Positions 1 to 64,000 of a DNA stretch of 64,000 nt are shown piece after piece; position 1 is the first letter of the stretch; the number at the start of each line of letters is the position of its first letter. The translations under genes were made by a program, and so were the position numbers. The notes below the pieces were generated by a model. That model saw nothing but the letters and a program-made list of their open reading frames with translations. It was not told the origin of the DNA and did not search any database. Source of the DNA: Spirochaetae bacterium HGW-Spirochaetae-1 (GTDB taxonomy: Bacteria > Spirochaetota > UBA4802 > UBA5550); contig PGXY01000002.1 in the NCBI GenBank assembly GCA_002839375.1, positions 374,392-438,391 on the forward strand, read 5' to 3'.

Positions 1-1524
1 TTTCGGGAGGAACCTGCTCTGTACCTGTTCAGCCATATCCATATCGTGTTTCATGATCCTCTGTGCGTTTTCCAGGTCCAGATTTAACTTTATGAGGCTC
101 TCGTTGATTAATTCCATCTCCTCCATTGCGGCTATCGAATCTTTATTGGCGGTTTCCAACTGCCCGGTTCTTTCTTCAACCTTGTTCTCAAGATTGATGT
201 TCAGATTCTGGAGCTGAGTGTTTACTATTTCAAGATCGGATGATTTTCGGGTGAGTTCCACGGAAAGCCTTTCCATTTTGCCCCGCGCCATGGCATTCTG
301 GCTGGCCACGATGAAGGCCTGGGCAAAGATGAAGAGGAGGAGGCCCAGGTGGGTGATATGCGGGGCCCTGATGATGTTGTTGGCTTCGAGGATATCTATG
401 GCTGCAAAAATGAAATATGCTAACAGGCCCGAGAGGGAAATCAGTACGAGGTAATTGCCGTCGCGCCAGGCTCCTCCGATGAGCAGGTATAACCCGTATA
501 CGCAGAAGAGAATAAGCATGATATGGAAAACAATCAGTGATTGATACCCGGCATGAACGGGTGAGAAAAGAACAAAAAGTATCAGCGGCGATATCGTAAT
601 CCAGAGTGCACGGGATACCCTGATGGAGATGTACCGGCTGAAGGCGGCCTGGAGAAAGGACATGAAGAAGGGCAGAGCCGCATACATGGTCAGAAAACTC
701 AGTTTCAACATCAGCTCAAATGATTCACTGGAAGTGTTGAACTGCTCAAAATACCTTCCTTTCAGGTAGGTTCTGAAGGCCATGTCGATACAGCTGATCC
801 CGAGCCAGAGAGGAGCCTTTTCATTGCGTCGGAGAAGAAACAGAATGAGATTGTACAGACCGATGATTATCAGGCAGCCGATGACAAAAAGGTCACGGGC
901 CGTTATAATCTCACGTTCCCTGAATACCTGTTCAGGGAGGCCTATGATCGGAGAGTAACGCATCCCGCCGTAGGTGGTGGAAAAGTCGGCTACTTCCAGA
1001 ACGATGGTTGTGGCACCCGGGGACTGGAAAGAGGCAGTGAGCGGTACGAATAGATGCCTGGTCGTTTCGGCGGTCATTCCGGGATCGCCGCCGCTGCCGA
1101 TCAACACCATGTTCCCCTGATTATCAGAGGCATAGGCGCGGTATGAAGAATAGATGAACGGTATATATATGCCGACACTGTTTATATTGTCAGGGAGATC
1201 AATAATGGCGCGGTATGAGGCGAATCCCTGGTATGGGATTATGCCGCCGTCTTTTTTCGTGAACCCATGCCATGCGTGTGGTATGAAGATATAGTCCGGC
1301 GATAGAGGCATGTTTTGACCGCTAGACCGGGAAACCAGGTATGTGTTCCAGTAAAATTCCCAGGTACCGGACAGGTTTACCGGCCCGTGATTCAGGAAGT
1401 CATGGTTTGAGAGGTCAATAAAGCCTTTTTTCAATTGCGGCACTGTGGCTTTTTGACGATCCCGGGTATCGCACGCGGTTAAAAAAATTAAAAGGACGGT
1501 TATACCTGCGATCAATTGCTTCAT
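1..1524 (-). CDS. 7TM-DISM receptor with SpoIIE-type PP2C phosphatase, truncated by window edge
   Basis: The open frame starts at ATG 1524 and runs off the left edge (508 codons visible). The first residues (MKQLIAGITV then LIFLTAC) form a lipoprotein-like signal with Cys18. An extracytoplasmic sensor region follows, containing a WEFYW-type jelly-roll start typical of 7TMR-DISMED2. A run of hydrophobic segments lies between about 950 and 280, then a coiled coil (GQLETANKD..., 60-220). The visible end reads AEQVQSRFLPK, which matches the A-x-x-VQ-x-x-LLP start of SpoIIE-family PP2C phosphatase domains. I infer a membrane receptor that senses a carbohydrate-like ligand and controls a serine phosphatase in a partner-switching pathway. 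The catalytic part lies outside the window, so the phosphatase call rests on its first residues only. Confidence 0.75.
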   Translation of the reverse strand, partial: MKQLIAGITVLLIFLTACDTRDRQKATVPQLKKGFIDLSNHDFLNHGPVNLSGTWEFYWNTYLVSRSSGQNMPLSPDYIFIPHAWHGFTKKDGGIIPYQGFASYRAIIDLPDNINSVGIYIPFIYSSYRAYASDNQGNMVLIGSGGDPGMTAETTRHLFVPLTASFQSPGATTIVLEVADFSTTYGGMRYSPIIGLPEQVFREREIITARDLFVIGCLIIIGLYNLILFLLRRNEKAPLWLGISCIDMAFRTYLKGRYFEQFNTSSESFELMLKLSFLTMYAALPFFMSFLQAAFSRYISIRVSRALWITISPLILFVLFSPVHAGYQSLIVFHIMLILFCVYGLYLLIGGAWRDGNYLVLISLSGLLAYFIFAAIDILEANNIIRAPHITHLGLLLFIFAQAFIVASQNAMARGKMERLSVELTRKSSDLEIVNTQLQNLNINLENKVEERTGQLETANKDSIAAMEEMELINESLIKLNLDLENAQRIMKHDMDMAEQVQSRFLPK

Positions 1525-1657
1525 GTCTTCATTGCACCACGGTTGCCTTATATTGACACGGACTCGGACTGCATGTCAAGTAGTTAGCTCTTATAGTAAA
1601 AATTTTTTAAAATTATCAGTTTACATTTGTCGTCGGGTCATTTAGGATTTGTGTCAC

Positions 1658-3205
1658 ATGACGGGATTACGGGAAAACATAAAGGCCATTGTAATCGGTT
1701 CCGGAATAGGCGGGCTGACCGCTGCGCTCTACCTCCTGAAAAGCGGGAAAGATGTCACTATATTTGAACAGAACGAATCTCCCGGGGGAGTAACCGCAGG
1801 AATTATTCAGGATGGGTATTGCTGGGACCTGGGACAGATGATACTGGAGGGCTTTGGCGAGGGTGAGCAGGCTGGCCTCATTATTGATGAACTGGATTTG
1901 CGAGATAATCTCATCATAACACGCGGAGAGAGGACATGCTCCTATCCTGATTTTATGCTGGAGAACCTTGAAAAATCACCGGATATTTTCTGGCGGCGGG
2001 AAAAACTTAAAGAATTATTTTCCGATGAGAAAGAAGGGATCGATCTCTATTATCGGCTCTATGTGCGGTTCATGGAGATAGTGACGCTGGCACGCCGGGC
2101 CGAAAGGGCTGACGGGGCTGCCGTAATTTTTCACAAGATTCGCATGTTCATTAAAATTATACCACTGCTTCCAAAAATCCGATGGAATGCCGCAAGAATG
2201 ATGGATTTTCTATTCAGGTCTCAAAAACTGCGTTTACTTTTTCTTTACATGCTGGCGGATTTTTCCGTGCGTCCCCGTGAGTTCCCTGGCCTGGGAATTA
2301 CGGCGGTAAATCCTGAACCGGCCTTTAATAAGAATATGCCACTGGCTATATCGAAAACGGGCCGGCATCCCGGATATTATCATATCAAGGGCGGATGTGC
2401 CATGTTGTGTAAAGTAATGGCGCAGGAAATTGAAAAGAGAGGCGGTATTATCATTACAGGTACGACCGTGGAGCGCATCCTTATCAACGGAGAAAAGGTA
2501 AATGGCATTGTAACCGGTGACGGCGATGTGCTCACCGCCAATGTAATTTTCGCCTGCGGCGGGGCCCGAGAACTCTTTTTTGACCTTATCGGCCGGGAGT
2601 TCCTCCAGTGGCAATTCATCGAACGGGTTGAAAGCCTCCCGCTGATGGAATCGGTTTTTATGGTACATCTCGGAATAACATTTGATCCAACACCTCATCA
2701 GTCAAATGCCGTCTGTTATTATTATAAAACCCGTGACATTGAAAGAGCTGTTACGGGTCTGCGTGAGGGACGATATCATGAGGGTGATGACGGGTTTGTC
2801 ATTTATATTCCCTCCATGGCCTACGAGGGCGCAGCACCGCCCGGTTGTCATGCCGTGACAATATACACGGTAGCGCCGAATAAACCGACATCGGGGAGCT
2901 GGAAGGAAAACCGGGAAGCATTTGCCGATAAACTCATCGGCCTTGCGGAGAAACATATCCCCGGTCTCGAAAAACATATTGCAACTAAGGTCATCATCAC
3001 ACCGGAAGAATTCCGTAAAAAAGCGTATGTTCAGCACCATTCCTTCGGTGGAGCTGCACCCGTCATGGGGTCGAAGTCCATCCCTCACCGGACACCCTTC
3101 AGGAATTTGTGGTTCATCGGGTCTCAGAGCGAAAGCGGTGCCGGGGTGAACAATGTAATGCATGGTGTCTGGAAAGCGGTACGGCAGATGGAAAAGGATA
3201 AATAA
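1658..3205 (+). CDS. CrtI/phytoene-desaturase-like FAD-dependent oxidoreductase
   Basis: The N-terminus carries a dinucleotide-binding fold, VIGSGIGGLTAAL followed by an acidic strand end (IFEQNESPGG). The C-terminus carries the FAD-closing motif NLWFIGSQSESGAGV with MHGVWKA. This layout and the length (515 aa) fit the phytoene dehydrogenase/carotenoid isomerase family (COG1233). No carotenoid genes are nearby, so the substrate is unknown. An in-frame TTG lies 9 nt upstream at 1649, but AGGA at 1644-1647 is correctly spaced only for ATG 1658, so that start is preferred. The gene diverges from the 7TM-DISM gene and converges with the amidohydrolase at 3217. Confidence 0.8.
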   Translation: MTGLRENIKAIVIGSGIGGLTAALYLLKSGKDVTIFEQNESPGGVTAGIIQDGYCWDLGQMILEGFGEGEQAGLIIDELDLRDNLIITRGERTCSYPDFMLENLEKSPDIFWRREKLKELFSDEKEGIDLYYRLYVRFMEIVTLARRAERADGAAVIFHKIRMFIKIIPLLPKIRWNAARMMDFLFRSQKLRLLFLYMLADFSVRPREFPGLGITAVNPEPAFNKNMPLAISKTGRHPGYYHIKGGCAMLCKVMAQEIEKRGGIIITGTTVERILINGEKVNGIVTGDGDVLTANVIFACGGARELFFDLIGREFLQWQFIERVESLPLMESVFMVHLGITFDPTPHQSNAVCYYYKTRDIERAVTGLREGRYHEGDDGFVIYIPSMAYEGAAPPGCHAVTIYTVAPNKPTSGSWKENREAFADKLIGLAEKHIPGLEKHIATKVIITPEEFRKKAYVQHHSFGGAAPVMGSKSIPHRTPFRNLWFIGSQSESGAGVNNVMHGVWKAVRQMEKDK

Positions 3206-3216
3206 AATACCTGGTG

Positions 3217-4065
3217 CTATACAAGGCAGCCGCACTGCCTGAGCAATTTCTCTCCATTGGCATGGAAAATATTTTCATAGAATTCATCGGAAAGGCTCAG
3301 GGACCGCAGGGTATCTATTTCAACCTCACGGGGGAACACAAGGTTGGGGAAGTCGGATCCGTAGACGATACGGTCACGATATTTTTCAAGAGTTTCCCGC
3401 GGCAGATTGAATCCGACTTTATGACCAGCCGAATCATCGGGGAAAAAACTGAAGGATGTGTCGAGATACATCCGGGGGCAGTTATCCAGGAGTTGCATGA
3501 AATCGCCGTATTCCAGCCCCCCCATGTGGGCCACGTTGCAGGGTAGTTCCGGATATCGCTCCATGAGCTTTGCGAAGTGTTTGTATCCGACAAAATCATT
3601 TCCCACGGGTCCGGTGCCCGTGTGAAAGAGGATGCGTTTCTGTTTTTCAATCACGAGTTCATAGAGGGGGAAAAGACGTTCGTCCTGGGGATGAAAATTC
3701 TGCACCAGGAGATGCAGCTTGAAACCGGCAAAGCGGGGATGATCTGCAATCTCCCGGGCCATATCAATGGCATCATCATCACCGGGATGATAGGCGGCAA
3801 AGCAAAAAATGTTATCGTTGTTTTCAACGAGTTCACGGTTCCAGCGGTTTAGTTCTCCGGCAACTCCGGTGCGGTGGGCATAATTGGAATAGACGATGGT
3901 GCCCACGCCATGGCTGCGCAGGTAATCAATACATTCCCGTGAATAGTATTTGTATATGACTTCCCATTTGTACTGCGATACGAAGGCTTTCCAGATGGCA
4001 TTGAAAAGCCGATCGGGGAAAAGATGTGCGTGAAAATCGATGATGGGGCAAGGCACTTCGTTCAT
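3217..4065 (-). CDS. Amidohydrolase-2 family metal-dependent hydrolase
   Basis: A TIM-barrel hydrolase of 282 aa. Visible metal and catalytic residues follow the amidohydrolase order: DFHAH (HxH) at the N-terminus, FKLHL with the lysine, LFHTGTG, NVAHMGG, and YGSDFP with the terminal aspartate. The family hydrolyses or decarboxylates ring or carboxylate substrates (ACMSD-like, COG2159); the exact substrate cannot be read. It starts 6 nt after the stop of the hypC gene on the same strand, so the two almost certainly form one transcript. No other hydrogenase genes are near. Confidence 0.85.
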   Translation of the reverse strand: MNEVPCPIIDFHAHLFPDRLFNAIWKAFVSQYKWEVIYKYYSRECIDYLRSHGVGTIVYSNYAHRTGVAGELNRWNRELVENNDNIFCFAAYHPGDDDAIDMAREIADHPRFAGFKLHLLVQNFHPQDERLFPLYELVIEKQKRILFHTGTGPVGNDFVGYKHFAKLMERYPELPCNVAHMGGLEYGDFMQLLDNCPRMYLDTSFSFFPDDSAGHKVGFNLPRETLEKYRDRIVYGSDFPNLVFPREVEIDTLRSLSLSDEFYENIFHANGEKLLRQCGCLV

Positions 4066-4071
4066 ATGGCA

Positions 4072-4323
4072 TCAATGTCCTCGAGGCGCCGCTCCTTCAC
4101 TTTCAGCCTGAAGACGGAGATATTCATCCCATGCCTCATCAATTTCCTGTGCTGCCTTAGGATCAAGTTTCTCAATGATAAAACCGGCGTGTATAAGAAC
4201 CTTATCGCCGATTTTTATGTCGGGTGCCAGGGTTGTATCAACGGGAGTCCGGACTCCCCTGGATTCGGCAATGGCTTTATTGCCGCTTATTTCTATAATT
4301 TCCATGGGAACTGCAAGGCACAT
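4072..4323 (-). CDS. hypC: HypC/HupF-family hydrogenase maturation chaperone
   Basis: An 83-aa protein beginning MCLAVPMEI, the family signature in which Cys2 carries the Fe(CN)2CO group with HypD. The OB-like body (GVRTPVD, GDKVLIHAGF, LD) fits the family, as does the length. Its partners hypA, B, D, E, F and any NiFe hydrogenase are absent from the window. It precedes the amidohydrolase by 6 nt. The 241-bp AT-rich gap upstream separates it from the divergent GNAT gene and should hold both promoters; I could not define them. GGAG lies about 8 nt before the start. Confidence 0.9.
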   Translation of the reverse strand: MCLAVPMEIIEISGNKAIAESRGVRTPVDTTLAPDIKIGDKVLIHAGFIIEKLDPKAAQEIDEAWDEYLRLQAESEGAAPRGH

Positions 4324-4564
4324 GATTATATCTCCACATTGATTAGTTTACATAATGACAAATAAGACGTCATTTATAAGTGATTTCTTAAAGTATCCAT
4401 ATTGATATTGACAATTTGAATATATGATAATTCACTTATTACAAAAATAAACGGTACTGAAAATATGTCAATAAGAAGACTGATATTTTTTTTTATCCCT
4501 GGGGAAATGCTGTGAAGATTTGTTCAAAATGTTAATGTTGAATTAAGCAGAATGCAGTATATTT

Positions 4565-5227
4565 ATGATGGAAGAGCTGATGATTGAAATAAAGAGCTAC
4601 CGCGTTACGGCGGAAAAGGAAGTCATGGATATTTGTTATAAAACCGGATTCATGGGCTCCAGTCTCAAAAGAGACGGCAGGTTCAAAGATGCAACTCTTT
4701 TTGCCATGCTCTTCTGTCTATACTATCTTCGCCATGAACCGGAAAAGTGTTTCATCGCCTGTGACCGGAATAAGGGGGATAAGACTGTGGGATATATCAT
4801 CGGTACCGATGATACGAACAGACAGAATGGTAATTTTAGCCATAAAATGATGTGGAGAATAATACCCCGGCTTTTTATGTATACCTGGTGGCGCTATCCT
4901 GAATCATTCCGTGAGGTCATGGCATGGGTGAAGCGCGGCATACCTGAACCGGATACTGATCTGGTACGGGTATATCCGGGACACCTGCATGTCAATGTCC
5001 TTGAAGAATACCAGGGTCACGGCCTGGGGACCCGTCTCATCTCAGCCTTTGAAAGCCGGATGAACTCCCTGCAGGTGCCGGGGATTCACCTGGGAACTTC
5101 AAATCATAACACCGGGGCCATTTCATTTTACCGGAAGCACGGATACCAGGTGCTCTCAGACAGCGAAGGGGTATTCTGGAGAGGCGTTGATGATTATCAT
5201 TTTATCATAATGGGGAAACTGCTATAA
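4565..5227 (+). CDS. GNAT-family N-acetyltransferase
   Basis: A 220-aa protein whose C-terminal half holds the GNAT core: LHVNVLEEYQGHGLGTRL (the acetyl-CoA pyrophosphate loop Q/RxxGxG/A) and later NTGAISFYRKHGY, the usual beta5-alpha4 signature. The N-terminal half resembles the long variants found beside glycosidases. Its stop overlaps the start of the GH20 gene by one base (TAATG), so they are translationally coupled. I infer acetylation of an amino sugar or its derivative, from context only. A second ATG at 4580 has a better-placed GGAAG (4569) and may be the real start. Confidence 0.8.
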   Translation: MMEELMIEIKSYRVTAEKEVMDICYKTGFMGSSLKRDGRFKDATLFAMLFCLYYLRHEPEKCFIACDRNKGDKTVGYIIGTDDTNRQNGNFSHKMMWRIIPRLFMYTWWRYPESFREVMAWVKRGIPEPDTDLVRVYPGHLHVNVLEEYQGHGLGTRLISAFESRMNSLQVPGIHLGTSNHNTGAISFYRKHGYQVLSDSEGVFWRGVDDYHFIIMGKLL

Positions 5228-6948
5228 TGAACAGTATAATGAAAAGAATATGGACGGGCGTTGTTCTCTGCGTGATGCTTCCGCTTTATGGCAATGATAA
5301 AACTGTAATGGAGAAAGACATGACCAGACCGCATATTATTCCGGCGCCGGCATCGCTGGTTATTAATAGCGGCGCCTTTGTCATTAATGAAAAAACACAG
5401 ATTATCACCAGCTGGGGACGCGATGAAAAAAGAACGGCCTACATGCTGGCCGAAATACTGCGTAATTCCACGGGCTTCCCCATCCCCGTGAGTACCAGGA
5501 TGTTCAATCCTGTCGAGAAGGGAAGAAGAAATGTTATTTACTTCTTTCTCGATTCGAGCCTTGCTGCGGATCCCGTTGAATCCTATGAACTGACCGTATC
5601 GCTCGATTCGGTACTGCTCCGGGCGGGAAACCATGAAGGAATATTCAGAGGCATGCAGACTATCCGGCAACTGCTGCCGCCCGAGGCAACGGGGGAGAAA
5701 AAGATTATAACAAACGTGGCATGGAGGGTTCCCGCCGTTATGATCAAGGACAGGCCCCGCTTCTCATGGCGTGGAATGAATCTGGACTGCAGCAGACATT
5801 TCATGACAAAGGACTTTATCCTTCGCTACCTGGACCTCCTGGCCTACTATAAGATGAATATCCTGCACCTCCACCTTACCGATGATCAGGGTTGGCGCCT
5901 GGAGATTAAGAAATATCCCAAGCTCACGGAAATTGGCGCCTGGCGTAAGGAGCCTGGAGGCATCGTGCACGGCGGCTATTACACACGCGAAGATATCAGG
6001 GAAATCGTTGAATATGCCCGTGAACGTTTTATTACGGTTATTCCGGAAATTGATATGCCGGGCCACTGCATCGCGGCCCTGGCTGCATATCCTCGTCTAT
6101 CCTGCACGGAAAAACAACTCGAAGTGGTGCCCAGCTGGGGAATTAAACAGGAGGTCTATTGCGCAGGCAAGGAGGAGACCTTTAAATTCATTGAGGATAT
6201 TCTCGACGAGGTGATGGACCTCTTTCCGTCGGAATACATTCATATAGGCGGCGACGAGGTCTTGAAACACCGATGGAAGAAATGCAAACGGTGTCAGGAA
6301 CGTATGAAGGAAGAGAACCTGGAGGACGAAGTAGCGCTGCAGGGTTATTTCATCAGGCGCGTGGCACGATACGTGGAAGATGAAGACAGGAAGATCATCG
6401 GCTGGGATGAGATACTGGAAGGCGGATTGGCGCCCAATGCAGTGGTTCAGTCATGGCGCGGGATCAGCGGCGCTGTAGAGGCGGTGCGGCAGGGACACCA
6501 GGCCATCGTATCTCCCTTCGACTACACATATTTTGATTATGGACTGGCAAAAACTGATTTGAAGAAAGTATACAGCTTTGACCCTATGCCTCCTTCACTG
6601 AAAAAAGAGGAGAAATCAATGGTCCTGGGTACAGAGGCCAACATGTGGACAGAATACGCGCCGCAGGAAACCATCGACAGCAAGGTGTTTCCCCGGCTTC
6701 TGGCTCTGAGCGAAGTGGCGTGGACATATCCCGCTAAAAGGGATTTCGTGGAATTCCAGGCCAGGGTGAAGCTTCATTACCGGAAGCTCGACGCGCTGCA
6801 GGTCCAGTACGGAGCTGAAACGGAATCCTGGATATTTTCAATAAAATACTTTTTCCGCGATGTCACGGCATTTTTCGGTATTCTGAAAGAAGACCCTTCG
6901 CTGGCCATGGCGAACCTGAAAATGTATTTTGGAATGGATGAAGAATAG
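5227..6948 (+). CDS. GH20 beta-N-acetylhexosaminidase
   Basis: A 573-aa protein with an N-terminal hydrophobic signal (IWTGVVLCVMLPLYG), a GH20b-like domain (about 35-170) and the catalytic barrel. The barrel begins FSWRGMNLDCSRHF and contains HLHLTDDQGWRLE and the catalytic pair in IHIGGDEV (Asp-Glu). WTEYAP and SEVAWT near the C-terminus complete the active site. Family members remove terminal GlcNAc or GalNAc by substrate-assisted catalysis. The signal predicts export to the periplasm or cell surface. The last 60 residues after the barrel match nothing I recognise. The gene overlaps the GNAT gene by one base. Confidence 0.92.
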   Translation: MNSIMKRIWTGVVLCVMLPLYGNDKTVMEKDMTRPHIIPAPASLVINSGAFVINEKTQIITSWGRDEKRTAYMLAEILRNSTGFPIPVSTRMFNPVEKGRRNVIYFFLDSSLAADPVESYELTVSLDSVLLRAGNHEGIFRGMQTIRQLLPPEATGEKKIITNVAWRVPAVMIKDRPRFSWRGMNLDCSRHFMTKDFILRYLDLLAYYKMNILHLHLTDDQGWRLEIKKYPKLTEIGAWRKEPGGIVHGGYYTREDIREIVEYARERFITVIPEIDMPGHCIAALAAYPRLSCTEKQLEVVPSWGIKQEVYCAGKEETFKFIEDILDEVMDLFPSEYIHIGGDEVLKHRWKKCKRCQERMKEENLEDEVALQGYFIRRVARYVEDEDRKIIGWDEILEGGLAPNAVVQSWRGISGAVEAVRQGHQAIVSPFDYTYFDYGLAKTDLKKVYSFDPMPPSLKKEEKSMVLGTEANMWTEYAPQETIDSKVFPRLLALSEVAWTYPAKRDFVEFQARVKLHYRKLDALQVQYGAETESWIFSIKYFFRDVTAFFGILKEDPSLAMANLKMYFGMDEE

Positions 6949-6980
6949 GGCGATTGTCGTCGTGTTTATTGAAACGCGTG

Positions 6981-7016
6981 AATTGTAGAGGCGTTGCATG
7001 AAACGTTTCTACAATT
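6981..7016. terminator. Bidirectional hairpin terminator
   Basis: AATTGTAGAGGCGTT pairs with AACGTTTCTACAATT across GCATGA (two G-T pairs), a 15-bp stem between the convergent GH20 gene and PrmA-like gene. The stem includes the TAG stop of the latter. There is no long T-run on either side, so efficiency is uncertain. Confidence 0.5.
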
Positions 7017-7758
7017 GTCGTCGCAGAACGTAACAATGCCAGTTTTCCCGTGTTTTATGTTCCATGACCAAAAGGCCCTTCGGGGCAAACAAGGCTTCTA
7101 TTTCGGTTGCACGCAGGTCCGACACACCGCTCAGGATCATAATGCCTCCTTCCATGAGAAGCCGCGAAATGCGGTCCATGTTTTCCAGGATTACCGGCGG
7201 CAGCAGGTTTGCCGTTACAAGGTTATAGGTTCCGGAGTTGCCATCAATCGCGTCTTTGCTCATGCCCGGATTGAAAAGTGCAATGTCCGTTACATGGAAG
7301 ACGATGTTGTGACAGCCGTTTATTTCCGCGTTGGCCCGGGCATTCTCTATCGATTCGGGGAAAATATCCAGAGCTGAAATTTCCGCGCAGCCCATTTTCG
7401 AAGCCAGGATTGATAGGATGCCTGTACCGGTGCCGATATCGAGCATGCTCACGCGGTCGCTGCGGAGGAATCGTTCCTCTTTGAGAAGGACGTGCAGTGC
7501 GTTGAGACACAGGGCGGTCGTGGGATGTTTCCCGTCGCCGAAGGCCTTCAGCGCGTCAAGATAAAGGATATATGAATACTGTGATCCGGGCTGCCAGGGC
7601 GAGGCTACGGGCAGAATGAAAATATCGTCATTGACAGAAAATCCTTTGTAGTCAATATACCACTGTGAAGCGGCAATCTCTTCCTGGAGCTTGTTGAAGA
7701 CATAATTGCTGTCATCTTCGATGAAAAAGTTTTTAGTTATATTGAAGTTAAATATCAT
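7009..7758 (-). CDS. PrmA-like class I SAM-dependent methyltransferase
   Basis: About 249 aa, shorter than standard PrmA (about 290-300 aa). AFGDGKHPTTALCL corresponds to the PrmA AFGTGxHxTT loop. SMLDIGTGTGILSILASKMG is motif I, followed by SALDIFPESIENARANAEINGC, and VTANLLPPVI is the post-I motif IV. Known PrmA trimethylates ribosomal protein L11; the shortened N-terminal recognition domain leaves the target open. A GTG at 7764 and an ATG at 7758 are both possible and neither has a clear Shine-Dalgarno. The gene diverges from the aspartate-dehydrogenase-like gene. Confidence 0.75.
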   Translation of the reverse strand: MIFNFNITKNFFIEDDSNYVFNKLQEEIAASQWYIDYKGFSVNDDIFILPVASPWQPGSQYSYILYLDALKAFGDGKHPTTALCLNALHVLLKEERFLRSDRVSMLDIGTGTGILSILASKMGCAEISALDIFPESIENARANAEINGCHNIVFHVTDIALFNPGMSKDAIDGNSGTYNLVTANLLPPVILENMDRISRLLMEGGIMILSGVSDLRATEIEALFAPKGLLVMEHKTRENWHCYVLRRQL

Positions 7759-7815
7759 GGTCACTGGTATAAAAATAATTAGATATTTTAATCAACTAAA
7801 AAAAAGGAAAATTCA

Positions 7816-8661
7816 ATGGAAATAAAAAAATCAGATGAAACATACCTGCACACGGGACTGATCGGTTTCGGCGCGGCAGGAAAGCTTATCTGTGAGGCTA
7901 TTCTCATGGGAAGAGCCGGTCGCTGTGTCCTGGATTCTGTACTGACGGGGGACCGATCCGAAGCGGAAGGAATGGGCGAAAGTCTGGATCGCCAGGGTGT
8001 GTTCGTCACAGATGATGCCGGAGTTTTTTTTAAGAGGCGGCATGATATTATCATAGAGGCTGCAGGCATACGGGAGCTGACAAAGTATGCGATGCAGGCC
8101 CTGGCTAATGATTCGGATCTAATTGTTATGAGCACCGGGGCCCTGGCCGATGAGGGATTTCACCGGGCCCTGAGAAAAAAGGCCGAGGCCGTGAACCGGA
8201 ACGTATATCTGGCGCCGGGAGCGCTGCCGGGTCTGGACTGGCTCGCTGCCGCGACACTGGCCGAGACAGGCCGTCTTTCCATCACGGTATCAAAGCCTTC
8301 CGCGGCATGGACCGGCGTTGCAGAACAGGAGCGTATATCACTCAAATTATCCAGTGAACCCTTCGTGTTTTTTGAGGGGACGGCGAAAGAAGCCGGGGTC
8401 GCCTTTCCCGGTTTACACAATGAAGTTATACTGCTGGGCCTGGCGACACTGGGAACGGCCGGTGTGGCGGTGAAACTCATTGCCGATCCCGTGGGGGAAT
8501 ATGCTAAGACGGTCGTCGAATTTGACGGAAGCGCCGGGAAGATGTGCGTGGAACTTTCAGCCAGGAACAGAGGCTCAGGTCCCGAAGCAGAACGTGATGC
8601 GGCCCTGTGCGTTGTGAGGCTGCTGCGGAACATGACGGCTGCTGTCAGGTTCGGGGGGTGA
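7816..8661 (+). CDS. Aspartate dehydrogenase (NadX)-like oxidoreductase
   Basis: A 281-aa protein with a GFGAAGK Rossmann start, IIIEAAG, the STGALAD loop, APGALPGLDW, and the FPGLHNEVILLGLATLG segment that corresponds to the catalytic region of L-aspartate dehydrogenases. GTAGVAVKLIADP also fits the family. NadX oxidises L-aspartate to iminoaspartate for NAD synthesis or aspartate catabolism. No nadA or nadC is adjacent, so the pathway is not confirmed. AAAGGA lies 9 nt before ATG 7816. Confidence 0.75.
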   Translation: MEIKKSDETYLHTGLIGFGAAGKLICEAILMGRAGRCVLDSVLTGDRSEAEGMGESLDRQGVFVTDDAGVFFKRRHDIIIEAAGIRELTKYAMQALANDSDLIVMSTGALADEGFHRALRKKAEAVNRNVYLAPGALPGLDWLAAATLAETGRLSITVSKPSAAWTGVAEQERISLKLSSEPFVFFEGTAKEAGVAFPGLHNEVILLGLATLGTAGVAVKLIADPVGEYAKTVVEFDGSAGKMCVELSARNRGSGPEAERDAALCVVRLLRNMTAAVRFGG

Positions 8662-8773
8662 GGCCAAACCTTTACGGAATATTTCCCATCTCTCCATTTT
8701 TCTATTGCAATATGACCGGAATTGTCGTAGCATTTTGTCAGTAAATATGAATCTATATTACCGGAGGGATATT

Positions 8774-9016
8774 ATGACTGGAATTATCGTGACATTGATA
8801 GTAGGTGCCGTGGCAGGATGGCTTGCCGGACTCATTTGGAAAGGGAAAGGTTTTGGACTGCTCTGGAATATCATCATTGGCGTTGCAGGATCATTTATCG
8901 GTAGTTTTCTCCTGAGGCTGATCGGCTTGCATGCCTATGGACTCATCGGCTCCATCGTTGCAGCCCTGGCAGGGGCTTTAGTGCTCCTGGCCGTCATCAA
9001 TCAGATAAAGAAATAA
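8774..9016 (+). CDS. GlsB/YeaQ/YmgE family small membrane protein
   Basis: An 80-aa, three-helix membrane protein rich in glycine (IIVTLIVGAVAGWLAGLIWKG, IIIGVAGSFIGSFLL, GSIVAALAGALVLL), matching the transglycosylase-associated family PF04226. The family is linked to envelope stress but has no proven enzymatic activity. The frame is open further upstream (8705), but GGAGGG at 8762 places the start at ATG 8774. It appears monocistronic. Confidence 0.85.
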   Translation: MTGIIVTLIVGAVAGWLAGLIWKGKGFGLLWNIIIGVAGSFIGSFLLRLIGLHAYGLIGSIVAALAGALVLLAVINQIKK

Positions 9017-9467
9017 TTATTTCAATCAACAGACCATGATGGACATGAGCTTTCCACGGTGGGCGGTTCTGGTCTGCGGTTAGTATCGTAGTATCCGTCA
9101 TGGCAGGGTATACATGTACCAGGCAGGTCTCACAAGAACATGTTGAATGATCAGAAGTCGGTAATACCAGACACTTGAAGAGACTTGCAGAATGTCTTAT
9201 TATTCGGACGCCATAGAGTTTTATGCCGGCCAACAACCCGGCAATCACACCCGTAGCCCCGATGCCTACGGGACAGGCTGTGCTGCCGCACACCGGGCAG
9301 ACGCTGTTCAGCGCCAGAGCTCCTGCGAAGATTGACCACCATCCTGCTAAACGGAGTATGCCTGAAGTGATGATCTTTTTACCGGTTGACTGTACCGAAG
9401 AAACATCTGTTTCCGAGCCGGTATCTGGCGCGGAAACAGATGTTGTGTCGAAATGAACTTGTTTCAT
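8997..9467 (-). CDS. Small cysteine-motif membrane protein (hypothetical)
   Basis: A 156-aa frame starting 27 nt after the CoA-disulfide reductase stop, with GGAGT 7 nt before ATG 9467. Residues about 40-90 form two hydrophobic segments around CPVCGSTACPVG, a redox- or metal-like cysteine pattern. The portion after residue 95 has poor composition for a membrane protein and overlaps the end of the convergent YeaQ-like gene by 20 nt. A frameshift near 9230 that would end the protein at 9151 is possible. I infer a function linked to the thiol oxidoreductase next door. Confidence 0.5.
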   Translation of the reverse strand: MKQVHFDTTSVSAPDTGSETDVSSVQSTGKKIITSGILRLAGWWSIFAGALALNSVCPVCGSTACPVGIGATGVIAGLLAGIKLYGVRIIRHSASLFKCLVLPTSDHSTCSCETCLVHVYPAMTDTTILTADQNRPPWKAHVHHGLLIEIIISLSD

Positions 9468-9494
9468 GAATTAACTCCATGTTTTTGCATAGGC

Positions 9495-11195
9495 CTATTT
9501 TTCCCTGGGGAAAGGCCATGCCATGATACCGCCTTCCATCACTTTTACGTTGGTCCAGCCCCTGCCTTCAAGAATCCTGGCCGCCTCATAACCTCGTAGG
9601 GAAATTTTGCAGTAGCATATAATCTCTGCGTTTTTATTAGCAGGGACTTCTTTTAACCGGGTGCGCAGCGCACCAAGCGGAATCAAGCGTTCACCTATGC
9701 CGAGACGCATCATTTCATATTCGTCGGGTCCTCTTGTGTCGAGAATGAAGGGCTTCTCACCGGAATCGAGCTTCTTTTTAACCTCTGAACATGAAATTCC
9801 CTTCATGCGGCCCTTCAGTTTGTTCTGAATGATATGCGCCGTAGCTATGGAGTGGTCTATAGCAAGGGAGAAGGGCGGTGCATAGGGAAGGTCGGCATTT
9901 ACCATATCTTCAACGGAAAGGCCTCCTTTTATGGCCATGGCCCATGTGGCAAGTTGTTTGCTTACATCGCCGGGGCCCACGCACTGGGCGCCAAGTATTT
10001 TCCCGCTTTTTTTGTCAACGACCAGCTTGGTTACAAGGAGAAGGCCTGTCATGAACCCGGGCTTATCCGGACTGGCGTTTATGACAGTCTCAATATCTGA
10101 AAAACCGGAGGCTTGGGCATTTTTTTCAGAAAGGCCCGTGGCTCCTGCACCGAAGTCGAAAACCTTGCATATTCCTGTCTGAATGGTCCCCGGGAACGTC
10201 GCTTTATTTCCGGCAGCGGCATTTTCACCTGCAACTCGTCCTTCCAGGTTAGCGAGGTCGCCGTAGGGCGCATGGACCTTCTTGCCGGTTATGAGGTTCA
10301 CGGATTCAACACAGTCACCGGCCGCATAGATGTGCGGATCTGATGTTTGCATGTATTTGTCTACGATTATGCCTCCGGTCACTCCGATTTCAAGCCCTGC
10401 ATCTTTTGCGATTTTTGAGTTGGGGTTTACTCCAATGGCTACAATAGCCAGTTCGCAGGGAAGCTCTATGCCGTTTTGGAGCTTCACTCCCGTGAGTTTG
10501 CCATTCTCGCCGAGAAACTCGGCAATGCCGTTTTCAGTTATTACATTGGCGTTTTTGCTGCGGACGTGGTTTTCAACTAGTTTTGCCAGCTCCCAATCAA
10601 GGAAAGTAAGGAGTTGGGGGAGCATTTCTATGACTGTAATTTCAATTCCCGCGAGCTGTAGAGACTCGCAGGTCTCGATACCGATGAGCCCGCCGCCGAT
10701 AATGACGGCCTTGGTTATTTTTTTTTCGTCGCGCACTTTTCTCAGGTAATCAGCGTCCTCCATGGATTGAAGTGTGGTGATTCCCTTGAGGTCGGCACCG
10801 GGAATAGGCGGCTTCTTTGGTACAGAGCCTGTGGCGATTATAAGCCGGTCATAGGGAATTAATTCTTCTTTGCCGGTTTTCATGTCCTTTATTGTGATGG
10901 TTTTTTTCTTTCTGTCTATCTTTGTGGCTTCAGTTTCAGTTTTTGCGACGATTCCCTTGGCGTTAAGATAAAATTTCGGGTCTCGGACAACTCCCGTGGG
11001 TGTACACAGGAGCATGTTGCGGTCATCAAAAAATCCGCCCACATAGTAGGGATACCCGCATGATGCCATGGAGAGGTCCGGTGATTTCTGGATAATGATG
11101 ATATCGGCATTTTCATCGAGACGGCGGGCTTTTGCCGCAGCCTTGGGACCGGCGGCCGATCCGCCGATGACAATTATTCTTTTTTTATCATTCAT
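9495..11195 (-). CDS. CoA-disulfide reductase / persulfide reductase with C-terminal rhodanese domain
   Basis: A 566-aa fusion. VIGGSAAGPKAA binds FAD, SMASCGYPYYVGG holds the single active Cys46 typical of the CoADR family, VIIGGGLIGIE binds NAD(P)H, and YAAGDC closes the FAD site. The last 100 residues form a rhodanese domain with CYCKISLRG as the sulfur-accepting loop. CoADR-RHD/Npsr enzymes reduce CoA disulfides, polysulfides or persulfides. The promoter faces the Fur-family gene across two Fur-like boxes, which suggests iron- or redox-dependent expression. The cysteine-motif membrane gene lies directly downstream. Confidence 0.9.
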   Translation of the reverse strand: MNDKKRIIVIGGSAAGPKAAAKARRLDENADIIIIQKSPDLSMASCGYPYYVGGFFDDRNMLLCTPTGVVRDPKFYLNAKGIVAKTETEATKIDRKKKTITIKDMKTGKEELIPYDRLIIATGSVPKKPPIPGADLKGITTLQSMEDADYLRKVRDEKKITKAVIIGGGLIGIETCESLQLAGIEITVIEMLPQLLTFLDWELAKLVENHVRSKNANVITENGIAEFLGENGKLTGVKLQNGIELPCELAIVAIGVNPNSKIAKDAGLEIGVTGGIIVDKYMQTSDPHIYAAGDCVESVNLITGKKVHAPYGDLANLEGRVAGENAAAGNKATFPGTIQTGICKVFDFGAGATGLSEKNAQASGFSDIETVINASPDKPGFMTGLLLVTKLVVDKKSGKILGAQCVGPGDVSKQLATWAMAIKGGLSVEDMVNADLPYAPPFSLAIDHSIATAHIIQNKLKGRMKGISCSEVKKKLDSGEKPFILDTRGPDEYEMMRLGIGERLIPLGALRTRLKEVPANKNAEIICYCKISLRGYEAARILEGRGWTNVKVMEGGIMAWPFPREK

Positions 11196-11347
11196 AAGGA
11201 ACCCCTGTTTAGTTTTTTCAAATCGTGTAGATATAGAGAAACACGGACTCTTGTATCAATCAGGATGGTGCCCGTTAGACCGGCTTTCTATATTATCATC
11301 ATTTTTTATTGTATTGTAAGGAAAAGTAATTGTGATTTAAAGCCTTT

Positions 11348-11376
11348 ATGATAATGAAAACTGTTATCATTATCAT
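11348..11376. promoter_or_regulatory. Fur-type operator (inverted repeat)
   Basis: ATGATAATGA at 11348-11357 is repeated inverted as TCATTATCAT at 11367-11376, with a 9-bp spacer. Each arm carries the GATAAT hexamer of Fur boxes. It lies in the 322-bp gap between the divergent CoA-disulfide reductase and fur genes. Apart from this and the second box, I see nothing else in the gap. Confidence 0.7.
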
Positions 11377-11484
11377 AAAGTTGTGTCAAGTATATTTCCA
11401 GACAATTAAATATTGCGTAAATTGTGCTGTACATACCGTAAAATATAAAAAATTATTGACGAGATTAATAATTTTCGATATATT

Positions 11485-11503
11485 GATAATGATAATCATT
11501 GTC
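11485..11503. promoter_or_regulatory. Near-consensus Fur box
   Basis: GATAATGATAATCATTGTC differs from the E. coli 19-bp Fur consensus (…CATTATC) at one base. It ends 14 bp before the fur-like ATG, placing it over the transcription start, as expected for autoregulation. Confidence 0.85.
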
Positions 11504-11523
11504 AATAAGGGAAGGAGATGTCA

Positions 11524-11976
11524 GTGCGGGGAAAAGGAGCCTGGTGGCAAAATCGATTTCATGATATGGGTGCGAGAATAACAGCCCCGAGAGAAATAGT
11601 CCTCGATATACTCCATGAGACTGATGATCATGTGAGTGCCGCCGATGTGTATGTGCGGGCACACGCTATAAATCCATCCATGGGACTCACCACAGTTTAC
11701 CGGACACTGGACATGCTGACCCAGATGGGGATTGTACAGAAATTCGATTTTGGTGACGGAAAGGCCCGTTATGAACTGGTAAATAATCCCGGCGGCAAAA
11801 AGCATCATCATCACCTCATATGCCTTCGGTGTAAATCTATCATAGATTATACGGAGTTTCTTGATGACGAATTGGAATTCATTAATAAAACACAAACCAG
11901 GCTGTCAAAAAAATATAATTTCAATATCACGGACCATGCTATCAGCTTTTACGGTTTTTGCGAACGATGCAAATAG
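11524..11976 (+). CDS. Fur-family metalloregulator
   Basis: About 150 aa: a winged helix (ITAPREIVLDIL, HVSAADVYVRA, GLTTVYRTLDML) followed by a metal-binding dimer domain (KKHHHHLICLRCKSI ... FCERCK with two CxxC pairs for structural zinc). The upstream boxes are of the iron-responsive Fur type rather than Per or Zur type. ATG 11518 touches the AAGGAG (11512-11517). GTG 11524, 6 nt after it, has normal spacing and is preferred; ATG 11518 would add two residues. The next genes share a third box. Confidence 0.9.
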   Translation: MRGKGAWWQNRFHDMGARITAPREIVLDILHETDDHVSAADVYVRAHAINPSMGLTTVYRTLDMLTQMGIVQKFDFGDGKARYELVNNPGGKKHHHHLICLRCKSIIDYTEFLDDELEFINKTQTRLSKKYNFNITDHAISFYGFCERCK

Positions 11977-11997
11977 GTTTTTTTTTAGACTTATAAT

Positions 11998-12016
11998 GAA
12001 AATGATTACCATTACT
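11998..12016. promoter_or_regulatory. Degenerate Fur-like box
   Basis: GAAAATGATTACCATTACT matches 14 of 19 positions of the Fur consensus. It lies 22 bp before the DUF5320 gene, between it and the fur stop, so a separate regulated promoter is likely. Confidence 0.55.
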
Positions 12017-12038
12017 AATAAAATAAAGGAGGTATGAT

Positions 12039-12422
12039 ATGCCTGCAGGAGATAGAAAAGGGCCGCTTGGATACGGGCCTGCAACAGGGCGGGGCGCAGG
12101 ATTTTGTACCGGAAACAGTGTCCCGGTGTATGACAATTCGGCTTATCGCTGTGGTCGCGGACGGGGATTCAGTGGAGGTGGGCGCGGATGGCGCTATAAA
12201 TATTATGCAACGGGAAATCGTCGATGGGCGAGGGGATACAATACCTCTCAGACCTGGTCCTGGAATGATGGACTCACACCCAATGGTAATATTACTCCGG
12301 AGAAAGAAATTGAGGTGCTGAAAAATCAGGCGGAGTTTTTCACAAGGCAGATTGATGTACTGAATGTCAGAATATCAGAGTTGGAAGAGATTGCTTCACG
12401 GAATCAGAAAGATGAGGAATGA
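12039..12422 (+). CDS. DUF5320-family glycine-rich protein
   Basis: A 127-aa protein opening MPAGDRKGPLGYGPATGRGAG, the signature of DUF5320 proteins often found with iron-molybdenum-cofactor-type (NifX/NafY) and ferredoxin genes. A Gly/Arg/Tyr/Trp-rich middle is followed by a C-terminal coiled coil (EKEIEVLKNQAEFF ... ISELEEI). Function is unknown. AAGGAGG precedes the ATG. The ferredoxin gene follows 48 nt downstream, and both probably answer to the Fur-like box at 11998. Confidence 0.75.
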   Translation: MPAGDRKGPLGYGPATGRGAGFCTGNSVPVYDNSAYRCGRGRGFSGGGRGWRYKYYATGNRRWARGYNTSQTWSWNDGLTPNGNITPEKEIEVLKNQAEFFTRQIDVLNVRISELEEIASRNQKDEE

Positions 12423-12470
12423 TGTCACGGCTGAATTAAAATTCATATAAAACAAGAAGGAGTACAAAAT

Positions 12471-12641
12471 TTGAAGGTATTAGTGGATACAAATATTTGC
12501 GGCGGATGCGGTCTTTGCGCCAGTGAGTGCCCCTGCAAAGCCATCATTATCCGTGAATTCCCGGAAATCGATTATGATCTGTGTACAGGCTGCGGCATTT
12601 GCGTCGAATCCTGTCCTCTCAGAGCAATGGCACTGGAGTAA
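12471..12641 (+). CDS. 2[4Fe-4S] ferredoxin, 56 aa
   Basis: A short frame beginning at TTG 12471, with AAGGAG 8 nt upstream. It has two complete cluster motifs: CGGCGLCASECP (Cys10, 13, 16, 20) and CTGCGICVESCP (Cys38, 41, 44, 48), the clostridial-type arrangement. It should carry low-potential electrons in the cytoplasm. An extra Cys22 follows the first motif. It lies downstream of DUF5320, likely cotranscribed. It could serve the aldehyde oxidoreductase further right, but nothing links them directly. Confidence 0.88.
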   Translation: MKVLVDTNICGGCGLCASECPCKAIIIREFPEIDYDLCTGCGICVESCPLRAMALE

Positions 12642-12752
12642 AGCTTTAAAATTTTGTAATATAATAATGTCACTCCCATCAAAATAAACACCGGGGAATA
12701 AATATCATCGTCCTTTTGAACATGGAAGAGCAACCGGTTCTTTCAGAAAAAA

Positions 12753-14561
12753 TTAATGGAGCGGCCGAAAGTTCATCACCACGTCCACGACCCGGTCATC
12801 TTTGCTGGTATATACCTTGATGCTTTTGCCCGTGTCGTAATCGGGATGGGTGAATCGAAAATAATATGACTGGCCGTTATAGAGACTTCTCAGGAAAATC
12901 TTCTTTGAGGAGAGTTTTTCCCAGTCGAGCCATCGCGGTCCTCCCGCTGTTTTCTGAAGTATGAATATCCTGACATCGCTCACGGGTCTGCCGGTATTCC
13001 CGTCATTGAACCTGAAGCTGAACGACACGTTGCTGCGGGGAGTGTCGGAATAGGGCGTCTCAACGAGCTTTATGCCCTTTTGTTTTTTTACCGGATCGAG
13101 AATAAAGTGCGTCCAGTAGGCCTTGCTGTTAAACTGAATTTTTACCGCGTATGATCCAATGGGGCGGTAAAGGACCGGGCTCGAGAGGATAAGCCGGTTT
13201 TCCAGGACGGACTTATCGCCCAGGTCAATGGTGAAATCATCATTCGTCCGGCGTACGTAGTTTTTCGGCGTGAGAATGATTTCTTCGGCGCTGACCTGAT
13301 TGCTCGCAACGCCGTCAAGGCCGATGAGCCAGGCCCTGAGCCTGAAATCCAGGAGCATGTCGCGGTACCATTGACTGATAAAATCATGGAGCCTTTCCCG
13401 AGCCTCTGCCGAACGTTTTGCGTGCAGGGCCGGGTCAAGTTTCGGGTCGGGAAGCGGTGCCAGGCGGGGAAGGGGGAGGCTGTACTGGATCTCCATTCCG
13501 CCCATGCTGCTTCGGGCGAATACCCTGTATCGGAGGTCCGTGTAAATGAATCCCGCTGAAATGAGAGCCGCCAGGACCGCGGTGACGAGCGTTATGAGCA
13601 GATTTTTCCTGAGGCGTGATTCCCTGAAGCTTTTCAGGAACGATGAATACACGGGCTTCATGCGCACGAGCTCGTCGGCAATTTTGCCCTGGAATACATA
13701 GGAGGCAATGCTGCTCTGCACGTCTCCCTGCGTCATCTTTTTCCGGTACCCGTCAAGTTTTTTCTGAAGAACCGATACCTGTTTATATCGTCGGGATGGA
13801 TTCGTGCGCAGGCATGACAGGAGTATTCTTTTAAAAAATACAGGCAGACCTGCCCCCCTTATTTTCTGAGCGATGCGGCTGTCCTTCAGGCGTTCCGTCA
13901 TGGCCTGGGCTGATATTTCATTGGTGAAGAGTTTTTCTCCCGTAAGCATTTCGAAGAGGATTATACCCAGGGTGTAAATTTCTGAACGTACAGTCACATC
14001 TTTCAGGTTGCCCAGCTGTTCGGGCGACATGTAGGCCGGGGTTCCCATAACGGAGCCGGCCACGGTGAGGTCGGTCTGCGTCTCATCTCCGGCGGATTCA
14101 CTGAACTGTGCCGAGGAGGCGATGCCGAAATCGATGATTTTCACATCGCCTTTTTTGGAGATGAGAATGTTCTGCGGTTTCAGGTCACGGTGGAGCACAT
14201 TTTTGGAGTGTGCATATGCCAGGCCCCTGACCACTTCAGACATGATGAGCAGGACAGCCTCGGGTTTTATACGCTTTTTCTTCAGGATGATATCAGAGAG
14301 GGGAACGCCGTTGATGTGCTCCATGACGATGTATTTTTTCCCCTCATGGGTAAAGAAGTCGTTGAAAAAGGCTATATTGTCATGACGAAGTGACATCATG
14401 ATTTGCGCCTCGCGGCGGAATCGCTGGGAGAAATCACGGGTATTTTCCCTCAGTTCCTTCAGGATAACCGTAGTTTTCAGGTCCGGATGGGAGGCCACCA
14501 GTATTCGTCCCATGCCCCCGGCGCCGATTTCCTTCAGGATTTTATATTCCTTGATCTTCAT
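12753..14561 (-). CDS. Transmembrane serine/threonine protein kinase (PknB-like)
   Basis: A 602-aa protein starting at ATG 14561 (GTGAGG upstream). Although the frame stays open to 15164, the kinase fold begins exactly here with YKILKEIGAGGMG. Kinase landmarks are ILKEL (ATP lysine), HRDLKPQN (about residue 124), IIDFGIA (about 142) and GTPAYMSPEQ. One membrane helix follows at about 319-335. The 260-residue distal part is probably periplasmic and contains a carboxypeptidase-regulatory/PEGA-like stretch near the end. It is transcribed away from the FHA-PP2C pair, forming a complete phospho-signalling set. Confidence 0.9.
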   Translation of the reverse strand: MKIKEYKILKEIGAGGMGRILVASHPDLKTTVILKELRENTRDFSQRFRREAQIMMSLRHDNIAFFNDFFTHEGKKYIVMEHINGVPLSDIILKKKRIKPEAVLLIMSEVVRGLAYAHSKNVLHRDLKPQNILISKKGDVKIIDFGIASSAQFSESAGDETQTDLTVAGSVMGTPAYMSPEQLGNLKDVTVRSEIYTLGIILFEMLTGEKLFTNEISAQAMTERLKDSRIAQKIRGAGLPVFFKRILLSCLRTNPSRRYKQVSVLQKKLDGYRKKMTQGDVQSSIASYVFQGKIADELVRMKPVYSSFLKSFRESRLRKNLLITLVTAVLAALISAGFIYTDLRYRVFARSSMGGMEIQYSLPLPRLAPLPDPKLDPALHAKRSAEARERLHDFISQWYRDMLLDFRLRAWLIGLDGVASNQVSAEEIILTPKNYVRRTNDDFTIDLGDKSVLENRLILSSPVLYRPIGSYAVKIQFNSKAYWTHFILDPVKKQKGIKLVETPYSDTPRSNVSFSFRFNDGNTGRPVSDVRIFILQKTAGGPRWLDWEKLSSKKIFLRSLYNGQSYYFRFTHPDYDTGKSIKVYTSKDDRVVDVVMNFRPLH

Positions 14562-14792
14562 AGGCCTCACCGGCGAAATATGATTTAAGATGCAAAGTGA
14601 ACTCAAATATAGTTTAAAGGGATATGCCCGGTCAAGAAAAGAAATATTTTTTATCCGGTTTTCTAAAATTAAGGAAACAGCCGGTAAAATCTGTTTGACC
14701 GCGATAATATTTTTTGTGTAAGTTGAATCCTCAGAGATACAGCGACTTTTAATTATGAATATTAAAAAAATAATTTTGCGAGGATATCTGTC

Positions 14793-15140
14793 ATGGCCGA
14801 TGAAACCGTATACAAAAGGGCAAAGGGAGCCAAAGACATTTCGGCGGGAGGTGCCGGGTCCGGGACCAGGATCAGGTTTAAGGATCGGGATATAGACGTA
14901 AAAAAAATAATCAGGATAGGCCGTGATAAGAGCTGCGACATCGTCATTGATAATGATCCCATGGTTTCGAGAAATCATGCCGTTGTTGAGCTGGAGGCGG
15001 GAAAACTTTTTCTCGAGGATAAAGGAAGCACCAATGGAACCTACCTGAATAAAAATCCTCTTCAGCCGGGGAAAAGAGTGGAGGTCAGGAGCGGAGATGT
15101 TATTCTTATAGGAAAGACCGAGTTGCAGGTAGTGAAATAG
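14793..15140 (+). CDS. FHA-domain protein
   Basis: A 115-aa protein that is almost entirely one FHA domain: IRIGRDKSCDIVIDN, VSRNHAVVE, DKGSTNGTYLNK and GDVILIGKTEL. The phosphothreonine-binding Arg, Ser and Asn are all present. A short disordered N-terminus (residues 1-25, T/K/S/G-rich) could be a phospho-target. It ends one base before the PP2C start and opposes the kinase gene, so it probably reads phosphorylation by that kinase. Confidence 0.92.
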   Translation: MADETVYKRAKGAKDISAGGAGSGTRIRFKDRDIDVKKIIRIGRDKSCDIVIDNDPMVSRNHAVVELEAGKLFLEDKGSTNGTYLNKNPLQPGKRVEVRSGDVILIGKTELQVVK

Positions 15141-15141
15141 A

Positions 15142-15897
15142 GTGGCTCTGAAACTGAATACCACATCGGCAGGTTACACCCACCGGGGAAAACGGCCGAA
15201 CAATGAAGACAGCTTTGCAGCCGATGACAGGCACGGCATTTATATCGTGGCCGACGGCATGGGCGGGGCCCGCGGCGGTGATATGGCCAGCCGGCTCCTG
15301 GCCGCCGAGGTAATGGAATATGTATCTTCCCGCTTTGATGATGAAAGTACAGAAACCGGAAACGGTCTTGTGGCGGAAGCGATCCGGTATGCCAATGGCC
15401 ATATCAATGAAATTGCCCTGCGGGGCGAAGCCCATGCCGGCATGGGGACTACCGCCGTGGTGTGCCTCGTGCGAGGCGACACCCTTTATGCGGGCTGGGT
15501 TGGAGACAGCCGCGCTTACTTTCTGCGGGGCGGAAAAATAAAGCGTCTCACCAAAGATCATTCATATGTCCAGTCCCTGCTGGATTCAGGACTCATTACC
15601 GAAGAAGAGGCCCGGGAGCATCCCGAGCGTCATGTCATCACCCGCGCCGTGGGCGTGGAGAGCGATGTTGCCGTGGACCTGGTCTCCATTTCCCTCAGGG
15701 AGGGCGATTTGATCATTCTTTGCAGTGATGGAGTTCATGGGATGCTTGATGATCGCCTCATGGAGAATATTCTTAAAGTTACGGGGGATTTTACGGAGAA
15801 ATCCCGCACCCTGGTAGAACGGGCCATTGAAAAGGGGGGCGATGATAATGCCACGGCCCTGGTCATTGCCGTGAAAGGGGAATCTCCGCTGGAATAA
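15142..15897 (+). CDS. PP2C-family (Stp1-like) protein phosphatase
   Basis: A 251-aa PPM phosphatase with the bacterial motif series: GKRPNNEDSF, IVADGMGGARGGDMAS, GMGTTAV, GWVGDSRAYF, KDHS, ITRAVG, LCSDGVHGM and DDNATALV. The metal-binding aspartates are intact. The start is GTG at 15142, one base after the FHA stop; no in-frame ATG lies near, so coupling from the FHA gene is expected. It should reverse the kinase's phosphorylations. Confidence 0.93.
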   Translation: MALKLNTTSAGYTHRGKRPNNEDSFAADDRHGIYIVADGMGGARGGDMASRLLAAEVMEYVSSRFDDESTETGNGLVAEAIRYANGHINEIALRGEAHAGMGTTAVVCLVRGDTLYAGWVGDSRAYFLRGGKIKRLTKDHSYVQSLLDSGLITEEEAREHPERHVITRAVGVESDVAVDLVSISLREGDLIILCSDGVHGMLDDRLMENILKVTGDFTEKSRTLVERAIEKGGDDNATALVIAVKGESPLE

Positions 15898-15974
15898 TAT
15901 CCTGCCGTTTTTATCCATATATTACCGTTGTACATTTTGTATCGCAGCGATAAGCAGATAATGCTTGACAAAAA

Positions 15975-16014
15975 TACTTTTATTGTATCTGGTATACCAG
16001 ATACAATAAAAGTA
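15975..16014. promoter_or_regulatory. 40-bp perfect palindrome, probable GntR operator
   Basis: TACTTTTATTGTATCTGGTA is followed immediately by its exact reverse complement. The core CTGGTATACCAG resembles operators of FadR/FCD-type GntR regulators. A TTGACA hexamer at 15965-15970 places the palindrome over the expected -10 region, consistent with autorepression. It sits 13 bp before the GntR gene. A weaker GTATAC core occurs at 18633 before the transporter gene. Confidence 0.8.
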
Positions 16015-16027
16015 CGGGAGCCTCTCC

Positions 16028-16708
16028 ATGGATCTGAATATAAAAAAAATCAAGCAGCCGAAAAGTTTGAGCGACATGGCCTATGAAACTTTGAAGGCCA
16101 GTCTGCTTAAAATGGATATCTACCGTCTTCCCGATGACGGTAAACTCGATGAACGCGACCTGGCTGAAAAACTCGGCGTAAGCCGCACGCCCCTTCGTGA
16201 AGCCATCAGCCGCCTGGTTATGGAAGGATTTCTCTCTGTCGCTCCCCGCAGGGGAATTTACGTGGTGAGGAAATCCAAGGAAGAGATAATCGAGATTCTT
16301 ATCGTGCGTTCCGCCCTGGAAGGCATGGCCGCCCGTCTCGCTGCGGTAAATGCAACGGCCGCGGATATCGCAGAACTAAAAGCCATATTTGCGCCTTTTG
16401 ATTCCCCGGTTGTCAAGGAACAGTTTCTTGAATATTCAACGGCCAATGTGGATTTTCATGAACTGGTACTGAAGCTGAGCGGTTGCCGTTTACTTATCGA
16501 TATGGCCAATAATCTCCATGAACACATGCGGTGGATTCGGTTCAGGTCTGCCATGTTCGATGAGAGGCTTCCATCCATTCATCGTGAACACGGCGCGATC
16601 ATCAACGCTATAGAAAATGGTGAAGAGGCCGCGGCAGAGCGGCTCATGCGGGAGCATATTGAGGGCCTGGCTGAATTTATTGACGAGCGAGGGGATAATT
16701 TTTTATAA
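16028..16708 (+). CDS. GntR-family regulator, FadR/FCD subgroup
   Basis: A 226-aa protein. The winged helix reads SDMAYETLKASLL, LDERDLAEKLGVSRTPLREAISRL, GFLSVAPRRGIYV. The C-terminal all-helical FCD domain (about 80-220) has DFHELVLKLSG and EHGAIINAIENGEEAAAERLMREHI, with the metal-ligand D, H, H pattern of FCD. FCD proteins usually bind carboxylates and repress the adjacent catabolic genes. It is first in a run with the aldehyde oxidoreductase, DASS transporter and aminotransferase. Confidence 0.92.
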   Translation: MDLNIKKIKQPKSLSDMAYETLKASLLKMDIYRLPDDGKLDERDLAEKLGVSRTPLREAISRLVMEGFLSVAPRRGIYVVRKSKEEIIEILIVRSALEGMAARLAAVNATAADIAELKAIFAPFDSPVVKEQFLEYSTANVDFHELVLKLSGCRLLIDMANNLHEHMRWIRFRSAMFDERLPSIHREHGAIINAIENGEEAAAERLMREHIEGLAEFIDERGDNFL

Positions 16709-16746
16709 AGATATTATTTTTACGAATACGGAATGAGGCGGAAAAC

Positions 16747-18579
16747 ATGCACGGTTACCATGGAAAAATTTTAAATATAAACCTAACCTCCGGTGATATT
16801 GTCGTGGAAAGATTCAGTGAGGTATTTGCAAGAAAATTTCTTGGAGGGAACGGTTTTGCCGCGGCCATAATCGGCAGCAAGGTCCCGGCCCAGGCAGATC
16901 CATTTTCACCGGAGAATGTCCTGGTTTTCGCCACGGGTCCCTTCACCGGGTCTGGATTCTGGTCCTCGTCAAGGGGACACTGCGCTGCCATTTCACCCCT
17001 TACGGGCTATTTCGCCGATTCAAACTTCGGCGGCGCCTTCGCCATGGCCTTCAAGAGATCTGGCTATGATGCCGTTGTTCTTACGGGAAAAGCTAAGGAA
17101 CCGGTCTATATTTTTATAGATAACGACAGGGTTGAACTGAAAAACGCCGGTTCGCTCTGGGGTAAAACTGTTTCCCAGGCTCATGCCGTGATTGTGGAAC
17201 ACGAAGGAGGCTCGTGTGAAACGGCCCTCATCGGTCCCGGCGGCGAGAACGGCGTGCTCTATGCCGCGATCATGTGCAGCGGCGCCAGGCTCAGTGCCGC
17301 CGGCAGGGGCGGACTGGGAGCGGTCATGGGAGCGAAGAATTGTAAAGGACTGGCCGTGCGGGGTTCCCGGGAAATAACCATTGCCGATGGGGAAAAACTT
17401 AAAGGGCTGTTGAAGGCCGGTATGGCCGATCTTAAGGAAAAGACCAGGCCCCTGACTGAGACGGGCACACCGGTCCTGGTGGATACGATCAATGGCAAAG
17501 GGAAGCTGGGAACGAGAAACAACAGCGGTGAGGTTTTTGAGAGAGCCGGTCAGATCAATGGAAAGACAATTATAACTGGCTATAAAGTAAAGAACGTTGC
17601 TTGTCATGGATGCCCCGTGGCATGCGGAAAGACCGTGCGTGTCCCCGACGGTGAGTTCTCCGGGGAGACGGTGAAAATGCCGGAATACGAAACCATTTAT
17701 TCCCTGGGCTCCATGCTTGATAATGGCGACCTGGCGTCAATCTTCAATGGCAATGCCATGTGTGATGAAATGGGTATCGACACCATCAGTTTCGGTGTTA
17801 CACTGGCTTTTCTCACGGAATGTGTGGAGAAAAATATTATTGGAAATACAAAAGAACCTGTCATGGATCTGTTATTCGGTGACGGGCAGCCCCTGGCTGC
17901 GCTGGCGAAGGCGGCGGCATTTAAAGAAGGTCATCTCGGAGCGCTCCTGGCCATGGGTTCGGAAAAGGCCGCTGATCTTCTGGGTGGAGACGCGTGGAAG
18001 CTGCTCTACAGCGTCAAGGGTATGGAAATCGCAGGGCACAGTGCGCGGGGGCTCAGGAACATGGGCCTTGCCTATGCCACGTCTACCAGGGGAGGAAGTC
18101 ATCACGATGCCCGTCCATCGTATTATCCCAATGATCCTGCCGAAGACCCGGGCTTTGACCATCAGCCCGAATACTGCGTTAACAGTCAGCACAATACGGC
18201 CCTGGGTGATTCCCTGGTAATATGCCGTTTTGTCCAGGAGCGCGCCCTGGGAACACAGATAAATGACGCATATCTGCCTTTTATAAGCAGCATAACGGGC
18301 TGGGACATGGAACTTGATGAACTGAAAAGATGCGGTGAACGTATCTATAACCTGGAGAGATTGATCAATATGAAAAGGGGTGTTTGCCGATCAAAGGATG
18401 TCCTTCCCTATCGTGTGACCAATGAACCCATTCCGGCAGGGCCGTCCCGGGGATGGTTTTGTCCCGTGGAGAAACTCGACGCCCTGCTTGACGCCTATTA
18501 TGGACTGCGCGGGTGGTCCAATGACGGGACAGTGACCCCGGAAAAGGCGAGGGAACTGGGACTTGAGGAATATTTATGA
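16747..18579 (+). CDS. Tungsten-type aldehyde:ferredoxin oxidoreductase
   Basis: A 610-aa protein that starts GYHGKILNINLTSG, typical of AOR domain 1, with SSSRGHCAAISPLTGY and DSNFGGAFA for the pterin cofactor. The cluster ligands CHGCPVAC (from about residue 285) and a distant Cys in GVCRS (about 546) match the C-x2-C-x3-C ... C pattern. AOR enzymes oxidise aldehydes to acids with ferredoxin as acceptor. The start lies 38 nt after the GntR gene. Following the aminotransferase logic of the cluster, the substrate may be an aldehyde made by deamination. Confidence 0.92.
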   Translation: MHGYHGKILNINLTSGDIVVERFSEVFARKFLGGNGFAAAIIGSKVPAQADPFSPENVLVFATGPFTGSGFWSSSRGHCAAISPLTGYFADSNFGGAFAMAFKRSGYDAVVLTGKAKEPVYIFIDNDRVELKNAGSLWGKTVSQAHAVIVEHEGGSCETALIGPGGENGVLYAAIMCSGARLSAAGRGGLGAVMGAKNCKGLAVRGSREITIADGEKLKGLLKAGMADLKEKTRPLTETGTPVLVDTINGKGKLGTRNNSGEVFERAGQINGKTIITGYKVKNVACHGCPVACGKTVRVPDGEFSGETVKMPEYETIYSLGSMLDNGDLASIFNGNAMCDEMGIDTISFGVTLAFLTECVEKNIIGNTKEPVMDLLFGDGQPLAALAKAAAFKEGHLGALLAMGSEKAADLLGGDAWKLLYSVKGMEIAGHSARGLRNMGLAYATSTRGGSHHDARPSYYPNDPAEDPGFDHQPEYCVNSQHNTALGDSLVICRFVQERALGTQINDAYLPFISSITGWDMELDELKRCGERIYNLERLINMKRGVCRSKDVLPYRVTNEPIPAGPSRGWFCPVEKLDALLDAYYGLRGWSNDGTVTPEKARELGLEEYL

Positions 18580-18681
18580 CAAGTGAGTCCCGGATAATAT
18601 AATTCCGGATGTTCCCGTATATGATTTAATGCGTATACCGGATTCTTTTAGTGCCCATAATTAAATTGCGAGGAGATATTA

Positions 18682-20202
18682 ATGAGTGATCGGGAAAATA
18701 ATGTCAGCTGCGAAACCGGTGAATCATGGTGGAAAAAAGGAAACGGATTATATTTCAGACTTGGTTTTTTTATTCTTTCTGTCATAGTCATGGCGGTGAT
18801 ACTTCTTCTGCCTGAACCGACTGCCATTGATACGGGAACAAAATTGGTCGGTCTCGGCGGCAAAGGCAAGGCCACACTTGCCGTTCTGTCCCTGGCGGTA
18901 ATTCTGTGGATAACCGAGGCGCTGCCCTTTGCCATAACGGGGCTCCTTGCCATGTCCCTGCTCGTTGTGACCAAGGCGGCCCCCTTCAAACAGCTGGTTA
19001 ATGACGGATTCGGCAATCCCATAATTCTCTTTTTTTTGGGTGTCCTGATACTTTCAGCGGCAATTGCAGATACTACCATCATGAGGCGTATTGCCGCCTT
19101 CGTACTGTACAAGCTGGGGCACAGTCCATCTCTCATAATCCTGTCCTTTCTCATTGTCGGTTCATTCATATCCGGCTGGGTTACCGACATGGCAGTGGCT
19201 GCCATGCTCATGCCAATAGGTGTTTCCATCCTCAGGGACGCGCGTCTGGAGCCCCTGAAAAGTAATTTCGGACGTTCTCTCATGATTTCCTGTGCCTGGG
19301 GCCCCCTGATCGGCGGAATATCAACACCGGCAGGCTGCGGCCCCAATCCCCTGACCATGGGTTTTCTCAAGGACCTGGCCGGCGTGAATTTCACCTTTCT
19401 GCAGTGGATGGCCCTGGGTTTTCCGGCTATGATTCTCATGATCCCGGCGGCATGGGTTACCCTGGTAAAGGTTTTTCCCCTGGAAAAAATTAACCTGACT
19501 ATCTCCAGAGATGATTATGCGAAACAGAAGCTGGAAATGGGTGGACTGACAAAAAAAGAGGGAGCCGTGCTGATAATTCTGGCCATAACAATTTTTCTCT
19601 GGATAATGGAACCTTTCATAAATGACTGGACCGGTGGTGTCATCGATTATCTTGATATATCATTTGTAGCTGTCACCTGCGGGTTGTTATTTTTTATTCC
19701 CGGTATTGAAACCATTACCTGGAAAAAGGCCGAGAGCAGCATCAGCTGGGGCGGCATTATCCTCATTGTGAGCGGGCTTTCCATGGGCATGGCCATTTAC
19801 AAGACCGGTGCGGCTGAATGGATCGCCTGGATTTCCTTTCATTCTATCGGGGGACTTCATCCAGCCCTCATCATATTCATAATAGTCCTGGGAGTTTCCC
19901 TGATGAAAGTAATTTTTTCCAGCAATACGGTTACCGGGATAATAGTGGTGCCCCTCCTCATAGCACTGGCGAAAAATCTCGGTCTTGACCCGGTGCTTCT
20001 GGCCATTCCGGCCGGGATTACATCATCGCTGGCATTTATACTGGTCACATCAACACCCACGAATGTCATTCCCCATTCGTCGGGATATTTTACCATCGGC
20101 GATATGGCAAAGGCCGGTGTTTTTATGACAATTTTCTCATCGGTGAGCGTGACGATATCAGTATACTTTATGAGTATGTTCATCGGTATAATTAAATTTT
20201 AA
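18682..20202 (+). CDS. DASS/SLC13 family sodium-coupled anion symporter
   Basis: A 506-aa protein with about 11-12 hydrophobic helices. The second-repeat sodium motif SNTVTG and the signature region TSTPTNVIPHSSGYF with MAKAG near the end identify the DASS family (dicarboxylates, sulfate, organic sulfonates). The first repeat carries LIGGISTPAGCGPNP. AGGAG lies 8 nt before the ATG. Position between the AOR and aminotransferase genes suggests it imports the substrate or exports the acid product. Confidence 0.9.
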   Translation: MSDRENNVSCETGESWWKKGNGLYFRLGFFILSVIVMAVILLLPEPTAIDTGTKLVGLGGKGKATLAVLSLAVILWITEALPFAITGLLAMSLLVVTKAAPFKQLVNDGFGNPIILFFLGVLILSAAIADTTIMRRIAAFVLYKLGHSPSLIILSFLIVGSFISGWVTDMAVAAMLMPIGVSILRDARLEPLKSNFGRSLMISCAWGPLIGGISTPAGCGPNPLTMGFLKDLAGVNFTFLQWMALGFPAMILMIPAAWVTLVKVFPLEKINLTISRDDYAKQKLEMGGLTKKEGAVLIILAITIFLWIMEPFINDWTGGVIDYLDISFVAVTCGLLFFIPGIETITWKKAESSISWGGIILIVSGLSMGMAIYKTGAAEWIAWISFHSIGGLHPALIIFIIVLGVSLMKVIFSSNTVTGIIVVPLLIALAKNLGLDPVLLAIPAGITSSLAFILVTSTPTNVIPHSSGYFTIGDMAKAGVFMTIFSSVSVTISVYFMSMFIGIIKF

Positions 20203-20216
20203 CACCTGGAGGGCAT

Positions 20217-21584
20217 ATGGAGGATATGCGTATTATTCCGTCATCTAAAGAGGATCTCGACAACTATGAAGTGAATAATTTATTTCACTCCTGGTCATTT
20301 CAGCCGGTGGCATCACCAATGCGGGTAGTTTCAGCTAAAGGCGTACGGTTTCTAACGGAAGACGGACGGGAACGTCTCGATTTCAGTTCCTGTTTTGTCA
20401 GTCATAATATAGGCCATCAGGACCCGCGGGTTATCGATGCAATAAAAAAGCAGGCCGATATGATCACATCCTTTGCGCCAAGCATGTCGACAAAACCCAG
20501 GGCCATGCTGGCGAAGCTCCTGGAAATGGTGACGCCCGGTGATCTGTCGCGGTCCTTCATATCCCTGGGAGGGACTGAGGCCAATGAAGCGGCCATAAAA
20601 ATCGCACACCAGTTTACCGGAAAATTTAAAATTTTATCCCGGTACCGGAGTTATCACGGGGCTACGGCGGCATCCATGACACTATCTCCCGGGGATGCCC
20701 GGAACTGGGCCCAGCACCAGGGCGGAACGGAATATGTCCGTGTTCCACAGCCTTACTGTTATCGCTGCATGTTCGGGCTTTCGTATCCAGCCTGTGATAT
20801 GCGATGTGTCAGGTATATAGACGAAGTCATGGAACTTGAAGGCGGCAATGAAAAAGTGGCTGCCGTCATTGTGGAACCCGTAACGGGAGCCAACGGCATT
20901 ATCGTTCCGCCGAAAGAGTATTTTCCCGAACTTCGTACCGTGTGCGACAAACACGGAGTGCTTCTTATAGCCGACGAGGTGATGACGGGATTCGGGCGAA
21001 CGGGACGCTGGTTCGCCATGGATCACTGGAATACCGTTCCCGATATCATGACCTTGGCCAAGGGAATGACGAGCGGGTACCTTCCCATAGGGGCTACCGT
21101 TGTACGGAAGCATATCGGAGATCATTTCAAAACACACTTCTTCAGTCACGGTGCCACTTATGCAGGTCATGCCCTTGCCTGCGCCGCGGCCCTGCGCGTT
21201 ATTTCGATATACGAAGAGGACGCTCTTATTGAAAATTCGGCGAAGATGGGAGCCTATCTTCTGGAAAAAGCGCTTGAATTAAAGGAACGGCATCGCAGTA
21301 TAGGCGATGTGAGGGGTCTCGGTCTTTTTGTCGGACTTGAACTGGTGAAAAACAGGAAGACCCGTGAGCCCATAATGCCCCTTGACGCCAAGATCCGATC
21401 CGGCATGAATCCGAAAATGGAAGTGGCGAAACGGCTGGGTGAACTGGGAATGATGGCTATGGCTGCCAACCCGGGAAATGTCATAGCCATGGCGCCTCCA
21501 CTCATCATTACAAAAGATGAAATCGATGAAGGCGTTTCTATAATGGACAAGGCGCTGGAAGTGGCCGACGCTCACGCCGAATAA
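20217..21584 (+). CDS. Class-III (omega) PLP aminotransferase, Rv3329/taurine-pyruvate-like
   Basis: A 455-aa fold-type I aminotransferase. Visible landmarks are NNLFHSWSFQ at the N-terminus (shared with taurine-pyruvate-type and mycobacterial Rv3329-like enzymes), GGTEANEAAIKIA, SYHGAT, EPVTGANG, LIADEVMTGFGRTG and MTLAKGMTSGYLP with the PLP lysine near 281. A cysteine-rich insert CYRCMFGLSYPACDMRC (about 180-197) is notable. Such enzymes convert terminal amines (taurine, beta-alanine, GABA) to aldehydes. It begins 14 nt after the transporter. Confidence 0.88.
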   Translation: MEDMRIIPSSKEDLDNYEVNNLFHSWSFQPVASPMRVVSAKGVRFLTEDGRERLDFSSCFVSHNIGHQDPRVIDAIKKQADMITSFAPSMSTKPRAMLAKLLEMVTPGDLSRSFISLGGTEANEAAIKIAHQFTGKFKILSRYRSYHGATAASMTLSPGDARNWAQHQGGTEYVRVPQPYCYRCMFGLSYPACDMRCVRYIDEVMELEGGNEKVAAVIVEPVTGANGIIVPPKEYFPELRTVCDKHGVLLIADEVMTGFGRTGRWFAMDHWNTVPDIMTLAKGMTSGYLPIGATVVRKHIGDHFKTHFFSHGATYAGHALACAAALRVISIYEEDALIENSAKMGAYLLEKALELKERHRSIGDVRGLGLFVGLELVKNRKTREPIMPLDAKIRSGMNPKMEVAKRLGELGMMAMAANPGNVIAMAPPLIITKDEIDEGVSIMDKALEVADAHAE

Positions 21585-21608
21585 TCAGCACCGGGCACGG
21601 AGTGATGC

Positions 21609-22478
21609 ATGAATTATAATTTCGAGAAACCCTTTACCAGGGTATGGTTTAAAAACTATTTTCTCATACTTCAGGGCTCCGTCATACAGTCCATCGGGTA
21701 TACCCTGTTTCTCGTGCCAAACAAGATAGTGCCCGGTGGGCTCTACGGGGTCGCCACCATACTTTATCATCGGTATCATCTGCCCGTGGGAACCATGGTC
21801 TTTGTCATGAATATTCCTCTCATCATATGGGGAATCCGTGTCCTGGGCCCCCGCTTTGGCGCCAAGACCATAGTCGGAATTGTTCTCACTTCTCTTTCCA
21901 CGGACCTGATCATCTATGCCATCGGTGTTCCCGAACTGAGCGGCGATCTCCTGGTACAGTCCATTATCGGCGGTATTCTGGTGGGATACGGTGTGGCACT
22001 CATTTTCAAAACCATGGCAACAACGGGCGGTGTTGAAATTGCCGCGCAGATATTTAATTCCTGGTACAAGATTTCCGTGGGGAAATCCATACTGTTTATG
22101 AACTCGGCCGTAATTCTTGCCGGCGTGGTTCTGTTCCGTGATCTCAACATGGCTATCTATTCGGCCGTTTCTGTCTACGCCATTTCGAAAGTCATGGACG
22201 TATCTCTCGAGGGCATGTCGTATTACAAGGGGATACTCATCCTTTCAGAGCGTTACGATGATATAAAGGATAAAATCCGGACCGATATGCAGAGGGGATT
22301 TCTCCTTCTGGACGGGAAGGGGCTTTTTGATGACCGGGAACGGAGAATCATCATCTCGGCGCTCACAAGGAGAGAACTGGCCTTTTTAAAGGAGTATCTT
22401 AAATCGCTCGATGAGGATATTTTCTTCGTGGTATTCAACGCCCATGAGATCGTGGGAAAGGGATATCAGCGCTTCTGA
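21609..22478 (+). CDS. YitT family membrane protein
   Basis: A 289-aa protein with five or six N-terminal hydrophobic helices (ILQGSVIQSIGYTLFLVPNKIVPGG-type start) and a soluble DUF2179 domain at the C-terminus (about 215-285, RRELAFLKEYLKSLDEDIFFVVFNAHEIVG). That layout is diagnostic of YitT/YebE-type proteins of unknown transport function. It follows the aminotransferase by 24 nt and could be the last gene of the GntR cluster, though its link to the pathway is unproven. Confidence 0.85.
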   Translation: MNYNFEKPFTRVWFKNYFLILQGSVIQSIGYTLFLVPNKIVPGGLYGVATILYHRYHLPVGTMVFVMNIPLIIWGIRVLGPRFGAKTIVGIVLTSLSTDLIIYAIGVPELSGDLLVQSIIGGILVGYGVALIFKTMATTGGVEIAAQIFNSWYKISVGKSILFMNSAVILAGVVLFRDLNMAIYSAVSVYAISKVMDVSLEGMSYYKGILILSERYDDIKDKIRTDMQRGFLLLDGKGLFDDRERRIIISALTRRELAFLKEYLKSLDEDIFFVVFNAHEIVGKGYQRF

Positions 22479-22535
22479 AAGCGTCCGTGAGACTGAATTG
22501 AATTTCGGTGTGAAGGGCCGCAGATATGGACTGTT

Positions 22536-24095
22536 TTATTCCTGGATAAAATGAATCGTTGTTTCCAGGTTGTCGGATAGCTCCGATATTTTTTTTGAAT
22601 CCTCGGAAATTTTTTCCGATTCCATGACCGTTGACTGGTTGGCCTCGTTTATTTCAGCGATTGATTTCAGTATCTCACTGAAGGCGTCGCGCTGCTCATC
22701 AATGGCGCTTTTTATGGACCCCGACTTGTCCATGACAAGGTCTACCTGAACATTGATGTTTGAGCTCACCGATATCTGTTTTCCCACGTATTCCGTGGTC
22801 CTGTTCATCATGCCGGCAATGGAATCGATGCTTTCTATGACGCTGCTGATTTTATCGATGACCTCCATGACATCGGCCATGCCGCGGTTTATCTCGTCAT
22901 TATTGGACTTGATGTATTTGTCAATTTCTTTGATGCTCGAAGCAGTCTGGTCGGCCAGCTTCGATACTTCGTCGGCAACCACGGCAAAACCTCTTCCCGC
23001 ATCACCGGCCCTGGCAGCTTCGATCGAGGCGTTCAGGGACAGGAGATTGATTTGGTCCGAGATATCGTTTATGATGCCGATGATGTTGGCTATATCCTTG
23101 GAACTTTCAATAATATTGCTCAAACTCGTGTTCATTTTTTTAAGGGACACTTCCCCGGCCGAGGCCTCGGTCGCTATGCTGGTCGTAACATCCAGGGTCT
23201 CCCGCGTGATGACGCCGACATCATTGGTAATACTGGACATGTCCTGTATATCCCTGACCAGGTCAGTCATGGTGCTCACCTGGTCCTGGGAAGACCGGGA
23301 CATATTCTCCATGCCGGCAGTGATCTCTTCTATGGCCGAGGTAATTTCCTCCACGGAAGCGGCCTGGTTCTGCGATGTATCGAGAAATTTAGTCGACGTA
23401 CCGGTCAGGCTGTGGGAGAGTCCCGAGAGATCTTTTGATGTGCTCTGAGCCGATTTAAAGAGCCTGTTGATTATATCGTATTGTTCGCTGTTTCGCTCCA
23501 GCTCTTCACTTAGTTTTTGCAGCGCTTTTTGAAAAATGCCGTGAATGAGAAGTGATAATATTGTCACCAGCACAATGGAAAAAAGAATGTATATAAATCC
23601 GGTTTTTGCCGCTTCGAGTTCATTTCCCGTAAGCCTGGCTTTGAGCATCATGAACAGGGCGATATTATTTATTCCTGTTACGGTTGTCCAGAACAGAATA
23701 ACTCCCCGTTTTGCGAAAAGAGTGGCAAGGACAATTGTAGCAAGGAGAAAATAGAAATTTGAAGAAAATACCATGTGTGGCTGTTTTATGGCTTTACCAT
23801 AGAGAGAGAGCGAGAGCGATAAGAATATAACAGATACGAGGATATTTGCTGCCAGGGAATATTTGCCCATCCTGAGGAAAACAAGTGTCACTGTAATGCA
23901 AATACACAGAACGAGGAGAACGGGCCCGGCAAAAAGCATTGTTTTGGGACTGAGAAAAAGTATGGCAAAAAAAAGCAGAACCACTATTGTGCCGAGAACC
24001 AGGCAGAAGTAAAGAAGGGCCTGGGTAAGTTTCTGCTTCTGGAAAGATGAATCGGCATATTTTGAAAGAAAGTAGTTTTGAATTTGGTTTGCCAC
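22536..24095 (-). CDS. Methyl-accepting chemotaxis protein with six-helix membrane sensor
   Basis: A 519-aa protein. Residues about 20-185 contain six membrane helices joined by short loops, with no periplasmic sensor domain. The rest is a cytoplasmic signalling coiled coil with the conserved hairpin tip [34 protein letters not shown]. The receptor probably senses membrane state or a ligand within the membrane. No CheB/CheR tether pentapeptide is visible at the C-terminus. It converges with yitT and is separated from the sugar transporter by about 80 bp. Confidence 0.92.
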
Positions 24096-24176
24096 TTTTT
24101 AACTCCTCGTACATGTATATGCTGCTATTACATGATGTCAAATTTAGCGCAATATATAATAAAATGAATATACAAA

Positions 24177-25526
24177 TCAAGTCAATTTATTTAAATTATT
24201 TTCCTCTATCCTGTCGAGGATATGTCCATGCATCTGTTCATCAATAGGATAGAATTTCAGGATAATGAGACCGGTACAGATGAATGAACAGGGGATTATC
24301 GTCATAAGAAAAATTATTCCGTTTCTCGTGACGGCGGTTTGGACAGTATGGGGAATATATCCTGCCAGGTCCAGTCCAAGGCCGCAGATGAGGCCGGTCA
24401 GTGCTGCTGATACATTAAAAAAAAGTACAAAATAACCGTAGAGCATACCTTCATTACGCTGTCCCGTTTTCCACTGCTGATATTCCACCGTGTCGGGTAC
24501 CATGGACCAGGGAAGGAGGAAGGCCGACGAAAGGCCGGCACCGGCAAGAATGAAGAAAATCATGGAAACAGGCATCGACTGTTCTCCGGTAAAAAATGAT
24601 AATAAGAGGGTCATTGCGACCAGAGCCATGCCCATCATGAATGAGCGCTTTTTGCCGTATTTTTTTGAAAGAATTAGCATGATAGGCATAGCTGCCGCTG
24701 CGCTGATGAAAACAGAACTGAAAGCTACGGGAATCAGGTCTTCGCGGCGCAGGTTATATTTGAAATAGTAGTTCATAGTGGTGGCCAGGATGTTCGTGCC
24801 CAGCATAAAAAACATACTGGAGGAAGCCAGGATGAGAAAGGGGCGATTATGCACGAGGAGGGTCAAGTCCTTAAATAAACCGCCTTTTCTATCGGGATAT
24901 TCGGGAATGTGCTTTTCTTTTGTACAAAAAAATGTGATGAACAGTATCATGGCGGCTGCTGTGCCAAAAAGTAGAGCCGTAGTCCTGAAACCTTCCAGTT
25001 CGAGGGCAAACAGTGAAATCAGGGGTTTCATAAGACCGGCTGCGATAAGGGTCCCGGTAATGGCGAAGATCATCCGGTATCCCGATATCACCGATCTTTC
25101 ATGCGTGTCCTGGGAGAGCACGGCCGAGAGGGAGCTGTAGGGGATGGCCGTGATACTGAAAGCGATGAAAAAAAAGAGTGATGTGGCAAAGGCATACCAG
25201 GGCCGAAGATCGGCCGGCAGATCCGGTGACGCAAAGACCAGGAAAAAGGATAATCCCAGGGGGATTGCACCGAAGAGGATGTAGGGGCGTTTCTTTCCCC
25301 AGCGGGTGGAGGTCCGGTCCGAAACAGCACCGATGACAGGATTAAAGAGTGCCTGCAGAAGGCGGGAAACAAGGATGATGAATCCCGCCGACGCGGAACC
25401 GAGGTGATATACATCGGTATAATAATAGAGCAGATACAGTATAACACTGTTGATAAGAATCTGTATGGCCAGATCGCCTGAACCATATCCAAGTTTGATG
25501 CGTATAGATAATGTTTCTTTATTCAT
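24177..25526 (-). CDS. MFS transporter of the glycoside-pentoside-hexuronide:cation family
   Basis: A 449-aa, 12-helix protein with the GPH (MFS_2) signature regions: KLGYGSGDLAIQ at the N-terminus, FNPVIGAVSDRTSTRWGKKRPYIL (the loop 2-3 motif) and DTVEYQQWKTGQRNEG in the second half. The family imports sugars with sodium or protons. Its substrate cannot be read, and the GH20 gene is too far away to tie them. No RBS stronger than a weak purine run is seen. Confidence 0.88.
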   Translation of the reverse strand: MNKETLSIRIKLGYGSGDLAIQILINSVILYLLYYYTDVYHLGSASAGFIILVSRLLQALFNPVIGAVSDRTSTRWGKKRPYILFGAIPLGLSFFLVFASPDLPADLRPWYAFATSLFFFIAFSITAIPYSSLSAVLSQDTHERSVISGYRMIFAITGTLIAAGLMKPLISLFALELEGFRTTALLFGTAAAMILFITFFCTKEKHIPEYPDRKGGLFKDLTLLVHNRPFLILASSSMFFMLGTNILATTMNYYFKYNLRREDLIPVAFSSVFISAAAAMPIMLILSKKYGKKRSFMMGMALVAMTLLLSFFTGEQSMPVSMIFFILAGAGLSSAFLLPWSMVPDTVEYQQWKTGQRNEGMLYGYFVLFFNVSAALTGLICGLGLDLAGYIPHTVQTAVTRNGIIFLMTIIPCSFICTGLIILKFYPIDEQMHGHILDRIEENNLNKLT

Positions 25527-25859
25527 TGATTTTAAGGCAGGAAACCAAATCCCATTCTATCAGCCTGATCTGAATGACAATAATTTCTCCCGATTGTAAA
25601 GCGCTTTTTGAAAAGAATTGAAAAACCAGATTTAAATACGAGCACTTCCCCTTAAAATATTGTATTGACATAAGTGGTCTTTTGCAACTATTTATAAAAT
25701 AGTTTTCTGTGCGGCAATATCTGATAAAACCGGTATAGACAATTTATAAATTATGGTAGATGCCGGTTGTTAAAGGCGCATATTACAAAGATTTTTAAAT
25801 GAAATAAATGACATGAAACAGATATGGGGACTGATCCGGTGATAATAAGCAGGAAAAAC
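25527..25859. other. Divergent intergenic region, no gene seen
   Basis: This is 333 bp of AT-rich sequence between the GPH transporter and the TetR gene. A TTGACA at 25665-25670 is followed by weak -10 candidates (TATTTA 25689). No strong palindrome or ORF is present. Confidence 0.5.
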
Positions 25860-26498
25860 ATGAAAACTCGGGCCAGGACAGAAGAGGATAAGCTGATAAA
25901 AAAAAGACGCCTTCTGGACTCGGCAAAGAAACTTTTTTCCCTTCACGGGTACCAGGGAACATCGGTGGGAATGATCACGGAAAATGCAGGCGTGAGCACC
26001 GGAACATTTTATCTCTACTTTAAAAGCAAGCCTGAAATATATCGCATTCTCAACATAGAGGGAATCGATATACTCCACGGGTACATCAAGGAGTCCATCT
26101 CACAGGCGGGAAGCGATGCTGCCGGCAGGTTGTCCGCCATCGCCGGGGCCTATTTTAATTTTTATCGTGAATATCGCGAGTACTACGATATCATAGCCAT
26201 TCTTCACCTGGGGCAGGAGGAATTTTTCCGGGACACCAGCATGCTCCAGGCTGTTGAGGAAAAGACCGTGCATCTTCTATCACTTTTGCAGGCTGTAATT
26301 GAAGAGGGAATAAAAAGCGGTGATTTCAAACCAGTAGATGCGCGTAAAACCACCACGGTTCTGTGGGCCACCATGGACGGAATACTGCTGCTGGAAAAGC
26401 GGAATGTCATGAATATTATTAATGAATCATTGGATGACATTGTGAAAGAATCCATTGAGATGGCTTTCCGCGGTATCATTAAGAAGAAAGGAGAATGA
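25860..26498 (+). CDS. TetR/AcrR-family regulator
   Basis: About 212 aa. The N-terminal helix-turn-helix reads LDSAKKLFSLHGYQGTSVGMITENAGVSTGTFYLYFKSKPEIY. The C-terminal ligand domain (about 85-210) contains a YREYYDIIAILHLGQEEF segment seen in fatty-acid- and aromatic-type TetR proteins. The frame is open from 25824, but AGGA at 25851 places the start at ATG 25860. It overlaps closely with the methyltransferase gene; the 40-bp palindrome beyond that gene is its most plausible target. Confidence 0.9.
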   Translation: MKTRARTEEDKLIKKRRLLDSAKKLFSLHGYQGTSVGMITENAGVSTGTFYLYFKSKPEIYRILNIEGIDILHGYIKESISQAGSDAAGRLSAIAGAYFNFYREYREYYDIIAILHLGQEEFFRDTSMLQAVEEKTVHLLSLLQAVIEEGIKSGDFKPVDARKTTTVLWATMDGILLLEKRNVMNIINESLDDIVKESIEMAFRGIIKKKGE

Positions 26499-26504
26499 CG
26501 GGTC

Positions 26505-27095
26505 ATGAAATCACCTATGCCCGGAGATGATCATTACCGGCTTTTTGACCGCATTTCATTTTTTTATAACTGGTTTTTCCCATATCAGGTGCGATGGTAC
26601 AGAACTATAATTGAGCGGAACATGGAATTCCTGAAAGGCAATACGTCATTTCTTGATGTGGGCTGCGGTACCGGGGCCTTTGCCTATGCCCTGCGGGAAA
26701 AGGGCTTTGATGTTACCGGAGTTGACAGGGCTGCCTCCATGGTCAGACGGGGACACAAAAATGATTTGCCCTGCATAATCGGTGATATTTTTACCGGTCT
26801 GCCTTTCAAAGACAAGACCTTTAGTGCTGTATCGGCCGCGTATGTGGCTCATGGTTTTCCTTCAGAACAGCGCATTCTTCTTTACCGGGAATGTGCCCGA
26901 ATTGCCCGGAATATGGTACTCTTCCACGATTTTAATCAGGTAAGAAGGCTTTCTATCACCCTTATTGAAAAGCTTGAGGGAAGCGATTATGTTAATTTCA
27001 TCCAGTCCGTTCCCCAAGAGATGGAATCTGTTTTTTCCTCTGTCGCTGTTATCAAAACAGGGCCTGTAAACAGCTGGTACCTGTGCATACCCTGA
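26505..27095 (+). CDS. Class I SAM-dependent methyltransferase
   Basis: A 196-aa protein. SFLDVGCGTGAFAYALREKGFDVTGVD gives motif I and the acidic loop, and IIGDIFTGLPFKDKTFSAV is motif II. VLFHDFN follows. The N-terminus (DRISFFYNWFFP) resembles the UbiE/COQ5-like YDxIAxxYD entry. The substrate is unknown; ubiquinone/lipid or small-molecule methylation is possible. It begins 6 nt after the TetR stop and is likely cotranscribed. Confidence 0.82.
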   Translation: MKSPMPGDDHYRLFDRISFFYNWFFPYQVRWYRTIIERNMEFLKGNTSFLDVGCGTGAFAYALREKGFDVTGVDRAASMVRRGHKNDLPCIIGDIFTGLPFKDKTFSAVSAAYVAHGFPSEQRILLYRECARIARNMVLFHDFNQVRRLSITLIEKLEGSDYVNFIQSVPQEMESVFSSVAVIKTGPVNSWYLCIP

Positions 27096-27166
27096 AATAA
27101 TCACTGTTATAATGATGCCATAGGTGTACCTCCCGTGCAGAAATTTTCTTGACTCCTGCTCTAATA

Positions 27167-27206
27167 AGGTATTAATGGACCTGACGCGTCAGGTCCATTA
27201 ATACCT
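27167..27206. promoter_or_regulatory. 40-bp perfect palindrome, probable TetR operator over a promoter
   Basis: AGGTATTAATGGACCTGACG is followed directly by its exact reverse complement, giving a GACGCGTC centre. TTGACT at 27149-27154 and TATTAA at 27170-27175 (15-bp spacing) suggest a -35/-10 pair, with the palindrome covering the -10. No T-run follows, so a terminator is unlikely. It controls the Fe-S gene at 27243. Confidence 0.75.
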
Positions 27207-27242
27207 GAAGCAGTTAATTAAACTAAAACGGGAGTTATAGAT

Positions 27243-28154
27243 ATGAAAGAAACGACAAAATCTCTCTACAGGCTCCATGGCTGGAAACATCTCATTATGT
27301 TCGCCGACGGATATCTCTATCTCAAATACATCAGTATCTATGTTAAAATTATTGAAAGGGCTTTTAAGCTTCTGGGGCTTGTGATCAATAGATACAATAA
27401 AATCCTGTTTATACCCGTGATAAAATATGTGACACAGCGGTATCATGGCAAAGTGATGTCTCTGGGTGATGCGGAAAAAATCATCAATCTTGATTGTGAT
27501 GTAACAGTTCCCTATGAACTGGCTAAAACCGTCATTCCCTTTGAACGGGCAAATCAGATCATATTGAGGAATCCCCATTCGATTGTGGCCGTTGACTGCG
27601 CATGCCGCAATGCCAAGGGCCATGAATGCCAACCTGCCAACAAATGTCTTATGATTGGTGAACCCTATTCCTCTTTTATGCTTGAGCACAATAAGAAAGG
27701 AAATCCGACTAGACTGACAAGGGATGAAGCCCTGGCATTGATGAGAACATGCAAGGAAAAAGGATATGTTACAAACGCCTATTGCAAGGACGGCGTTGGA
27801 CAGCAGATGTACGCCATATGCAACTGCTGCCCTGATTGCTGTGTCGCTATCAGCGGTCATAACTTCTTTCAAAAGATTGGAGTCAGCCATAGTCCCGTCG
27901 CCCATGGAGGCTATGTGGCGGTCGTTGACCATGCAAAATGTCGTGGGAACGGTACCGTGGCGAAAATGTGCCCCTTTGGCGCCATTTCTATGGATGACCG
28001 AAAACCTGTTATAGATGAAGGACTGTGTATGGGATGTGGAATATGTGTGGCAAATTGCCCGGCGCAGGCTATTTACCTTGAAGCTGCTGCCGGCAAGGGA
28101 GTTCCCCTGAACATCCATGATCTGGTTCCTTCCTCGGGGCCGCATGTGATGTAA
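27243..28154 (+). CDS. Cysteine-rich iron-sulfur protein with C-terminal ferredoxin domain
   Basis: A 303-aa protein. A hydrophobic/amphipathic N-terminus (about 20-65) is followed by a cysteine-rich middle (VDCACRNAKGHECQPANKC about 117-135; ICNCCPDCC about 197-205) and a ferredoxin-like end. The last cluster motif CMGCGICVANCP is complete. The preceding one is degenerate: CRGNGTVAKMCP lacks two of four ligands. Similar proteins occur in anaerobes, without a firm role. Electron transfer is likely; the reaction is not known. GGAG precedes ATG 27243, and the 40-bp palindrome sits just upstream. Confidence 0.8.
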   Translation: MKETTKSLYRLHGWKHLIMFADGYLYLKYISIYVKIIERAFKLLGLVINRYNKILFIPVIKYVTQRYHGKVMSLGDAEKIINLDCDVTVPYELAKTVIPFERANQIILRNPHSIVAVDCACRNAKGHECQPANKCLMIGEPYSSFMLEHNKKGNPTRLTRDEALALMRTCKEKGYVTNAYCKDGVGQQMYAICNCCPDCCVAISGHNFFQKIGVSHSPVAHGGYVAVVDHAKCRGNGTVAKMCPFGAISMDDRKPVIDEGLCMGCGICVANCPAQAIYLEAAAGKGVPLNIHDLVPSSGPHVM

Positions 28155-28189
28155 ATTCCCGGTTTTACCGGGGAATACACCCCAATGTA

Positions 28190-28218
28190 TTGACAAATTC
28201 TGCGTGAGGCTGTACACT
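28190..28218 (+). promoter_or_regulatory. Sigma70-type promoter for the FliL-like lipoprotein gene
   Basis: TTGACA (28190-28195), a 17-bp spacer and TACACT (28213-28218) lie 60 bp before ATG 28280. A GC hairpin (TTCCCGG/CCGGGGAA, 28156-28174) just upstream may end the Fe-S transcript, though no T-run follows it. Confidence 0.6.
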
Positions 28219-28279
28219 CGATGACTGACATGGAGTTCCTGCTTTAAGACAGGTCCTCCATGCACCGCTGGAGTGACAG

Positions 28280-28696
28280 ATGAAAAAAAAGACCCTGTTT
28301 CTCGTTCCTGCGGTGATGAGCCTGCTTCTTTGCTCGTCACCGCAAAAAAATAGTACCGGCATCGTCGAAGTACCCTCTGAAAAGGCAGCGGCCGCTTTGC
28401 TGCATTATACTCTGCCGACCTTTTATATCACCACCTGCGACCGGAATGCCAGGATGGGCTCCCTGTCACTGACATTGATGTATATAAATAATGATGATAT
28501 TACCTGGAAGATTAAACTGAAGATAGATGAAATCAATGATGCAATAGACGGACTGCTGAAGGGAAAACAGTACAATGACCTTGACTCAGATGAAGACGTG
28601 CATAAACTGATCAATGAGATTGAAAAAAAGATAAATGAAATTCTTCTCACCGGGGAGCTTGTCTCAGTCAGGCTTGAAAACATACTCATAGATTAA
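28280..28696 (+). CDS. FliL-like lipoprotein
   Basis: A 138-aa protein. Its N-terminus MKKKTLFLVPAVMSLLLC ends in a lipobox with Cys18. Residues about 55-138 follow the FliL periplasmic domain pattern: a SLSLTLMY strand, a helix IDEINDAIDGLLKGKQYNDL, then INEIEKKINEILLTGELVSVRLENILI. Classical FliL is anchored by a membrane helix and supports flagellar stators; here a lipid anchor replaces the helix. No flagellar genes are nearby, so it may be a stator-related or unrelated SPFH-like paralogue. Confidence 0.7.
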   Translation: MKKKTLFLVPAVMSLLLCSSPQKNSTGIVEVPSEKAAAALLHYTLPTFYITTCDRNARMGSLSLTLMYINNDDITWKIKLKIDEINDAIDGLLKGKQYNDLDSDEDVHKLINEIEKKINEILLTGELVSVRLENILID

Positions 28697-28731
28697 AACT
28701 GATACGGAAAAGCAGCTATAAGGATATGATT

Positions 28732-29550
28732 ATGGACAATAAAGGTATACACGTTGAGTTCAGGGAAAGGCTTGCCATCATCACCCTGGACCGGCAGGAC
28801 CGAAAAAACAGCTTCAATCATGACATGTGGAACGCCCTGGACAGCGCCGTGGAAAAAGTAAGGGCATCCATGCCCAGGGCCGTCATCATAACAGGAGCGG
28901 GAGACCGTGTTTTCAGCGCAGGATTCGATGTAAACCCCGACAATACACTGGTTTCGGGACTTATTGAAAGCGTGAAAAAGAATGACAGCAAACCCGTTGA
29001 GGTCATGATAAGAAAGATACGGACGACCGTAGACAGGCTGGTAAGCCTTCCTGTGCCGGTTATTGCAGCGGTAAACGGTCTTGCCTATGGAGGCGGTGCT
29101 GAACTTGCCGTGCGCTGTGATATGCGCATCATGGACCCCGATGCCGTCATATGTTTCTCCGAAGTGAGTCTTGGTCTCATGCCTGACTGGGGAGGAGGCG
29201 TTGCCTTGGCACGCCTGGCCGGAACTGCCGTGGCAGCGGAGCTTATTCTTTCGGGAAAGAAGATATCAGCACAGGAGGCATTTGAAAGGGGAATGATAAA
29301 TGCCGTGAGCGGGAAGGGGCGAGCGCTGGATGAAGCTGTATCCCTGGGGCTGGCAATAGCCAAGAACGGTCCCAGGGCCGTGCGCTTTGCCCTGCGATGC
29401 ATCAGGGAGAGCCCGGCTCTGAAACTGGATGAGGCTTTGGAACTGGAAACAAGTCTTGCCTCGGAACTTATCGCTTCCGGGGAATGCATGCACGGGATCT
29501 CGGCCTTTCTGTCTAAAAAAGAGCCCGAATTTCCCGATCCTGCTGATTAA
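28732..29550 (+). CDS. Enoyl-CoA hydratase/isomerase family protein
   Basis: About 272 aa of crotonase fold. LDRQDRKNSFNHDMW, FSAGFDV (oxyanion hole 1) and AAVNGLAYGGGAELAVRCDMRI (oxyanion hole 2) are clear. In the region of the catalytic glutamates, FSEVSLGLMPDWGGG keeps one acidic residue and has Asp in the second position, so hydratase, isomerase and dehalogenase-like activities all remain possible. AGGA at 28721 fits ATG 28732 better than the in-frame ATG 28726. It is the last chromosomal gene before the prophage. Confidence 0.88.
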   Translation: MDNKGIHVEFRERLAIITLDRQDRKNSFNHDMWNALDSAVEKVRASMPRAVIITGAGDRVFSAGFDVNPDNTLVSGLIESVKKNDSKPVEVMIRKIRTTVDRLVSLPVPVIAAVNGLAYGGGAELAVRCDMRIMDPDAVICFSEVSLGLMPDWGGGVALARLAGTAVAAELILSGKKISAQEAFERGMINAVSGKGRALDEAVSLGLAIAKNGPRAVRFALRCIRESPALKLDEALELETSLASELIASGECMHGISAFLSKKEPEFPDPAD

Positions 29551-29667
29551 AGGGATTTAAACAATTTTCTTGACAAGATTTGAATCATGAAAGTATTGTC
29601 TCATCTATCAAACAAACCGGTTAAGTACTTCTCCTCGGGGAGAATTATTTATAGAACACAAATGTGT

Positions 29668-29741
29668 GCGCCTGTAGCTCAGCTGGATAGAGCGTCGGAC
29701 TTCGAATCCGCAGGTCGGGGGTTCGAATCCCTCCGGGCGCG
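29668..29741 (+). tRNA. tRNA-Arg(UCG), prophage integration site
   Basis: A full cloverleaf: acceptor GCGCCTG/CGGGCGC, D arm GCTC/GAGC, anticodon loop CTTCGAA giving anticodon TCG (reads CGA/CGG), and T arm GGGGG-TTCGAAT-CCCTC. One mismatch (T-C) sits at the top of the anticodon stem, and CCA is not encoded. The tyrosine integrase begins 157 bp downstream, so the 3' half is the likely attachment core. Confidence 0.93.
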
Positions 29742-29745
29742 AAGA

Positions 29746-29770
29746 TAACCCCTGGCTAGTTCAGGGGTTA
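29746..29770 (+). terminator. tRNA-Arg transcript terminator
   Basis: TAACCCCTG pairs perfectly with CAGGGGTTA around a 7-base loop, followed by ACGTGTTTT. It lies directly behind the tRNA. It could also have come with the prophage. Confidence 0.7.
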
Positions 29771-29897
29771 CGTGTTTTAAGACCCACCGAAATTACCCGC
29801 GAAAAGCAAGTGTCAGAGAGACTGTAAGAAAAAACACTTGAATCTTTGTTCCTGTCATCCTATATTGTCTTCAGTTCTTATATGGAGGCTTTCGGGC

Positions 29898-31064
29898 ATG
29901 GCAGATAAACCATTCTCTATATTCAAACGAGGCAAATACTATTACGTCCAGTTCAAGATGCCTGACGGGACTTTCGGCACCGCCAAGAGTTCCCGGCAAA
30001 CTACCATCGGCAGGGCCGAAAAATGGGCCGTTGAATACCTGCAGGCTGGACACGTAGCACAGAAAGGCAGCACTACGTTTGAATCGTTTACAAAGAACTT
30101 CTTCTCCTGGGATGAAGAATGGGCCAAAAATAAGAGGCTTGCGGGGAAGCGTACGTCAGAACGCGACTGTCTGGAAAAGAACAGTTTTCTCGAAGCTCAC
30201 ATCGTGCCGCACCTTGGCTCTATGCGATTGCAGCAACTCGACAAAAAAACGATCATGGATTTTCGGAATAAGCTGTTTTACGATCTCGGCTTTTCCGGCT
30301 CAACAGTAAACAAGGCTCTCGGCATGATCCGGTCAATTCTGGAGGCCGCAGAGGATAGGCGGTTGATTCAGTTTGTGCCAAAAATTGAAAGAGTGGCACA
30401 GCGGGCGGAAAAAGAGAAGGGTATCCTCACGATTGAAGAGGCGCGCAAAGTCCTGACGGCTCAATGGGAAGATCGCCGGGCGCACATTCTCAGCCTGGCA
30501 GCGGCATCCACCGGTATGAGGCTCGGCGAACTGCTCGGGCTGCGGATTAAGAACTTTCACGGGGCATACATCGAAATTGCTCAGTCGTGGAATGAACATC
30601 TCAATCGCCTGAACGACAGCACGAAGACGGGCAGGGCGCGGAACGTAGTGATCCCAGGAGCGGTTCGGGAGGGACTGCAAGAGCTTGTCGACGTCAATCC
30701 ATGGATCGCAGCCCGTGGCGAGGAGGCGTTCATTTTCTTCTCCCCGGATCATGCTTGGCGACCGGCGCACGGTGATTACCTGGTACGATGTTTTTACCGG
30801 GCCATGGAACAAGTCGGGATCAGCGAGGAGGCGAGACAGGCCCGGAACATCACGTTTCACAGTTGGCGGTATTTCCTCAATTCTCTGCTCATCAACAGTA
30901 AGATACCCCTGCAAAAAGTGCAGTCGATCACCGGCCACTTAACCGACGAAATGAGCCAGCATTATTACGCGCTCTCAATCGGAGAAATGGAGGACGTGCG
31001 ACAGATACAAGAAGGGATATTTTCGATAGACAAAAAAAGCGAAGGGGATATAAAAATTAATTGA
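29898..31064 (+). CDS. Phage tyrosine recombinase (integrase)
   Basis: A 388-aa integrase. An N-terminal AP2-like arm-binding domain (FKRGKYYYVQFKMPDG), a SAM-like core-binding domain and the catalytic domain are visible. The active-site residues are Arg in STGMRLGELLGL, the lysine region TKTGRARNVV, HSWR (H-x-x-R), GHLTDE (His) and HYYAL (Tyr). The frame opens at 29838, but GGAGG at 29884 places the start at ATG 29898. It sits directly behind tRNA-Arg, as expected for the attL-proximal integrase. Confidence 0.95.
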   Translation: MADKPFSIFKRGKYYYVQFKMPDGTFGTAKSSRQTTIGRAEKWAVEYLQAGHVAQKGSTTFESFTKNFFSWDEEWAKNKRLAGKRTSERDCLEKNSFLEAHIVPHLGSMRLQQLDKKTIMDFRNKLFYDLGFSGSTVNKALGMIRSILEAAEDRRLIQFVPKIERVAQRAEKEKGILTIEEARKVLTAQWEDRRAHILSLAAASTGMRLGELLGLRIKNFHGAYIEIAQSWNEHLNRLNDSTKTGRARNVVIPGAVREGLQELVDVNPWIAARGEEAFIFFSPDHAWRPAHGDYLVRCFYRAMEQVGISEEARQARNITFHSWRYFLNSLLINSKIPLQKVQSITGHLTDEMSQHYYALSIGEMEDVRQIQEGIFSIDKKSEGDIKIN

Positions 31065-31124
31065 CTTTGACACTACTTTACATTAATTTATGAGTAATTA
31101 ATCTAATATGGAGTGTGAAGAAAT

Positions 31125-31583
31125 ATGAAAAAGATTGCAGGTATTGTCATCGTAGCAATTCTCTTGACCTCAATTCAAGCTACGGGGGGAATATATGGCA
31201 AAATAGAAGGCTCTTTTGTTGTTGGCGAATCTGAATATTATCTGTATAAATACAAAGAAAACACTATAAATTTTGATGATTGCATGTATACTGATATCCA
31301 ACTGGGATATAGGTTTCATTTTTTTAACGACAACATGCAACTCGCAATATTTACAGGAATACAGACCTGGTGTTACTATAACGGATGGTCGCCAACGGAC
31401 TTTAAGCCGTTTGAAGATATATACACAATTGGCAGCAATATCAAATATCGCGGGGCTTACCTCGAATATAAACATATTTGCGCGCATCCCGTTTCTCATG
31501 AAAAATATTATATGGATGACCGATCATGGACATATGGAATCTCTACCGTGACAATAGGATATGAATTTGAATTCAAGGATTAG
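31125..31583 (+). CDS. Exported beta-rich small protein, probable lysogeny cargo (moron)
   Basis: A 152-aa protein with a signal peptide (MKKIAGIVIVAILLTSIQATG). The mature part is rich in alternating aromatic/polar strands (DIQLGYRFHFF, LAIFTGIQTWCYY, GAYLEYKHICAHP) and ends in TIGYEFEFKD with a hydrophobic strand, as in small outer-membrane beta barrels. It is more AT-rich than neighbouring genes and is transcribed opposite to the tail operon. Position between integrase and tail fibre is typical of cargo expressed by the lysogen. I cannot name a family. Confidence 0.65.
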   Translation: MKKIAGIVIVAILLTSIQATGGIYGKIEGSFVVGESEYYLYKYKENTINFDDCMYTDIQLGYRFHFFNDNMQLAIFTGIQTWCYYNGWSPTDFKPFEDIYTIGSNIKYRGAYLEYKHICAHPVSHEKYYMDDRSWTYGISTVTIGYEFEFKD

Positions 31584-32218
31584 TCTATATATTCAATAGT
31601 TACCCAACCGCGATTGTAGGATGTTGCGTTATAATCGGCTCTATCAAAAGCACCGGATGCTGTTCTCCTAAGTGTTACATAAGTATCGGAAACCATGTAA
31701 TACCCTCCACGTTCAAGACAGGTATCGTCATAACCAGAACTTGAATCGCTGTCAGACCTGATGTGAACGTGAACATTCCTTATTTTTGATCGAGTCAGTC
31801 CGTGCGTAACATTAACAATCTCGGTAGCATCCATATCCCAGTCGCCAATCTCGATATCTTTTTTTCTGAGAGTCGCGCCTGCGCTGCCAGTCTCCTTTAT
31901 GCTGTCAATGCTGCCTACGATAGTGGACGAAAACGTCTTCACGCCCGCCACGGTCTGCGCACCTGTCAGCAATACAGCGAGATCAGAAAATGCCGCCTCC
32001 ACCGCGTCAACAAAATCACTCGCCAGCACCGTCTCGTCCGTGTCGGAGAGTGTGCCATATTTCAGGATGAACGCAATTATCGCGTACAGTATGTCGTTGA
32101 ACAGGTCTACTGTCGCCTGACTCCCTGTGTTGTCTCCCGGATTATCTTTCAGGCTCCCGGACGGGTATTCACTCGTTGCGGCATTATAATTGATCAGATA
32201 ACTCCGTATATCCTTCAT
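31580..32218 (-). CDS. Phage tail fibre-like protein
   Basis: A 212-aa protein at the distal end of the Mu-like tail operon, where the fibre gene lies. It contains a TVAGVKTFSS segment (common in phage fibre shaft repeats) and a beta-rich C-terminus with HVHIRSD and GWVTIEYID. GGGGGA precedes ATG 32218. Its stop overlaps the end of the convergent cargo gene. Receptor binding is inferred from position and composition. Confidence 0.65.
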   Translation of the reverse strand: MKDIRSYLINYNAATSEYPSGSLKDNPGDNTGSQATVDLFNDILYAIIAFILKYGTLSDTDETVLASDFVDAVEAAFSDLAVLLTGAQTVAGVKTFSSTIVGSIDSIKETGSAGATLRKKDIEIGDWDMDATEIVNVTHGLTRSKIRNVHVHIRSDSDSSSGYDDTCLERGGYYMVSDTYVTLRRTASGAFDRADYNATSYNRGWVTIEYID

Positions 32219-32228
32219 GGCTTCCCCC

Positions 32229-32903
32229 TTAACTTACTATTTCAACCTGTGCAATGCACCGGTTCCGCATATATTTCAGGCTCGTGATTACTTTATACAG
32301 ATAATTGTATTGCTGTTGAGACAATTCCAGCAGTTCACCGGCAGCCGCCAGCCTGTCAGAAAACGGAGACAGAAAAAAATAATATCCCCAGTAAAACGCA
32401 TCGTCAGTGATTATCCATGATCCGCCCGTAGGGTGTGTGCCGACAATCAGTTCCCCTGGAACGAGTTCGGGATCAATATAGGTCAAGGGGCTACCAAATT
32501 GTATTGTGCTGCTCATCTGGAAGTCTCCGAGTTGCAGCTCGTCCTCATCCGTCGGCAAGTTGAGATGAACATACAGGGCGAACCCGGCTTTCTGGATTTG
32601 CTCTTCCAGCCACTCAGGGCCACCGTGTCCAACCAACGACGCCCTCTCAATAATCCTGTTGATCTTTTGTGCATCGGTCCCGGTCAAATATTGCGGTATG
32701 CCGTATTTTTCGTTATAGTCTTCAATCGCGTCCGTGTCCATGTTCACGTTCGGCACCACGACAGACAGTACTCGATTTTTCATCTCAATCACGCGCCCGA
32801 ATTCAACGGCCAACCCTTCAAGGAATAGGCGCACGGTCTCGAATCCGGGGAGATGGATTTTGACAAGAAGCCTGTTTAATGTCCGTGTGATTGAGTTTTC
32901 CAT
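32229..32903 (-). CDS. Mu gp48-like baseplate/tail protein (DUF2313)
   Basis: A 224-aa protein with the YmfQ/DUF2313 layout: a helical N-terminus (LNRLLVKIHLPG), the YGIPQYLTGTDAQKINRIIER core and LEEQIQKAGFALYVH. It follows the baseplate J-like gene just as gp48 follows gp47 in Mu. It probably links the baseplate wedge to the fibres. Confidence 0.8.
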   Translation of the reverse strand: MENSITRTLNRLLVKIHLPGFETVRLFLEGLAVEFGRVIEMKNRVLSVVVPNVNMDTDAIEDYNEKYGIPQYLTGTDAQKINRIIERASLVGHGGPEWLEEQIQKAGFALYVHLNLPTDEDELQLGDFQMSSTIQFGSPLTYIDPELVPGELIVGTHPTGGSWIITDDAFYWGYYFFLSPFSDRLAAAGELLELSQQQYNYLYKVITSLKYMRNRCIAQVEIVS

Positions 32904-32923
32904 GCTGTCCTCTATGCCATCCC

Positions 32924-34066
32924 CTATGATGTCACAAATGTCACGTTTCGCGTGGTTGCGAACTCCGAGCTTTCCAGCGTGTACTTATCGGCCACGATCT
33001 CCACGCCGGTCTCCACGTCGGTAATTACAACGGCCACTACTGTGGCCCCGTCGTTCGACGCGATATCATCAGCCACATTCGATACGTTAGACGTGGTAAT
33101 CGTGTCTTTTTTCGTCGTGGTCACGCCCTCGATATACGGTTCGAGCGATTCGAGATAATCTTTCAGCGCGTCGGTGATCTCGTCCTCGATGTCCGATGTC
33201 GAGTCTACTATAGTGACCTCGACGTCAAATTGGTGTATGGTTATCGGGTGAGTCTCTACAAGATCGGCAATCGGCGCGCGGTCAGCCTTCCCGGTATCAG
33301 GATCGTATTTCAGATATGACAGCAGTTCAGCCAGTTGCGCCGTTGTCGGAATCCCCGTGGCGGTGTTATTCACTTTCCCGTAAACAAGAATCTTATTCGT
33401 CACAGTCACGTCGTTGTACGGCCCCACCCATATGAAGTTCGGACACTCCATACCCCACATGTAATAATCATAGGGGCTGCCGCCCGTGGCGCGATGCCTG
33501 AATCGGGAAACGACCCGCTTCCTGAAATCCTCTTTGTCCTCAATATCCGCACCCTCAGTCTGTACACTCGTAACTGTCGCAATACCATCGAGAGACAGGT
33601 CAGTCTGGCAAATGTTCAGCTCATCGTCAACAGCGAGATTCCCGATCTCTCCGGCGGTAAGCGCAAGCATCGGCACGCCGGTTGCTTCTCCCGATACGAT
33701 TGCAGTTGTAGTCGTAACCTTGTATATGACTCCGTTCGGCCCGGTAAATAGCGTGCCACTCGCAACGCTCGCCCCGGAACCTGGGACGGTGCAGAGAATC
33801 ACAGCGGCGGTCTCGGCTTTCGGCGTAACTCCGAAAATGGCACCCAACAGAATCAGTGCGGTATAGTCTGCCGTCTGCGGGAAAATCTGTTTATACACCC
33901 ACATAATCGCCATGTACAGCAGCACGATAACCCCGGCAAGTGAACCGGCCAGCACGGAATTAAAGGTTTTCGGGAGCCATGGGACATTTTGCCCGATCTT
34001 TCCCTCTATGTCTGATATGATCCGGGCTTTTATTGTCCCTATGGTTGGAATTGTAGGTATCGACAT
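32924..34066 (-). CDS. Baseplate J-like protein (Mu gp47 family)
   Basis: A 380-aa protein. The N-terminal membrane-like segment (AGVIVLLYMAIMWVYKQIFPQTAD), GAIFGVTPKAE and the middle LTLSGE-like beta region (GPNGVIYKVTTTT, LDGIATVTSVQTEGADIEDKEDFRKRV) are typical of baseplate J/gp47. The family forms the wedge of contractile tails. Order and length match Mu gp47. Confidence 0.9.
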   Translation of the reverse strand: MSIPTIPTIGTIKARIISDIEGKIGQNVPWLPKTFNSVLAGSLAGVIVLLYMAIMWVYKQIFPQTADYTALILLGAIFGVTPKAETAAVILCTVPGSGASVASGTLFTGPNGVIYKVTTTTAIVSGEATGVPMLALTAGEIGNLAVDDELNICQTDLSLDGIATVTSVQTEGADIEDKEDFRKRVVSRFRHRATGGSPYDYYMWGMECPNFIWVGPYNDVTVTNKILVYGKVNNTATGIPTTAQLAELLSYLKYDPDTGKADRAPIADLVETHPITIHQFDVEVTIVDSTSDIEDEITDALKDYLESLEPYIEGVTTTKKDTITTSNVSNVADDIASNDGATVVAVVITDVETGVEIVADKYTLESSEFATTRNVTFVTS

Positions 34067-34078
34067 GCTGTCACGCTC

Positions 34079-34537
34079 CTATTCGTAAGACTGCCACACG
34101 GCATCCCATTTATTTCGGGTGTCATATGTGGCCCGATACCTGGATGTGCCGCCGTCAGGCCTCTCAATCTTGATCTCCCACATGATCCCGTACACGCTGA
34201 GAATCTGTCCTGTGACAGTGACGCTCTTCGCGGCCTTTACATCGGTGAGGAATTGTAACGCCCTGCGTAACGCCTGGACGCCGTCGTTCTTCGTCTTCTC
34301 GGTCACTACGCCGCGCTCAATCACCGCCGGGAAGTCAGATATGAATTTTTCCGCCTCAGTTTTGGCGATTAGATTCTGCCATGTATTTTTATCACCGAAT
34401 ACGGCGAGCAGCACGGCAGAGTCGAACCCCTGGGTCATTTCCGGCTGTCCGTTGGTGAATATAACGTCGTAATCGCCTTCGTTGTCGCCGGAGGCAATAC
34501 GCTGAATTTTTATGTCGCCGTCGAATCGGTCTGTCAT
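34079..34537 (-). CDS. Mu gp46-like baseplate protein
   Basis: A 152-aa protein beginning MTDRFDGDIKIQRI with DVIFTNGQPEMTQGFDSAVLLAVFGDKN, the pattern of the phage GP46/gpW baseplate family (PF07409). It overlaps the upstream 62-aa gene by 4 nt and precedes the J-like gene. Confidence 0.85.
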   Translation of the reverse strand: MTDRFDGDIKIQRIASGDNEGDYDVIFTNGQPEMTQGFDSAVLLAVFGDKNTWQNLIAKTEAEKFISDFPAVIERGVVTEKTKNDGVQALRRALQFLTDVKAAKSVTVTGQILSVYGIMWEIKIERPDGGTSRYRATYDTRNKWDAVWQSYE

Positions 34538-34722
34538 GAGAGAGCCCCTGTCGCTGATCCGGTGCCAAGAGTCACCCCTGTGACCGTTACAGTAGCGGAG
34601 AGAATCGCATTCTGTATTATCGTAGCCATGGCGTCGGCAAAAGCTTCGTCACTCATGCCTGATTGCGCGGACGTATAGAGAGCCTGTAATGCCTCTTTAA
34701 TATCTGCCTTTACTACTGCCAT
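34534..34722 (-). CDS. Small phage protein in the baseplate operon
   Basis: A 62-aa protein, alanine- and threonine-rich, with a helical first half (VVKADIKEALQALY) and a strand-rich end (ATVTVTGVTLGTGSATG). It sits between gp45-like and gp46-like genes, overlapping the latter by 4 nt. Comparable small genes occur there in other Mu-like tails; the function is not known. Confidence 0.65.
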   Translation of the reverse strand: MAVVKADIKEALQALYTSAQSGMSDEAFADAMATIIQNAILSATVTVTGVTLGTGSATGALS

Positions 34723-34734
34723 CAGTTTGCCTCC

Positions 34735-35217
34735 CTATCCGAGAAGAGATTCCGCTCTTGTTTTTATCGCGTTCAAATTCGTCTGACTTGCCGGGCTCAC
34801 CGTATGATTCGCCGGACTGCCAATTGTCTGTATTGCGACGATCTCATCTATCAAATCCGACACTATCGCCCTGAGACTCTCGGTTTGGTTTTCGACTACG
34901 ATTGTCCCGTCCACCTTGCAATGCACGGTTGCACATAACGCACCCGATGAATCCATAGAATAAAGGACGGTCTCTCCCGTGTCAATATCTTTTTGCAAAC
35001 TATAGTTATGTGATGCGACAATTATTTTCATGCCGCCAACGGTAAGCTCAACGTTCTGCGTCCCGGCAATTGGACGGCCAAAGACTCCCGGAGAAGAATA
35101 GACTTCCATATCCGCAGCGGTCCCGCCGATGCCGTTTACTGTGGCCACAAGAGATTTCCCCGGTGCCCCCTGGATTTTCTTCAACGTGGTCTTGACAATC
35201 TCGACTAACGACGCCAC
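34735..35217 (-). CDS. Mu gp45-like baseplate spike protein
   Basis: A 160-aa protein with an OB-fold-like middle (EVYSSPGVFGRPIAGT, VGGMKIIVASHNY) and a predicted beta-helical repeat toward the end. In Mu, gp45 forms the central membrane-piercing spike. Its start overlaps the end of the gpP-like gene by 13 nt. Assignment rests mainly on order and length. Confidence 0.7.
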   Translation of the reverse strand: MASLVEIVKTTLKKIQGAPGKSLVATVNGIGGTAADMEVYSSPGVFGRPIAGTQNVELTVGGMKIIVASHNYSLQKDIDTGETVLYSMDSSGALCATVHCKVDGTIVVENQTESLRAIVSDLIDEIVAIQTIGSPANHTVSPASQTNLNAIKTRAESLLG

Positions 35218-36530
35218 GGGATCACCTCCGGGTCATTAAGAGTAAACGCCGCAGGGAGGGAAAGAGTAAGGTCTGCCGTGTTGCCGCCAGAATCGTCTTT
35301 CGTGAAATTCACCGACGTGATTAAAAATTCGGTCTCGGTAAAGATACAAGCCCGAGGGAAATGCAACGTAACCTTTGTGTTTTCACGCCACAGATCGCCG
35401 GCAGGAGTCCTCCATCCCCACACGTGCGCGGTCAAGGGAATAGAGGAGGCGAGTGCACGGTTTTTCTGCCACTTTGCGACATCAGAAATATTCCCCGGTG
35501 TAGTGTCATCGGCCTGGAATATAGTTGGCCGATACACGGGAACTGATTCGTCCATGATTTCAGACCGTCCAGCGGGTTTCCCATGGGATTGTCCGACAGC
35601 GATATAATGCGAAAATCGCGTGGACCCGTTAAACGATGCCCCTGTAACGGCGATAAGCGGATAATGTCCGGCTACGAGCGCAACGGCCGGGACAGAATCA
35701 ACAGCGGCCCTGGCGAACACCATTTCGCTATCAGGACCGGACGTGATAATAAAGCCTTTCTGTGTAGCGAGCCGCGAGAGGAACCCGAAAACTGTGTCCG
35801 TGATCTGCCGGTTTGCCTTTACAAACGTGTCGGTGTCGCCATCAGGAAAATTTGTTATCAGCCCGAACGGTGCAAGTACTTTCTCGGCTATCTGCCGTAG
35901 AGTCATGCCGTTATAATCAAGAGCCATATCGAGCGATTGGCAATCCACTGTCACTCCGGGGAGAGAACGCACCTCGACAATCATGCTTCCGCTCTCAATT
36001 TCAGGGGTCCATTTAAGCATCTCGCCGGATATAAATTTTTCTCCACCGATAAAAAGATCGGCCTTATAATAGGTGTATGGATCAAGAATTTTCGATTCTT
36101 CCCTATCTGGATCATAGTTTGCCGTAAATAAGAACCCGTCTGCGCACGTCTCCATGTTACGGGATATAGTGAGTGCCTCAAATCCTCGGTATATCTTGCC
36201 TTCAATGCGGATTGCGATCTCTTCTGGATCGTCTGCCGGAATTGTGTCCGGTTGTTTCGGCTTATTGTCTGACGGTGGAAGCCATATCATGTCACCCGGG
36301 TGGATATATGGCTGGAAGTTGCGAGGGTGGACTGGCCGCGTCTGCAAAAACGGGTTTGCCTGGATAATGTCGGCAATGCGGTCTTTCCCGTATGTGGACA
36401 TGGAAATTGAATCAAGCCACGCACCTTTCGGAACCTTGTACCATGTTCCGGAGACCGGTTTAGGGCTGGTTTCATAGAATTTGAGCCGGTCCTCATAAAG
36501 AGTCTGCTGGAATGCGGAACGATCAGCCAT
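35205..36530 (-). CDS. Mu gpP-like baseplate hub protein
   Basis: A 441-aa protein. The first 85 residues look LysM-like (WYKVPKGAWLDSISMSTYGKD ... HPGDMIWLPPSD). The rest follows gpP/gpD hub proteins (SMIVEVRSLPGVTVDCQSLDMALDYNGMTLRQIAEKVLAPFGL), binding the tube end above the spike. It overlaps the N-like gene by 8 nt. The N-terminal LysM addition is larger than in Mu P and may help localise the hub at peptidoglycan. Confidence 0.82.
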   Translation of the reverse strand: MADRSAFQQTLYEDRLKFYETSPKPVSGTWYKVPKGAWLDSISMSTYGKDRIADIIQANPFLQTRPVHPRNFQPYIHPGDMIWLPPSDNKPKQPDTIPADDPEEIAIRIEGKIYRGFEALTISRNMETCADGFLFTANYDPDREESKILDPYTYYKADLFIGGEKFISGEMLKWTPEIESGSMIVEVRSLPGVTVDCQSLDMALDYNGMTLRQIAEKVLAPFGLITNFPDGDTDTFVKANRQITDTVFGFLSRLATQKGFIITSGPDSEMVFARAAVDSVPAVALVAGHYPLIAVTGASFNGSTRFSHYIAVGQSHGKPAGRSEIMDESVPVYRPTIFQADDTTPGNISDVAKWQKNRALASSIPLTAHVWGWRTPAGDLWRENTKVTLHFPRACIFTETEFLITSVNFTKDDSGGNTADLTLSLPAAFTLNDPEVIPWRR

Positions 36531-37788
36531 AGCTCACCACCTCAACCCCGGCCGGTATCTCCACGAACTGATCACCGGTCAAGCCATTCGTCCGGCAGAA
36601 AAAATCCAACGTGTCGTTATCGACCGCGCCGTACAGTTCCGCGCACAGTGTTATCGGGTCACTCGGAGCAGTCAAAACTTTCCGCCGTTCGGCCTTCAGA
36701 TCAAACGACTTATTGAGCAGCATCCCCGTTATTCGTGCGATAATATCCTGCAATAGTGACAGATAATTATGGTCCCCGGTGTAAGTCTGGCCGATGGCTC
36801 CTGTTACCGCCGCCGATTCCATGGCGTCTATAAATGCCTCATAACCATCGAGAATAATGCCAATGGCCGCCGATCCGTCCGGCCGTGTCTCATATTCTGT
36901 ATATACTGCGGCCTCTGCCAGCGCGGCAGTCGCCATCCCGCCGAGGATTTCAAGCAGGATCGCATTATTGATCTGGTTCTCTGTCACGGTCTCGTTCGGG
37001 TCGTCGATGCCGTTAATCAGACCGTCGATCATGTCCCGGTAGCCGTTAATTTTATCCATGGTGTCGGTAATAATTCGGCCTGGTAATCGTATGAGATATT
37101 GAATCGAGGCGATAACATCCACGATGCTGCCGCCCACCTCATCTATCGTATCGTTGATCGCGCTCTGTACTGCCTCGAAATCTGCGATAATTGACTCGGA
37201 GAGTTCCGCAATGGCTTTCAAAGACCCGACAACGGCACTGATCGAGTTTTTTAATTTACCTTTCAGGTTCGCCAGGGTAGACGGATTCGTTGTTTTTAGG
37301 CCGTCGGTCATGCCGGACGACGCGCTCTGCATCTCGTTAACCTGCGCAACTGCTGCACTCTCGGTAAGCGCATCGGTGACCGGGTATCCGGTAGGGAATA
37401 CTTTTCTAAACTCAACTGAAAAATGAGCTACCTGTGAGCCGTCAACGAACTTCTCCGATTGTGTCCACTTAACTGGGAATACATCAATATCCCCCCAACG
37501 AGGATGCTGCAAGAGTCCCGATTGGTCCTGGGTGTAGTGCTCACCGAGAGCGTCAAAAAAGGCGTCCGCCGCCTCGTGATAGTTCTCACCGGTGAAATAT
37601 ATTTCCATAGGGAAAACCAACGCGATATTGCCCTGATCCTGCGCCGTTGACTCGTCGCTGTCGAGGACTTCTTTCCCGGCGATTATCTTCCCTGCCTGGC
37701 GTTCGAGGTCGTTGAATTTGAAAGAGTGTTCGCTGCCGGACTCAGGAGCAATGAAGCAACCGGGCCGTAGGTCGTCGAGATAGCTCAT
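36523..37788 (-). CDS. Mu gpN-like DNA circularization/tail protein
   Basis: A 421-aa protein. The N-terminal 110 residues match the DNA circularization protein N-terminus family (SYLDDLRPGCFIAPESGSEH ... FPMEIYFTGENYHEAADAFFDAL ... HPRWGDIDVFPVKW). The rest is helical. In Mu, N acts at the tail/baseplate; the circularization name is historical. It starts exactly at the end of the tape-measure gene. Confidence 0.85.
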   Translation of the reverse strand: MSYLDDLRPGCFIAPESGSEHSFKFNDLERQAGKIIAGKEVLDSDESTAQDQGNIALVFPMEIYFTGENYHEAADAFFDALGEHYTQDQSGLLQHPRWGDIDVFPVKWTQSEKFVDGSQVAHFSVEFRKVFPTGYPVTDALTESAAVAQVNEMQSASSGMTDGLKTTNPSTLANLKGKLKNSISAVVGSLKAIAELSESIIADFEAVQSAINDTIDEVGGSIVDVIASIQYLIRLPGRIITDTMDKINGYRDMIDGLINGIDDPNETVTENQINNAILLEILGGMATAALAEAAVYTEYETRPDGSAAIGIILDGYEAFIDAMESAAVTGAIGQTYTGDHNYLSLLQDIIARITGMLLNKSFDLKAERRKVLTAPSDPITLCAELYGAVDNDTLDFFCRTNGLTGDQFVEIPAGVEVVSYG

Positions 37789-39632
37789 CAGTTCACCCCA
37801 TAGTTGAGAGTCAGGCCCGGAGCCGGTCGACCGGAGGCCTTCGCCGTTGAGCCTTTCGGTGCACCGTTGATATTGACATCCAACGTCGTGTTGTTGTTCG
37901 TGGTAGTCTCGCTCTTCATGGACTCAGGGGAAGAAAAGAACTTCCTTCCAGTGCTCCTGAGTGTAACCTCTCCGGGGTCAAGCCCTTTTTTCTTCATCAG
38001 GAGGGCGCGCTGTGCGGTCATGATATCGCTCTCAATCAGTGACATCCCGAACTCCTTAAACGCCCCCTGCGCAACGGCTTTATCCATCATGCCGAGAGTA
38101 GCCATAACATCGAGAACCTGGTACTTGATAGCCTGCCAGCCAAGGAGAATCTCATGCAGTTTGAGCTTAAAATTGAGTGAATACAAGTCCCAGTTATCGA
38201 CCAGGTCTTTTATCGCAATGCCGAGAGCCACTACAGCAGCTATCGTGAGACCGACCGGATTGGCTGCGAGTAGAAAATTAAGCGCTGCCTGGGCAATTAC
38301 CCATGCCTTAACAGCCGCGACGACTCCCAGTAAGATCGGAAGCGAGGGGCCGAGAATGCGGAATAATTCGCGCACTACTACAAGAATTAACTTCACCGTC
38401 TGGACGATCGGCTTCATATCAAATTTATTTATCGATTCGGTCAAGCTGTCGAGTCCGTCCCGTGCATCTCCATCGAATGCCTCAAAAAAGCGGAAACCCA
38501 TTTCCGTGGCAGCGGAGGCGAGAATCTTTATCCTATTACCGAGAGACTGCCGCATCATGGCCGCCGTCTGCTCCATGACCTGCTGTGGGTCTTTCCCCAT
38601 ACGAATGAGCTGCTCTCTGATCTGGTTTATGTTCTGTGCTATAACAGCACCGCCAGCGATCCCTCGGAGACCAAACAGGTCTTTAAATACTGCCGACTGC
38701 TCAACTTTCGTGAGCTTCTCCATGCCGTTACCTATCAGGCCGAAGATATCAACGGTCGATTTCAGTTTCCCGGTGGAGTCTATCAGGTCTTTCTGTGTAA
38801 GGCCCAGCTTCGCAAGGGCCGAATGAACTGCATCAGTAGGGGCTGAAAGATTCAGAAAAACGTTTTTAAGTGCCGTGGCTGCCACGCTTCCCTTAATACC
38901 AGCGGACCCGAGGACAGAGACGGTGGCAATGGTATCCGCCATACCCTTTCCGGCCTGTGTGGCAATCGGGGCGACCATTTTCAACGTCTCGAAGAGGTCT
39001 TCCATGGTCACGTTCGCCGACAGCGTACCGACGGCGAGAAGCGCGTTCATCTCTTTAAGCATGGCAATTTTCTTCGATGACTCCAAGGCGGAACCACCGA
39101 AACCGCCGAGAAGGTCAGACGAGATGTCCGCCACGCGCATAAAGTCCTCACCTGTTACCGTGGCGAGGTCAACCTGAGATTTCAGTACCGCGATGGCCTC
39201 TGAGGAGGTGAAACCGGCAAGAGCAAATTTATCAAGCCCCTGTGCTGCAAGTGTGGCCGTGAACTGAGTCTCGGCTCCTGTTTTTCTGGCGGCCTCCCGT
39301 AAATTCTCCATGACTTTCGCCATGTCGGTTCCCGGTTTTTCTGCCGCCTTGAATCGGGCCGTGGCTCCATAGATCGCATCGTCAAATTGAACATACTCTC
39401 GTGCTGCGAGACCGACACCCAGGGCAAGAGAAGCTGCCAGGCCTGTAGCAATAGTCGATTTCGCCATACGGTTTATACGATTATTTACCCGCTGAATATG
39501 TTGATCGAGGGACCGAAATTTGCTTTGCATCTGGCGGGAAAATGTCGCAACATTGCCAGCTGCACGACGCATCGGACCGGTCATTTTGTCGGTCATTGCG
39601 AGTATTGCTTCGAGTGAGAACTTGCTTGCCAT
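37788..39632 (-). CDS. Tail tape-measure protein
   Basis: A 614-aa protein with a coiled N-terminus (MTDKMTGPMRRAAGNVATFSRQM), the TP901-type core (TAATARF-like YGATARFKAAEK, GLDKFALAGFTSSEAI, MAPIATQAGKGMADT) and two hydrophobic helices (PSLPILLGVVAAVKAWVIAQAALNFLLA, VGLTIAAVVALGIAI) used for DNA entry. At about 0.15 nm per residue it implies a tail of roughly 90 nm. Confidence 0.93.
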   Translation of the reverse strand: MASKFSLEAILAMTDKMTGPMRRAAGNVATFSRQMQSKFRSLDQHIQRVNNRINRMAKSTIATGLAASLALGVGLAAREYVQFDDAIYGATARFKAAEKPGTDMAKVMENLREAARKTGAETQFTATLAAQGLDKFALAGFTSSEAIAVLKSQVDLATVTGEDFMRVADISSDLLGGFGGSALESSKKIAMLKEMNALLAVGTLSANVTMEDLFETLKMVAPIATQAGKGMADTIATVSVLGSAGIKGSVAATALKNVFLNLSAPTDAVHSALAKLGLTQKDLIDSTGKLKSTVDIFGLIGNGMEKLTKVEQSAVFKDLFGLRGIAGGAVIAQNINQIREQLIRMGKDPQQVMEQTAAMMRQSLGNRIKILASAATEMGFRFFEAFDGDARDGLDSLTESINKFDMKPIVQTVKLILVVVRELFRILGPSLPILLGVVAAVKAWVIAQAALNFLLAANPVGLTIAAVVALGIAIKDLVDNWDLYSLNFKLKLHEILLGWQAIKYQVLDVMATLGMMDKAVAQGAFKEFGMSLIESDIMTAQRALLMKKKGLDPGEVTLRSTGRKFFSSPESMKSETTTNNNTTLDVNINGAPKGSTAKASGRPAPGLTLNYGVN

Positions 39633-39655
39633 TGCCTATCCGTTGTCCCTTGCGT

Positions 39656-40332
39656 TTAACCTGAGTTGAGCCTTTCGCGTCTCTTTTGAATCTCTTCATC
39701 CACGAGTCCCCGGAGTTTTTCCGGGTCCGGGATTTCTTTGTTTTCTTTTCGAAATTTTGTAATGATATCCTCTTCTGTGACCTGCCGCTCGCATATCTCA
39801 TACCAGAAAAACAGATCGCGTCGCTTGTATGTCATCAGTACGGGGATCGGGAGTGACCCCCGGTAATAACGACCGAGCATTCCGACAAGCTCGAATAGGG
39901 CTGAGTACTCAACGATTACCCTCTCGAACTGCCGGTTTGTGCGAAAAAACCCAGTACCACCGCGTTGATCTTGCCGATGTCGCGCTGTTTTATCCTGGAA
40001 ACAAATCCGACGGGAATGCCGCACGCTTTCGACAGCAGAGCCGTAGCCTGGTCGATGGACTGATTGTCTTTGAACCGCTGAATCTCTTTGTTCTCGTTCA
40101 TGTCGGTCTCTTTGATCGTCAAAATCTCAATCGAGCCGCTTCCATCCTGCTTTACGATGGGAGAAAGAAGTTTGTATCGAAACACTTCCTCTTCGAGATC
40201 AAAATCGAGCCGGTCTTTCATGACCGGCAATGTAAGCTCCTCTACAACGTCCTTGAAATGTTCTCGCTCCGTGTCCACTTCCAGACATTCCGCCCATTCG
40301 TAAATCTTCTTTATTGCGTCGCCTCTCTCCAT
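39656..40332 (-). CDS. Tail assembly chaperone, -1 frameshift fusion product
   Basis: Slipping one base back on GGGTTTT (minus strand, 39952-39946) continues translation into the -1 frame, giving about 225 aa. The extension reads FRTNRQFERV...LFELVGMLGRYYRG and ends RRERLNSG at 39656. That frame has no RBS-linked start of its own, as expected for a translational extension (lambda GT, Mu gp41'). The two products should chaperone the tape measure during tail assembly. Confidence 0.75.
39916..40332 (-). CDS. Tail assembly chaperone (short, zero-frame product)
   Basis: A 138-aa product from ATG 40332, which has GGAGGG 4 nt upstream (the frame is open to 40359 but without an RBS). It lies between tube and tape-measure genes, the invariant place for tail chaperones (Mu gp41; lambda G). 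It is mostly acidic and helical. The zero frame ends in LGFFAQTGSSRG at 39916. A slippery heptamer near the end allows a longer product. Confidence 0.8.
   Translation of the reverse strand: MERGDAIKKIYEWAECLEVDTEREHFKDVVEELTLPVMKDRLDFDLEEEVFRYKLLSPIVKQDGSGSIEILTIKETDMNENKEIQRFKDNQSIDQATALLSKACGIPVGFVSRIKQRDIGKINAVVLGFFAQTGSSRG
39946..39952 (-). promoter_or_regulatory. Programmed -1 frameshift heptamer
   Basis: On the coding strand the zero-frame codons are CTG GGT TTT TTC, so the heptamer is G GGT TTT (X XXY YYZ form). It falls 12 codons before the zero-frame stop, and the -1 frame then stays open for about 97 codons. Confidence 0.75.
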
Positions 40333-40371
40333 GTGTCCCTCCGTATCGTAGAACGTCATGGCTGCAAAAAA

Positions 40372-40725
40372 TTATTGCAGCCTGACTTTCCCCGTAATTT
40401 CCAAGGATACAGTGCCGTTGTTGTACGTCACCTCACCGCTGATAACTCCGTTAACCATCAGCACATCACCGTTTGCCGTGGTGAACGTCCCGGCCCTTGA
40501 TTTTCCGTCACGCATCGCAACGAGTTTCTTGTACTCCTCAAAACTCGCATTGAAGTCGGATTTTATTTTACCAGGAACAGCTTTTCCGCTTGCGAAGGTT
40601 TCGCCATCGCCTGTGACGGAAACGTCCCATTCCCGGCCATCAAGATTTATTTCCGGCTCGGAGTCTCCCTTCGGGTGAAGGGGAAGTCCGCCGAATTTTG
40701 CATCAAAAAATGGTCCGCCTCTCAT
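40372..40725 (-). CDS. Mu gpM-like tail tube protein
   Basis: A 117-aa beta-rich protein. INLDGREWDVSVTGDGETF, the GKIKSDFNASFEEYKKLVAM middle and NGVISGEVTYNNGTVSLEITG match the Mu tail-tube family (PF10618). It lies immediately downstream of the sheath gene, as M follows L in Mu. Confidence 0.88.
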   Translation of the reverse strand: MRGGPFFDAKFGGLPLHPKGDSEPEINLDGREWDVSVTGDGETFASGKAVPGKIKSDFNASFEEYKKLVAMRDGKSRAGTFTTANGDVLMVNGVISGEVTYNNGTVSLEITGKVRLQ

Positions 40726-40750
40726 GATCTGTTACCTCCTGCTGTCCTTA

Positions 40751-42265
40751 TTAGTACAAGAATGCATATTTCATGGCGATGATCCGCAACGCCTGTGCCG
40801 GATCGTCCGTTACCTGTGCATCGATTCTGCTGTTGTTCGCTTCGTTGATCTCAGCGGTCAGACCCTCGATCACTTTTTCGGCGTTCTTTGTCCAGGCGAA
40901 ACGAGCCCATAGTTCATCAATCAGTTTCGCCATGTCGGCTATAATGGTTTTAGGCGAGATCGCCCATTCGTAAGCCGTCACCGCTTCATCATCGACAACA
41001 ACGCCGCGCGTATACGGTTCGGAAATGAAAAGCTGTTCGATACTGTATGCCTTCGCCTGTTTGAGATGCAGGGATACCGCGTCGAACCATTCCTCTGTCG
41101 CTGCTCCAAGGGGAGTTGTCCGATAGGTGAGAGGGATGTCACCGAAATACATCGTTCCGTCGGACGATACCGTACAGTAGCCCATCCCGGCACGGAAAAG
41201 TGCATCCAGTTTCGCTGAGCCGAGGTCTCCCTGGGAGCCGTCACACGCAAGGCCGACCGACGTCTGTTTGTACGGTCTGTTCGGTGCGAGAAGTTGCTCG
41301 TATGCAATCCGGCCAACGAGAGCCGCGCCAAACTCAAAGGCGGGGGCATAACATCGAGAATCCCACACGTCCCCGATCCATTTCTTGTTTATCGTTGCCG
41401 GGATTGCCAGTGCCTCGTCATAGGTTTTTTGCACATACGCAGCATAGGCTCCAAAATGCCTGTGGACTCCTGCCGCCGCTCGCATGTCTCCTGCGGCTTC
41501 AATATAGCCGAGGTTAGTTGAGTCGGTAAAAGGGCAGGTAAATATCGTGTACCAGCGATCCCCGAGTTTATCGGTTCCGTCGGCATTGAAAAATACATCT
41601 TCAATATCCGGCGCACCGGTGCCGCCGTCGAGATACCCGTCGGAGTTCTCAATCGCCACGGTTACACCCGAAGGAGCGTCGGCCTCCTGGACATCACCGG
41701 ACGGATTCTGCACTACAAGTATTTCGTTACCGGGAGTCCCTGACGTTTTCGCGGTAAGAGTAACGACTCCAGATGTATTTGCCGCCGTGACTGCGATATC
41801 GCGCTTAGCGGTAATTGCTGAAACGAGGGCCGCCGCTATAGTTGCCACATCTGCACCGCTGGCAACTGCGACAGACACCAGTACGCCGCCGATGGAAAAA
41901 TACAGGGTTCCTGCGGATGTGGAAGCACCGGTGAAGGTGATCGTCTCTGTCGCATCTACCGCGCTGGCGTTATCAGGCACGGGAAAGGCATACACCTCGC
42001 AAGAGTCGAACACCGCGTCAGGCATGGCGAGCGCCTGCCTATGGATGTGGCTGCCGAATCCGAACAGCTCGCCGACTTTTTCCTTGCTGGAAACTTTGAC
42101 CGGCTCATAGTCCACCACTGCGGTCTTGGCCGGATCATAGCATCCGATCAAGCCCACTTTCGGGGAGATAAACAGCCCCGCAAAGCTCCTGCGCTGGCCC
42201 GCCATCTCGATAAAGAGATTTGAGGCCCGGACGCTTTGTGCGACTTCATTAAAATTTATAGTCAT
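40751..42265 (-). CDS. Contractile tail sheath protein (Mu gpL-like)
   Basis: A 504-aa protein. The N-terminal part GLFISPKVGLIGCYDP and the C-terminal SPKTIIADMAKLIDELWARFAWTKNAEKVIEG match Mu-type sheath proteins. A threonine/alanine-rich domain (about 105-195) is inserted, as in other sheaths. Its presence shows the tail is contractile. Confidence 0.92.
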   Translation of the reverse strand: MTINFNEVAQSVRASNLFIEMAGQRRSFAGLFISPKVGLIGCYDPAKTAVVDYEPVKVSSKEKVGELFGFGSHIHRQALAMPDAVFDSCEVYAFPVPDNASAVDATETITFTGASTSAGTLYFSIGGVLVSVAVASGADVATIAAALVSAITAKRDIAVTAANTSGVVTLTAKTSGTPGNEILVVQNPSGDVQEADAPSGVTVAIENSDGYLDGGTGAPDIEDVFFNADGTDKLGDRWYTIFTCPFTDSTNLGYIEAAGDMRAAAGVHRHFGAYAAYVQKTYDEALAIPATINKKWIGDVWDSRCYAPAFEFGAALVGRIAYEQLLAPNRPYKQTSVGLACDGSQGDLGSAKLDALFRAGMGYCTVSSDGTMYFGDIPLTYRTTPLGAATEEWFDAVSLHLKQAKAYSIEQLFISEPYTRGVVVDDEAVTAYEWAISPKTIIADMAKLIDELWARFAWTKNAEKVIEGLTAEINEANNSRIDAQVTDDPAQALRIIAMKYAFLY

Positions 42266-42277
42266 GATTGCGCCTCC

Positions 42278-42859
42278 TTATTTGTAGTCATATTGCAGGG
42301 CCAAGTCGTTAAGTGCCTGCATTGAAATTCGCGTGAGCGATGGCAGATTTGAAAGATCGGCCACCTTATACGGGAAATAGAGTACAAGCGTCATCCGCGC
42401 CGGGGCATACACCGCCGTCGAGTCGTCGTCCTCGTGCGGATAAAATTGTAACGCCGTTTCATTGCGATAATCAATCTCGCTCACTTGAAGTCCGAAACAA
42501 ATATTCGCCAGGGCTGTGATCGCATATTCAACCTGCGCCGTAAGGAGCATGAGCCGGGACATTGCCTTTTCGTCCGCTGGTTCGAGTCCATCATTCTCTC
42601 CGATGACATACATGTCGAAATTGAACGTTGCCCGGTGCGTCTTCTCGTGGATGTCTGATCGGCTCACATCTGTCTCCACTTTGTCGAGCATGATGTTCAC
42701 GAGTGCTCTGTTGTGCGCTCCTTCGATATACGGACGGGAACGATTTTTCGAAACCTCAAAATCTTCCGCGCCATCGAGTTTTTCGGCGGCTGAGACGGCT
42801 TTCAATGCCGCCTCTATGCCATCCATGACTCTATCATATAACGGACGCGATATGCTCAC
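42278..42859 (-). CDS. Probable tail terminator (Mu gp37-position)
   Basis: A 193-aa protein just upstream of the sheath gene, where Mu places gp37 and other myoviruses place the tail terminator. It has an alpha/beta composition with PYIEGAHNRALVNIMLDK and a YAPARMTLVLYFPYKV strand pair. Sequence identity with a known family is not evident to me; the call rests on position and size. Confidence 0.55.
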   Translation of the reverse strand: MSISRPLYDRVMDGIEAALKAVSAAEKLDGAEDFEVSKNRSRPYIEGAHNRALVNIMLDKVETDVSRSDIHEKTHRATFNFDMYVIGENDGLEPADEKAMSRLMLLTAQVEYAITALANICFGLQVSEIDYRNETALQFYPHEDDDSTAVYAPARMTLVLYFPYKVADLSNLPSLTRISMQALNDLALQYDYK

Positions 42860-43230
42860 GATCTCACCCTGTCAAGCGTCACCGTGGTGGTGAGCATGTT
42901 TAAAGTGCGATCCACCAGCGGCTCTTTGAATGAGCCGACGAGTTTATTCCCTGCGTTGTTTGTAAAAGAAAGTTTCCATCCCTCGAAAGTTTCGCCATCG
43001 TCAGCGATGGTGAAGTCTCCCAGGTGGAAAGATACGGAAATCCGGTTGCCGATGAACATCTGACCGTTAGCGTTAAAATCAATGGCTGTATGCGTGTAAA
43101 AGCCCTTGATTTTATCCGGTTCAGCGGCGTAATCGTCGCCGGTCTTTCCGTTGTTGATCTCGAAGTCGGCAGAAAATCCTCTATTCAGAATCTTCTTGTT
43201 GTCCGCTTTCGCTCTCTCGTACAGATTCAC
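42856..43230 (-). CDS. Probable head-tail joining protein
   Basis: A 124-aa protein overlapping the next gene by 4 nt. It is beta-rich (GFSADFEINNGKTGDD, GQMFIGNRISVSFHLGDF, GWKLSFTNNAG), as expected for FII-type joiners, and lies in the lambda FII position after the capsid genes. No motif proves this. Confidence 0.5.
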   Translation of the reverse strand: MNLYERAKADNKKILNRGFSADFEINNGKTGDDYAAEPDKIKGFYTHTAIDFNANGQMFIGNRISVSFHLGDFTIADDGETFEGWKLSFTNNAGNKLVGSFKEPLVDRTLNMLTTTVTLDRVRS

Positions 43231-43441
43231 GTTCTGCGCTCACTCTCTCGATTTTATTTTTCTTCGCCGTGGCACCGGTAGAGGCATTTTCCTCACTGAT
43301 TGCCCCGGACGACTGTAGATCAGACAATTGTCCCGTGTCTTTCCAGTGTCTCAACACGGTTTCCGGTACCGGTCGCCCTACGGCAAGACGGCTGAGTGTG
43401 CCGTCTATCCGTATGGGTCCGATTGGTTTCTTGACCATCAT
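43181..43441 (-). CDS. Small phage protein between capsid and joiner genes
   Basis: An 86-aa protein with an ordered first half (GPIRIDGTLSRLAVGRPVPETVLRHW) and a charged, disordered tail. Its last 50 nt overlap the next gene in another frame. It may be a head-completion factor, but this is not known. Confidence 0.55.
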   Translation of the reverse strand: MMVKKPIGPIRIDGTLSRLAVGRPVPETVLRHWKDTGQLSDLQSSGAISEENASTGATAKKNKIERVSAERESVRESESGQQEDSE

Positions 43442-43851
43442 TTGCCGTCACCTTCAGGCTGTTTTGTGACCTCTTCGAGCAGCTTTTGCAGTTCGTCGTT
43501 CTCTGCCTTCAACTTCTCGTTTTCGGCTTTGAGTTCGTCGTTCTCTGCCTTCAGCTCTTTCACGCCCCTCTTTTCGAGCAGCAGATTCAATTTCTCAATC
43601 TCTGCTCTCAGCTCATCGTTTTCGGCTTTTATCCGTTCGCTATCAGCGGCAAGTGTAGCGAGTACACCGTCGGAGACAGGAGCGGCTGCCTTTTCACCGT
43701 CAGAGAGTTTCTTGACGCGCCCCTCATCGATCAAGGCTTTCAGTTCGTCCTCGCCACCGATAATTTCTTCGGCGGCAAAGCGAGAGCCAGGCTCCGCAAT
43801 GCGCTTGCGGAGCGATAGGCGATCTTTTAAGAGTTTATAATTTTGTTCCAT
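43438..43851 (-). CDS. Coiled-coil phage head protein, FI-like by position
   Basis: A 137-aa protein. Residues 1-50 form a small ordered region (AAEEIIGGEDELKALIDEGRVKKL). Residues about 75-130 form a repetitive coiled coil with near-identical heptads (LKAENDE, LKAENEK, LKAENDE). It occupies the position of lambda FI, just after the major capsid gene. A DNA-packaging accessory role is inferred. Confidence 0.6.
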   Translation of the reverse strand: MEQNYKLLKDRLSLRKRIAEPGSRFAAEEIIGGEDELKALIDEGRVKKLSDGEKAAAPVSDGVLATLAADSERIKAENDELRAEIEKLNLLLEKRGVKELKAENDELKAENEKLKAENDELQKLLEEVTKQPEGDGK

Positions 43852-43861
43852 GGACTACCTC

Positions 43862-45124
43862 CTACCATGCAGGCAGCGTCACGCGCTGGATAAAGGAGTT
43901 GATCCCTTCGCTGTACATTATACCCTCAGCGAAATACCATGCACGTTCAGCCTGAGAGAGTGTCTTAACATCGGGTTTCAGGTCGATCTCAGCTGTGAGA
44001 TTGCGCTTGATCCCGATATTCATATACCTGTTTTTCGTGGCCCCGGTGCAGGGCATAACCAGGTAGGCATATGTGTCACCGACACCGCTGTAGACTTTTT
44101 GTCTCGTGCGGCCGGTGATGGTGTTGCCATCGTAACCGATGATCTTTCGGATTGCCGACAGTGACGGGAATCCGGTGTCGGTAGAGACGGCAGCCTTTTT
44201 GATTATACCGTTTGCAACACGGGCGATATGATTTGCGGTGTACTCGCTGGCGAGACACACAAGACCACTGGACCCGATTTTCTGACCTGTGACGGGATCG
44301 GTTTTCTTTGCGAACACATCGATCGCATTTTCGAGGGTGTAATACAGCAACTCCTCGCGGGTTGCACCGGATGTCGTCGCGGCTGCGGTCGTCTTTGTCC
44401 CGGTATAAGAGCCGGCAAGTATCTTGCTGATTGCCAGGTCGTCACGCAGACTGTTGTAGCCCTCCATGACCGCGTCGTTGACTTTGTCGAAATCGAGTGA
44501 CTTGTCAAACAGTGCGGCGAGGAGATCGTGAGTGAATCCGGCGGCATAGATGAAATGCTCAACCGTATCAACCTGTCCGCCCCTGGTCTCGCCCTGATTA
44601 ACAGCCTCACCTGATCCGTTGTGCTCTTTAAACTCAACGGCGTAGGGGAAGAATTCCTCAACCTTAAACACCTTGTCGCTGTTCGGCATGTCGATGATCC
44701 GGTAAATATTTTCCCTGATGGTGGGATTTACAGCCTTTTTGATCGACAGGTCGATCCGTACAGCATCCCACAGGGATTCCCAGTCAGGCAGAAGGGTATT
44801 CGTAGAGCCCTGTGGACTGAATACGCCCTTTGCGACCATTTCCCGGATGCTCATTTTCTTTTTCAAGCTATGGCACATGACGGGAATGTCGAACGCGGAC
44901 CCGTATCTTTTCAGGTCTTCAAAGTTCGGCATCGCTCCTTTCATTTTTGCGGCGCGTTCCATTTTGGCAAAAATTGCCACTTCTTCGGTCCCCGGCTGCC
45001 CGAGCTTGGACGCACCAACAGGGGCCGACACGCCGCACAGGTCGGCGTGCTTAAAAAACACCTCGCCAGCGCGGAGCTTGCTCTCCGCCTGGACTCGATT
45101 GGATTCTCTGGTAATTATATCCAT
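43862..45124 (-). CDS. Major capsid protein
   Basis: A 420-aa protein that follows the protease and decoration genes, as in lambda (C-D-E). It has an N-terminal helix, an extended E-loop-like segment and the beta-rich P-domain composition of HK97-fold capsids, with GFTHDLLAALFDKSLDFD and a C-terminal ERAWYFAEGIMYSEGINSFIQRV. The family is not certain, but length, position and strong RBS context support the call. Confidence 0.8.
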   Translation of the reverse strand: MDIITRESNRVQAESKLRAGEVFFKHADLCGVSAPVGASKLGQPGTEEVAIFAKMERAAKMKGAMPNFEDLKRYGSAFDIPVMCHSLKKKMSIREMVAKGVFSPQGSTNTLLPDWESLWDAVRIDLSIKKAVNPTIRENIYRIIDMPNSDKVFKVEEFFPYAVEFKEHNGSGEAVNQGETRGGQVDTVEHFIYAAGFTHDLLAALFDKSLDFDKVNDAVMEGYNSLRDDLAISKILAGSYTGTKTTAAATTSGATREELLYYTLENAIDVFAKKTDPVTGQKIGSSGLVCLASEYTANHIARVANGIIKKAAVSTDTGFPSLSAIRKIIGYDGNTITGRTRQKVYSGVGDTYAYLVMPCTGATKNRYMNIGIKRNLTAEIDLKPDVKTLSQAERAWYFAEGIMYSEGINSFIQRVTLPAW

Positions 45125-45139
45125 CTGGTTTTTACCTCC

Positions 45140-45862
45140 TTAGATGTACAGAACGGTAATTATACCGGTCCCATTGGTTGTATCAGCGGTCAAGGTCAGA
45201 CCGGCTGCAACTACAACGCTGTACGCGTTGATTAGCGTTCCAAAAGACAGGGCGTTCACGGTTGCTATCGGAACCACGCCGATAGTGTTAGTCCCATCGG
45301 TCACTGTTACGTCCTCACTCGACACCGTTGCGAGGGCTTGTCCAATAATACCCACGATTTGCGATCCGACGGGTATATCCGCATTCACAACCGGGGCACC
45401 TGCCGCATGCGATCCGGTGGGAACTGCTATCCTTTTCGCTTTCAGCGCACCGCCTATGAGAGCTTCGTTGCCCTGGGCGAACGGCCTGAAAACAACGAAC
45501 GTGTGAGCGCCGGCTGATCCACCGAACTCGGTACATATCCCAACGGGGATACGTCCCGCAGCGTTGGCGGCCCTTATTGCTCCGGCTGCGCTCGATCCAC
45601 CGGGAGCAAAAAAGACGATCTGTCCGACGACAAAAGTGTCGGCGGCTGCAATCTGATCAGTCTCGATGGTGCGCTCGTGATCAATATTGATCTTGCCGCT
45701 CGCTCCATCAGCGATACCGTCATATTCCTTCACCTCTCCGAAATATCCGTCAAGGTGGACGAGTTCGAGGTTCTCAACCGCGCGACCAAGATTGTTCGCA
45801 ACGGTGACCTGCTTGTCGCTGAGAGTTTTCTCAACGAGTCCGGGGAAATCGTAGGTAGTCAT
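45140..45862 (-). CDS. Capsid decoration protein, DUF2190-like
   Basis: A 240-aa beta-rich protein, low in charge and rich in Gly/Ala/Val. Phrases such as VAVPTGSHAAGAPV-like AVPTGSHAAGAP and QIVGIIGQAL resemble capsid cement proteins. It takes the lambda gpD position between protease and capsid. It is longer than gpD (110 aa). Confidence 0.6.
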   Translation of the reverse strand: MTTYDFPGLVEKTLSDKQVTVANNLGRAVENLELVHLDGYFGEVKEYDGIADGASGKINIDHERTIETDQIAAADTFVVGQIVFFAPGGSSAAGAIRAANAAGRIPVGICTEFGGSAGAHTFVVFRPFAQGNEALIGGALKAKRIAVPTGSHAAGAPVVNADIPVGSQIVGIIGQALATVSSEDVTVTDGTNTIGVVPIATVNALSFGTLINAYSVVVAAGLTLTADTTNGTGIITVLYI

Positions 45863-46203
45863 TATTCGCCTCCTTCAAACTTGCTTTCGTACTGCCCGGT
45901 AGGCTCTTCGCCGCTCGGCGTTGCGCCTTCGCCACCGACACCGATGTCGCCTGGGGATTCGAGAGCGGCCTGGATATTGCCGTTCGACAGCACGGCCATG
46001 ATTGACAGCGTGGCCTCTTCTTTCGTTTCGCCGTTTTTAATGCACTCGTCAATTTTCGAGCACACAGCGGGTATCTTTTTAAACTCCGCTTTTTCTTTCA
46101 TGGAGAGCAGGGCGGCTACCCGGTCTTTCTCCTGTTTTACTCCCACCGCCACGGCTGCGGCATAGATGGCGGGGTGCTCTTTCATAAGCTGCTCTAAATT
46201 CAT
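45862..46203 (-). CDS. Nested scaffold protein (lambda Nu3-like internal start)
   Basis: An in-frame ATG at 46203 begins MNLEQLMKEHPAIYAA, preceded on the coding strand by a perfect AGGAGG (46217-46212) with 8-nt spacing. It would give a 113-aa product equal to the C-terminal domain of the protease. This is the lambda C/Nu3 arrangement, where the scaffold is translated from inside the protease gene. Confidence 0.7.
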   Translation of the reverse strand: MNLEQLMKEHPAIYAAAVAVGVKQEKDRVAALLSMKEKAEFKKIPAVCSKIDECIKNGETKEEATLSIMAVLSNGNIQAALESPGDIGVGGEGATPSGEEPTGQYESKFEGGE

Positions 46204-46974
46204 GATTTGAGCCTCCTGTGGATTATTTTGTCCGCCTGTGGCGGTAATTTCCTTTTTCGGTTGCTGTGGTTGAGGCTGTGCGCTCGATCCGTGTTGTGCG
46301 GTAGCGTCTAACGCGTTTCGTGATAAAGAAGGAATATCCTTTATCATCGCGGCGACTTTGAGAATGTCGTCTTTGCCTCTCGGGTCTACTCGCATTTTTT
46401 CCATTACAGTCTTTACTTTCATTGCGCCAAGAGCGAGAGCAATCTCCTTGTTTTTCTCGCCTTCGGTCGCCGGGATAATCTCGTCAACAAGTCCGGCGGT
46501 TTTAAGTTCTTCGCCGAAATACCACGTTTCGGCGTCCATGATCGCCTTTGCTTCCTCGACGCTTATTTTCATTTTTGCGGCATAGGCGGCAGCCATGAGA
46601 CCCGACATGCCCTTGAAAACCTGCGCCGTTTTTTCCATTTCCCGATAGTCTCCAACGGCTCCGCCCCATACATTGTGAATCATTGCATAGGTGTTGCTGT
46701 ATGCGGAAACAAGGTCAAATACGGGATTGACGAGGTTGTACGATCCCATTGAACACGCTTCACCGATCACCGTTAGCGACAACTGGGCGTCGGGGAATTT
46801 CTTTTTATAACCCTGGAATAAATTAAAAATAGTTATCCCATAAGACACATAGCCGCCAGGAGTTGACATATATACGTCGAGGTCGTCACCGTTGGCTTTT
46901 TTGAGATCGTTTCCTATCCTTTCAGGGTCGACCTCCCATCCAATTTCTCCGATTATTTCCATTCTTGTTGGCAT
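45862..46974 (-). CDS. ClpP-type prohead protease with C-terminal scaffold region
   Basis: A 370-aa protein. The first 180 residues are a ClpP fold: VYMSTPGGYVSYG, the nucleophile loop IGEACSMGSYN (Ser), and MIHNVWGGAVGDYREME (His). A proline/glutamine linker is followed by a helical scaffold-like domain (about 258-370). The gene resembles lambda C, in which an internal start produces the scaffold. It runs directly into the decoration gene. Confidence 0.88.
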   Translation of the reverse strand: MPTRMEIIGEIGWEVDPERIGNDLKKANGDDLDVYMSTPGGYVSYGITIFNLFQGYKKKFPDAQLSLTVIGEACSMGSYNLVNPVFDLVSAYSNTYAMIHNVWGGAVGDYREMEKTAQVFKGMSGLMAAAYAAKMKISVEEAKAIMDAETWYFGEELKTAGLVDEIIPATEGEKNKEIALALGAMKVKTVMEKMRVDPRGKDDILKVAAMIKDIPSLSRNALDATAQHGSSAQPQPQQPKKEITATGGQNNPQEAQIMNLEQLMKEHPAIYAAAVAVGVKQEKDRVAALLSMKEKAEFKKIPAVCSKIDECIKNGETKEEATLSIMAVLSNGNIQAALESPGDIGVGGEGATPSGEEPTGQYESKFEGGE

Positions 46975-46986
46975 TCGATTACCCCT

Positions 46987-47355
46987 CTATTTCAATTCGC
47001 TCCTGCATTGCTCATAATTGCGATATTTCACCGCATCCTGATAATCAACCGGGTTCGCTTTTCCGTCTTCGCTGATTCCGAACGCCTCGCCCTGGCAATA
47101 TATTCGGTGCAACTTCTTATAACAGGCCTCCGAGGGCGGGACCGTGGCCGATTTATCTTTCGCCTGGTAATACAGTTTATAGGCATTCAATGACATGTTG
47201 CATTCTGCCGGGAGTTCCTCGATCCATATCGGATCGAAGGATTTGCACGAAAGGCAACTGAAGGCAATGGTTGCGCATAACGTCAAAAGCAGAAAAAAAA
47301 TTATTCCTGTTTTTAAATCACTCCATCCAATTTTTAAACCATTTATTCCGAACAT
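46987..47355 (-). CDS. Small membrane or lipoprotein, possible spanin component
   Basis: A 122-aa protein from ATG 47355 (GGGGGA upstream; the frame opens at 47397). One hydrophobic segment (TGIIFFLLLTLCATIAFSCLSC) could be a membrane helix or a lipobox-type signal. The rest is soluble with three more cysteines. In a lysis context it may be an outer-membrane spanin, but the lysis genes lie 3 kb away, so this is weak. Confidence 0.5.
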   Translation of the reverse strand: MFGINGLKIGWSDLKTGIIFFLLLTLCATIAFSCLSCKSFDPIWIEELPAECNMSLNAYKLYYQAKDKSATVPPSEACYKKLHRIYCQGEAFGISEDGKANPVDYQDAVKYRNYEQCRSELK

Positions 47356-47356
47356 G

Positions 47357-47707
47357 TTATTCCCCCGCTGGCATAGTCGGCGCGTATTGCACTTCAAATT
47401 TCGCCGGGAATGTTTTTTCGAGAAAAGTCCCCGACGCGTCGGAAATCTCGACCCATGCTTTATAACTCCCGACAGTCAGTAAAGACGTATCCGCTTCGGT
47501 GATAATGTGTTTTGCAGTACGGCCGAGTTCGCTATCATATTCATATCCAGCATCCCAGGAGCCAAGCACATCGGCGGTACTATCTGCCCTTTTGCTCTCA
47601 TAGACAATGGTCAAAACCTTGTCCGATAGATCGAGATCAGTGTCAATCGGGATGACGAGCGGCTTTGAGTATTCACCGAAAATCAGTATTTTATCTGTGC
47701 CACTCAT
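47357..47707 (-). CDS. Phage structural protein, beta-sandwich type, unknown role
   Basis: A 116-aa protein (DKILIFGEYSKPLVIPIDTDLDLSDKV ... TVGSYKAWVEISDASGTFLEKTFPAKFEV) that looks like one Ig-like/BppU N-terminal domain, found in fibre-associated phage proteins. It follows the LamG protein gene and may attach it. I cannot assign a named family with confidence. Confidence 0.55.
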   Translation of the reverse strand: MSGTDKILIFGEYSKPLVIPIDTDLDLSDKVLTIVYESKRADSTADVLGSWDAGYEYDSELGRTAKHIITEADTSLLTVGSYKAWVEISDASGTFLEKTFPAKFEVQYAPTMPAGE

Positions 47708-47728
47708 TCCCTCACTGTCTCCTCCTGT

Positions 47729-49450
47729 TCACTGCAATTTCACCTTGTCCAGCAACACTCTTCTATTTAAGTCTACTTTATTGAGCGTTATACTACCGTT
47801 ATGCGAAACTTTGTCAAGCATAATCTTAGCGTTATGCGATACTTTTTGTAAAATTAGCGCTTTTAATATGACTTCTATAACTGGAGTAGCAATACGGATA
47901 GCGTCCGTTATGCTCATCGACTCGGAGAGGGAGGCAGTAAACTGAGCGACTGACTGCATAATGTCGGTAATGGTGACCGCTTCAGAGAGCGTCCCCTTAA
48001 ATTCAGCCGCTCCTCTTAGCTCGTCCGACACATTGAGAGTTTCGGCCAGGGTGGACATAAACGTCGCCGATGCCGAACAGGAGTCGGAGATTCCTATGGA
48101 ATCAGACAGGGTGAGAAAAATCGCATTTGCATAGCTGATGAAATCGGTAATTGTGAGACTTTCAGAAAGAGTCCCGGTGAAAAGAGCGGTAGACACAAGG
48201 GCATCCACAACAGGAACCATCTCGGAGAGTGTGGCTTTGAGTATGGCTAATGATCCCAAAAAATCACCGACGGAAAGCGAATCAGCGAGAACCGCATTGA
48301 GTATCGCAGCAGAAATGAAATTATCGGAGATATTAAGAGAATCGGCCAGCGTTCCGTTGGCTTCGAGTCGCGCTCCGTCGGAATCTGAGATCGTGATCTC
48401 ATCGGACATCGATGCGCCGAACACAGCCTGGGAGGCAAGAGCATCGGAGGTTGAGAGAGATTCGGAGAGGGTGCAGTTGTAGGACGAGCCGCCGGACTGC
48501 CATGCCCACGTTCCCCAAAATGTGGCGTTGTCAAGCAGTTGATCGGATTCGTGGGCATGCCATGCGGCCGACCTGACGGCGGTATCTATCGATACATGTT
48601 GCAATCGGCCATCCATGTAAGACGTTCCGCCATTGCGTTCGCGACCCATATTGAGAGGCTCACCCGATAAAGACATTTCTGATGTCCTGGCATAATCATC
48701 AACCAATCCCCCATCGAGATAAAACGCCAAATTACCCGACAAATAGGTATAACTGAATGATAGTGTATGCCAGTCTCCATATATTGCACCAGTATTTATA
48801 TATTCAAATGATCCATCGATGCGAAGATAATTATAACCGTCGTTTCCCATAAACCAACGCCAGCCAGAACCCATGATGCCGTGTGCAGCGTCTGCATCAT
48901 CAATATGCACCAATACTGATGCCGTCCAGTCTCCCGATACGGAAAAATCGGAATCGGTGTCAATATACTCAGAGCTTGCGTCGTCAAAATCTACAGCGGA
49001 ACCGATAAGTCCCGAAACCTCTGACGGGGTATTATATCCTGTAGCTGTAACTCCCGCGATACGATCGGCATCTAGAGGGGTTGGAAAATACCAACCGTGA
49101 TAACTATCATATGCGTTGTCAGAGCCGTAAGTATCGCTATCAGACACTGCCGCATTACGAGTGTTCGGCGGATATATCCTTACTTGCTGTGTGCCAGATG
49201 AGGCAAGAGTTCCGGACCACTTAACCCGAAGCAGTCCAGTCTCTCCTGAGTTGTCAAAATCGATCCAGTCACATGCAAGCTCTGTACCGTCTCCCATTGC
49301 CGCACGGCCCCGTGTGCCATCAGATGAATCGACATCAGCCCACCATGACGACGACATGCGTGACAGATCGACGATAAACGTAAAATCAGTCAGCGCGCTA
49401 GACGGATTGCTTATCGTGCCAAGGTCATATCCGGTTGCGGGCAATGCCAT
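47729..49450 (-). CDS. LamG-domain virion protein with ten 20-residue repeats
   Basis: A 573-aa protein. The N-terminal 100 residues resemble DUF2341. About 120-310 is a LamG/concanavalin-like domain (GSAVDFDDASSEYIDTDSDF, WHTLSFSYTY, FYLDGGLVDDY). About 328-527 consists of ten 20-residue repeats of the form LSESLxISDxxxxxAxFxxT. The C-terminus has short KVSHN-type repeats. I infer a surface-displayed adhesin or fibre that binds glycans. Its location within the head operon, before the protease gene, is unusual. Confidence 0.75.
   Translation of the reverse strand: MALPATGYDLGTISNPSSALTDFTFIVDLSRMSSSWWADVDSSDGTRGRAAMGDGTELACDWIDFDNSGETGLLRVKWSGTLASSGTQQVRIYPPNTRNAAVSDSDTYGSDNAYDSYHGWYFPTPLDADRIAGVTATGYNTPSEVSGLIGSAVDFDDASSEYIDTDSDFSVSGDWTASVLVHIDDADAAHGIMGSGWRWFMGNDGYNYLRIDGSFEYINTGAIYGDWHTLSFSYTYLSGNLAFYLDGGLVDDYARTSEMSLSGEPLNMGRERNGGTSYMDGRLQHVSIDTAVRSAAWHAHESDQLLDNATFWGTWAWQSGGSSYNCTLSESLSTSDALASQAVFGASMSDEITISDSDGARLEANGTLADSLNISDNFISAAILNAVLADSLSVGDFLGSLAILKATLSEMVPVVDALVSTALFTGTLSESLTITDFISYANAIFLTLSDSIGISDSCSASATFMSTLAETLNVSDELRGAAEFKGTLSEAVTITDIMQSVAQFTASLSESMSITDAIRIATPVIEVILKALILQKVSHNAKIMLDKVSHNGSITLNKVDLNRRVLLDKVKLQ
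47870..48469 (-). repeat. Ten coding repeats of 60 bp
   Basis: Ten in-frame 60-bp units encode LSESLTITD-type motifs, every unit exactly 20 residues. The units have diverged at the DNA level, so the array is old rather than a recent slippage product. Confidence 0.85.
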
Positions 49451-49560
49451 TAAATAAACCTCTTAAAAATCCACTGTATTATCTGCGTGTATCGCATGTT
49501 CCTCAACTCACCGGCCAAAGAGTAATCGATAATTCCCCATCCTGGAACCATGGTTCCATC

Positions 49561-50103
49561 CTACGATAGCGTTAACGTATAACTCACATTTATCGTGTCG
49601 CCTGACACAACCGAACGATCCCCTTCTGTGAACGCAACCGCCGATAACAGTACGCCGCCGGTACTGTCTTTCGTCGCGCTGGCCCCGGTCCCGAAAACGA
49701 TAAAGCCGCCTTTCAGCGTTCCCGATTCATTCGGAGCAAAAGACAGAGAGGCCGACAACGCTTTCGCGCCCGATGCAGCTGCAGCCCATGCACAGGTCTT
49801 TCGGTCTCCAGTATAGTTCGGCGCGTTCGTCGGGCCTGCCTCTTTCCAGCCAGAATGACTCCCCATGGCATCGCCAGCCGCAATTGCCGACCAATCGACT
49901 GAGCTTATCAGGCCCATGTATGCCGCTGCGGTGTATGATGATCCAGCAAGAGCCGCGTCCAGCAGGGCGTTTCGGCCCACGGTCACGACAAGATTGTCGG
50001 TATCCTCCCGCCATTTCAGGCGGCCGTCTTTATCAAAGCACTCAAATGTATATTTGCCTTTAATTCTCAATTTGTCGCTCAATTTGTCGCTCTTTCGCTT
50101 CAT
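49561..50103 (-). CDS. Phage virion-associated protein of unknown role
   Basis: A 180-aa protein starting at ATG 50103 (AGGAGG 5 nt upstream); the open frame to 50127 is not used. It opens with a basic segment, then GKYTFECFDKDGRLKWREDTDNLVVTVGRNALLDA, a pattern widespread in phages of several types, followed by a beta-rich body. It is probably a decoration or tail-associated protein. Confidence 0.65.
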   Translation of the reverse strand: MKRKSDKLSDKLRIKGKYTFECFDKDGRLKWREDTDNLVVTVGRNALLDAALAGSSYTAAAYMGLISSVDWSAIAAGDAMGSHSGWKEAGPTNAPNYTGDRKTCAWAAAASGAKALSASLSFAPNESGTLKGGFIVFGTGASATKDSTGGVLLSAVAFTEGDRSVVSGDTINVSYTLTLS

Positions 50104-50126
50104 GTTGTCCTCCTGTTTATGTCTCA

Positions 50127-50363
50127 TTATTTTTGCTTTTTTGTCAGTCGTTTCAATGCCCGGCCAAGTCCCACCTCGAAGCTGGAGAGCCGCTCAACGT
50201 CGGTACGCCCGCTCTCTCGATACCCGCCGACAAGAGCCTCGCCGGTCTTCTCTCCGTAGTATTCAAGTGTTTTATTGTCCACAAACGACCGACGGTTACC
50301 AAAAAGCCAAAGAAAGCAATTTTTAAAAAAAGCAAAAATCTGATTCGAATTAAGGATTCCCAT
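50127..50363 (-). CDS. Small phage protein in the lysis region
   Basis: A 78-aa protein with a hydrophobic N-terminus (IFAFFKNCFLWLFGN), then a basic, soluble part. GGAGAG precedes its start. It lies next to the membrane genes and may be a lysis accessory. Confidence 0.5.
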   Translation of the reverse strand: MGILNSNQIFAFFKNCFLWLFGNRRSFVDNKTLEYYGEKTGEALVGGYRESGRTDVERLSSFEVGLGRALKRLTKKQK

Positions 50364-50383
50364 CTCATATCTCTCCGGCCCCG

Positions 50384-50698
50384 TTAGTTTATTTTGCTCT
50401 CAATTTTCGTGAGTCTATCACGCAATTCCTGCATCTTTTCAAATCGGCGCTCCTCGATATCGGCTCGCAGTTCGTTCATTGCTCTGAGCTCGCCGAGGGT
50501 GTAGTCCCTGAGTTCGTCAAACTCGCGCTTGACCGACTCCTGTTCTCGGCTAAGTCGTTCGAGCCACCCGGAGAACATCTTCATTACCTGACGCACGATG
50601 GCGACTACAAGAACAGCAACAAGGTATACATACCGAGCATTATCAACAGCAAATCCATTAAGCGCAGCCAGTAGTGTTTGAAAAACTGATTGATCCAC
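50384..50698 (-). CDS. Membrane-anchored coiled-coil protein, spanin- or holin-like
   Basis: A 104-aa protein with one membrane helix (YVYLVAVLVVAIVRQVMKMF) and then a long charged coiled coil (LSREQESVKREFDELRDYTLGELR ... LTKIESKI). That architecture fits an inner-membrane spanin or an antiholin-type factor. It sits two genes after the endolysin. Confidence 0.55.
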   Translation of the reverse strand: MDQSVFQTLLAALNGFAVDNARYVYLVAVLVVAIVRQVMKMFSGWLERLSREQESVKREFDELRDYTLGELRAMNELRADIEERRFEKMQELRDRLTKIESKIN

Positions 50699-50707
50699 AT
50701 TGCCGCC

Positions 50708-50938
50708 TCACTGTTTATTATATTGAATATTGACGCCGGGCTTGATCGTCACATGCTTGCCAATATACCCGAAAGAGGTCAAAAACCACAGACCCAGAAT
50801 TATTACAATTATCCCGATCAGAAGTTCTTTGCCTTTATATTTGACTGTTCCTATGACAGTACGTGGCAGCCATGGCAAGCTCATGAGCCATTCGTTCTCT
50901 GCGATCAGTTCTTTTTTTGTTTTCTTTTTCTTTGCCAT
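50708..50938 (-). CDS. Single-helix membrane protein, candidate holin
   Basis: A 76-aa protein with a lysine-rich N-terminus (KKKKTKKE), a helix (GIIVIILGLWFLTSFGYI) and a short C-tail. It lies 3 nt after the M23 endolysin, which suggests a class III-like holin, without proof. Confidence 0.55.
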   Translation of the reverse strand: MAKKKKTKKELIAENEWLMSLPWLPRTVIGTVKYKGKELLIGIIVIILGLWFLTSFGYIGKHVTIKPGVNIQYNKQ

Positions 50939-50941
50939 GTT

Positions 50942-51367
50942 TTACCCCACAACTTCATATTTTTTCCCGAGTTCATCAAAGTACTTTAACGGATTATATG
51001 GAGTATGATATTTCCATCTCTCAAAATGTAGGTGTTCTCCATATCCCTTTTCGATCATGTATTCCGTTCGCGTCGATTGTCCGACCACAGTCCCCTCGTC
51101 GTATATATCACCCTGGACGAACTCAACGGGCGTTATGTGGGTAAACTTAATTTCACCACCCGATTTCACCGGTGTGAAAACATGAGTCCACCCCCATTTC
51201 TCTTGATGCACTGAGCGCAAATATATAGCATCCTCTGGGAGAACTGCGTCAAGACGGTATCTGAAGGCATCGTCCCATGAACGGATGTCAACCCCCTTAT
51301 GTGGCACACCGCCACGAACTCCGAACGGAGAAGTGATTTTCATCGGTCCCGAATCGGTCTTAATCAT
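50942..51367 (-). CDS. M23-family peptidoglycan endopeptidase (endolysin)
   Basis: A 141-aa protein with SPFGVRGG, HKGVDIRS (His and Asp zinc ligands) and HLHFERW (HxH), the core of LytM/M23 metallopeptidases. It has no signal peptide, so release would need a holin. It overlaps the portal stop by 4 nt. Confidence 0.85.
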   Translation of the reverse strand: MIKTDSGPMKITSPFGVRGGVPHKGVDIRSWDDAFRYRLDAVLPEDAIYLRSVHQEKWGWTHVFTPVKSGGEIKFTHITPVEFVQGDIYDEGTVVGQSTRTEYMIEKGYGEHLHFERWKYHTPYNPLKYFDELGKKYEVVG

Positions 51368-53067
51368 GCCGCCTGTCCTCCGTCCGTCACTGTTGTTGCG
51401 CCGGTTTTCTGTCCGTTCGCCATGCCGCCGCCCTTTGACGCGGCCATGTACACCTCGACCGCTGCGGCAAGCTCTTTCAGTTCAAGCGCAGTCCTGCGCA
51501 AGTTCTCGTCATAGTCGCCACCGCCGCGTTCTGCTGCGATCTGCTGGCCGGTTTTATATGCGTGGAGCTGCTCCTCGACGTGCGCTTTTACACTGCGCAG
51601 CGGGTCGATGTCCGGCCTCTGGTTGCCGATCCAGGAAGCATTCGCCCACGCGTTGCGCTCTTCCTCGTATTCCCAGCCCGGCGCGGTAATCTTTTCCCGA
51701 TCGATTTCGCCCCATAGCCACATTTTATACACCACATCGCAAAAATCCCACCCGTGATCCATACGAAAACGCTCAACCGCATTCCAGAAAAGGAGCAGCT
51801 CGCCCCTGGCCCCCGTATACGACTGGTTAAAATTGTATTCAACAGCCGACAATGGTGTATTGAGAGACGAGGCGATGCTCTTTTTCACTTCAGAGCAAAA
51901 CGCGCCGAACCCGGCAGTTGGCCGTTTCGTGTCAAACGACTCGATCTCGTGCCCGGCGGGAATCTCGTCAACAATCAAGCCTCCGTGCTCCATATCGACG
52001 GTCTCAATCTTTGATTTCCAGTCGGTCGTTTGTGTCCGCACGACCTCAGATGTGCTCTTTTTTTGCACTCCGCGCGGGATTGTCGGTTTGCCGTCGGTGT
52101 CTTTCGGGGGCTTAACCCACACAGCAAATATGGCGTTAATAATCGCAGCCTGGAGTTCGAGCACCTGGTAATCTGCAAGCTTCGTCATTTCCGGCATTGA
52201 GCGAGAGAGTATTGGAATTCCCCGGCGGTGCCGTTCGTTATCGCCGAGATATTTGTGGATCACAAAAGTGCGGCCTGATTTCGGCCCGGTTTTGAGGATG
52301 CGTTCGGTCGAGTTTGTGATATCGTTATATATATGATACGCGACCGCCTCATCTCTCGCGTCATATTCAATTCCGTTAATCAGGCGATTCCCTGCGGCAG
52401 CTGGGATGCTCCCGCTGCGCACGTTTTCGGGCGGGATTATTTGTATTCGGAGCGGATTTTTATTCAACGTCCCGGCATAACGGAGGACCGCAAAATATTC
52501 ACCATCTTTCAAGAGATAGAAAAACAGCGTCCGAGTGAGTTTGTAAAAATTGCGTTCGTTGCGGTAATCGACATAGGGCTGTTTCGCCCAGTTGCGGAAA
52601 CGCGCCTCAGTGAGCGTCTGCCACTTCTTTTTTGCCTCATCGTCTGCAAATTTTGGACTGTCGAGCAAATCCCAGGAGGGCATTGATTGAAGATCGAGCT
52701 TTGCTCCTACCACTGTATCCACAAGCCGGTCTATAATTGCCCGTCCCGTAGGGCTCTCCCAGTATGCTATTCGGGAGGCCTTGCGGAGGATCGTATTATC
52801 GGTACCCCACCATCCGGTATTATTCGATGCGCCGGAATTGGAATAGATAGATTTTTCTACGCTGCTATATAATTCAGGAGACAGCGCGCGAGGAGGTTCC
52901 GCCAGCGAGAGGAGGGATTCGGCAAGGCGAGATTGCATTCGGAGGGCTTCCTTTTTCAAGGTCAGCTCTTGCCGCTGGAGTTCGAGGCGCATGGCTTTCG
53001 CCTCGGTGCGCCGCTGGCGGAACCCGGACACGCTTTTTAAAGGGTTTTGGATTTTAGGCATTTGCAT
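51364..53067 (-). CDS. Portal protein (lambda gpB-like)
   Basis: A 567-aa protein with the lambda-type portal landmarks: WWGTDNTILRKASRIAYWESPTGRAIIDRLVDTVVG, PENVRSG, RRGIPILSRSMPEMTKLADYQ and GNQRPDIDPLRSVKA near the C-terminus. It forms the dodecameric DNA gate. The start ATG follows GGGGAT. Confidence 0.93.
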   Translation of the reverse strand: MQMPKIQNPLKSVSGFRQRRTEAKAMRLELQRQELTLKKEALRMQSRLAESLLSLAEPPRALSPELYSSVEKSIYSNSGASNNTGWWGTDNTILRKASRIAYWESPTGRAIIDRLVDTVVGAKLDLQSMPSWDLLDSPKFADDEAKKKWQTLTEARFRNWAKQPYVDYRNERNFYKLTRTLFFYLLKDGEYFAVLRYAGTLNKNPLRIQIIPPENVRSGSIPAAAGNRLINGIEYDARDEAVAYHIYNDITNSTERILKTGPKSGRTFVIHKYLGDNERHRRGIPILSRSMPEMTKLADYQVLELQAAIINAIFAVWVKPPKDTDGKPTIPRGVQKKSTSEVVRTQTTDWKSKIETVDMEHGGLIVDEIPAGHEIESFDTKRPTAGFGAFCSEVKKSIASSLNTPLSAVEYNFNQSYTGARGELLLFWNAVERFRMDHGWDFCDVVYKMWLWGEIDREKITAPGWEYEEERNAWANASWIGNQRPDIDPLRSVKAHVEEQLHAYKTGQQIAAERGGGDYDENLRRTALELKELAAAVEVYMAASKGGGMANGQKTGATTVTDGGQAA

Positions 53068-53070
53068 ATA

Positions 53071-53334
53071 TTATCCCCTGTAAAATTTTCCACCGTATAA
53101 CTTCGCCGTCGTCTGCCCGGTTTTAATTGTTCTGGCTTCATACCACGAATTGAGAATATCGGCCGCCTTGTCTGCGTCTTGACTCTCAACTCTCTGTCGG
53201 GTCTGCGAGTCGGAAAGATCATAGAGTTTTATCTCTGTGGCATTCTCGACCATCGCGGTATATTTCGCAATCTTCTCGTCTATCTCTTCGAGAGTATGAG
53301 CTTTTGCCAACGCTGAAGGATTTAGTTTTGACAT
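53071..53334 (-). CDS. gpW-like head-tail joining protein
   Basis: An 87-aa protein between large terminase and portal, the lambda W position. It has helices (EEIDEKIAKYTAMVENA) and a basic YEARTIKTGQTTAKL end. Length matches gpW (68) and relatives. A strong promoter lies just upstream. Confidence 0.7.
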   Translation of the reverse strand: MSKLNPSALAKAHTLEEIDEKIAKYTAMVENATEIKLYDLSDSQTRQRVESQDADKAADILNSWYEARTIKTGQTTAKLYGGKFYRG

Positions 53335-53351
53335 GTCGCACCTTTGGGCGT

Positions 53352-53379
53352 ATAATACACGTTAGACGATATATGTCAA
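53352..53379 (-). promoter_or_regulatory. Sigma70-like promoter inside the head operon
   Basis: On the minus strand TTGACA (53379-53374), 16 bp, then TATTAT (53357-53352). It lies in the 82-bp gap before the gpW-like gene, so the head genes may have a promoter independent of terminase. Confidence 0.65.
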
Positions 53380-53416
53380 CAGAAAGATTATGAGAAATAA
53401 AAAAAATGTTATGCGG

Positions 53417-55429
53417 TTATGCGGCATATAAGAGAGCGGCCTCCTGCTCGTTGATAAAAACGTCGTTGTCCGGTTGAATCTCGACAAGTTTCTGCGCTTT
53501 TCGCTTCTCGTTTTCAATCTCAAAATAGCGGTCAAACGCGAATTGATAGGCCGCAATATTGTATTTTGCAACGTCGAAAACCTCGTTCCTTCGCTGTTTT
53601 CGGTTCTCAATTGTAATACGCTGTTTGCCGTTCTTTTTCGTCTCAATGAAAATTTCCTCAGAGGTGAGCTGTTTATAAAATTCCTCTCCAAATGCCTGAT
53701 CGCCTTTTCTAGGAAAGTGCATATAGCCGTAAGGGTATCCCTCCGCGTATGGTGTTTTTCGCAGCGTTCCGTATAACGCGAATTTCAATTTCTGGTCCGA
53801 CAGGCCCACGACCGGCGTTTTAATGTCGCTCTTCATGATCTTTGTAGTCTTCCCGGCGTCAATTGCCTCCCGCGCCAATACCGGATACACGCCGGCAATT
53901 GATTCCTGGTGGTAATCAAATTGATCGCAAAAATTATATACCTGGTCTTTATGATATTGAGAATCAACAAAGGCGATCTGTACGTTCATTTCAACGTTAT
54001 CCGCCCGGCGGTATGTTGCCGTGACAATCTCTTCAAGTTTTTTCCAGCATTGATCCTCAACGAGATGAGGTGATCCCGGTATATTCCAGTAATCAATGAA
54101 CCACGACTCTTTATTGCGTCCCCATCCAACGAGGCCCGCTTCAATCCGGTCCCCCTGAACGTCTGCGGCCAGCGTAAGAAAGATCACGCGGTCGCTGATA
54201 TAGCCACGCTCCCATCCCTCTGCATTTTTCCGCAGCTCGTGAATGTCCGGCGCGTCGATACGCTCCTGCCATGTCTCGCCGAGAACATCATTGATGAAAT
54301 CCGGGAGGAGTAGGGGATCGTCTTTCACTTTTTCCCATTGCAGCACGATGTCAATCCACGACCGAAACCCATACAGGGCGTTAATATGATACGACCGCAC
54401 GAATGGCCGGGAGGGCTTCTTCGTTGGTATCCATTCTGCAGTCCCTCCACGCCCTTTTTCGAGGAGTAATTCCCGTTTCTCATGCTCGAGAATTTTCCGC
54501 CCGCAATTCACGCACTCATAATAAACCGGATTCTTCTCGATGGTCTCCACGCCGTTAATTATCCGGTACTGTATATCCGGCTTGCCTTCCTGATTCTTAT
54601 CCCATTTTAATTGAGCCCATACTAACGGCTGTTGTATCCCGCAATCGGGGCAGGTGAAATTATAATACCGCTTATCCCCTTCCTCGCATTTCGGTTCAAT
54701 TTGAGAGGTGCTTTTTTGCTTTGGCGTTGACCCGCCACAAATCTTTCTCAGATTCCCGTATGAATCCGTCCGGCGTTCCGCTTTTTCGAGCGGGTTTCCA
54801 GTACTCGTCCCACCCTTGACTATGTTCTGCGGATAAATATCGATTTCGTCCTCATGGAGACAGCGGTTCGGAAACGATCTGAGTTTGCTCTCCGAGTTCG
54901 GTCCGACGGCTCTCATAAACGTGCCGCCGTAGGACTTCGAGTCCATCCGGTCCCCGGTACTCTTCCCTTTTTTCTTTGTGATGTTCGCCCTGATTTTCTC
55001 CTGCAATCCTGCCGAGTAGATCATCTCGTCTACTCTCTTTTCCATTTGTTCCTCGGCCATGGCCTGGTCACCGGAAATATAGAGGAGGGGACCGATACTG
55101 TATTCAATACAATACCCGATATGATTCTCATACACGCCGACCGTAAAGCCGACCTGCGTTGCTTTCATGACATATACTTCCTGGACCGGTGAGAGGACCG
55201 AAAGACAGTCGGCAATCTCTCGCAAATATGGCGCATTGTCATAATCGTATCGCCCCGGAATAGCCGCAAGCCCCCCGGAAAGCGTCCTTTTGCGTTCCGC
55301 CCACTCGCTAACCGACTCGCTGACGTTCTCCTCCGGGAATGCCGAAATCAGACCGTCAAGGTACATTTCCATATCGTCTAACGTGTCAATGGTGAGAAAT
55401 AAAGCAGGGGAGAGAAGGGGGCGTGTCAT
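53417..55429 (-). CDS. Terminase large subunit (lambda GpA family)
   Basis: A 670-aa protein. KATQVGFTVGVYENHI is the atypical Walker A of the GpA family, LHEDEIDIYP the Walker B, and FTCPDCGIQQPLVW with YECVNCGRKI forms a zinc-binding pair. The nuclease half includes LTLAADVQGDRIEAGLVGW and IAFVDSQYHKDQV. It packages DNA and makes staggered cuts at cos. Confidence 0.94.
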   Translation of the reverse strand: MTRPLLSPALFLTIDTLDDMEMYLDGLISAFPEENVSESVSEWAERKRTLSGGLAAIPGRYDYDNAPYLREIADCLSVLSPVQEVYVMKATQVGFTVGVYENHIGYCIEYSIGPLLYISGDQAMAEEQMEKRVDEMIYSAGLQEKIRANITKKKGKSTGDRMDSKSYGGTFMRAVGPNSESKLRSFPNRCLHEDEIDIYPQNIVKGGTSTGNPLEKAERRTDSYGNLRKICGGSTPKQKSTSQIEPKCEEGDKRYYNFTCPDCGIQQPLVWAQLKWDKNQEGKPDIQYRIINGVETIEKNPVYYECVNCGRKILEHEKRELLLEKGRGGTAEWIPTKKPSRPFVRSYHINALYGFRSWIDIVLQWEKVKDDPLLLPDFINDVLGETWQERIDAPDIHELRKNAEGWERGYISDRVIFLTLAADVQGDRIEAGLVGWGRNKESWFIDYWNIPGSPHLVEDQCWKKLEEIVTATYRRADNVEMNVQIAFVDSQYHKDQVYNFCDQFDYHQESIAGVYPVLAREAIDAGKTTKIMKSDIKTPVVGLSDQKLKFALYGTLRKTPYAEGYPYGYMHFPRKGDQAFGEEFYKQLTSEEIFIETKKNGKQRITIENRKQRRNEVFDVAKYNIAAYQFAFDRYFEIENEKRKAQKLVEIQPDNDVFINEQEAALLYAA

Positions 55430-55436
55430 GATACAA

Positions 55437-56183
55437 TCAGCCCCCTATTTTTTTTGAGGTTTGATTTTTAAAATCCTGAACGAGCTTTTTCACTTCTTCG
55501 TTGATTATTTTCTCTATTTCTTTTTCCATGCCCACTCGCTCGACCTTCTGGCAAATTCGTGTACTCGTCCGACGGCCAAGATCAACGAACATCTGTATTG
55601 ATTGCCCCATTTCACGGAGGCGTGATTCGATGATATCTCGACGGACAAGATTCCCGAGTTTCTCCTGCATCTCAATTGCTTTGAGCTGCACCTCGGTATA
55701 CGTCTTCAATTCTTTGAGCGAGGTCGGTTTATAGTAGGACAATTCCTCGCCGACATCCACTCCCTCATCTGGGCTGATCTCAACGATCTTCTTTACTCGT
55801 TTTCCGGCGGGTTTCCGTGCTCCCGCCGCCTTGCCCGGCCCCCCTTTTTTCTCCGCCGGACCCGTCGTTTTCTTCCCCTGGCTCTGCCCTGTGTGCCGTT
55901 TATCCTCGCTCACCGGCACCTTTTCGATCCCTGGCTGTGTCGCGTTCACCGCTTTTTTCGGTGCTTTCTCAGCCTGTGGCGGTCGCTCCTTTTTCGGCTT
56001 CGGCGGTTTCTCCGGCTTTTTGCCCTCCATATATAGCAGCCAGTGAGGATGTTCGATGTCTATCATGTTGTCGCCGTCCTGATCCACGGCGAAAAATTCC
56101 CACACGCGGCGGGATAGTTTATGGATATTCTGCCGCGATACTCCTTTCAGTTCTGCAGCTTCGAGTTGTGAGATGAGCTTCAT
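55437..56183 (-). CDS. Small terminase-like protein (Nu1 type)
   Basis: A 248-aa protein. The first 50 residues form a winged-helix-like DNA-binding unit (SQLEAAELKGVSRQNIHKLSRRV). A low-complexity Lys/Pro linker (about 55-130) joins it to a C-terminal helical/coiled region. It precedes the large subunit as Nu1 precedes A. The unusually long linker makes it larger than Nu1 (181 aa). Confidence 0.75.
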   Translation of the reverse strand: MKLISQLEAAELKGVSRQNIHKLSRRVWEFFAVDQDGDNMIDIEHPHWLLYMEGKKPEKPPKPKKERPPQAEKAPKKAVNATQPGIEKVPVSEDKRHTGQSQGKKTTGPAEKKGGPGKAAGARKPAGKRVKKIVEISPDEGVDVGEELSYYKPTSLKELKTYTEVQLKAIEMQEKLGNLVRRDIIESRLREMGQSIQMFVDLGRRTSTRICQKVERVGMEKEIEKIINEEVKKLVQDFKNQTSKKIGG

Positions 56184-56524
56184 GTCCCGAACCCCGCTTT
56201 CTCCAACGGTATTCCTCCGGGCCCGGTCGCCTCTGTCATTTCTCCAGTCTGTTCCCGCCTCTCCTCTCTTGCAATAACGTCCCCGCTGTCACTCCTCAGT
56301 CTTGCCTCCAGCGATTTCACCCGCCTGTCTTTCAGCCTCAACTGTGTATCATAGAACATGATGATCTGCACCAGCTCCGCCGTTGTCCGCTGTCCAAAAT
56401 CGTACACGAACCGCCCGTCATCGTCAATATCATCCGGGGGCACGCATAAAAATTGATAATCAATTCGCTTAATCATTTTTCGTCTTCTCGTCTCTTCTTC
56501 TCGCTCGGAAATATACTTTCGCAT
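56180..56524 (-). CDS. Phage protein upstream of the small terminase
   Basis: A 114-aa protein from ATG 56524 (AAAGGA 4 nt before). It is charged and helical with FLCVPPDDIDDDGRFVYDFGQRTTAELVQIIMFYD. No family is recognised. It overlaps the small-terminase start by 4 nt. The start lies in an inverted repeat of CGCATAAC/GTTATGCG (56520-56563). Confidence 0.65.
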   Translation of the reverse strand: MRKYISEREEETRRRKMIKRIDYQFLCVPPDDIDDDGRFVYDFGQRTTAELVQIIMFYDTQLRLKDRRVKSLEARLRSDSGDVIAREERREQTGEMTEATGPGGIPLEKAGFGT

Positions 56525-56797
56525 AACGTCCTTTGTCAACAAAAAAATGTCAACTGTTATGCGATGATGTAAAAATCATCAAGGATGGGAGAGGGCCGGT
56601 TGACCATGTCGAAAAATGTGAGTCGAAGGGGCGCGGGCTCGAGTAGCACCCCACCGGGCGGTCGGAAGTTGGACAGTACCTTTTGAATTGAGGCGCGACA
56701 GCGGCAGGGAGGGACAGAAATATAACAAAAGTTGTGCGAAAAATTAAAAAACTGAGAAAAAACTGATTACAGGACTTTTCGACATAATAAAGAAGAA

Positions 56798-57139
56798 TGG
56801 CAAAGTGGCAAAGTTTAAGCTACTTTTGTTCCAGTTTTTCAAAACATGGAAATCGGCTATCATGCTAGCAACAATCTTGAAATCCTGCCATAAGTTGAAA
56901 AAAACTCTGCCACTCTGCCACTTTTTGAGAAGTTGATACCATATGTTGCAATAAACGCCTGTAATCGGATTTTCGAGTGGCAAAGTAGGGGTTTAAACTA
57001 TGCCGGTACTTTGCCGATTTGGGGGTAAACTATGCCACTGAGCGGGTGCTCGTGGTTGGTGCTTAAGGAAACACTGAAATATACAAAAGATAGGGAATGT
57101 TGAGAAACGGCAAAAAGTGGCAAAGTACCGGCATAGTTT
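56798..57139. repeat. GGCAAAGT repeat field with a 21-bp inverted repeat
   Basis: GGCAAAGT occurs at 56799 and 56807 (perfect tandem), 56979 and 57119, and inverted at 57008. TGCCAC/GTGGCA cores recur at about seven further places. The 21-bp segment at 56995-57015 is repeated perfectly inverted at 57119-57139. The spacing and density resemble protein-binding iterons or terminase R sites. Confidence 0.75.
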
Positions 57140-57243
57140 GAAAACAAGAATGCCACTCGGTTTTTTGGAAACCTGGAGGAGACCTGTAATAGACCTGTCG
57201 CAGACCTGTAGTTTTGAGAGGCGGGAAAACGGGGCCCGGGCGA

Positions 57244-57277
57244 GGCGGTTATGCGGCGGATGCGGGCGGTTATGCGG
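57244..57277. repeat. Two 13-bp direct repeats 21 bp apart
   Basis: GGCGGTTATGCGG at 57244-57256 and 57265-57277, one copy every two helical turns. Both hold the GTTATGCG octamer that recurs elsewhere in the prophage. Confidence 0.65.
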
Positions 57278-57411
57278 TGAGGTCGGGCGTGCGGATCGTG
57301 GCACGATGGGCCAGATTAATAGCAACTCGTCAACTTTTTTTGGCCGGGAAAAAAAAATGATTGAATCTTACAAACGGGGCGTTATATGGTTGCGCACGTT
57401 AGATGAAACAG

Positions 57412-57430
57412 GGGAGGGACAAGCCCTCCC
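57412..57430. terminator. Bidirectional hairpin terminator
   Basis: GGGAGGG pairs with CCCTCCC around ACAAG, followed by GTAATTATTTCTTTG on the plus side. It lies 5 bp from the end of the convergent 64-aa gene and can end both that transcript and any rightward one. Confidence 0.7.
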
Positions 57431-57434
57431 GTAA

Positions 57435-57629
57435 TTATTTCTTTGTTTCACGTTTTTGTAATTCAGACTTTGCAGCTTCGAGCTTTTCTTGTATATGTTG
57501 ACCTCTCTCAATTTCAGCAATGTTTAAAGAGGCACGCTCATCGAGCAAAGGATTTGATAGTGAATTAAGAGTAAGTTCGAGGTTGTTGATGAGGGTTTTA
57601 AGATCATCGTCAGAATAATTTTTAGGCAT
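57435..57629 (-). CDS. Small helical phage protein with its own promoter
   Basis: A 64-aa protein, highly charged and helical (DDDLKTLINNLELTLNSL ... QHIQEKLEAAKSELQKRE). GGAG lies 9 nt before ATG 57629, and a strong minus-strand promoter starts 57 bp further up. Such a small separately transcribed gene beside the early operon could be a regulator, superinfection factor or antitoxin; the sequence does not say which. Confidence 0.7.
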   Translation of the reverse strand: MPKNYSDDDLKTLINNLELTLNSLSNPLLDERASLNIAEIERGQHIQEKLEAAKSELQKRETKK

Positions 57630-57682
57630 GGCAATTCTCCTTTTGGGTAGAGTTTCGTGCCTTCTGACGGCTAATTAAGGAG

Positions 57683-57711
57683 ATTGTAAATAAAAAACCG
57701 GTTTTTGTCAA
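57683..57711 (-). promoter_or_regulatory. Strong sigma70 promoter with palindromic spacer
   Basis: On the minus strand TTGACA (57711-57706), a 17-bp spacer and TACAAT (57688-57683). The spacer holds the 14-bp palindrome AAAAACCGGTTTTT (57693-57706), a likely repressor site. Confidence 0.75.
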
Positions 57712-57752
57712 GTAAAAATATTTATCGGAGACATGAACGAGGGGGGGGATTT

Positions 57753-58040
57753 ATGAACATAAACACATGGCAGCAAGGATATTTTGTAGATCAACGCCGA
57801 TATTCAGGGTGGACAAAAGAGGAGAAAGAAAAAGCCGACAGAGATGAGCGACTGAAAGTTCGTCCTTCACCGACAGGTAATGCAATATGTTTCTGTAGCA
57901 ATCCAGAAGATGCCAAGTGGATTGCCGAAAGGTTGAACATGGCGGCTAATCTGGAAGAAATGACGTATAATTTTACAACAGGAAAAAGTGACGGAAGTGA
58001 TATTGTCGATTATGTGCGAAAGGCAATTGATAGAATATAG
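57753..58040 (+). CDS. Small phage early protein
   Basis: A 95-aa protein from ATG 57753, with a run of eight G just upstream as RBS (the frame opens at 57705). It is mixed alpha/beta with AICFCSNPEDAKWIAERLNMAAN, which reads like the end of a short nucleotide- or protein-binding domain common in phage hypothetical proteins. Role unknown. Confidence 0.65.
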   Translation: MNINTWQQGYFVDQRRYSGWTKEEKEKADRDERLKVRPSPTGNAICFCSNPEDAKWIAERLNMAANLEEMTYNFTTGKSDGSDIVDYVRKAIDRI

Positions 58041-58086
58041 TCTGCCCGGTGTTTCCTTAACAGATACTGGTATTGAGGAGGAGTTT

Positions 58087-58323
58087 ATGAAAATTTTACT
58101 GGGGCTAATAGTTTTATTTACAATTTGCTCTTTCGTAAATCCATGGGAACACAAATTGATTGATATTATTGACATAAATGGATTGAGGATTGAAGTCGAT
58201 ATAAAACCACAGATGTTAATAGGGTTTACACGAGAGTGGCATTCTTTGTGTATAGGAATGCCATTTTGCGACCTTTGGATACAGTGGGGAAAAGACATTA
58301 TTAAAGGTGGCCCTAGAGGTTAG
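58087..58323 (+). CDS. Small membrane or exported phage protein
   Basis: A 78-aa protein from ATG 58087 (GAGGAGGAG upstream). Residues 3-19 (ILLGLIVLFTICSFVNP) are a membrane helix or signal. The rest is soluble with two Cys. A hairpin (TGGCATTC/GAATGCCA) lies inside the gene. Its stop abuts the first cassette boundary at 58324. Confidence 0.6.
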   Translation: MKILLGLIVLFTICSFVNPWEHKLIDIIDINGLRIEVDIKPQMLIGFTREWHSLCIGMPFCDLWIQWGKDIIKGGPRG

Positions 58324-58324
58324 G

Positions 58325-58622
58325 TTAAGCGGCGTTGGCCTTATTGGGGGACGTTATGGGAATGAATAAAAGCATACAATATGCTATATTTTGTGAGAAT
58401 TGGGGACCAGGAATATGTCCTCAAGGGTTTGAAGATTTTGCAGATATTAAAAGCCCAACTCAATATTTCAAAAGAAAAGGATGGGTGCGTACCGGTGGTG
58501 ATAAGTGGTATTGTCCCGATTGTGCAAAGAGAATGGGAATCAAGTGGGGCCAATGACCGCTTAACAGTCAATTTTAACCGCAGTCGGTATTTCCGATTGA
58601 GCGCAGCGCCGGTTAAAATGTG
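58325..58622 (+). mobile_element. Integron-cassette-like unit A
   Basis: The left edge is GTTAAGC (58324-58330, GTTRRRY form). The right side carries the inverse core GCTTAAC (58559-58565), as expected when the two ends derive from one circular cassette: GTTAAGCGG at the left is the exact complement of CCGCTTAAC at the right. The unit holds one 66-aa gene. Confidence 0.55.
58356..58556 (+). CDS. Cassette-borne small zinc-ribbon-like protein
   Basis: A 66-aa protein, start ATG 58356 with GGGGGA 4 nt before (ATG 58362 also possible). Cys pairs in CENWGPGIC and CPDC suggest a four-cysteine zinc site. Aromatic residues are frequent. The gene fills the cassette-like unit and has no promoter of its own that I can see. 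Confidence 0.6.
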   Translation: MGMNKSIQYAIFCENWGPGICPQGFEDFADIKSPTQYFKRKGWVRTGGDKWYCPDCAKRMGIKWGQ

Positions 58623-58628
58623 TTGGGC
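58559..58628 (+). other. attC-like recombination site
   Basis: A 70-bp imperfect palindrome bounded by GCTTAAC (RYYYAAC) and GTTGGGC (GTTRRRY). ATTTTAACCG (58571) pairs perfectly with CGGTTAAAAT (58610), and an inner hairpin GCAGTCGG/CCGATTG follows. Lengths, cores and symmetry all fit integron attC sites. Confidence 0.6.
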
Positions 58629-58657
58629 GATTTGCTCAATATTAGCAGGGGGAAATT

Positions 58658-58864
58658 GTGGAAACTTTTAAATTTAGAACACCAAAGACAAATAAAATCA
58701 TAACCATTAAAAAAACATGCAATCTTTGTAAAAACAGATGGATGTGTAAATCAAAAGAAACTGCATGCAAACTATTTGATGCCGAGGATGGTTACTGCGC
58801 GAGATCACTACCGAATCACGATTGTAAATATATAAATTATGGATGTAGTGATTGCACACTATAA
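58658..58864 (+). CDS. Cassette-borne cysteine-rich small protein
   Basis: A 68-aa protein starting at GTG 58658 with CAGGGGGA upstream. Eight Cys are arranged as CNLCKNRWMC, C, C, C, and CSDC, suggesting one or two metal sites. It is flanked by TGTTGGGCGA (58621) and its exact inverse TCGCCCAACA (58877), marking the second cassette-like unit. Confidence 0.6.
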   Translation: METFKFRTPKTNKIITIKKTCNLCKNRWMCKSKETACKLFDAEDGYCARSLPNHDCKYINYGCSDCTL

Positions 58865-58878
58865 AGATAGGGCATTTC

Positions 58879-58910
58879 GCCCAACAGTACGCATCCGCAT
58901 TGCGTATTAA
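58879..58910 (+). other. Partial attC-like site ending the second unit
   Basis: GCCCAAC (58879-58885) is followed by TACGCA/TGCGTA arms, but no GTTRRRY core follows. The 3' half of the site seems lost or mutated. Confidence 0.4.
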
Positions 58911-58940
58911 CTCATAAAATAACCAGGAGGGCAGGATAAT

Positions 58941-59144
58941 ATGAGCGACCTTAATGTCCTTTCCGTCATCGAAAAATATCTCACTGATAACAAATTCGAC
59001 GGCCTATATGTCCCTGGGGAATGTGCGTGCCGCGTGGGCGATCTCATGCCGTGTCAGGGGTTCTGTGGTGATTGCCTGCCTGGATATCTTGGACCGGGAA
59101 ACGAGGAATGTGGCTGGAGCATAGGGGCGGAAAAAACGGAGTAG
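58941..59144 (+). CDS. Small cysteine-rich phage early protein
   Basis: A 67-aa protein with AGGAGGG upstream. An N-terminal helix (LNVLSVIEKYLTDN) is followed by GECACRVGDLMPCQGFCGDCLPGY, seven clustered Cys/Gly turns that could hold zinc. It is found beside other early phage genes; the role is unknown. Confidence 0.65.
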   Translation: MSDLNVLSVIEKYLTDNKFDGLYVPGECACRVGDLMPCQGFCGDCLPGYLGPGNEECGWSIGAEKTE

Positions 59145-59147
59145 ATC

Positions 59148-59408
59148 ATGCCGAACGAGAAGAACAAACAGACGGAATCGTCCGTGCCGACAACGTTAGA
59201 CGAATCGAATAACACGGAGAACACCGGCAAGGTGCAACACAATACGCGAATCAGCCAGACAACGAAAAAGCTACTGAAAAAGGCATGTATTGATTTCGAT
59301 ATGGATGAGCAGACTTTTACGGATATCGCGTTGAATAAATACATTGATTTTCTCTATGGAGAGGCGGGGCCGGTGAGTGACGAGAGTTTGAGGAAGATAG
59401 AGAAGTGA
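59148..59408 (+). CDS. Small phage protein with ribbon-helix-helix-like C-terminus
   Basis: An 86-aa protein. The first 30 residues are disordered (Asn/Thr/Ser-rich). Residues 33-75 (TRISQTTKKLLKKACIDFDMDEQTFTDIALNKYIDFL) have the strand-helix-helix pattern of RHH DNA-binding proteins. GGAG sits 7 nt before the ATG. It may regulate the early operon. Confidence 0.6.
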   Translation: MPNEKNKQTESSVPTTLDESNNTENTGKVQHNTRISQTTKKLLKKACIDFDMDEQTFTDIALNKYIDFLYGEAGPVSDESLRKIEK

Positions 59409-59689
59409 GGGAGGGGGCCTTGAATCTTGATTGCATCATGTCAGAGTGCTTCTGTAGTTGGGTGATTGAGCGGAATATCCGTGGCGAGAAAGTATATTTG
59501 TGTAACGCTGGATACGATAGAGATGATCGCGGTCCGGATACATGCAAGTCGTATTCCAGGAGATATGAGTGTGCCGGCGGGTTGGTTTTCAGGGAAGGGG
59601 AATACACAAAAGAATATTGTCAGGAGTGCACAGATTTATGTGCCTCTACAGCCTGCCCGGTAGCTGAGAAGAGGAGAAGCAAGAAGTGA
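59405..59689 (+). CDS. Small cysteine-rich phage protein
   Basis: A 94-aa frame starting GTG 59405, overlapping the previous stop. ATG 59438 is the alternative. It contains ten Cys, including CFCSW, CKSYS, CAGG and CQECTDLCASTAC. It overlaps the methyltransferase start by 4 nt. A zinc-finger-like fold is likely; the role is unknown. Confidence 0.6.
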   Translation: MREGALNLDCIMSECFCSWVIERNIRGEKVYLCNAGYDRDDRGPDTCKSYSRRYECAGGLVFREGEYTKEYCQECTDLCASTACPVAEKRRSKK

Positions 59690-61119
59690 ATCATCAATTT
59701 AATAATAACTATGTGACATTCGGCGATCTGTTCGCTGGAGGTGGAGGCGTCACCACAGGAGCATTATCTGTTCCAGGTATCCGCGTATTATGGGCGTTGA
59801 ACCATGATGAGATATCAATCAAGACACACGAAAAGAATCATCCAGAGACAATACATTATCAGGCTGATATCAGACAGCAGAATGAGAAAGAACTGGACCC
59901 GGTAGATATTTTATGGGCGAGTCTGGAATGCACAAATTATTCCAATGCCAAGGGTGGACAACCCAGAGATGCCGACAGTCGCACGCTGGCCTGGGAATTG
60001 CCCCGCTATATCAAGCATTGCCGCCCGTCGGTCATCATCATTGAAAATGTGCGGGAGTTCCTCGCCTGGGGCCCACTCAATGAAAAAGGAAAACCGGTGA
60101 GCAGACAAAAGGGCGAGGATTTTTCCCGATGGATAAAGGCTGTCAAGGAGTTGGGATATATAAATGTGGACTGGAGAATATTGAATGCTGCAGACTTCGG
60201 GTGTCATACCAGGCGGGAACGGTTATTTATTATATTCACGCGGGATGTACCGATCAACTGGAAAGAGGCGACTCATCATCCAGAGGGGAATAATCTTTTC
60301 GGTCTTCAGAAATGGCGGCCGGTGAAAGAGTGCATCGATCTGGATAACCATGGCCGATCTATATTCGGGAGAAAGAAGCCCTTGTCAGAAAATACACTGC
60401 GACGGATAGCCGGGGGAATAAAAAGGTTTTATCCCGATATGTGCTTTTTGATGAAATACTATAATTCATCATGCAACCCTGAATCTCAGAATCAAAGCGT
60501 CAATGAGCCCTGCCATTCGGTGACAACAAAAGACCGGTTTGCCTTGGTGAATATTGAGAAGAAACATTTTATGATGAAGTATTATAGCGGAGGGGATCAT
60601 GTTTTTGAAGTTAATGGACCATTGCATACTATAACCACTATAGATCATCATGCTTTAATCTCTGTGGAGAAGAAACAATTTATAACAGATCATATCTGGG
60701 GTGGAAGGACTCAGGGAACCTGTGAACCACTCAAAACGCAGATGACCAGACAAACTAAACAGCTCATTACATGTGAGAAATTCCAGTTTATCTCTGCATA
60801 TTTTAACAGCTCGGGGCGGCCTGAGACACAGAATCAGAGTCTGGATAAACCACTCAATACAATCATGACAGCGAATAAATACGCACTGGTATCCGGCTTT
60901 GATTTTGATATAAAAATGAGATTTCTCACGCCTGATGAATTGGCAAAGATTACCGGGTTTCCGGAGGGATATTTTGATCATGCTGGTCTGAATATATCCA
61001 AAAAATACCAGGTCAAAATGATAGGCAATGCGGTACCAGTAAATCTTGCTGCGGCAGTAATTGAACCAATGGCAATTATTCTCGAAAATATAAAGTTTCC
61101 CATGGTAGCAAACATTTAA
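59686..61119 (+). CDS. Phage C5 cytosine DNA methyltransferase
   Basis: A 477-aa protein. Motif I is TFGDLFAGGGG. Motif IV has SLECTNYSNAKGG with catalytic Cys82, in which the usual PC is replaced by EC as in some phage enzymes. Motif VI is IIENV (120-122), motif VIII RRERLF, and the C-terminal motifs IX/X include ITGFPEGY and QVKMIGNAVPVNLA. Between VIII and IX lie four tandem modules of about 37 residues (254-407) that probably read DNA. No cognate endonuclease is adjacent, so host-mimicking protection is likely. Confidence 0.9.
   Translation: MNHQFNNNYVTFGDLFAGGGGVTTGALSVPGIRVLWALNHDEISIKTHEKNHPETIHYQADIRQQNEKELDPVDILWASLECTNYSNAKGGQPRDADSRTLAWELPRYIKHCRPSVIIIENVREFLAWGPLNEKGKPVSRQKGEDFSRWIKAVKELGYINVDWRILNAADFGCHTRRERLFIIFTRDVPINWKEATHHPEGNNLFGLQKWRPVKECIDLDNHGRSIFGRKKPLSENTLRRIAGGIKRFYPDMCFLMKYYNSSCNPESQNQSVNEPCHSVTTKDRFALVNIEKKHFMMKYYSGGDHVFEVNGPLHTITTIDHHALISVEKKQFITDHIWGGRTQGTCEPLKTQMTRQTKQLITCEKFQFISAYFNSSGRPETQNQSLDKPLNTIMTANKYALVSGFDFDIKMRFLTPDELAKITGFPEGYFDHAGLNISKKYQVKMIGNAVPVNLAAAVIEPMAIILENIKFPMVANI
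60445..60906 (+). repeat. Four tandem recognition-like modules in the methyltransferase
   Basis: Each unit of about 34-41 residues follows F-[ML]-x-x-Y-Y/F ... P-L-x-T-[IV]-T-T-x-[DN]-x-x-A-L-[IV]-[ST]. The third unit is the most diverged. Confidence 0.7.
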
Positions 61120-63635
61120 TGACACCCGACATTTTTAACGAAGCGCGCCGCCGCGTATCCCGCTCACTCATTGAGCAGTATTTCGCCGCGCCTGGTGCGC
61201 ACTGGGACGGGTCCGAGTATTGGACGCTAAATCCCACACGCCGCGACAAGAAAGTCGGGTCGTTTCATATATCCGCCGAAGGGCAGTATTTCGACCACGC
61301 TACTAAAGACGGAGGAGACATAATTGACCTATTGGTTGCCATCCACGGAGTCACAAAAAAAGAGGCGGCTGAAAAGATCATCAGCGATACCGGCGGCACT
61401 ACACCCTCCCAGGAGAAGCGGCAAAAGATCGAGCGGGAACAGCAGGCGGACCGTAAGGGCGTCAAAAAAGAAAAGCCACCGGCACAAATACCGATCCCGG
61501 AGGCCGAACGCGAGAGCCTTGTCCGTACCCTGGAAAACGACTTTTTCAGGGAGAAGTACGGGGAATTCACCGCCGGATATACATACAAGACTATGGCGGG
61601 CGACTGGGCATTTGTGGGGGCGCGTTTCGAGCGGAAACAGGTTGATGCAGAAGGCCGGGAATACATCGAAAAAAACGTGGTGCCGTTCTATTTCACAACA
61701 ACGGGAAAATGGAAAAACGCTCTGCCTCCGCTACCTGGGAAATTGCCGTTGTACAAGATAGACGAGTTCGGGGCGATGAAGAAAAAAACCGGGGCGCGCT
61801 TCCTCATCGTCGAGGGCGAGAAATGCGCACAGGTGATGGTCCCCGGCTGGATCGTCGTCTCGTGGGTCGGCGGCACGAATAAGGTTCATCTATCCGACTT
61901 TTCACCCCTGGCTGATTACCCGGTAGCGATATGGCCGGATCATGACACACAAATAGACAAAGAGACGGGCCTGCCTCTCCCTGACGTAGAGCAGCCAGGA
62001 ATAAAGGCCGCACTCTCAATCCGGGAAGCTCTGCCACACGCTCAGATTATGGATGTGCGGGACCGCCCGGGGGACGGCTGGGACATCGCCGACGCTGCCG
62101 AGAGCATGTCGCCGGAGGAGTTGGCCGCGTATGTAGAGACCTGCCCGCGACTATTCGAGGAAATGCCCTGGGAGCCATACGACGCATTCCGGCAGTTCGT
62201 CGCGGATCGCTACGAGGACCGAAACCTCGAACACATAGACGGTCTGTTTTGGGAGTACAAGGCGGACGCGCATTGCTGGCGCGAGGTGATGCAGACTAAT
62301 ATTAAGACAGATATTCTGTGGTGGATGGAACAGAAAAAGATTGTGAAATTCCTCCAGAACAACGCCAAGGCGGTGCATACATTCCTGAAAAATACCGCGT
62401 CTCACCTCGAATTTTATTCCACCGGTTATTCGGGGAGAAATCCGTTCAAGGAATCGGCCATCATGCCATATATCCATTTTATGAACGGGGCTGTTGAGAT
62501 CAAAAAAACCGGTGTGAAATTCCATGAACGTGCCCAGGACAATGAAGATTTTTTCCGGCGATTATACCCGGTGCATTGTCTTGATTTTGATTTTCATCCC
62601 GAGGCCTACGAAGGTGCCCCACTGTCGGAAACGGCACCGGCATTCCATTTTTATCTGCGGGAACTCATCCCGCCCGAGGACCGGAGGCGGTCGGACTACG
62701 AGGAGCAATTGCAACTCACCATTGATTTTTTCAGCCAGATAATTGCTTACGCTATCAACCCGATAAAAAAAGAGCCGTACTTTTTCGCATTGTATGGAGC
62801 ACAGAGGGCCGGGAAATCGTTTTTTATTGATATCCTCGAACAGCTCATAGGGCAGCAGTTTTTCGTGAAGCGACCGACCTCGGATATGATCGGCAATCGC
62901 TTTGCAACGTCTGATTTGTGGGGTGCAAAAGTGTTCGTGGACGATGACGTGGAGAGCAACCTGAAGCTGCCAGACGCGTTTATAAAAAACAACTCAGGGA
63001 ATAAAGGGATCACGGTCGAGCGCAAGCACATGACGCCGGTGCATGGAGTAAAAATATCCGTGGCGATGTTTTTTCTATCCAATCACAATTTTAAAATATC
63101 TGGCGGTGCTGAAGGACTTGCCCGGCGATTTGTATATGTGCCATTTGATCGGGAAATCAAAAACCCGGACGTGTATCTGCTGGACAAAATTTGCGGGAAA
63201 GAGCCGAAAGACTTTGAGAGCGGCGACGCGGTGGGGCAAACCTTCGATGAGCGCCCGGCTATTATCGGCATGGCCCTGAGAGGATGGGAACTTTTCAGGA
63301 AAAATAATTATCGATTTGTAATGCCGGACTGGATCAAGCGAGAGCGTGACAAGTGGCTCATGGAGTCGTCGAGCGTGTCGCAGTGGTTTTATGAGGAATT
63401 CCTCGATAGCTACAAAAGCGACCGGATCAGCAGAAAGGAATTTTATGATCAATATAAATCATGGTGTGACGAAGAAGGCCGCAAGGCCATGGGGAAAATC
63501 AAGTTTTTTGAGGAAGCCAGGCGGACACGACGAATCAAGGAGATTAAGGGGAATATGGACCGGTACGTGGAGATATTGTCAGACATTGACGATACTCCGA
63601 GCGACGAAAAATTGCAGGAAGAAATACCGTTTTAA
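61119..63635 (+). CDS. Phage primase-helicase (DUF5906/SF3-type)
   Basis: An 838-aa protein. A short N-terminal domain (FDHATKDGGDIIDLLVA) resembles primase zinc-free DnaG-like starts. Residues about 225-275 (FLIVEGEKCAQVM ... WPDHD) look Toprim-like. The helicase domain has LYGAQRAGKSFF (Walker A, about 560), KVFVDDDV (Walker B) and FFLSNHN with RRF. It starts within the methyltransferase stop (TAATG). It should initiate phage DNA replication. Confidence 0.9.
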   Translation: MTPDIFNEARRRVSRSLIEQYFAAPGAHWDGSEYWTLNPTRRDKKVGSFHISAEGQYFDHATKDGGDIIDLLVAIHGVTKKEAAEKIISDTGGTTPSQEKRQKIEREQQADRKGVKKEKPPAQIPIPEAERESLVRTLENDFFREKYGEFTAGYTYKTMAGDWAFVGARFERKQVDAEGREYIEKNVVPFYFTTTGKWKNALPPLPGKLPLYKIDEFGAMKKKTGARFLIVEGEKCAQVMVPGWIVVSWVGGTNKVHLSDFSPLADYPVAIWPDHDTQIDKETGLPLPDVEQPGIKAALSIREALPHAQIMDVRDRPGDGWDIADAAESMSPEELAAYVETCPRLFEEMPWEPYDAFRQFVADRYEDRNLEHIDGLFWEYKADAHCWREVMQTNIKTDILWWMEQKKIVKFLQNNAKAVHTFLKNTASHLEFYSTGYSGRNPFKESAIMPYIHFMNGAVEIKKTGVKFHERAQDNEDFFRRLYPVHCLDFDFHPEAYEGAPLSETAPAFHFYLRELIPPEDRRRSDYEEQLQLTIDFFSQIIAYAINPIKKEPYFFALYGAQRAGKSFFIDILEQLIGQQFFVKRPTSDMIGNRFATSDLWGAKVFVDDDVESNLKLPDAFIKNNSGNKGITVERKHMTPVHGVKISVAMFFLSNHNFKISGGAEGLARRFVYVPFDREIKNPDVYLLDKICGKEPKDFESGDAVGQTFDERPAIIGMALRGWELFRKNNYRFVMPDWIKRERDKWLMESSSVSQWFYEEFLDSYKSDRISRKEFYDQYKSWCDEEGRKAMGKIKFFEEARRTRRIKEIKGNMDRYVEILSDIDDTPSDEKLQEEIPF

Positions 63636-63665
63636 TAATGAGCGGAAATGTAACAGGAGGAAGAC

Positions 63666-63905
63666 ATGAAACAGATTGTACGAAAAAGACCGTGGCGACT
63701 CGGTGAAGGTGATGAACTATTCGATCGCAAGACAGGACAGTGGTATCCAGTAAAAGGCTCGTCGATATCTTCGCGGCACACAGGAGCCACTCAATCAATT
63801 GACTGGATATATATTGATGGCGCGGCTTACGGGTATAAGGCGCTATGTATACGTTTTGACAGAGATCATCGGGGGCTCGTGGTGCGGGTAGATGCGAAAG
63901 AGTAA
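63666..63905 (+). CDS. Small phage early protein
   Basis: A 79-aa protein with AGGAGG before the ATG. It is basic at the N-terminus, beta-rich and contains SIDWIYIDGAAYGYKALCIRFDRDHRG. It is the last gene seen in the early run; no family is recognised. Confidence 0.6.
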   Translation: MKQIVRKRPWRLGEGDELFDRKTGQWYPVKGSSISSRHTGATQSIDWIYIDGAAYGYKALCIRFDRDHRGLVVRVDAKE

Positions 63906-63933
63906 AAAAATTTAATTTTTTGAAAAAAAATGC

Positions 63934-63962
63934 TTGACATGTACGTACAAATGACGTACATT
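63934..63962 (+). promoter_or_regulatory. Operator-covered promoter reading out of the window
   Basis: TTGACA (63934-63939), 17 bp, then TACATT (63957-63962). The spacer holds ATGTACGT and its inverse ACGTACAT (63939-63961) separated by 7 bp, so a dimeric repressor is likely. The regulated gene lies past 64000. Confidence 0.65.
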
Positions 63963-64000
63963 CATAATATAACAAATTAACAACCGGCGGGTTTAAAACG

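Follow-up and report, generated by a model that had tools for sequence, protein, structure and literature searches.

Phage-borne clusters of attC sites (CALINs), including that of Polaribacter phage P12002L, were reported by Qi et al. 2023 (PMC9892861). As at the locus reported here, the passages of that study drawn on describe attC cassettes in integrase-less phage genomes, associated with small genes and with DNA methyltransferases. Those CALINs, however, were defined by canonical models, with scores of at least 20 bits and at least two sites, while here one site is present, sub-threshold by a proxy model; it appears to match a class with a recombinase free of the IntI-specific insert. The divergent attC directions in P12002L were remarked by the same authors; neither the cassette-end rule described below nor a general antisense polarity is found in these passages.

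Chromosomal integrons of Treponema (2013 study, PMC3607928) share with this locus the phylum, the cassette arrays and a similar attC length (63–68 bp), but differ by a canonical IntI with full insert, by short cassette ends, and by another attC sequence and fold. As for IntI integrases, two reports of 2016 and 2020 (PMC4792948, PMC7790495) link the I2-helix insert to single-stranded attC recombination: this insert is missing in the recombinase of the present host, while its core is homologous to IntI4 on both insert flanks. Both Ghaly et al. and IntegronFinder rely on an IntI-specific profile to define IntI (PMC8352920, PMC9024848), so that insert-free arrays are probably not called complete integrons. 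In practice, integrons are recognized by the IntI-specific insert along with attC models trained on IntI integrons; arrays of an insert-free class are therefore easily missed, and no description of them was found in the open-access literature. Phage-borne attCs are thus already known; the recombinase class, the end rule and the polarity appear to be new, as far as that literature goes.

A probable cassette pair in a prophage early operon

The window, i.e. the whole 64-kb stretch that was analysed (G000:C2:374392-438391), is part of a 5.2-Mb host genome. Judged by the recombinase beside its array, the closest named relatives of this genome are Spirochaetes MAGs, among them RBG_16_49_21 and the Zod_Metabat bins. 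A temperate-phage genome starts beside a tRNA-Arg (29667), with an integrase gene at 29838–31064. Baseplate, portal and terminase genes lie on its minus strand, while the early operon runs on the plus strand from about 57.7 kb and includes two small genes, a C5 methyltransferase and a primase. Beyond the window end the prophage goes on with a RadC-like gene, SSB and repressor-like genes (annotation read by eye). The features of the region are the following:

58087–58323, plus: 78-aa phage gene; its stop TAG (58321–58323) is one base short of the left cassette border
58325–58564, minus: putative cassette A body, holding the 66-aa gene antisense to the array; inverted ends 58324–58340 / 58549–58565
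58356–58556, plus: 66-aa gene, CPDC zinc-ribbon-like end, orphan; RBS GGGGGA
58559–58628, minus: putative attC-type recombination site, 70 bp; from sequence, fold and the host-family model R2
58623–58884, minus: putative cassette B body, holding the 68-aa gene antisense to the array; inverted ends 58622–58636 / 58871–58885
58658–58864, plus: 68-aa cysteine-rich gene, GTG start, orphan; RBS AGGGGG
58886–58911, no strand: small hairpin adjoining cassette B at its outer core; the fold is not significant (z -1.3)
58941–59144, plus: 67-aa cysteine-containing phage gene, first past the cassettes
59686–61119, plus: C5-cytosine DNA methyltransferase of the phage early operon; PF00145, E 2.9e-41; phrog_116
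61119–63635, plus: phage primase/helicase; phrog_1829, E 3.5e-39

The cassette architecture noticed in the initial annotation is indeed located inside the early operon, with small genes on one side and the DNA methyltransferase and primase genes on the other, and all of its motifs were found again at their positions: GTTAAGCGG (58324–58332) pairs with CCGCTTAAC (58557–58565), and TGTTGGGCGA (58621–58630) with TCGCCCAACA (58877–58886). The complementarity extends further than first described, as GTTAAGCGG-C(G)TTGGCC vs GTTAAGCGGTC(A)TTGGCC for the former pair, and GTTGGGCGATTTGC vs GTTGGGCGAAATGC for the latter. The palindrome has arms ATTTTAACCG (58571–58580) and CGGTTAAAAT (58610–58619) and measures 70 bp from core to core, within the 57–141 bp range of attCs; in the plus-strand reading its cores, GCTTAAC at 58559 and GTTGGGC at 58622, fit RYYYAAC/GTTRRRY. 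Read on the minus strand, the site features, in order, R'' GCCCAAC, spacer ACA, a stem of about 9–10 bp, CGCTGCGCTC, a small hairpin, the second stem arm, spacer TTGACT and R' GTTAAGC.

Two attC-like sites had been proposed: the one at 58559–58628 is complete, while past 58885 only a weak hairpin is present, of 6 bp (TACGCA 58888–58893 / TGCGTA 58901–58906), with no GTTRRRY core in the sequence beside it. This hairpin may be either a truncated site or a chance one. An intact attC is found at neither of the outer cassette borders, and an Rfam search around the site gave no match, either at gathering thresholds or at E 1. Elsewhere in the window, at 56521–56562, a perfect GCATAAC/GTTATGC palindrome with two TTGACA boxes overlaps the start of a small minus-strand gene ahead of the late operon; because of this overlap it was rejected as a second attC, and it is probably an operator or promoter.

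A strict search (RYYYAAC/GTTRRRY cores 50–160 nt apart, arm score of at least 10) found one site in the window, against 0.0005 per shuffled window. In 1.93 Mb of fetched real DNA, where the site itself recurs in overlapping copies, other sites were found only beside canonical IntI genes, mostly in Treponema-type arrays; outside canonical integrases, the site is unique in about 1.5 Mb. The joint statistic, combining two abutting cassettes with the attC arm, is 35, where the maximum in 2000 dinucleotide shuffles is 31; the cassette ends alone are weaker evidence (25 observed, 24 attained in 1 of 60 shuffles). Since the joint score lies above all shuffles and the real-DNA control otherwise yields only IntI-side sites, the sequence feature is real, and not due to chance.

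The two small genes start 31–35 nt past a core. The 66-aa protein shows a weak match to phrog_9007 (E 7e-4, 16 aa covered), the 68-aa protein no family match, and neither has a homologue in any of 296 genomes of the phylum. For both, the only IMG/VR match is IMGVR 3300038334_000143, the one viral contig featuring these prophage genes; it is identical over 11,645 bp and hence probably not independent, likely being from the same sample. The G+C content of the cassettes is low, but that of the adjoining phage genes is equally low, and it was dropped as a mark of foreign origin.

Precise gain or loss of cassettes at these borders, which the initial annotation had suggested looking for, is not shown by the comparisons made: prophages with a related methyltransferase (G000:C10, G014:C23) or primase (G003) are too diverged, and the sole matching viral contig is the identical one. 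Upstream of the methyltransferase in G000:C10 and G014:C23 no comparable cassettes were found; the joined flank, i.e. the hypothetical empty site, had no match in IMG/VR, nor had the locus in the collection of phage records. Neither the related prophages nor IMG/VR yielded a sibling prophage whose site is empty.

Canonical and host-family models of the site

As a proxy for the IntegronFinder model, a covariance model (R1) was trained on 18 attCs taken from canonical IntI integrons of this phylum. On the array strand, it assigns about 20–42 bits to attCs of unseen spirochaete genera. To the phage site it gives 12.8 bits on the minus strand and less than 10 on the plus strand, which places it behind a chance palindrome at 9398–9448 (13.8 bits, both strands). 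Both scores lie below 20 bits, the threshold applied to phage attCs in the portions of Qi et al. considered (PMC9892861); by this proxy, half of what the initial annotation had itself set down as speaking against its reading is observed, and a canonical attC is not supported. The site does fold (z -3.4 to -3.9), but Treponema attCs are more stable (-6.5 to -8.9), and its structure is branched, with no clear extrahelical bases. Of 247 genomes in the phylum, 26 carry a canonical IntI, two of them within the same order; in the host genome and in 19 family mates no match exceeds the cut-off. A second complete attC, required by the two-site criterion for a CALIN, was not found. Because of the sub-threshold R1 scores, the weaker, branched fold and the absence of a canonical IntI from genome and family, the phage site is classed neither as a canonical integron cassette nor as a CALIN.

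The same genome contains an array of another kind, together with its recombinase. A tyrosine recombinase is encoded at the end of host contig C5 (L011 6289–7440, minus), and cassettes follow divergently, the first at about 90–160 bp from the gene; their starts and ends are inverted repeats of at least 20 bp. The array appears to be split between contig ends, L011 7598–10703 (C5) and L207 11541–19392 (C4), and several of its cassettes carry single genes. One longer cassette, with outer ends that agree over 23 bp, encloses a 72-bp attC-like palindrome (L011 10099–10170), as though a pair of cassettes moved as a unit. The same layout of recombinase and array is found in relatives, where numerous recombinase contigs end next to the gene, as expected from repeats.

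Compared with TIGR02249, the IntI model, the host recombinase shows two matching blocks, for 188 of 265 bits, between which IntI4 residues 179–233 have no counterpart. Its best family match is NF040815 ('site-specific tyrosine recombinase/integron integrase'), of XerA-type recombinases, at 194 bits, below the 220 cut-off of the family; an Algibacter enzyme reaches 227 bits. XerA acts in chromosome dimer resolution at a single dif site, and is not known to act on cassette arrays. In Flavobacteriaceae, insert-free XerA-like recombinases head long attC-like arrays, with sites mostly of about 130 bp, where the inverse core complements the core of the previous site in 29 of 33 consecutive pairs. 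Such chromosomal arrays were observed in L087 (8439–18104), L098, L099, L108, L109 and L114.

An alignment by MAFFT of the phage site with the host sites was unusable, and covariance models were therefore chosen. The model derived from the attC sites of the host family (R2; 7 training sites, short calibration) ranks the phage site at the top of the 64-kb window, with 17.8 bits on the minus strand (next 11.6) and a marginal E-value of 0.097; true host-family sites score 21–118 bits. The spacers of the phage site (3 and 6) and the CGCTGCGCTC element past the first stem arm also agree with host-family sites. No further stretch of host-type attC was found in IMG/VR, and the phage itself has no integrase of the insert-free class.

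The cassettes of this class obey a common rule: their ends match over 9–10 bases from GTT, mismatch at position 11, and then match again. In all 44 cassettes, position 11 of the cassette start is A, as is always the case in the Flavobacteriaceae arrays; in the end copy it is mismatched in 43 of 44, and is G in 38. The ends of canonical cassettes match only over about 7–9 bases. End scores are 4–10 for canonical Treponema cassettes, 14–20 for host ones and 9–14 for flavobacterial ones; the two phage cassettes score 13 and 12. Read on the minus strand, cassette B fits the rule exactly (GTTGGGCGAAATGC / GTTGGGCGATTTGC): its start, GTTGGGCGAAATGCC, has A at position 11, with T in the other copy. 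Cassette A (GTTAAGCGG(T)CATTGG / GTTAAGCGGCGTTGG) fits it given one 1-nt indel; its start on the minus strand, GTTAAGCGG(T)CATTGGCC, has A at the aligned position 11, with G in the other copy. In the plus-strand reading the rule fits neither cassette.

Array polarity and phage-borne relatives

The plus orientation originally assigned to the cassettes is not retained: R2, R1 and the end rule, three features in all, point to an array running on the minus strand, antisense to the 66-aa and 68-aa genes. Chromosomal arrays behave otherwise. In those of Flavobacteriaceae the largest ORF is co-oriented with the array in 33 cassettes and reversed in 2, and host-family chromosomal cassettes are mostly co-oriented as well. 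L210 (5542–8080) is an exception: in this chromosomal cassette of the host family four genes, including a sigma-70 factor and a DUF3795 protein, are all antisense to the array.

The attC motif of the flavobacterial class is found in 17 IMG/VR contigs, most of which have 130-bp sites or rule-obeying ends; several also contain portal, capsid, terminase or primase genes. Relatives of the class are borne by several marine flavobacterial phages. Phage-borne cassettes were observed in L216, L217, L218, L222, L225, L227, L228 and L231 (IMG/VR) and in L232 (Polaribacter phage P12002L); in several of these phages, methyltransferase or PAPS-reductase genes adjoin the sites. P12002L features the flavobacterial motif and two rule-obeying cassettes of antisense polarity beside methyltransferase genes, along with one further cassette that lies in the late region and reads on the minus strand.

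Of 10 cassettes in flavobacterial phage contigs, 9 have a largest ORF that runs against the array; chance-like matches (L227, L230) and a composite pair (L218) were not counted. Co-oriented and reversed cassettes are thus 33:2 in chromosomes vs 1:9 in phages (Fisher p 6e-7), where the phage counts are small, come from a single motif and may be inflated by related contigs. As for the cause, one may speculate that the attC acts as a terminator, or that it is exposed as a single strand in one orientation only. Reverse polarity in phages is a simple and testable regularity.

Weighing of the explanations

The region is probably a short piece of an integron-type array of the host-family class, with a polarity opposed to the transcription of the phage early operon. 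The R2 score being modest, the assignment to this class draws on several weak-to-moderate features that agree, with no strong one among them: the fit to the end rule on the minus strand, the score itself, the spacer lengths and the CGCTGCGCTC element. Against it stand the 17.8 bits of R2, the indel needed by cassette A, the single complete attC, the antisense genes, unusual for chromosomal arrays, the lack of an integrase of this class in the phage and the failure to find an empty site. A tyrosine recombinase of the type encoded on G000:C5, related to XerA and IntI and free of the IntI-specific insert, would recombine inverted cassette ends of about 15–20 bp, cutting beside the G of GTT; a cassette with a small gene would be inserted, removed or exchanged at 58559–58628, and the two Cys-rich genes, each with its own RBS, would be expressed along with the early operon. 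The host recombinase presumably acts on this site, by a strand-exchange chemistry likewise presumed; cassettes may still be moving there, with some benefit to the phage, and the two Cys-rich proteins may be early phage proteins gained via cassettes. We infer, in this sense, a cassette route by which the phage may gain small genes.

Three other readings were weighed. Canonical cassettes in plus orientation, i.e. promoterless genes each with its attC, acquired through the IntI integrase of a related host, would explain the fit of the cores, the 70-bp length and the start codons 31–35 nt past a core, and IntI does occur in the phylum and in the same order; yet R1 gives 12.8 bits, and on the minus strand, vs 20–42 for attCs of unseen genera, the branched fold is less stable than that of Treponema sites, canonical cassettes lack extended ends, and host genome and family lack a canonical IntI: this reading is quite improbable. 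It is also unlikely that cassettes are not involved at all, and that an intergenic hairpin, be it a terminator, a processing site or an operator, is accompanied by chance inverted repeats at gene borders. Phage early regions often hold palindromes, another palindrome (56521–56562) overlaps a gene start, and the cassette ends alone were nearly equalled in 1 of 60 shuffles; but the joint statistic was unreached in 2000 shuffles, no other strict site occurs in about 1.5 Mb away from canonical integrases, and the position-11 rule and the host-family model agree on the same strand. Within the preferred reading, an array now fixed, with fossil borders and ordinary phage genes, where recombination has ceased, is a real possibility, if a less than even one. 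The outer borders, lacking intact attCs, make such a static remnant quite possible, and the indel of cassette A and the diverged inverted ends (12–13 vs 14–20 in host cassettes) fit with it, while the site at 58559–58628 retains both cores and its stem of about 9–10 bp.

What makes the phage cassette pair interesting is chiefly the class that it suggests. A second, unrecognized class of integrons may exist in a Spirochaetes family and in Flavobacteriaceae, defined by an insert-free tyrosine recombinase, long inverted ends and the fixed A mismatch at position 11, with phages of both phyla exchanging small genes via sites of reverse polarity; we hold this proposal to be about evenly balanced between true and false. 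If real, the class would bear on the evolution of cassette capture before the I2 helix, would bring Flavobacteriaceae and deep spirochaetes into the cassette economy, and would give phages of two phyla a route for trading small early genes.

A minor observation concerns the methyltransferase of the early operon. Second prophage-like regions with a related C5 methyltransferase are present in the same genome (G000:C10:284989-286494, L021; 84–92% identity) and in a relative (G014:C23, L023; 70%), and the middle repeats of the enzymes in these two regions seem to vary in number.
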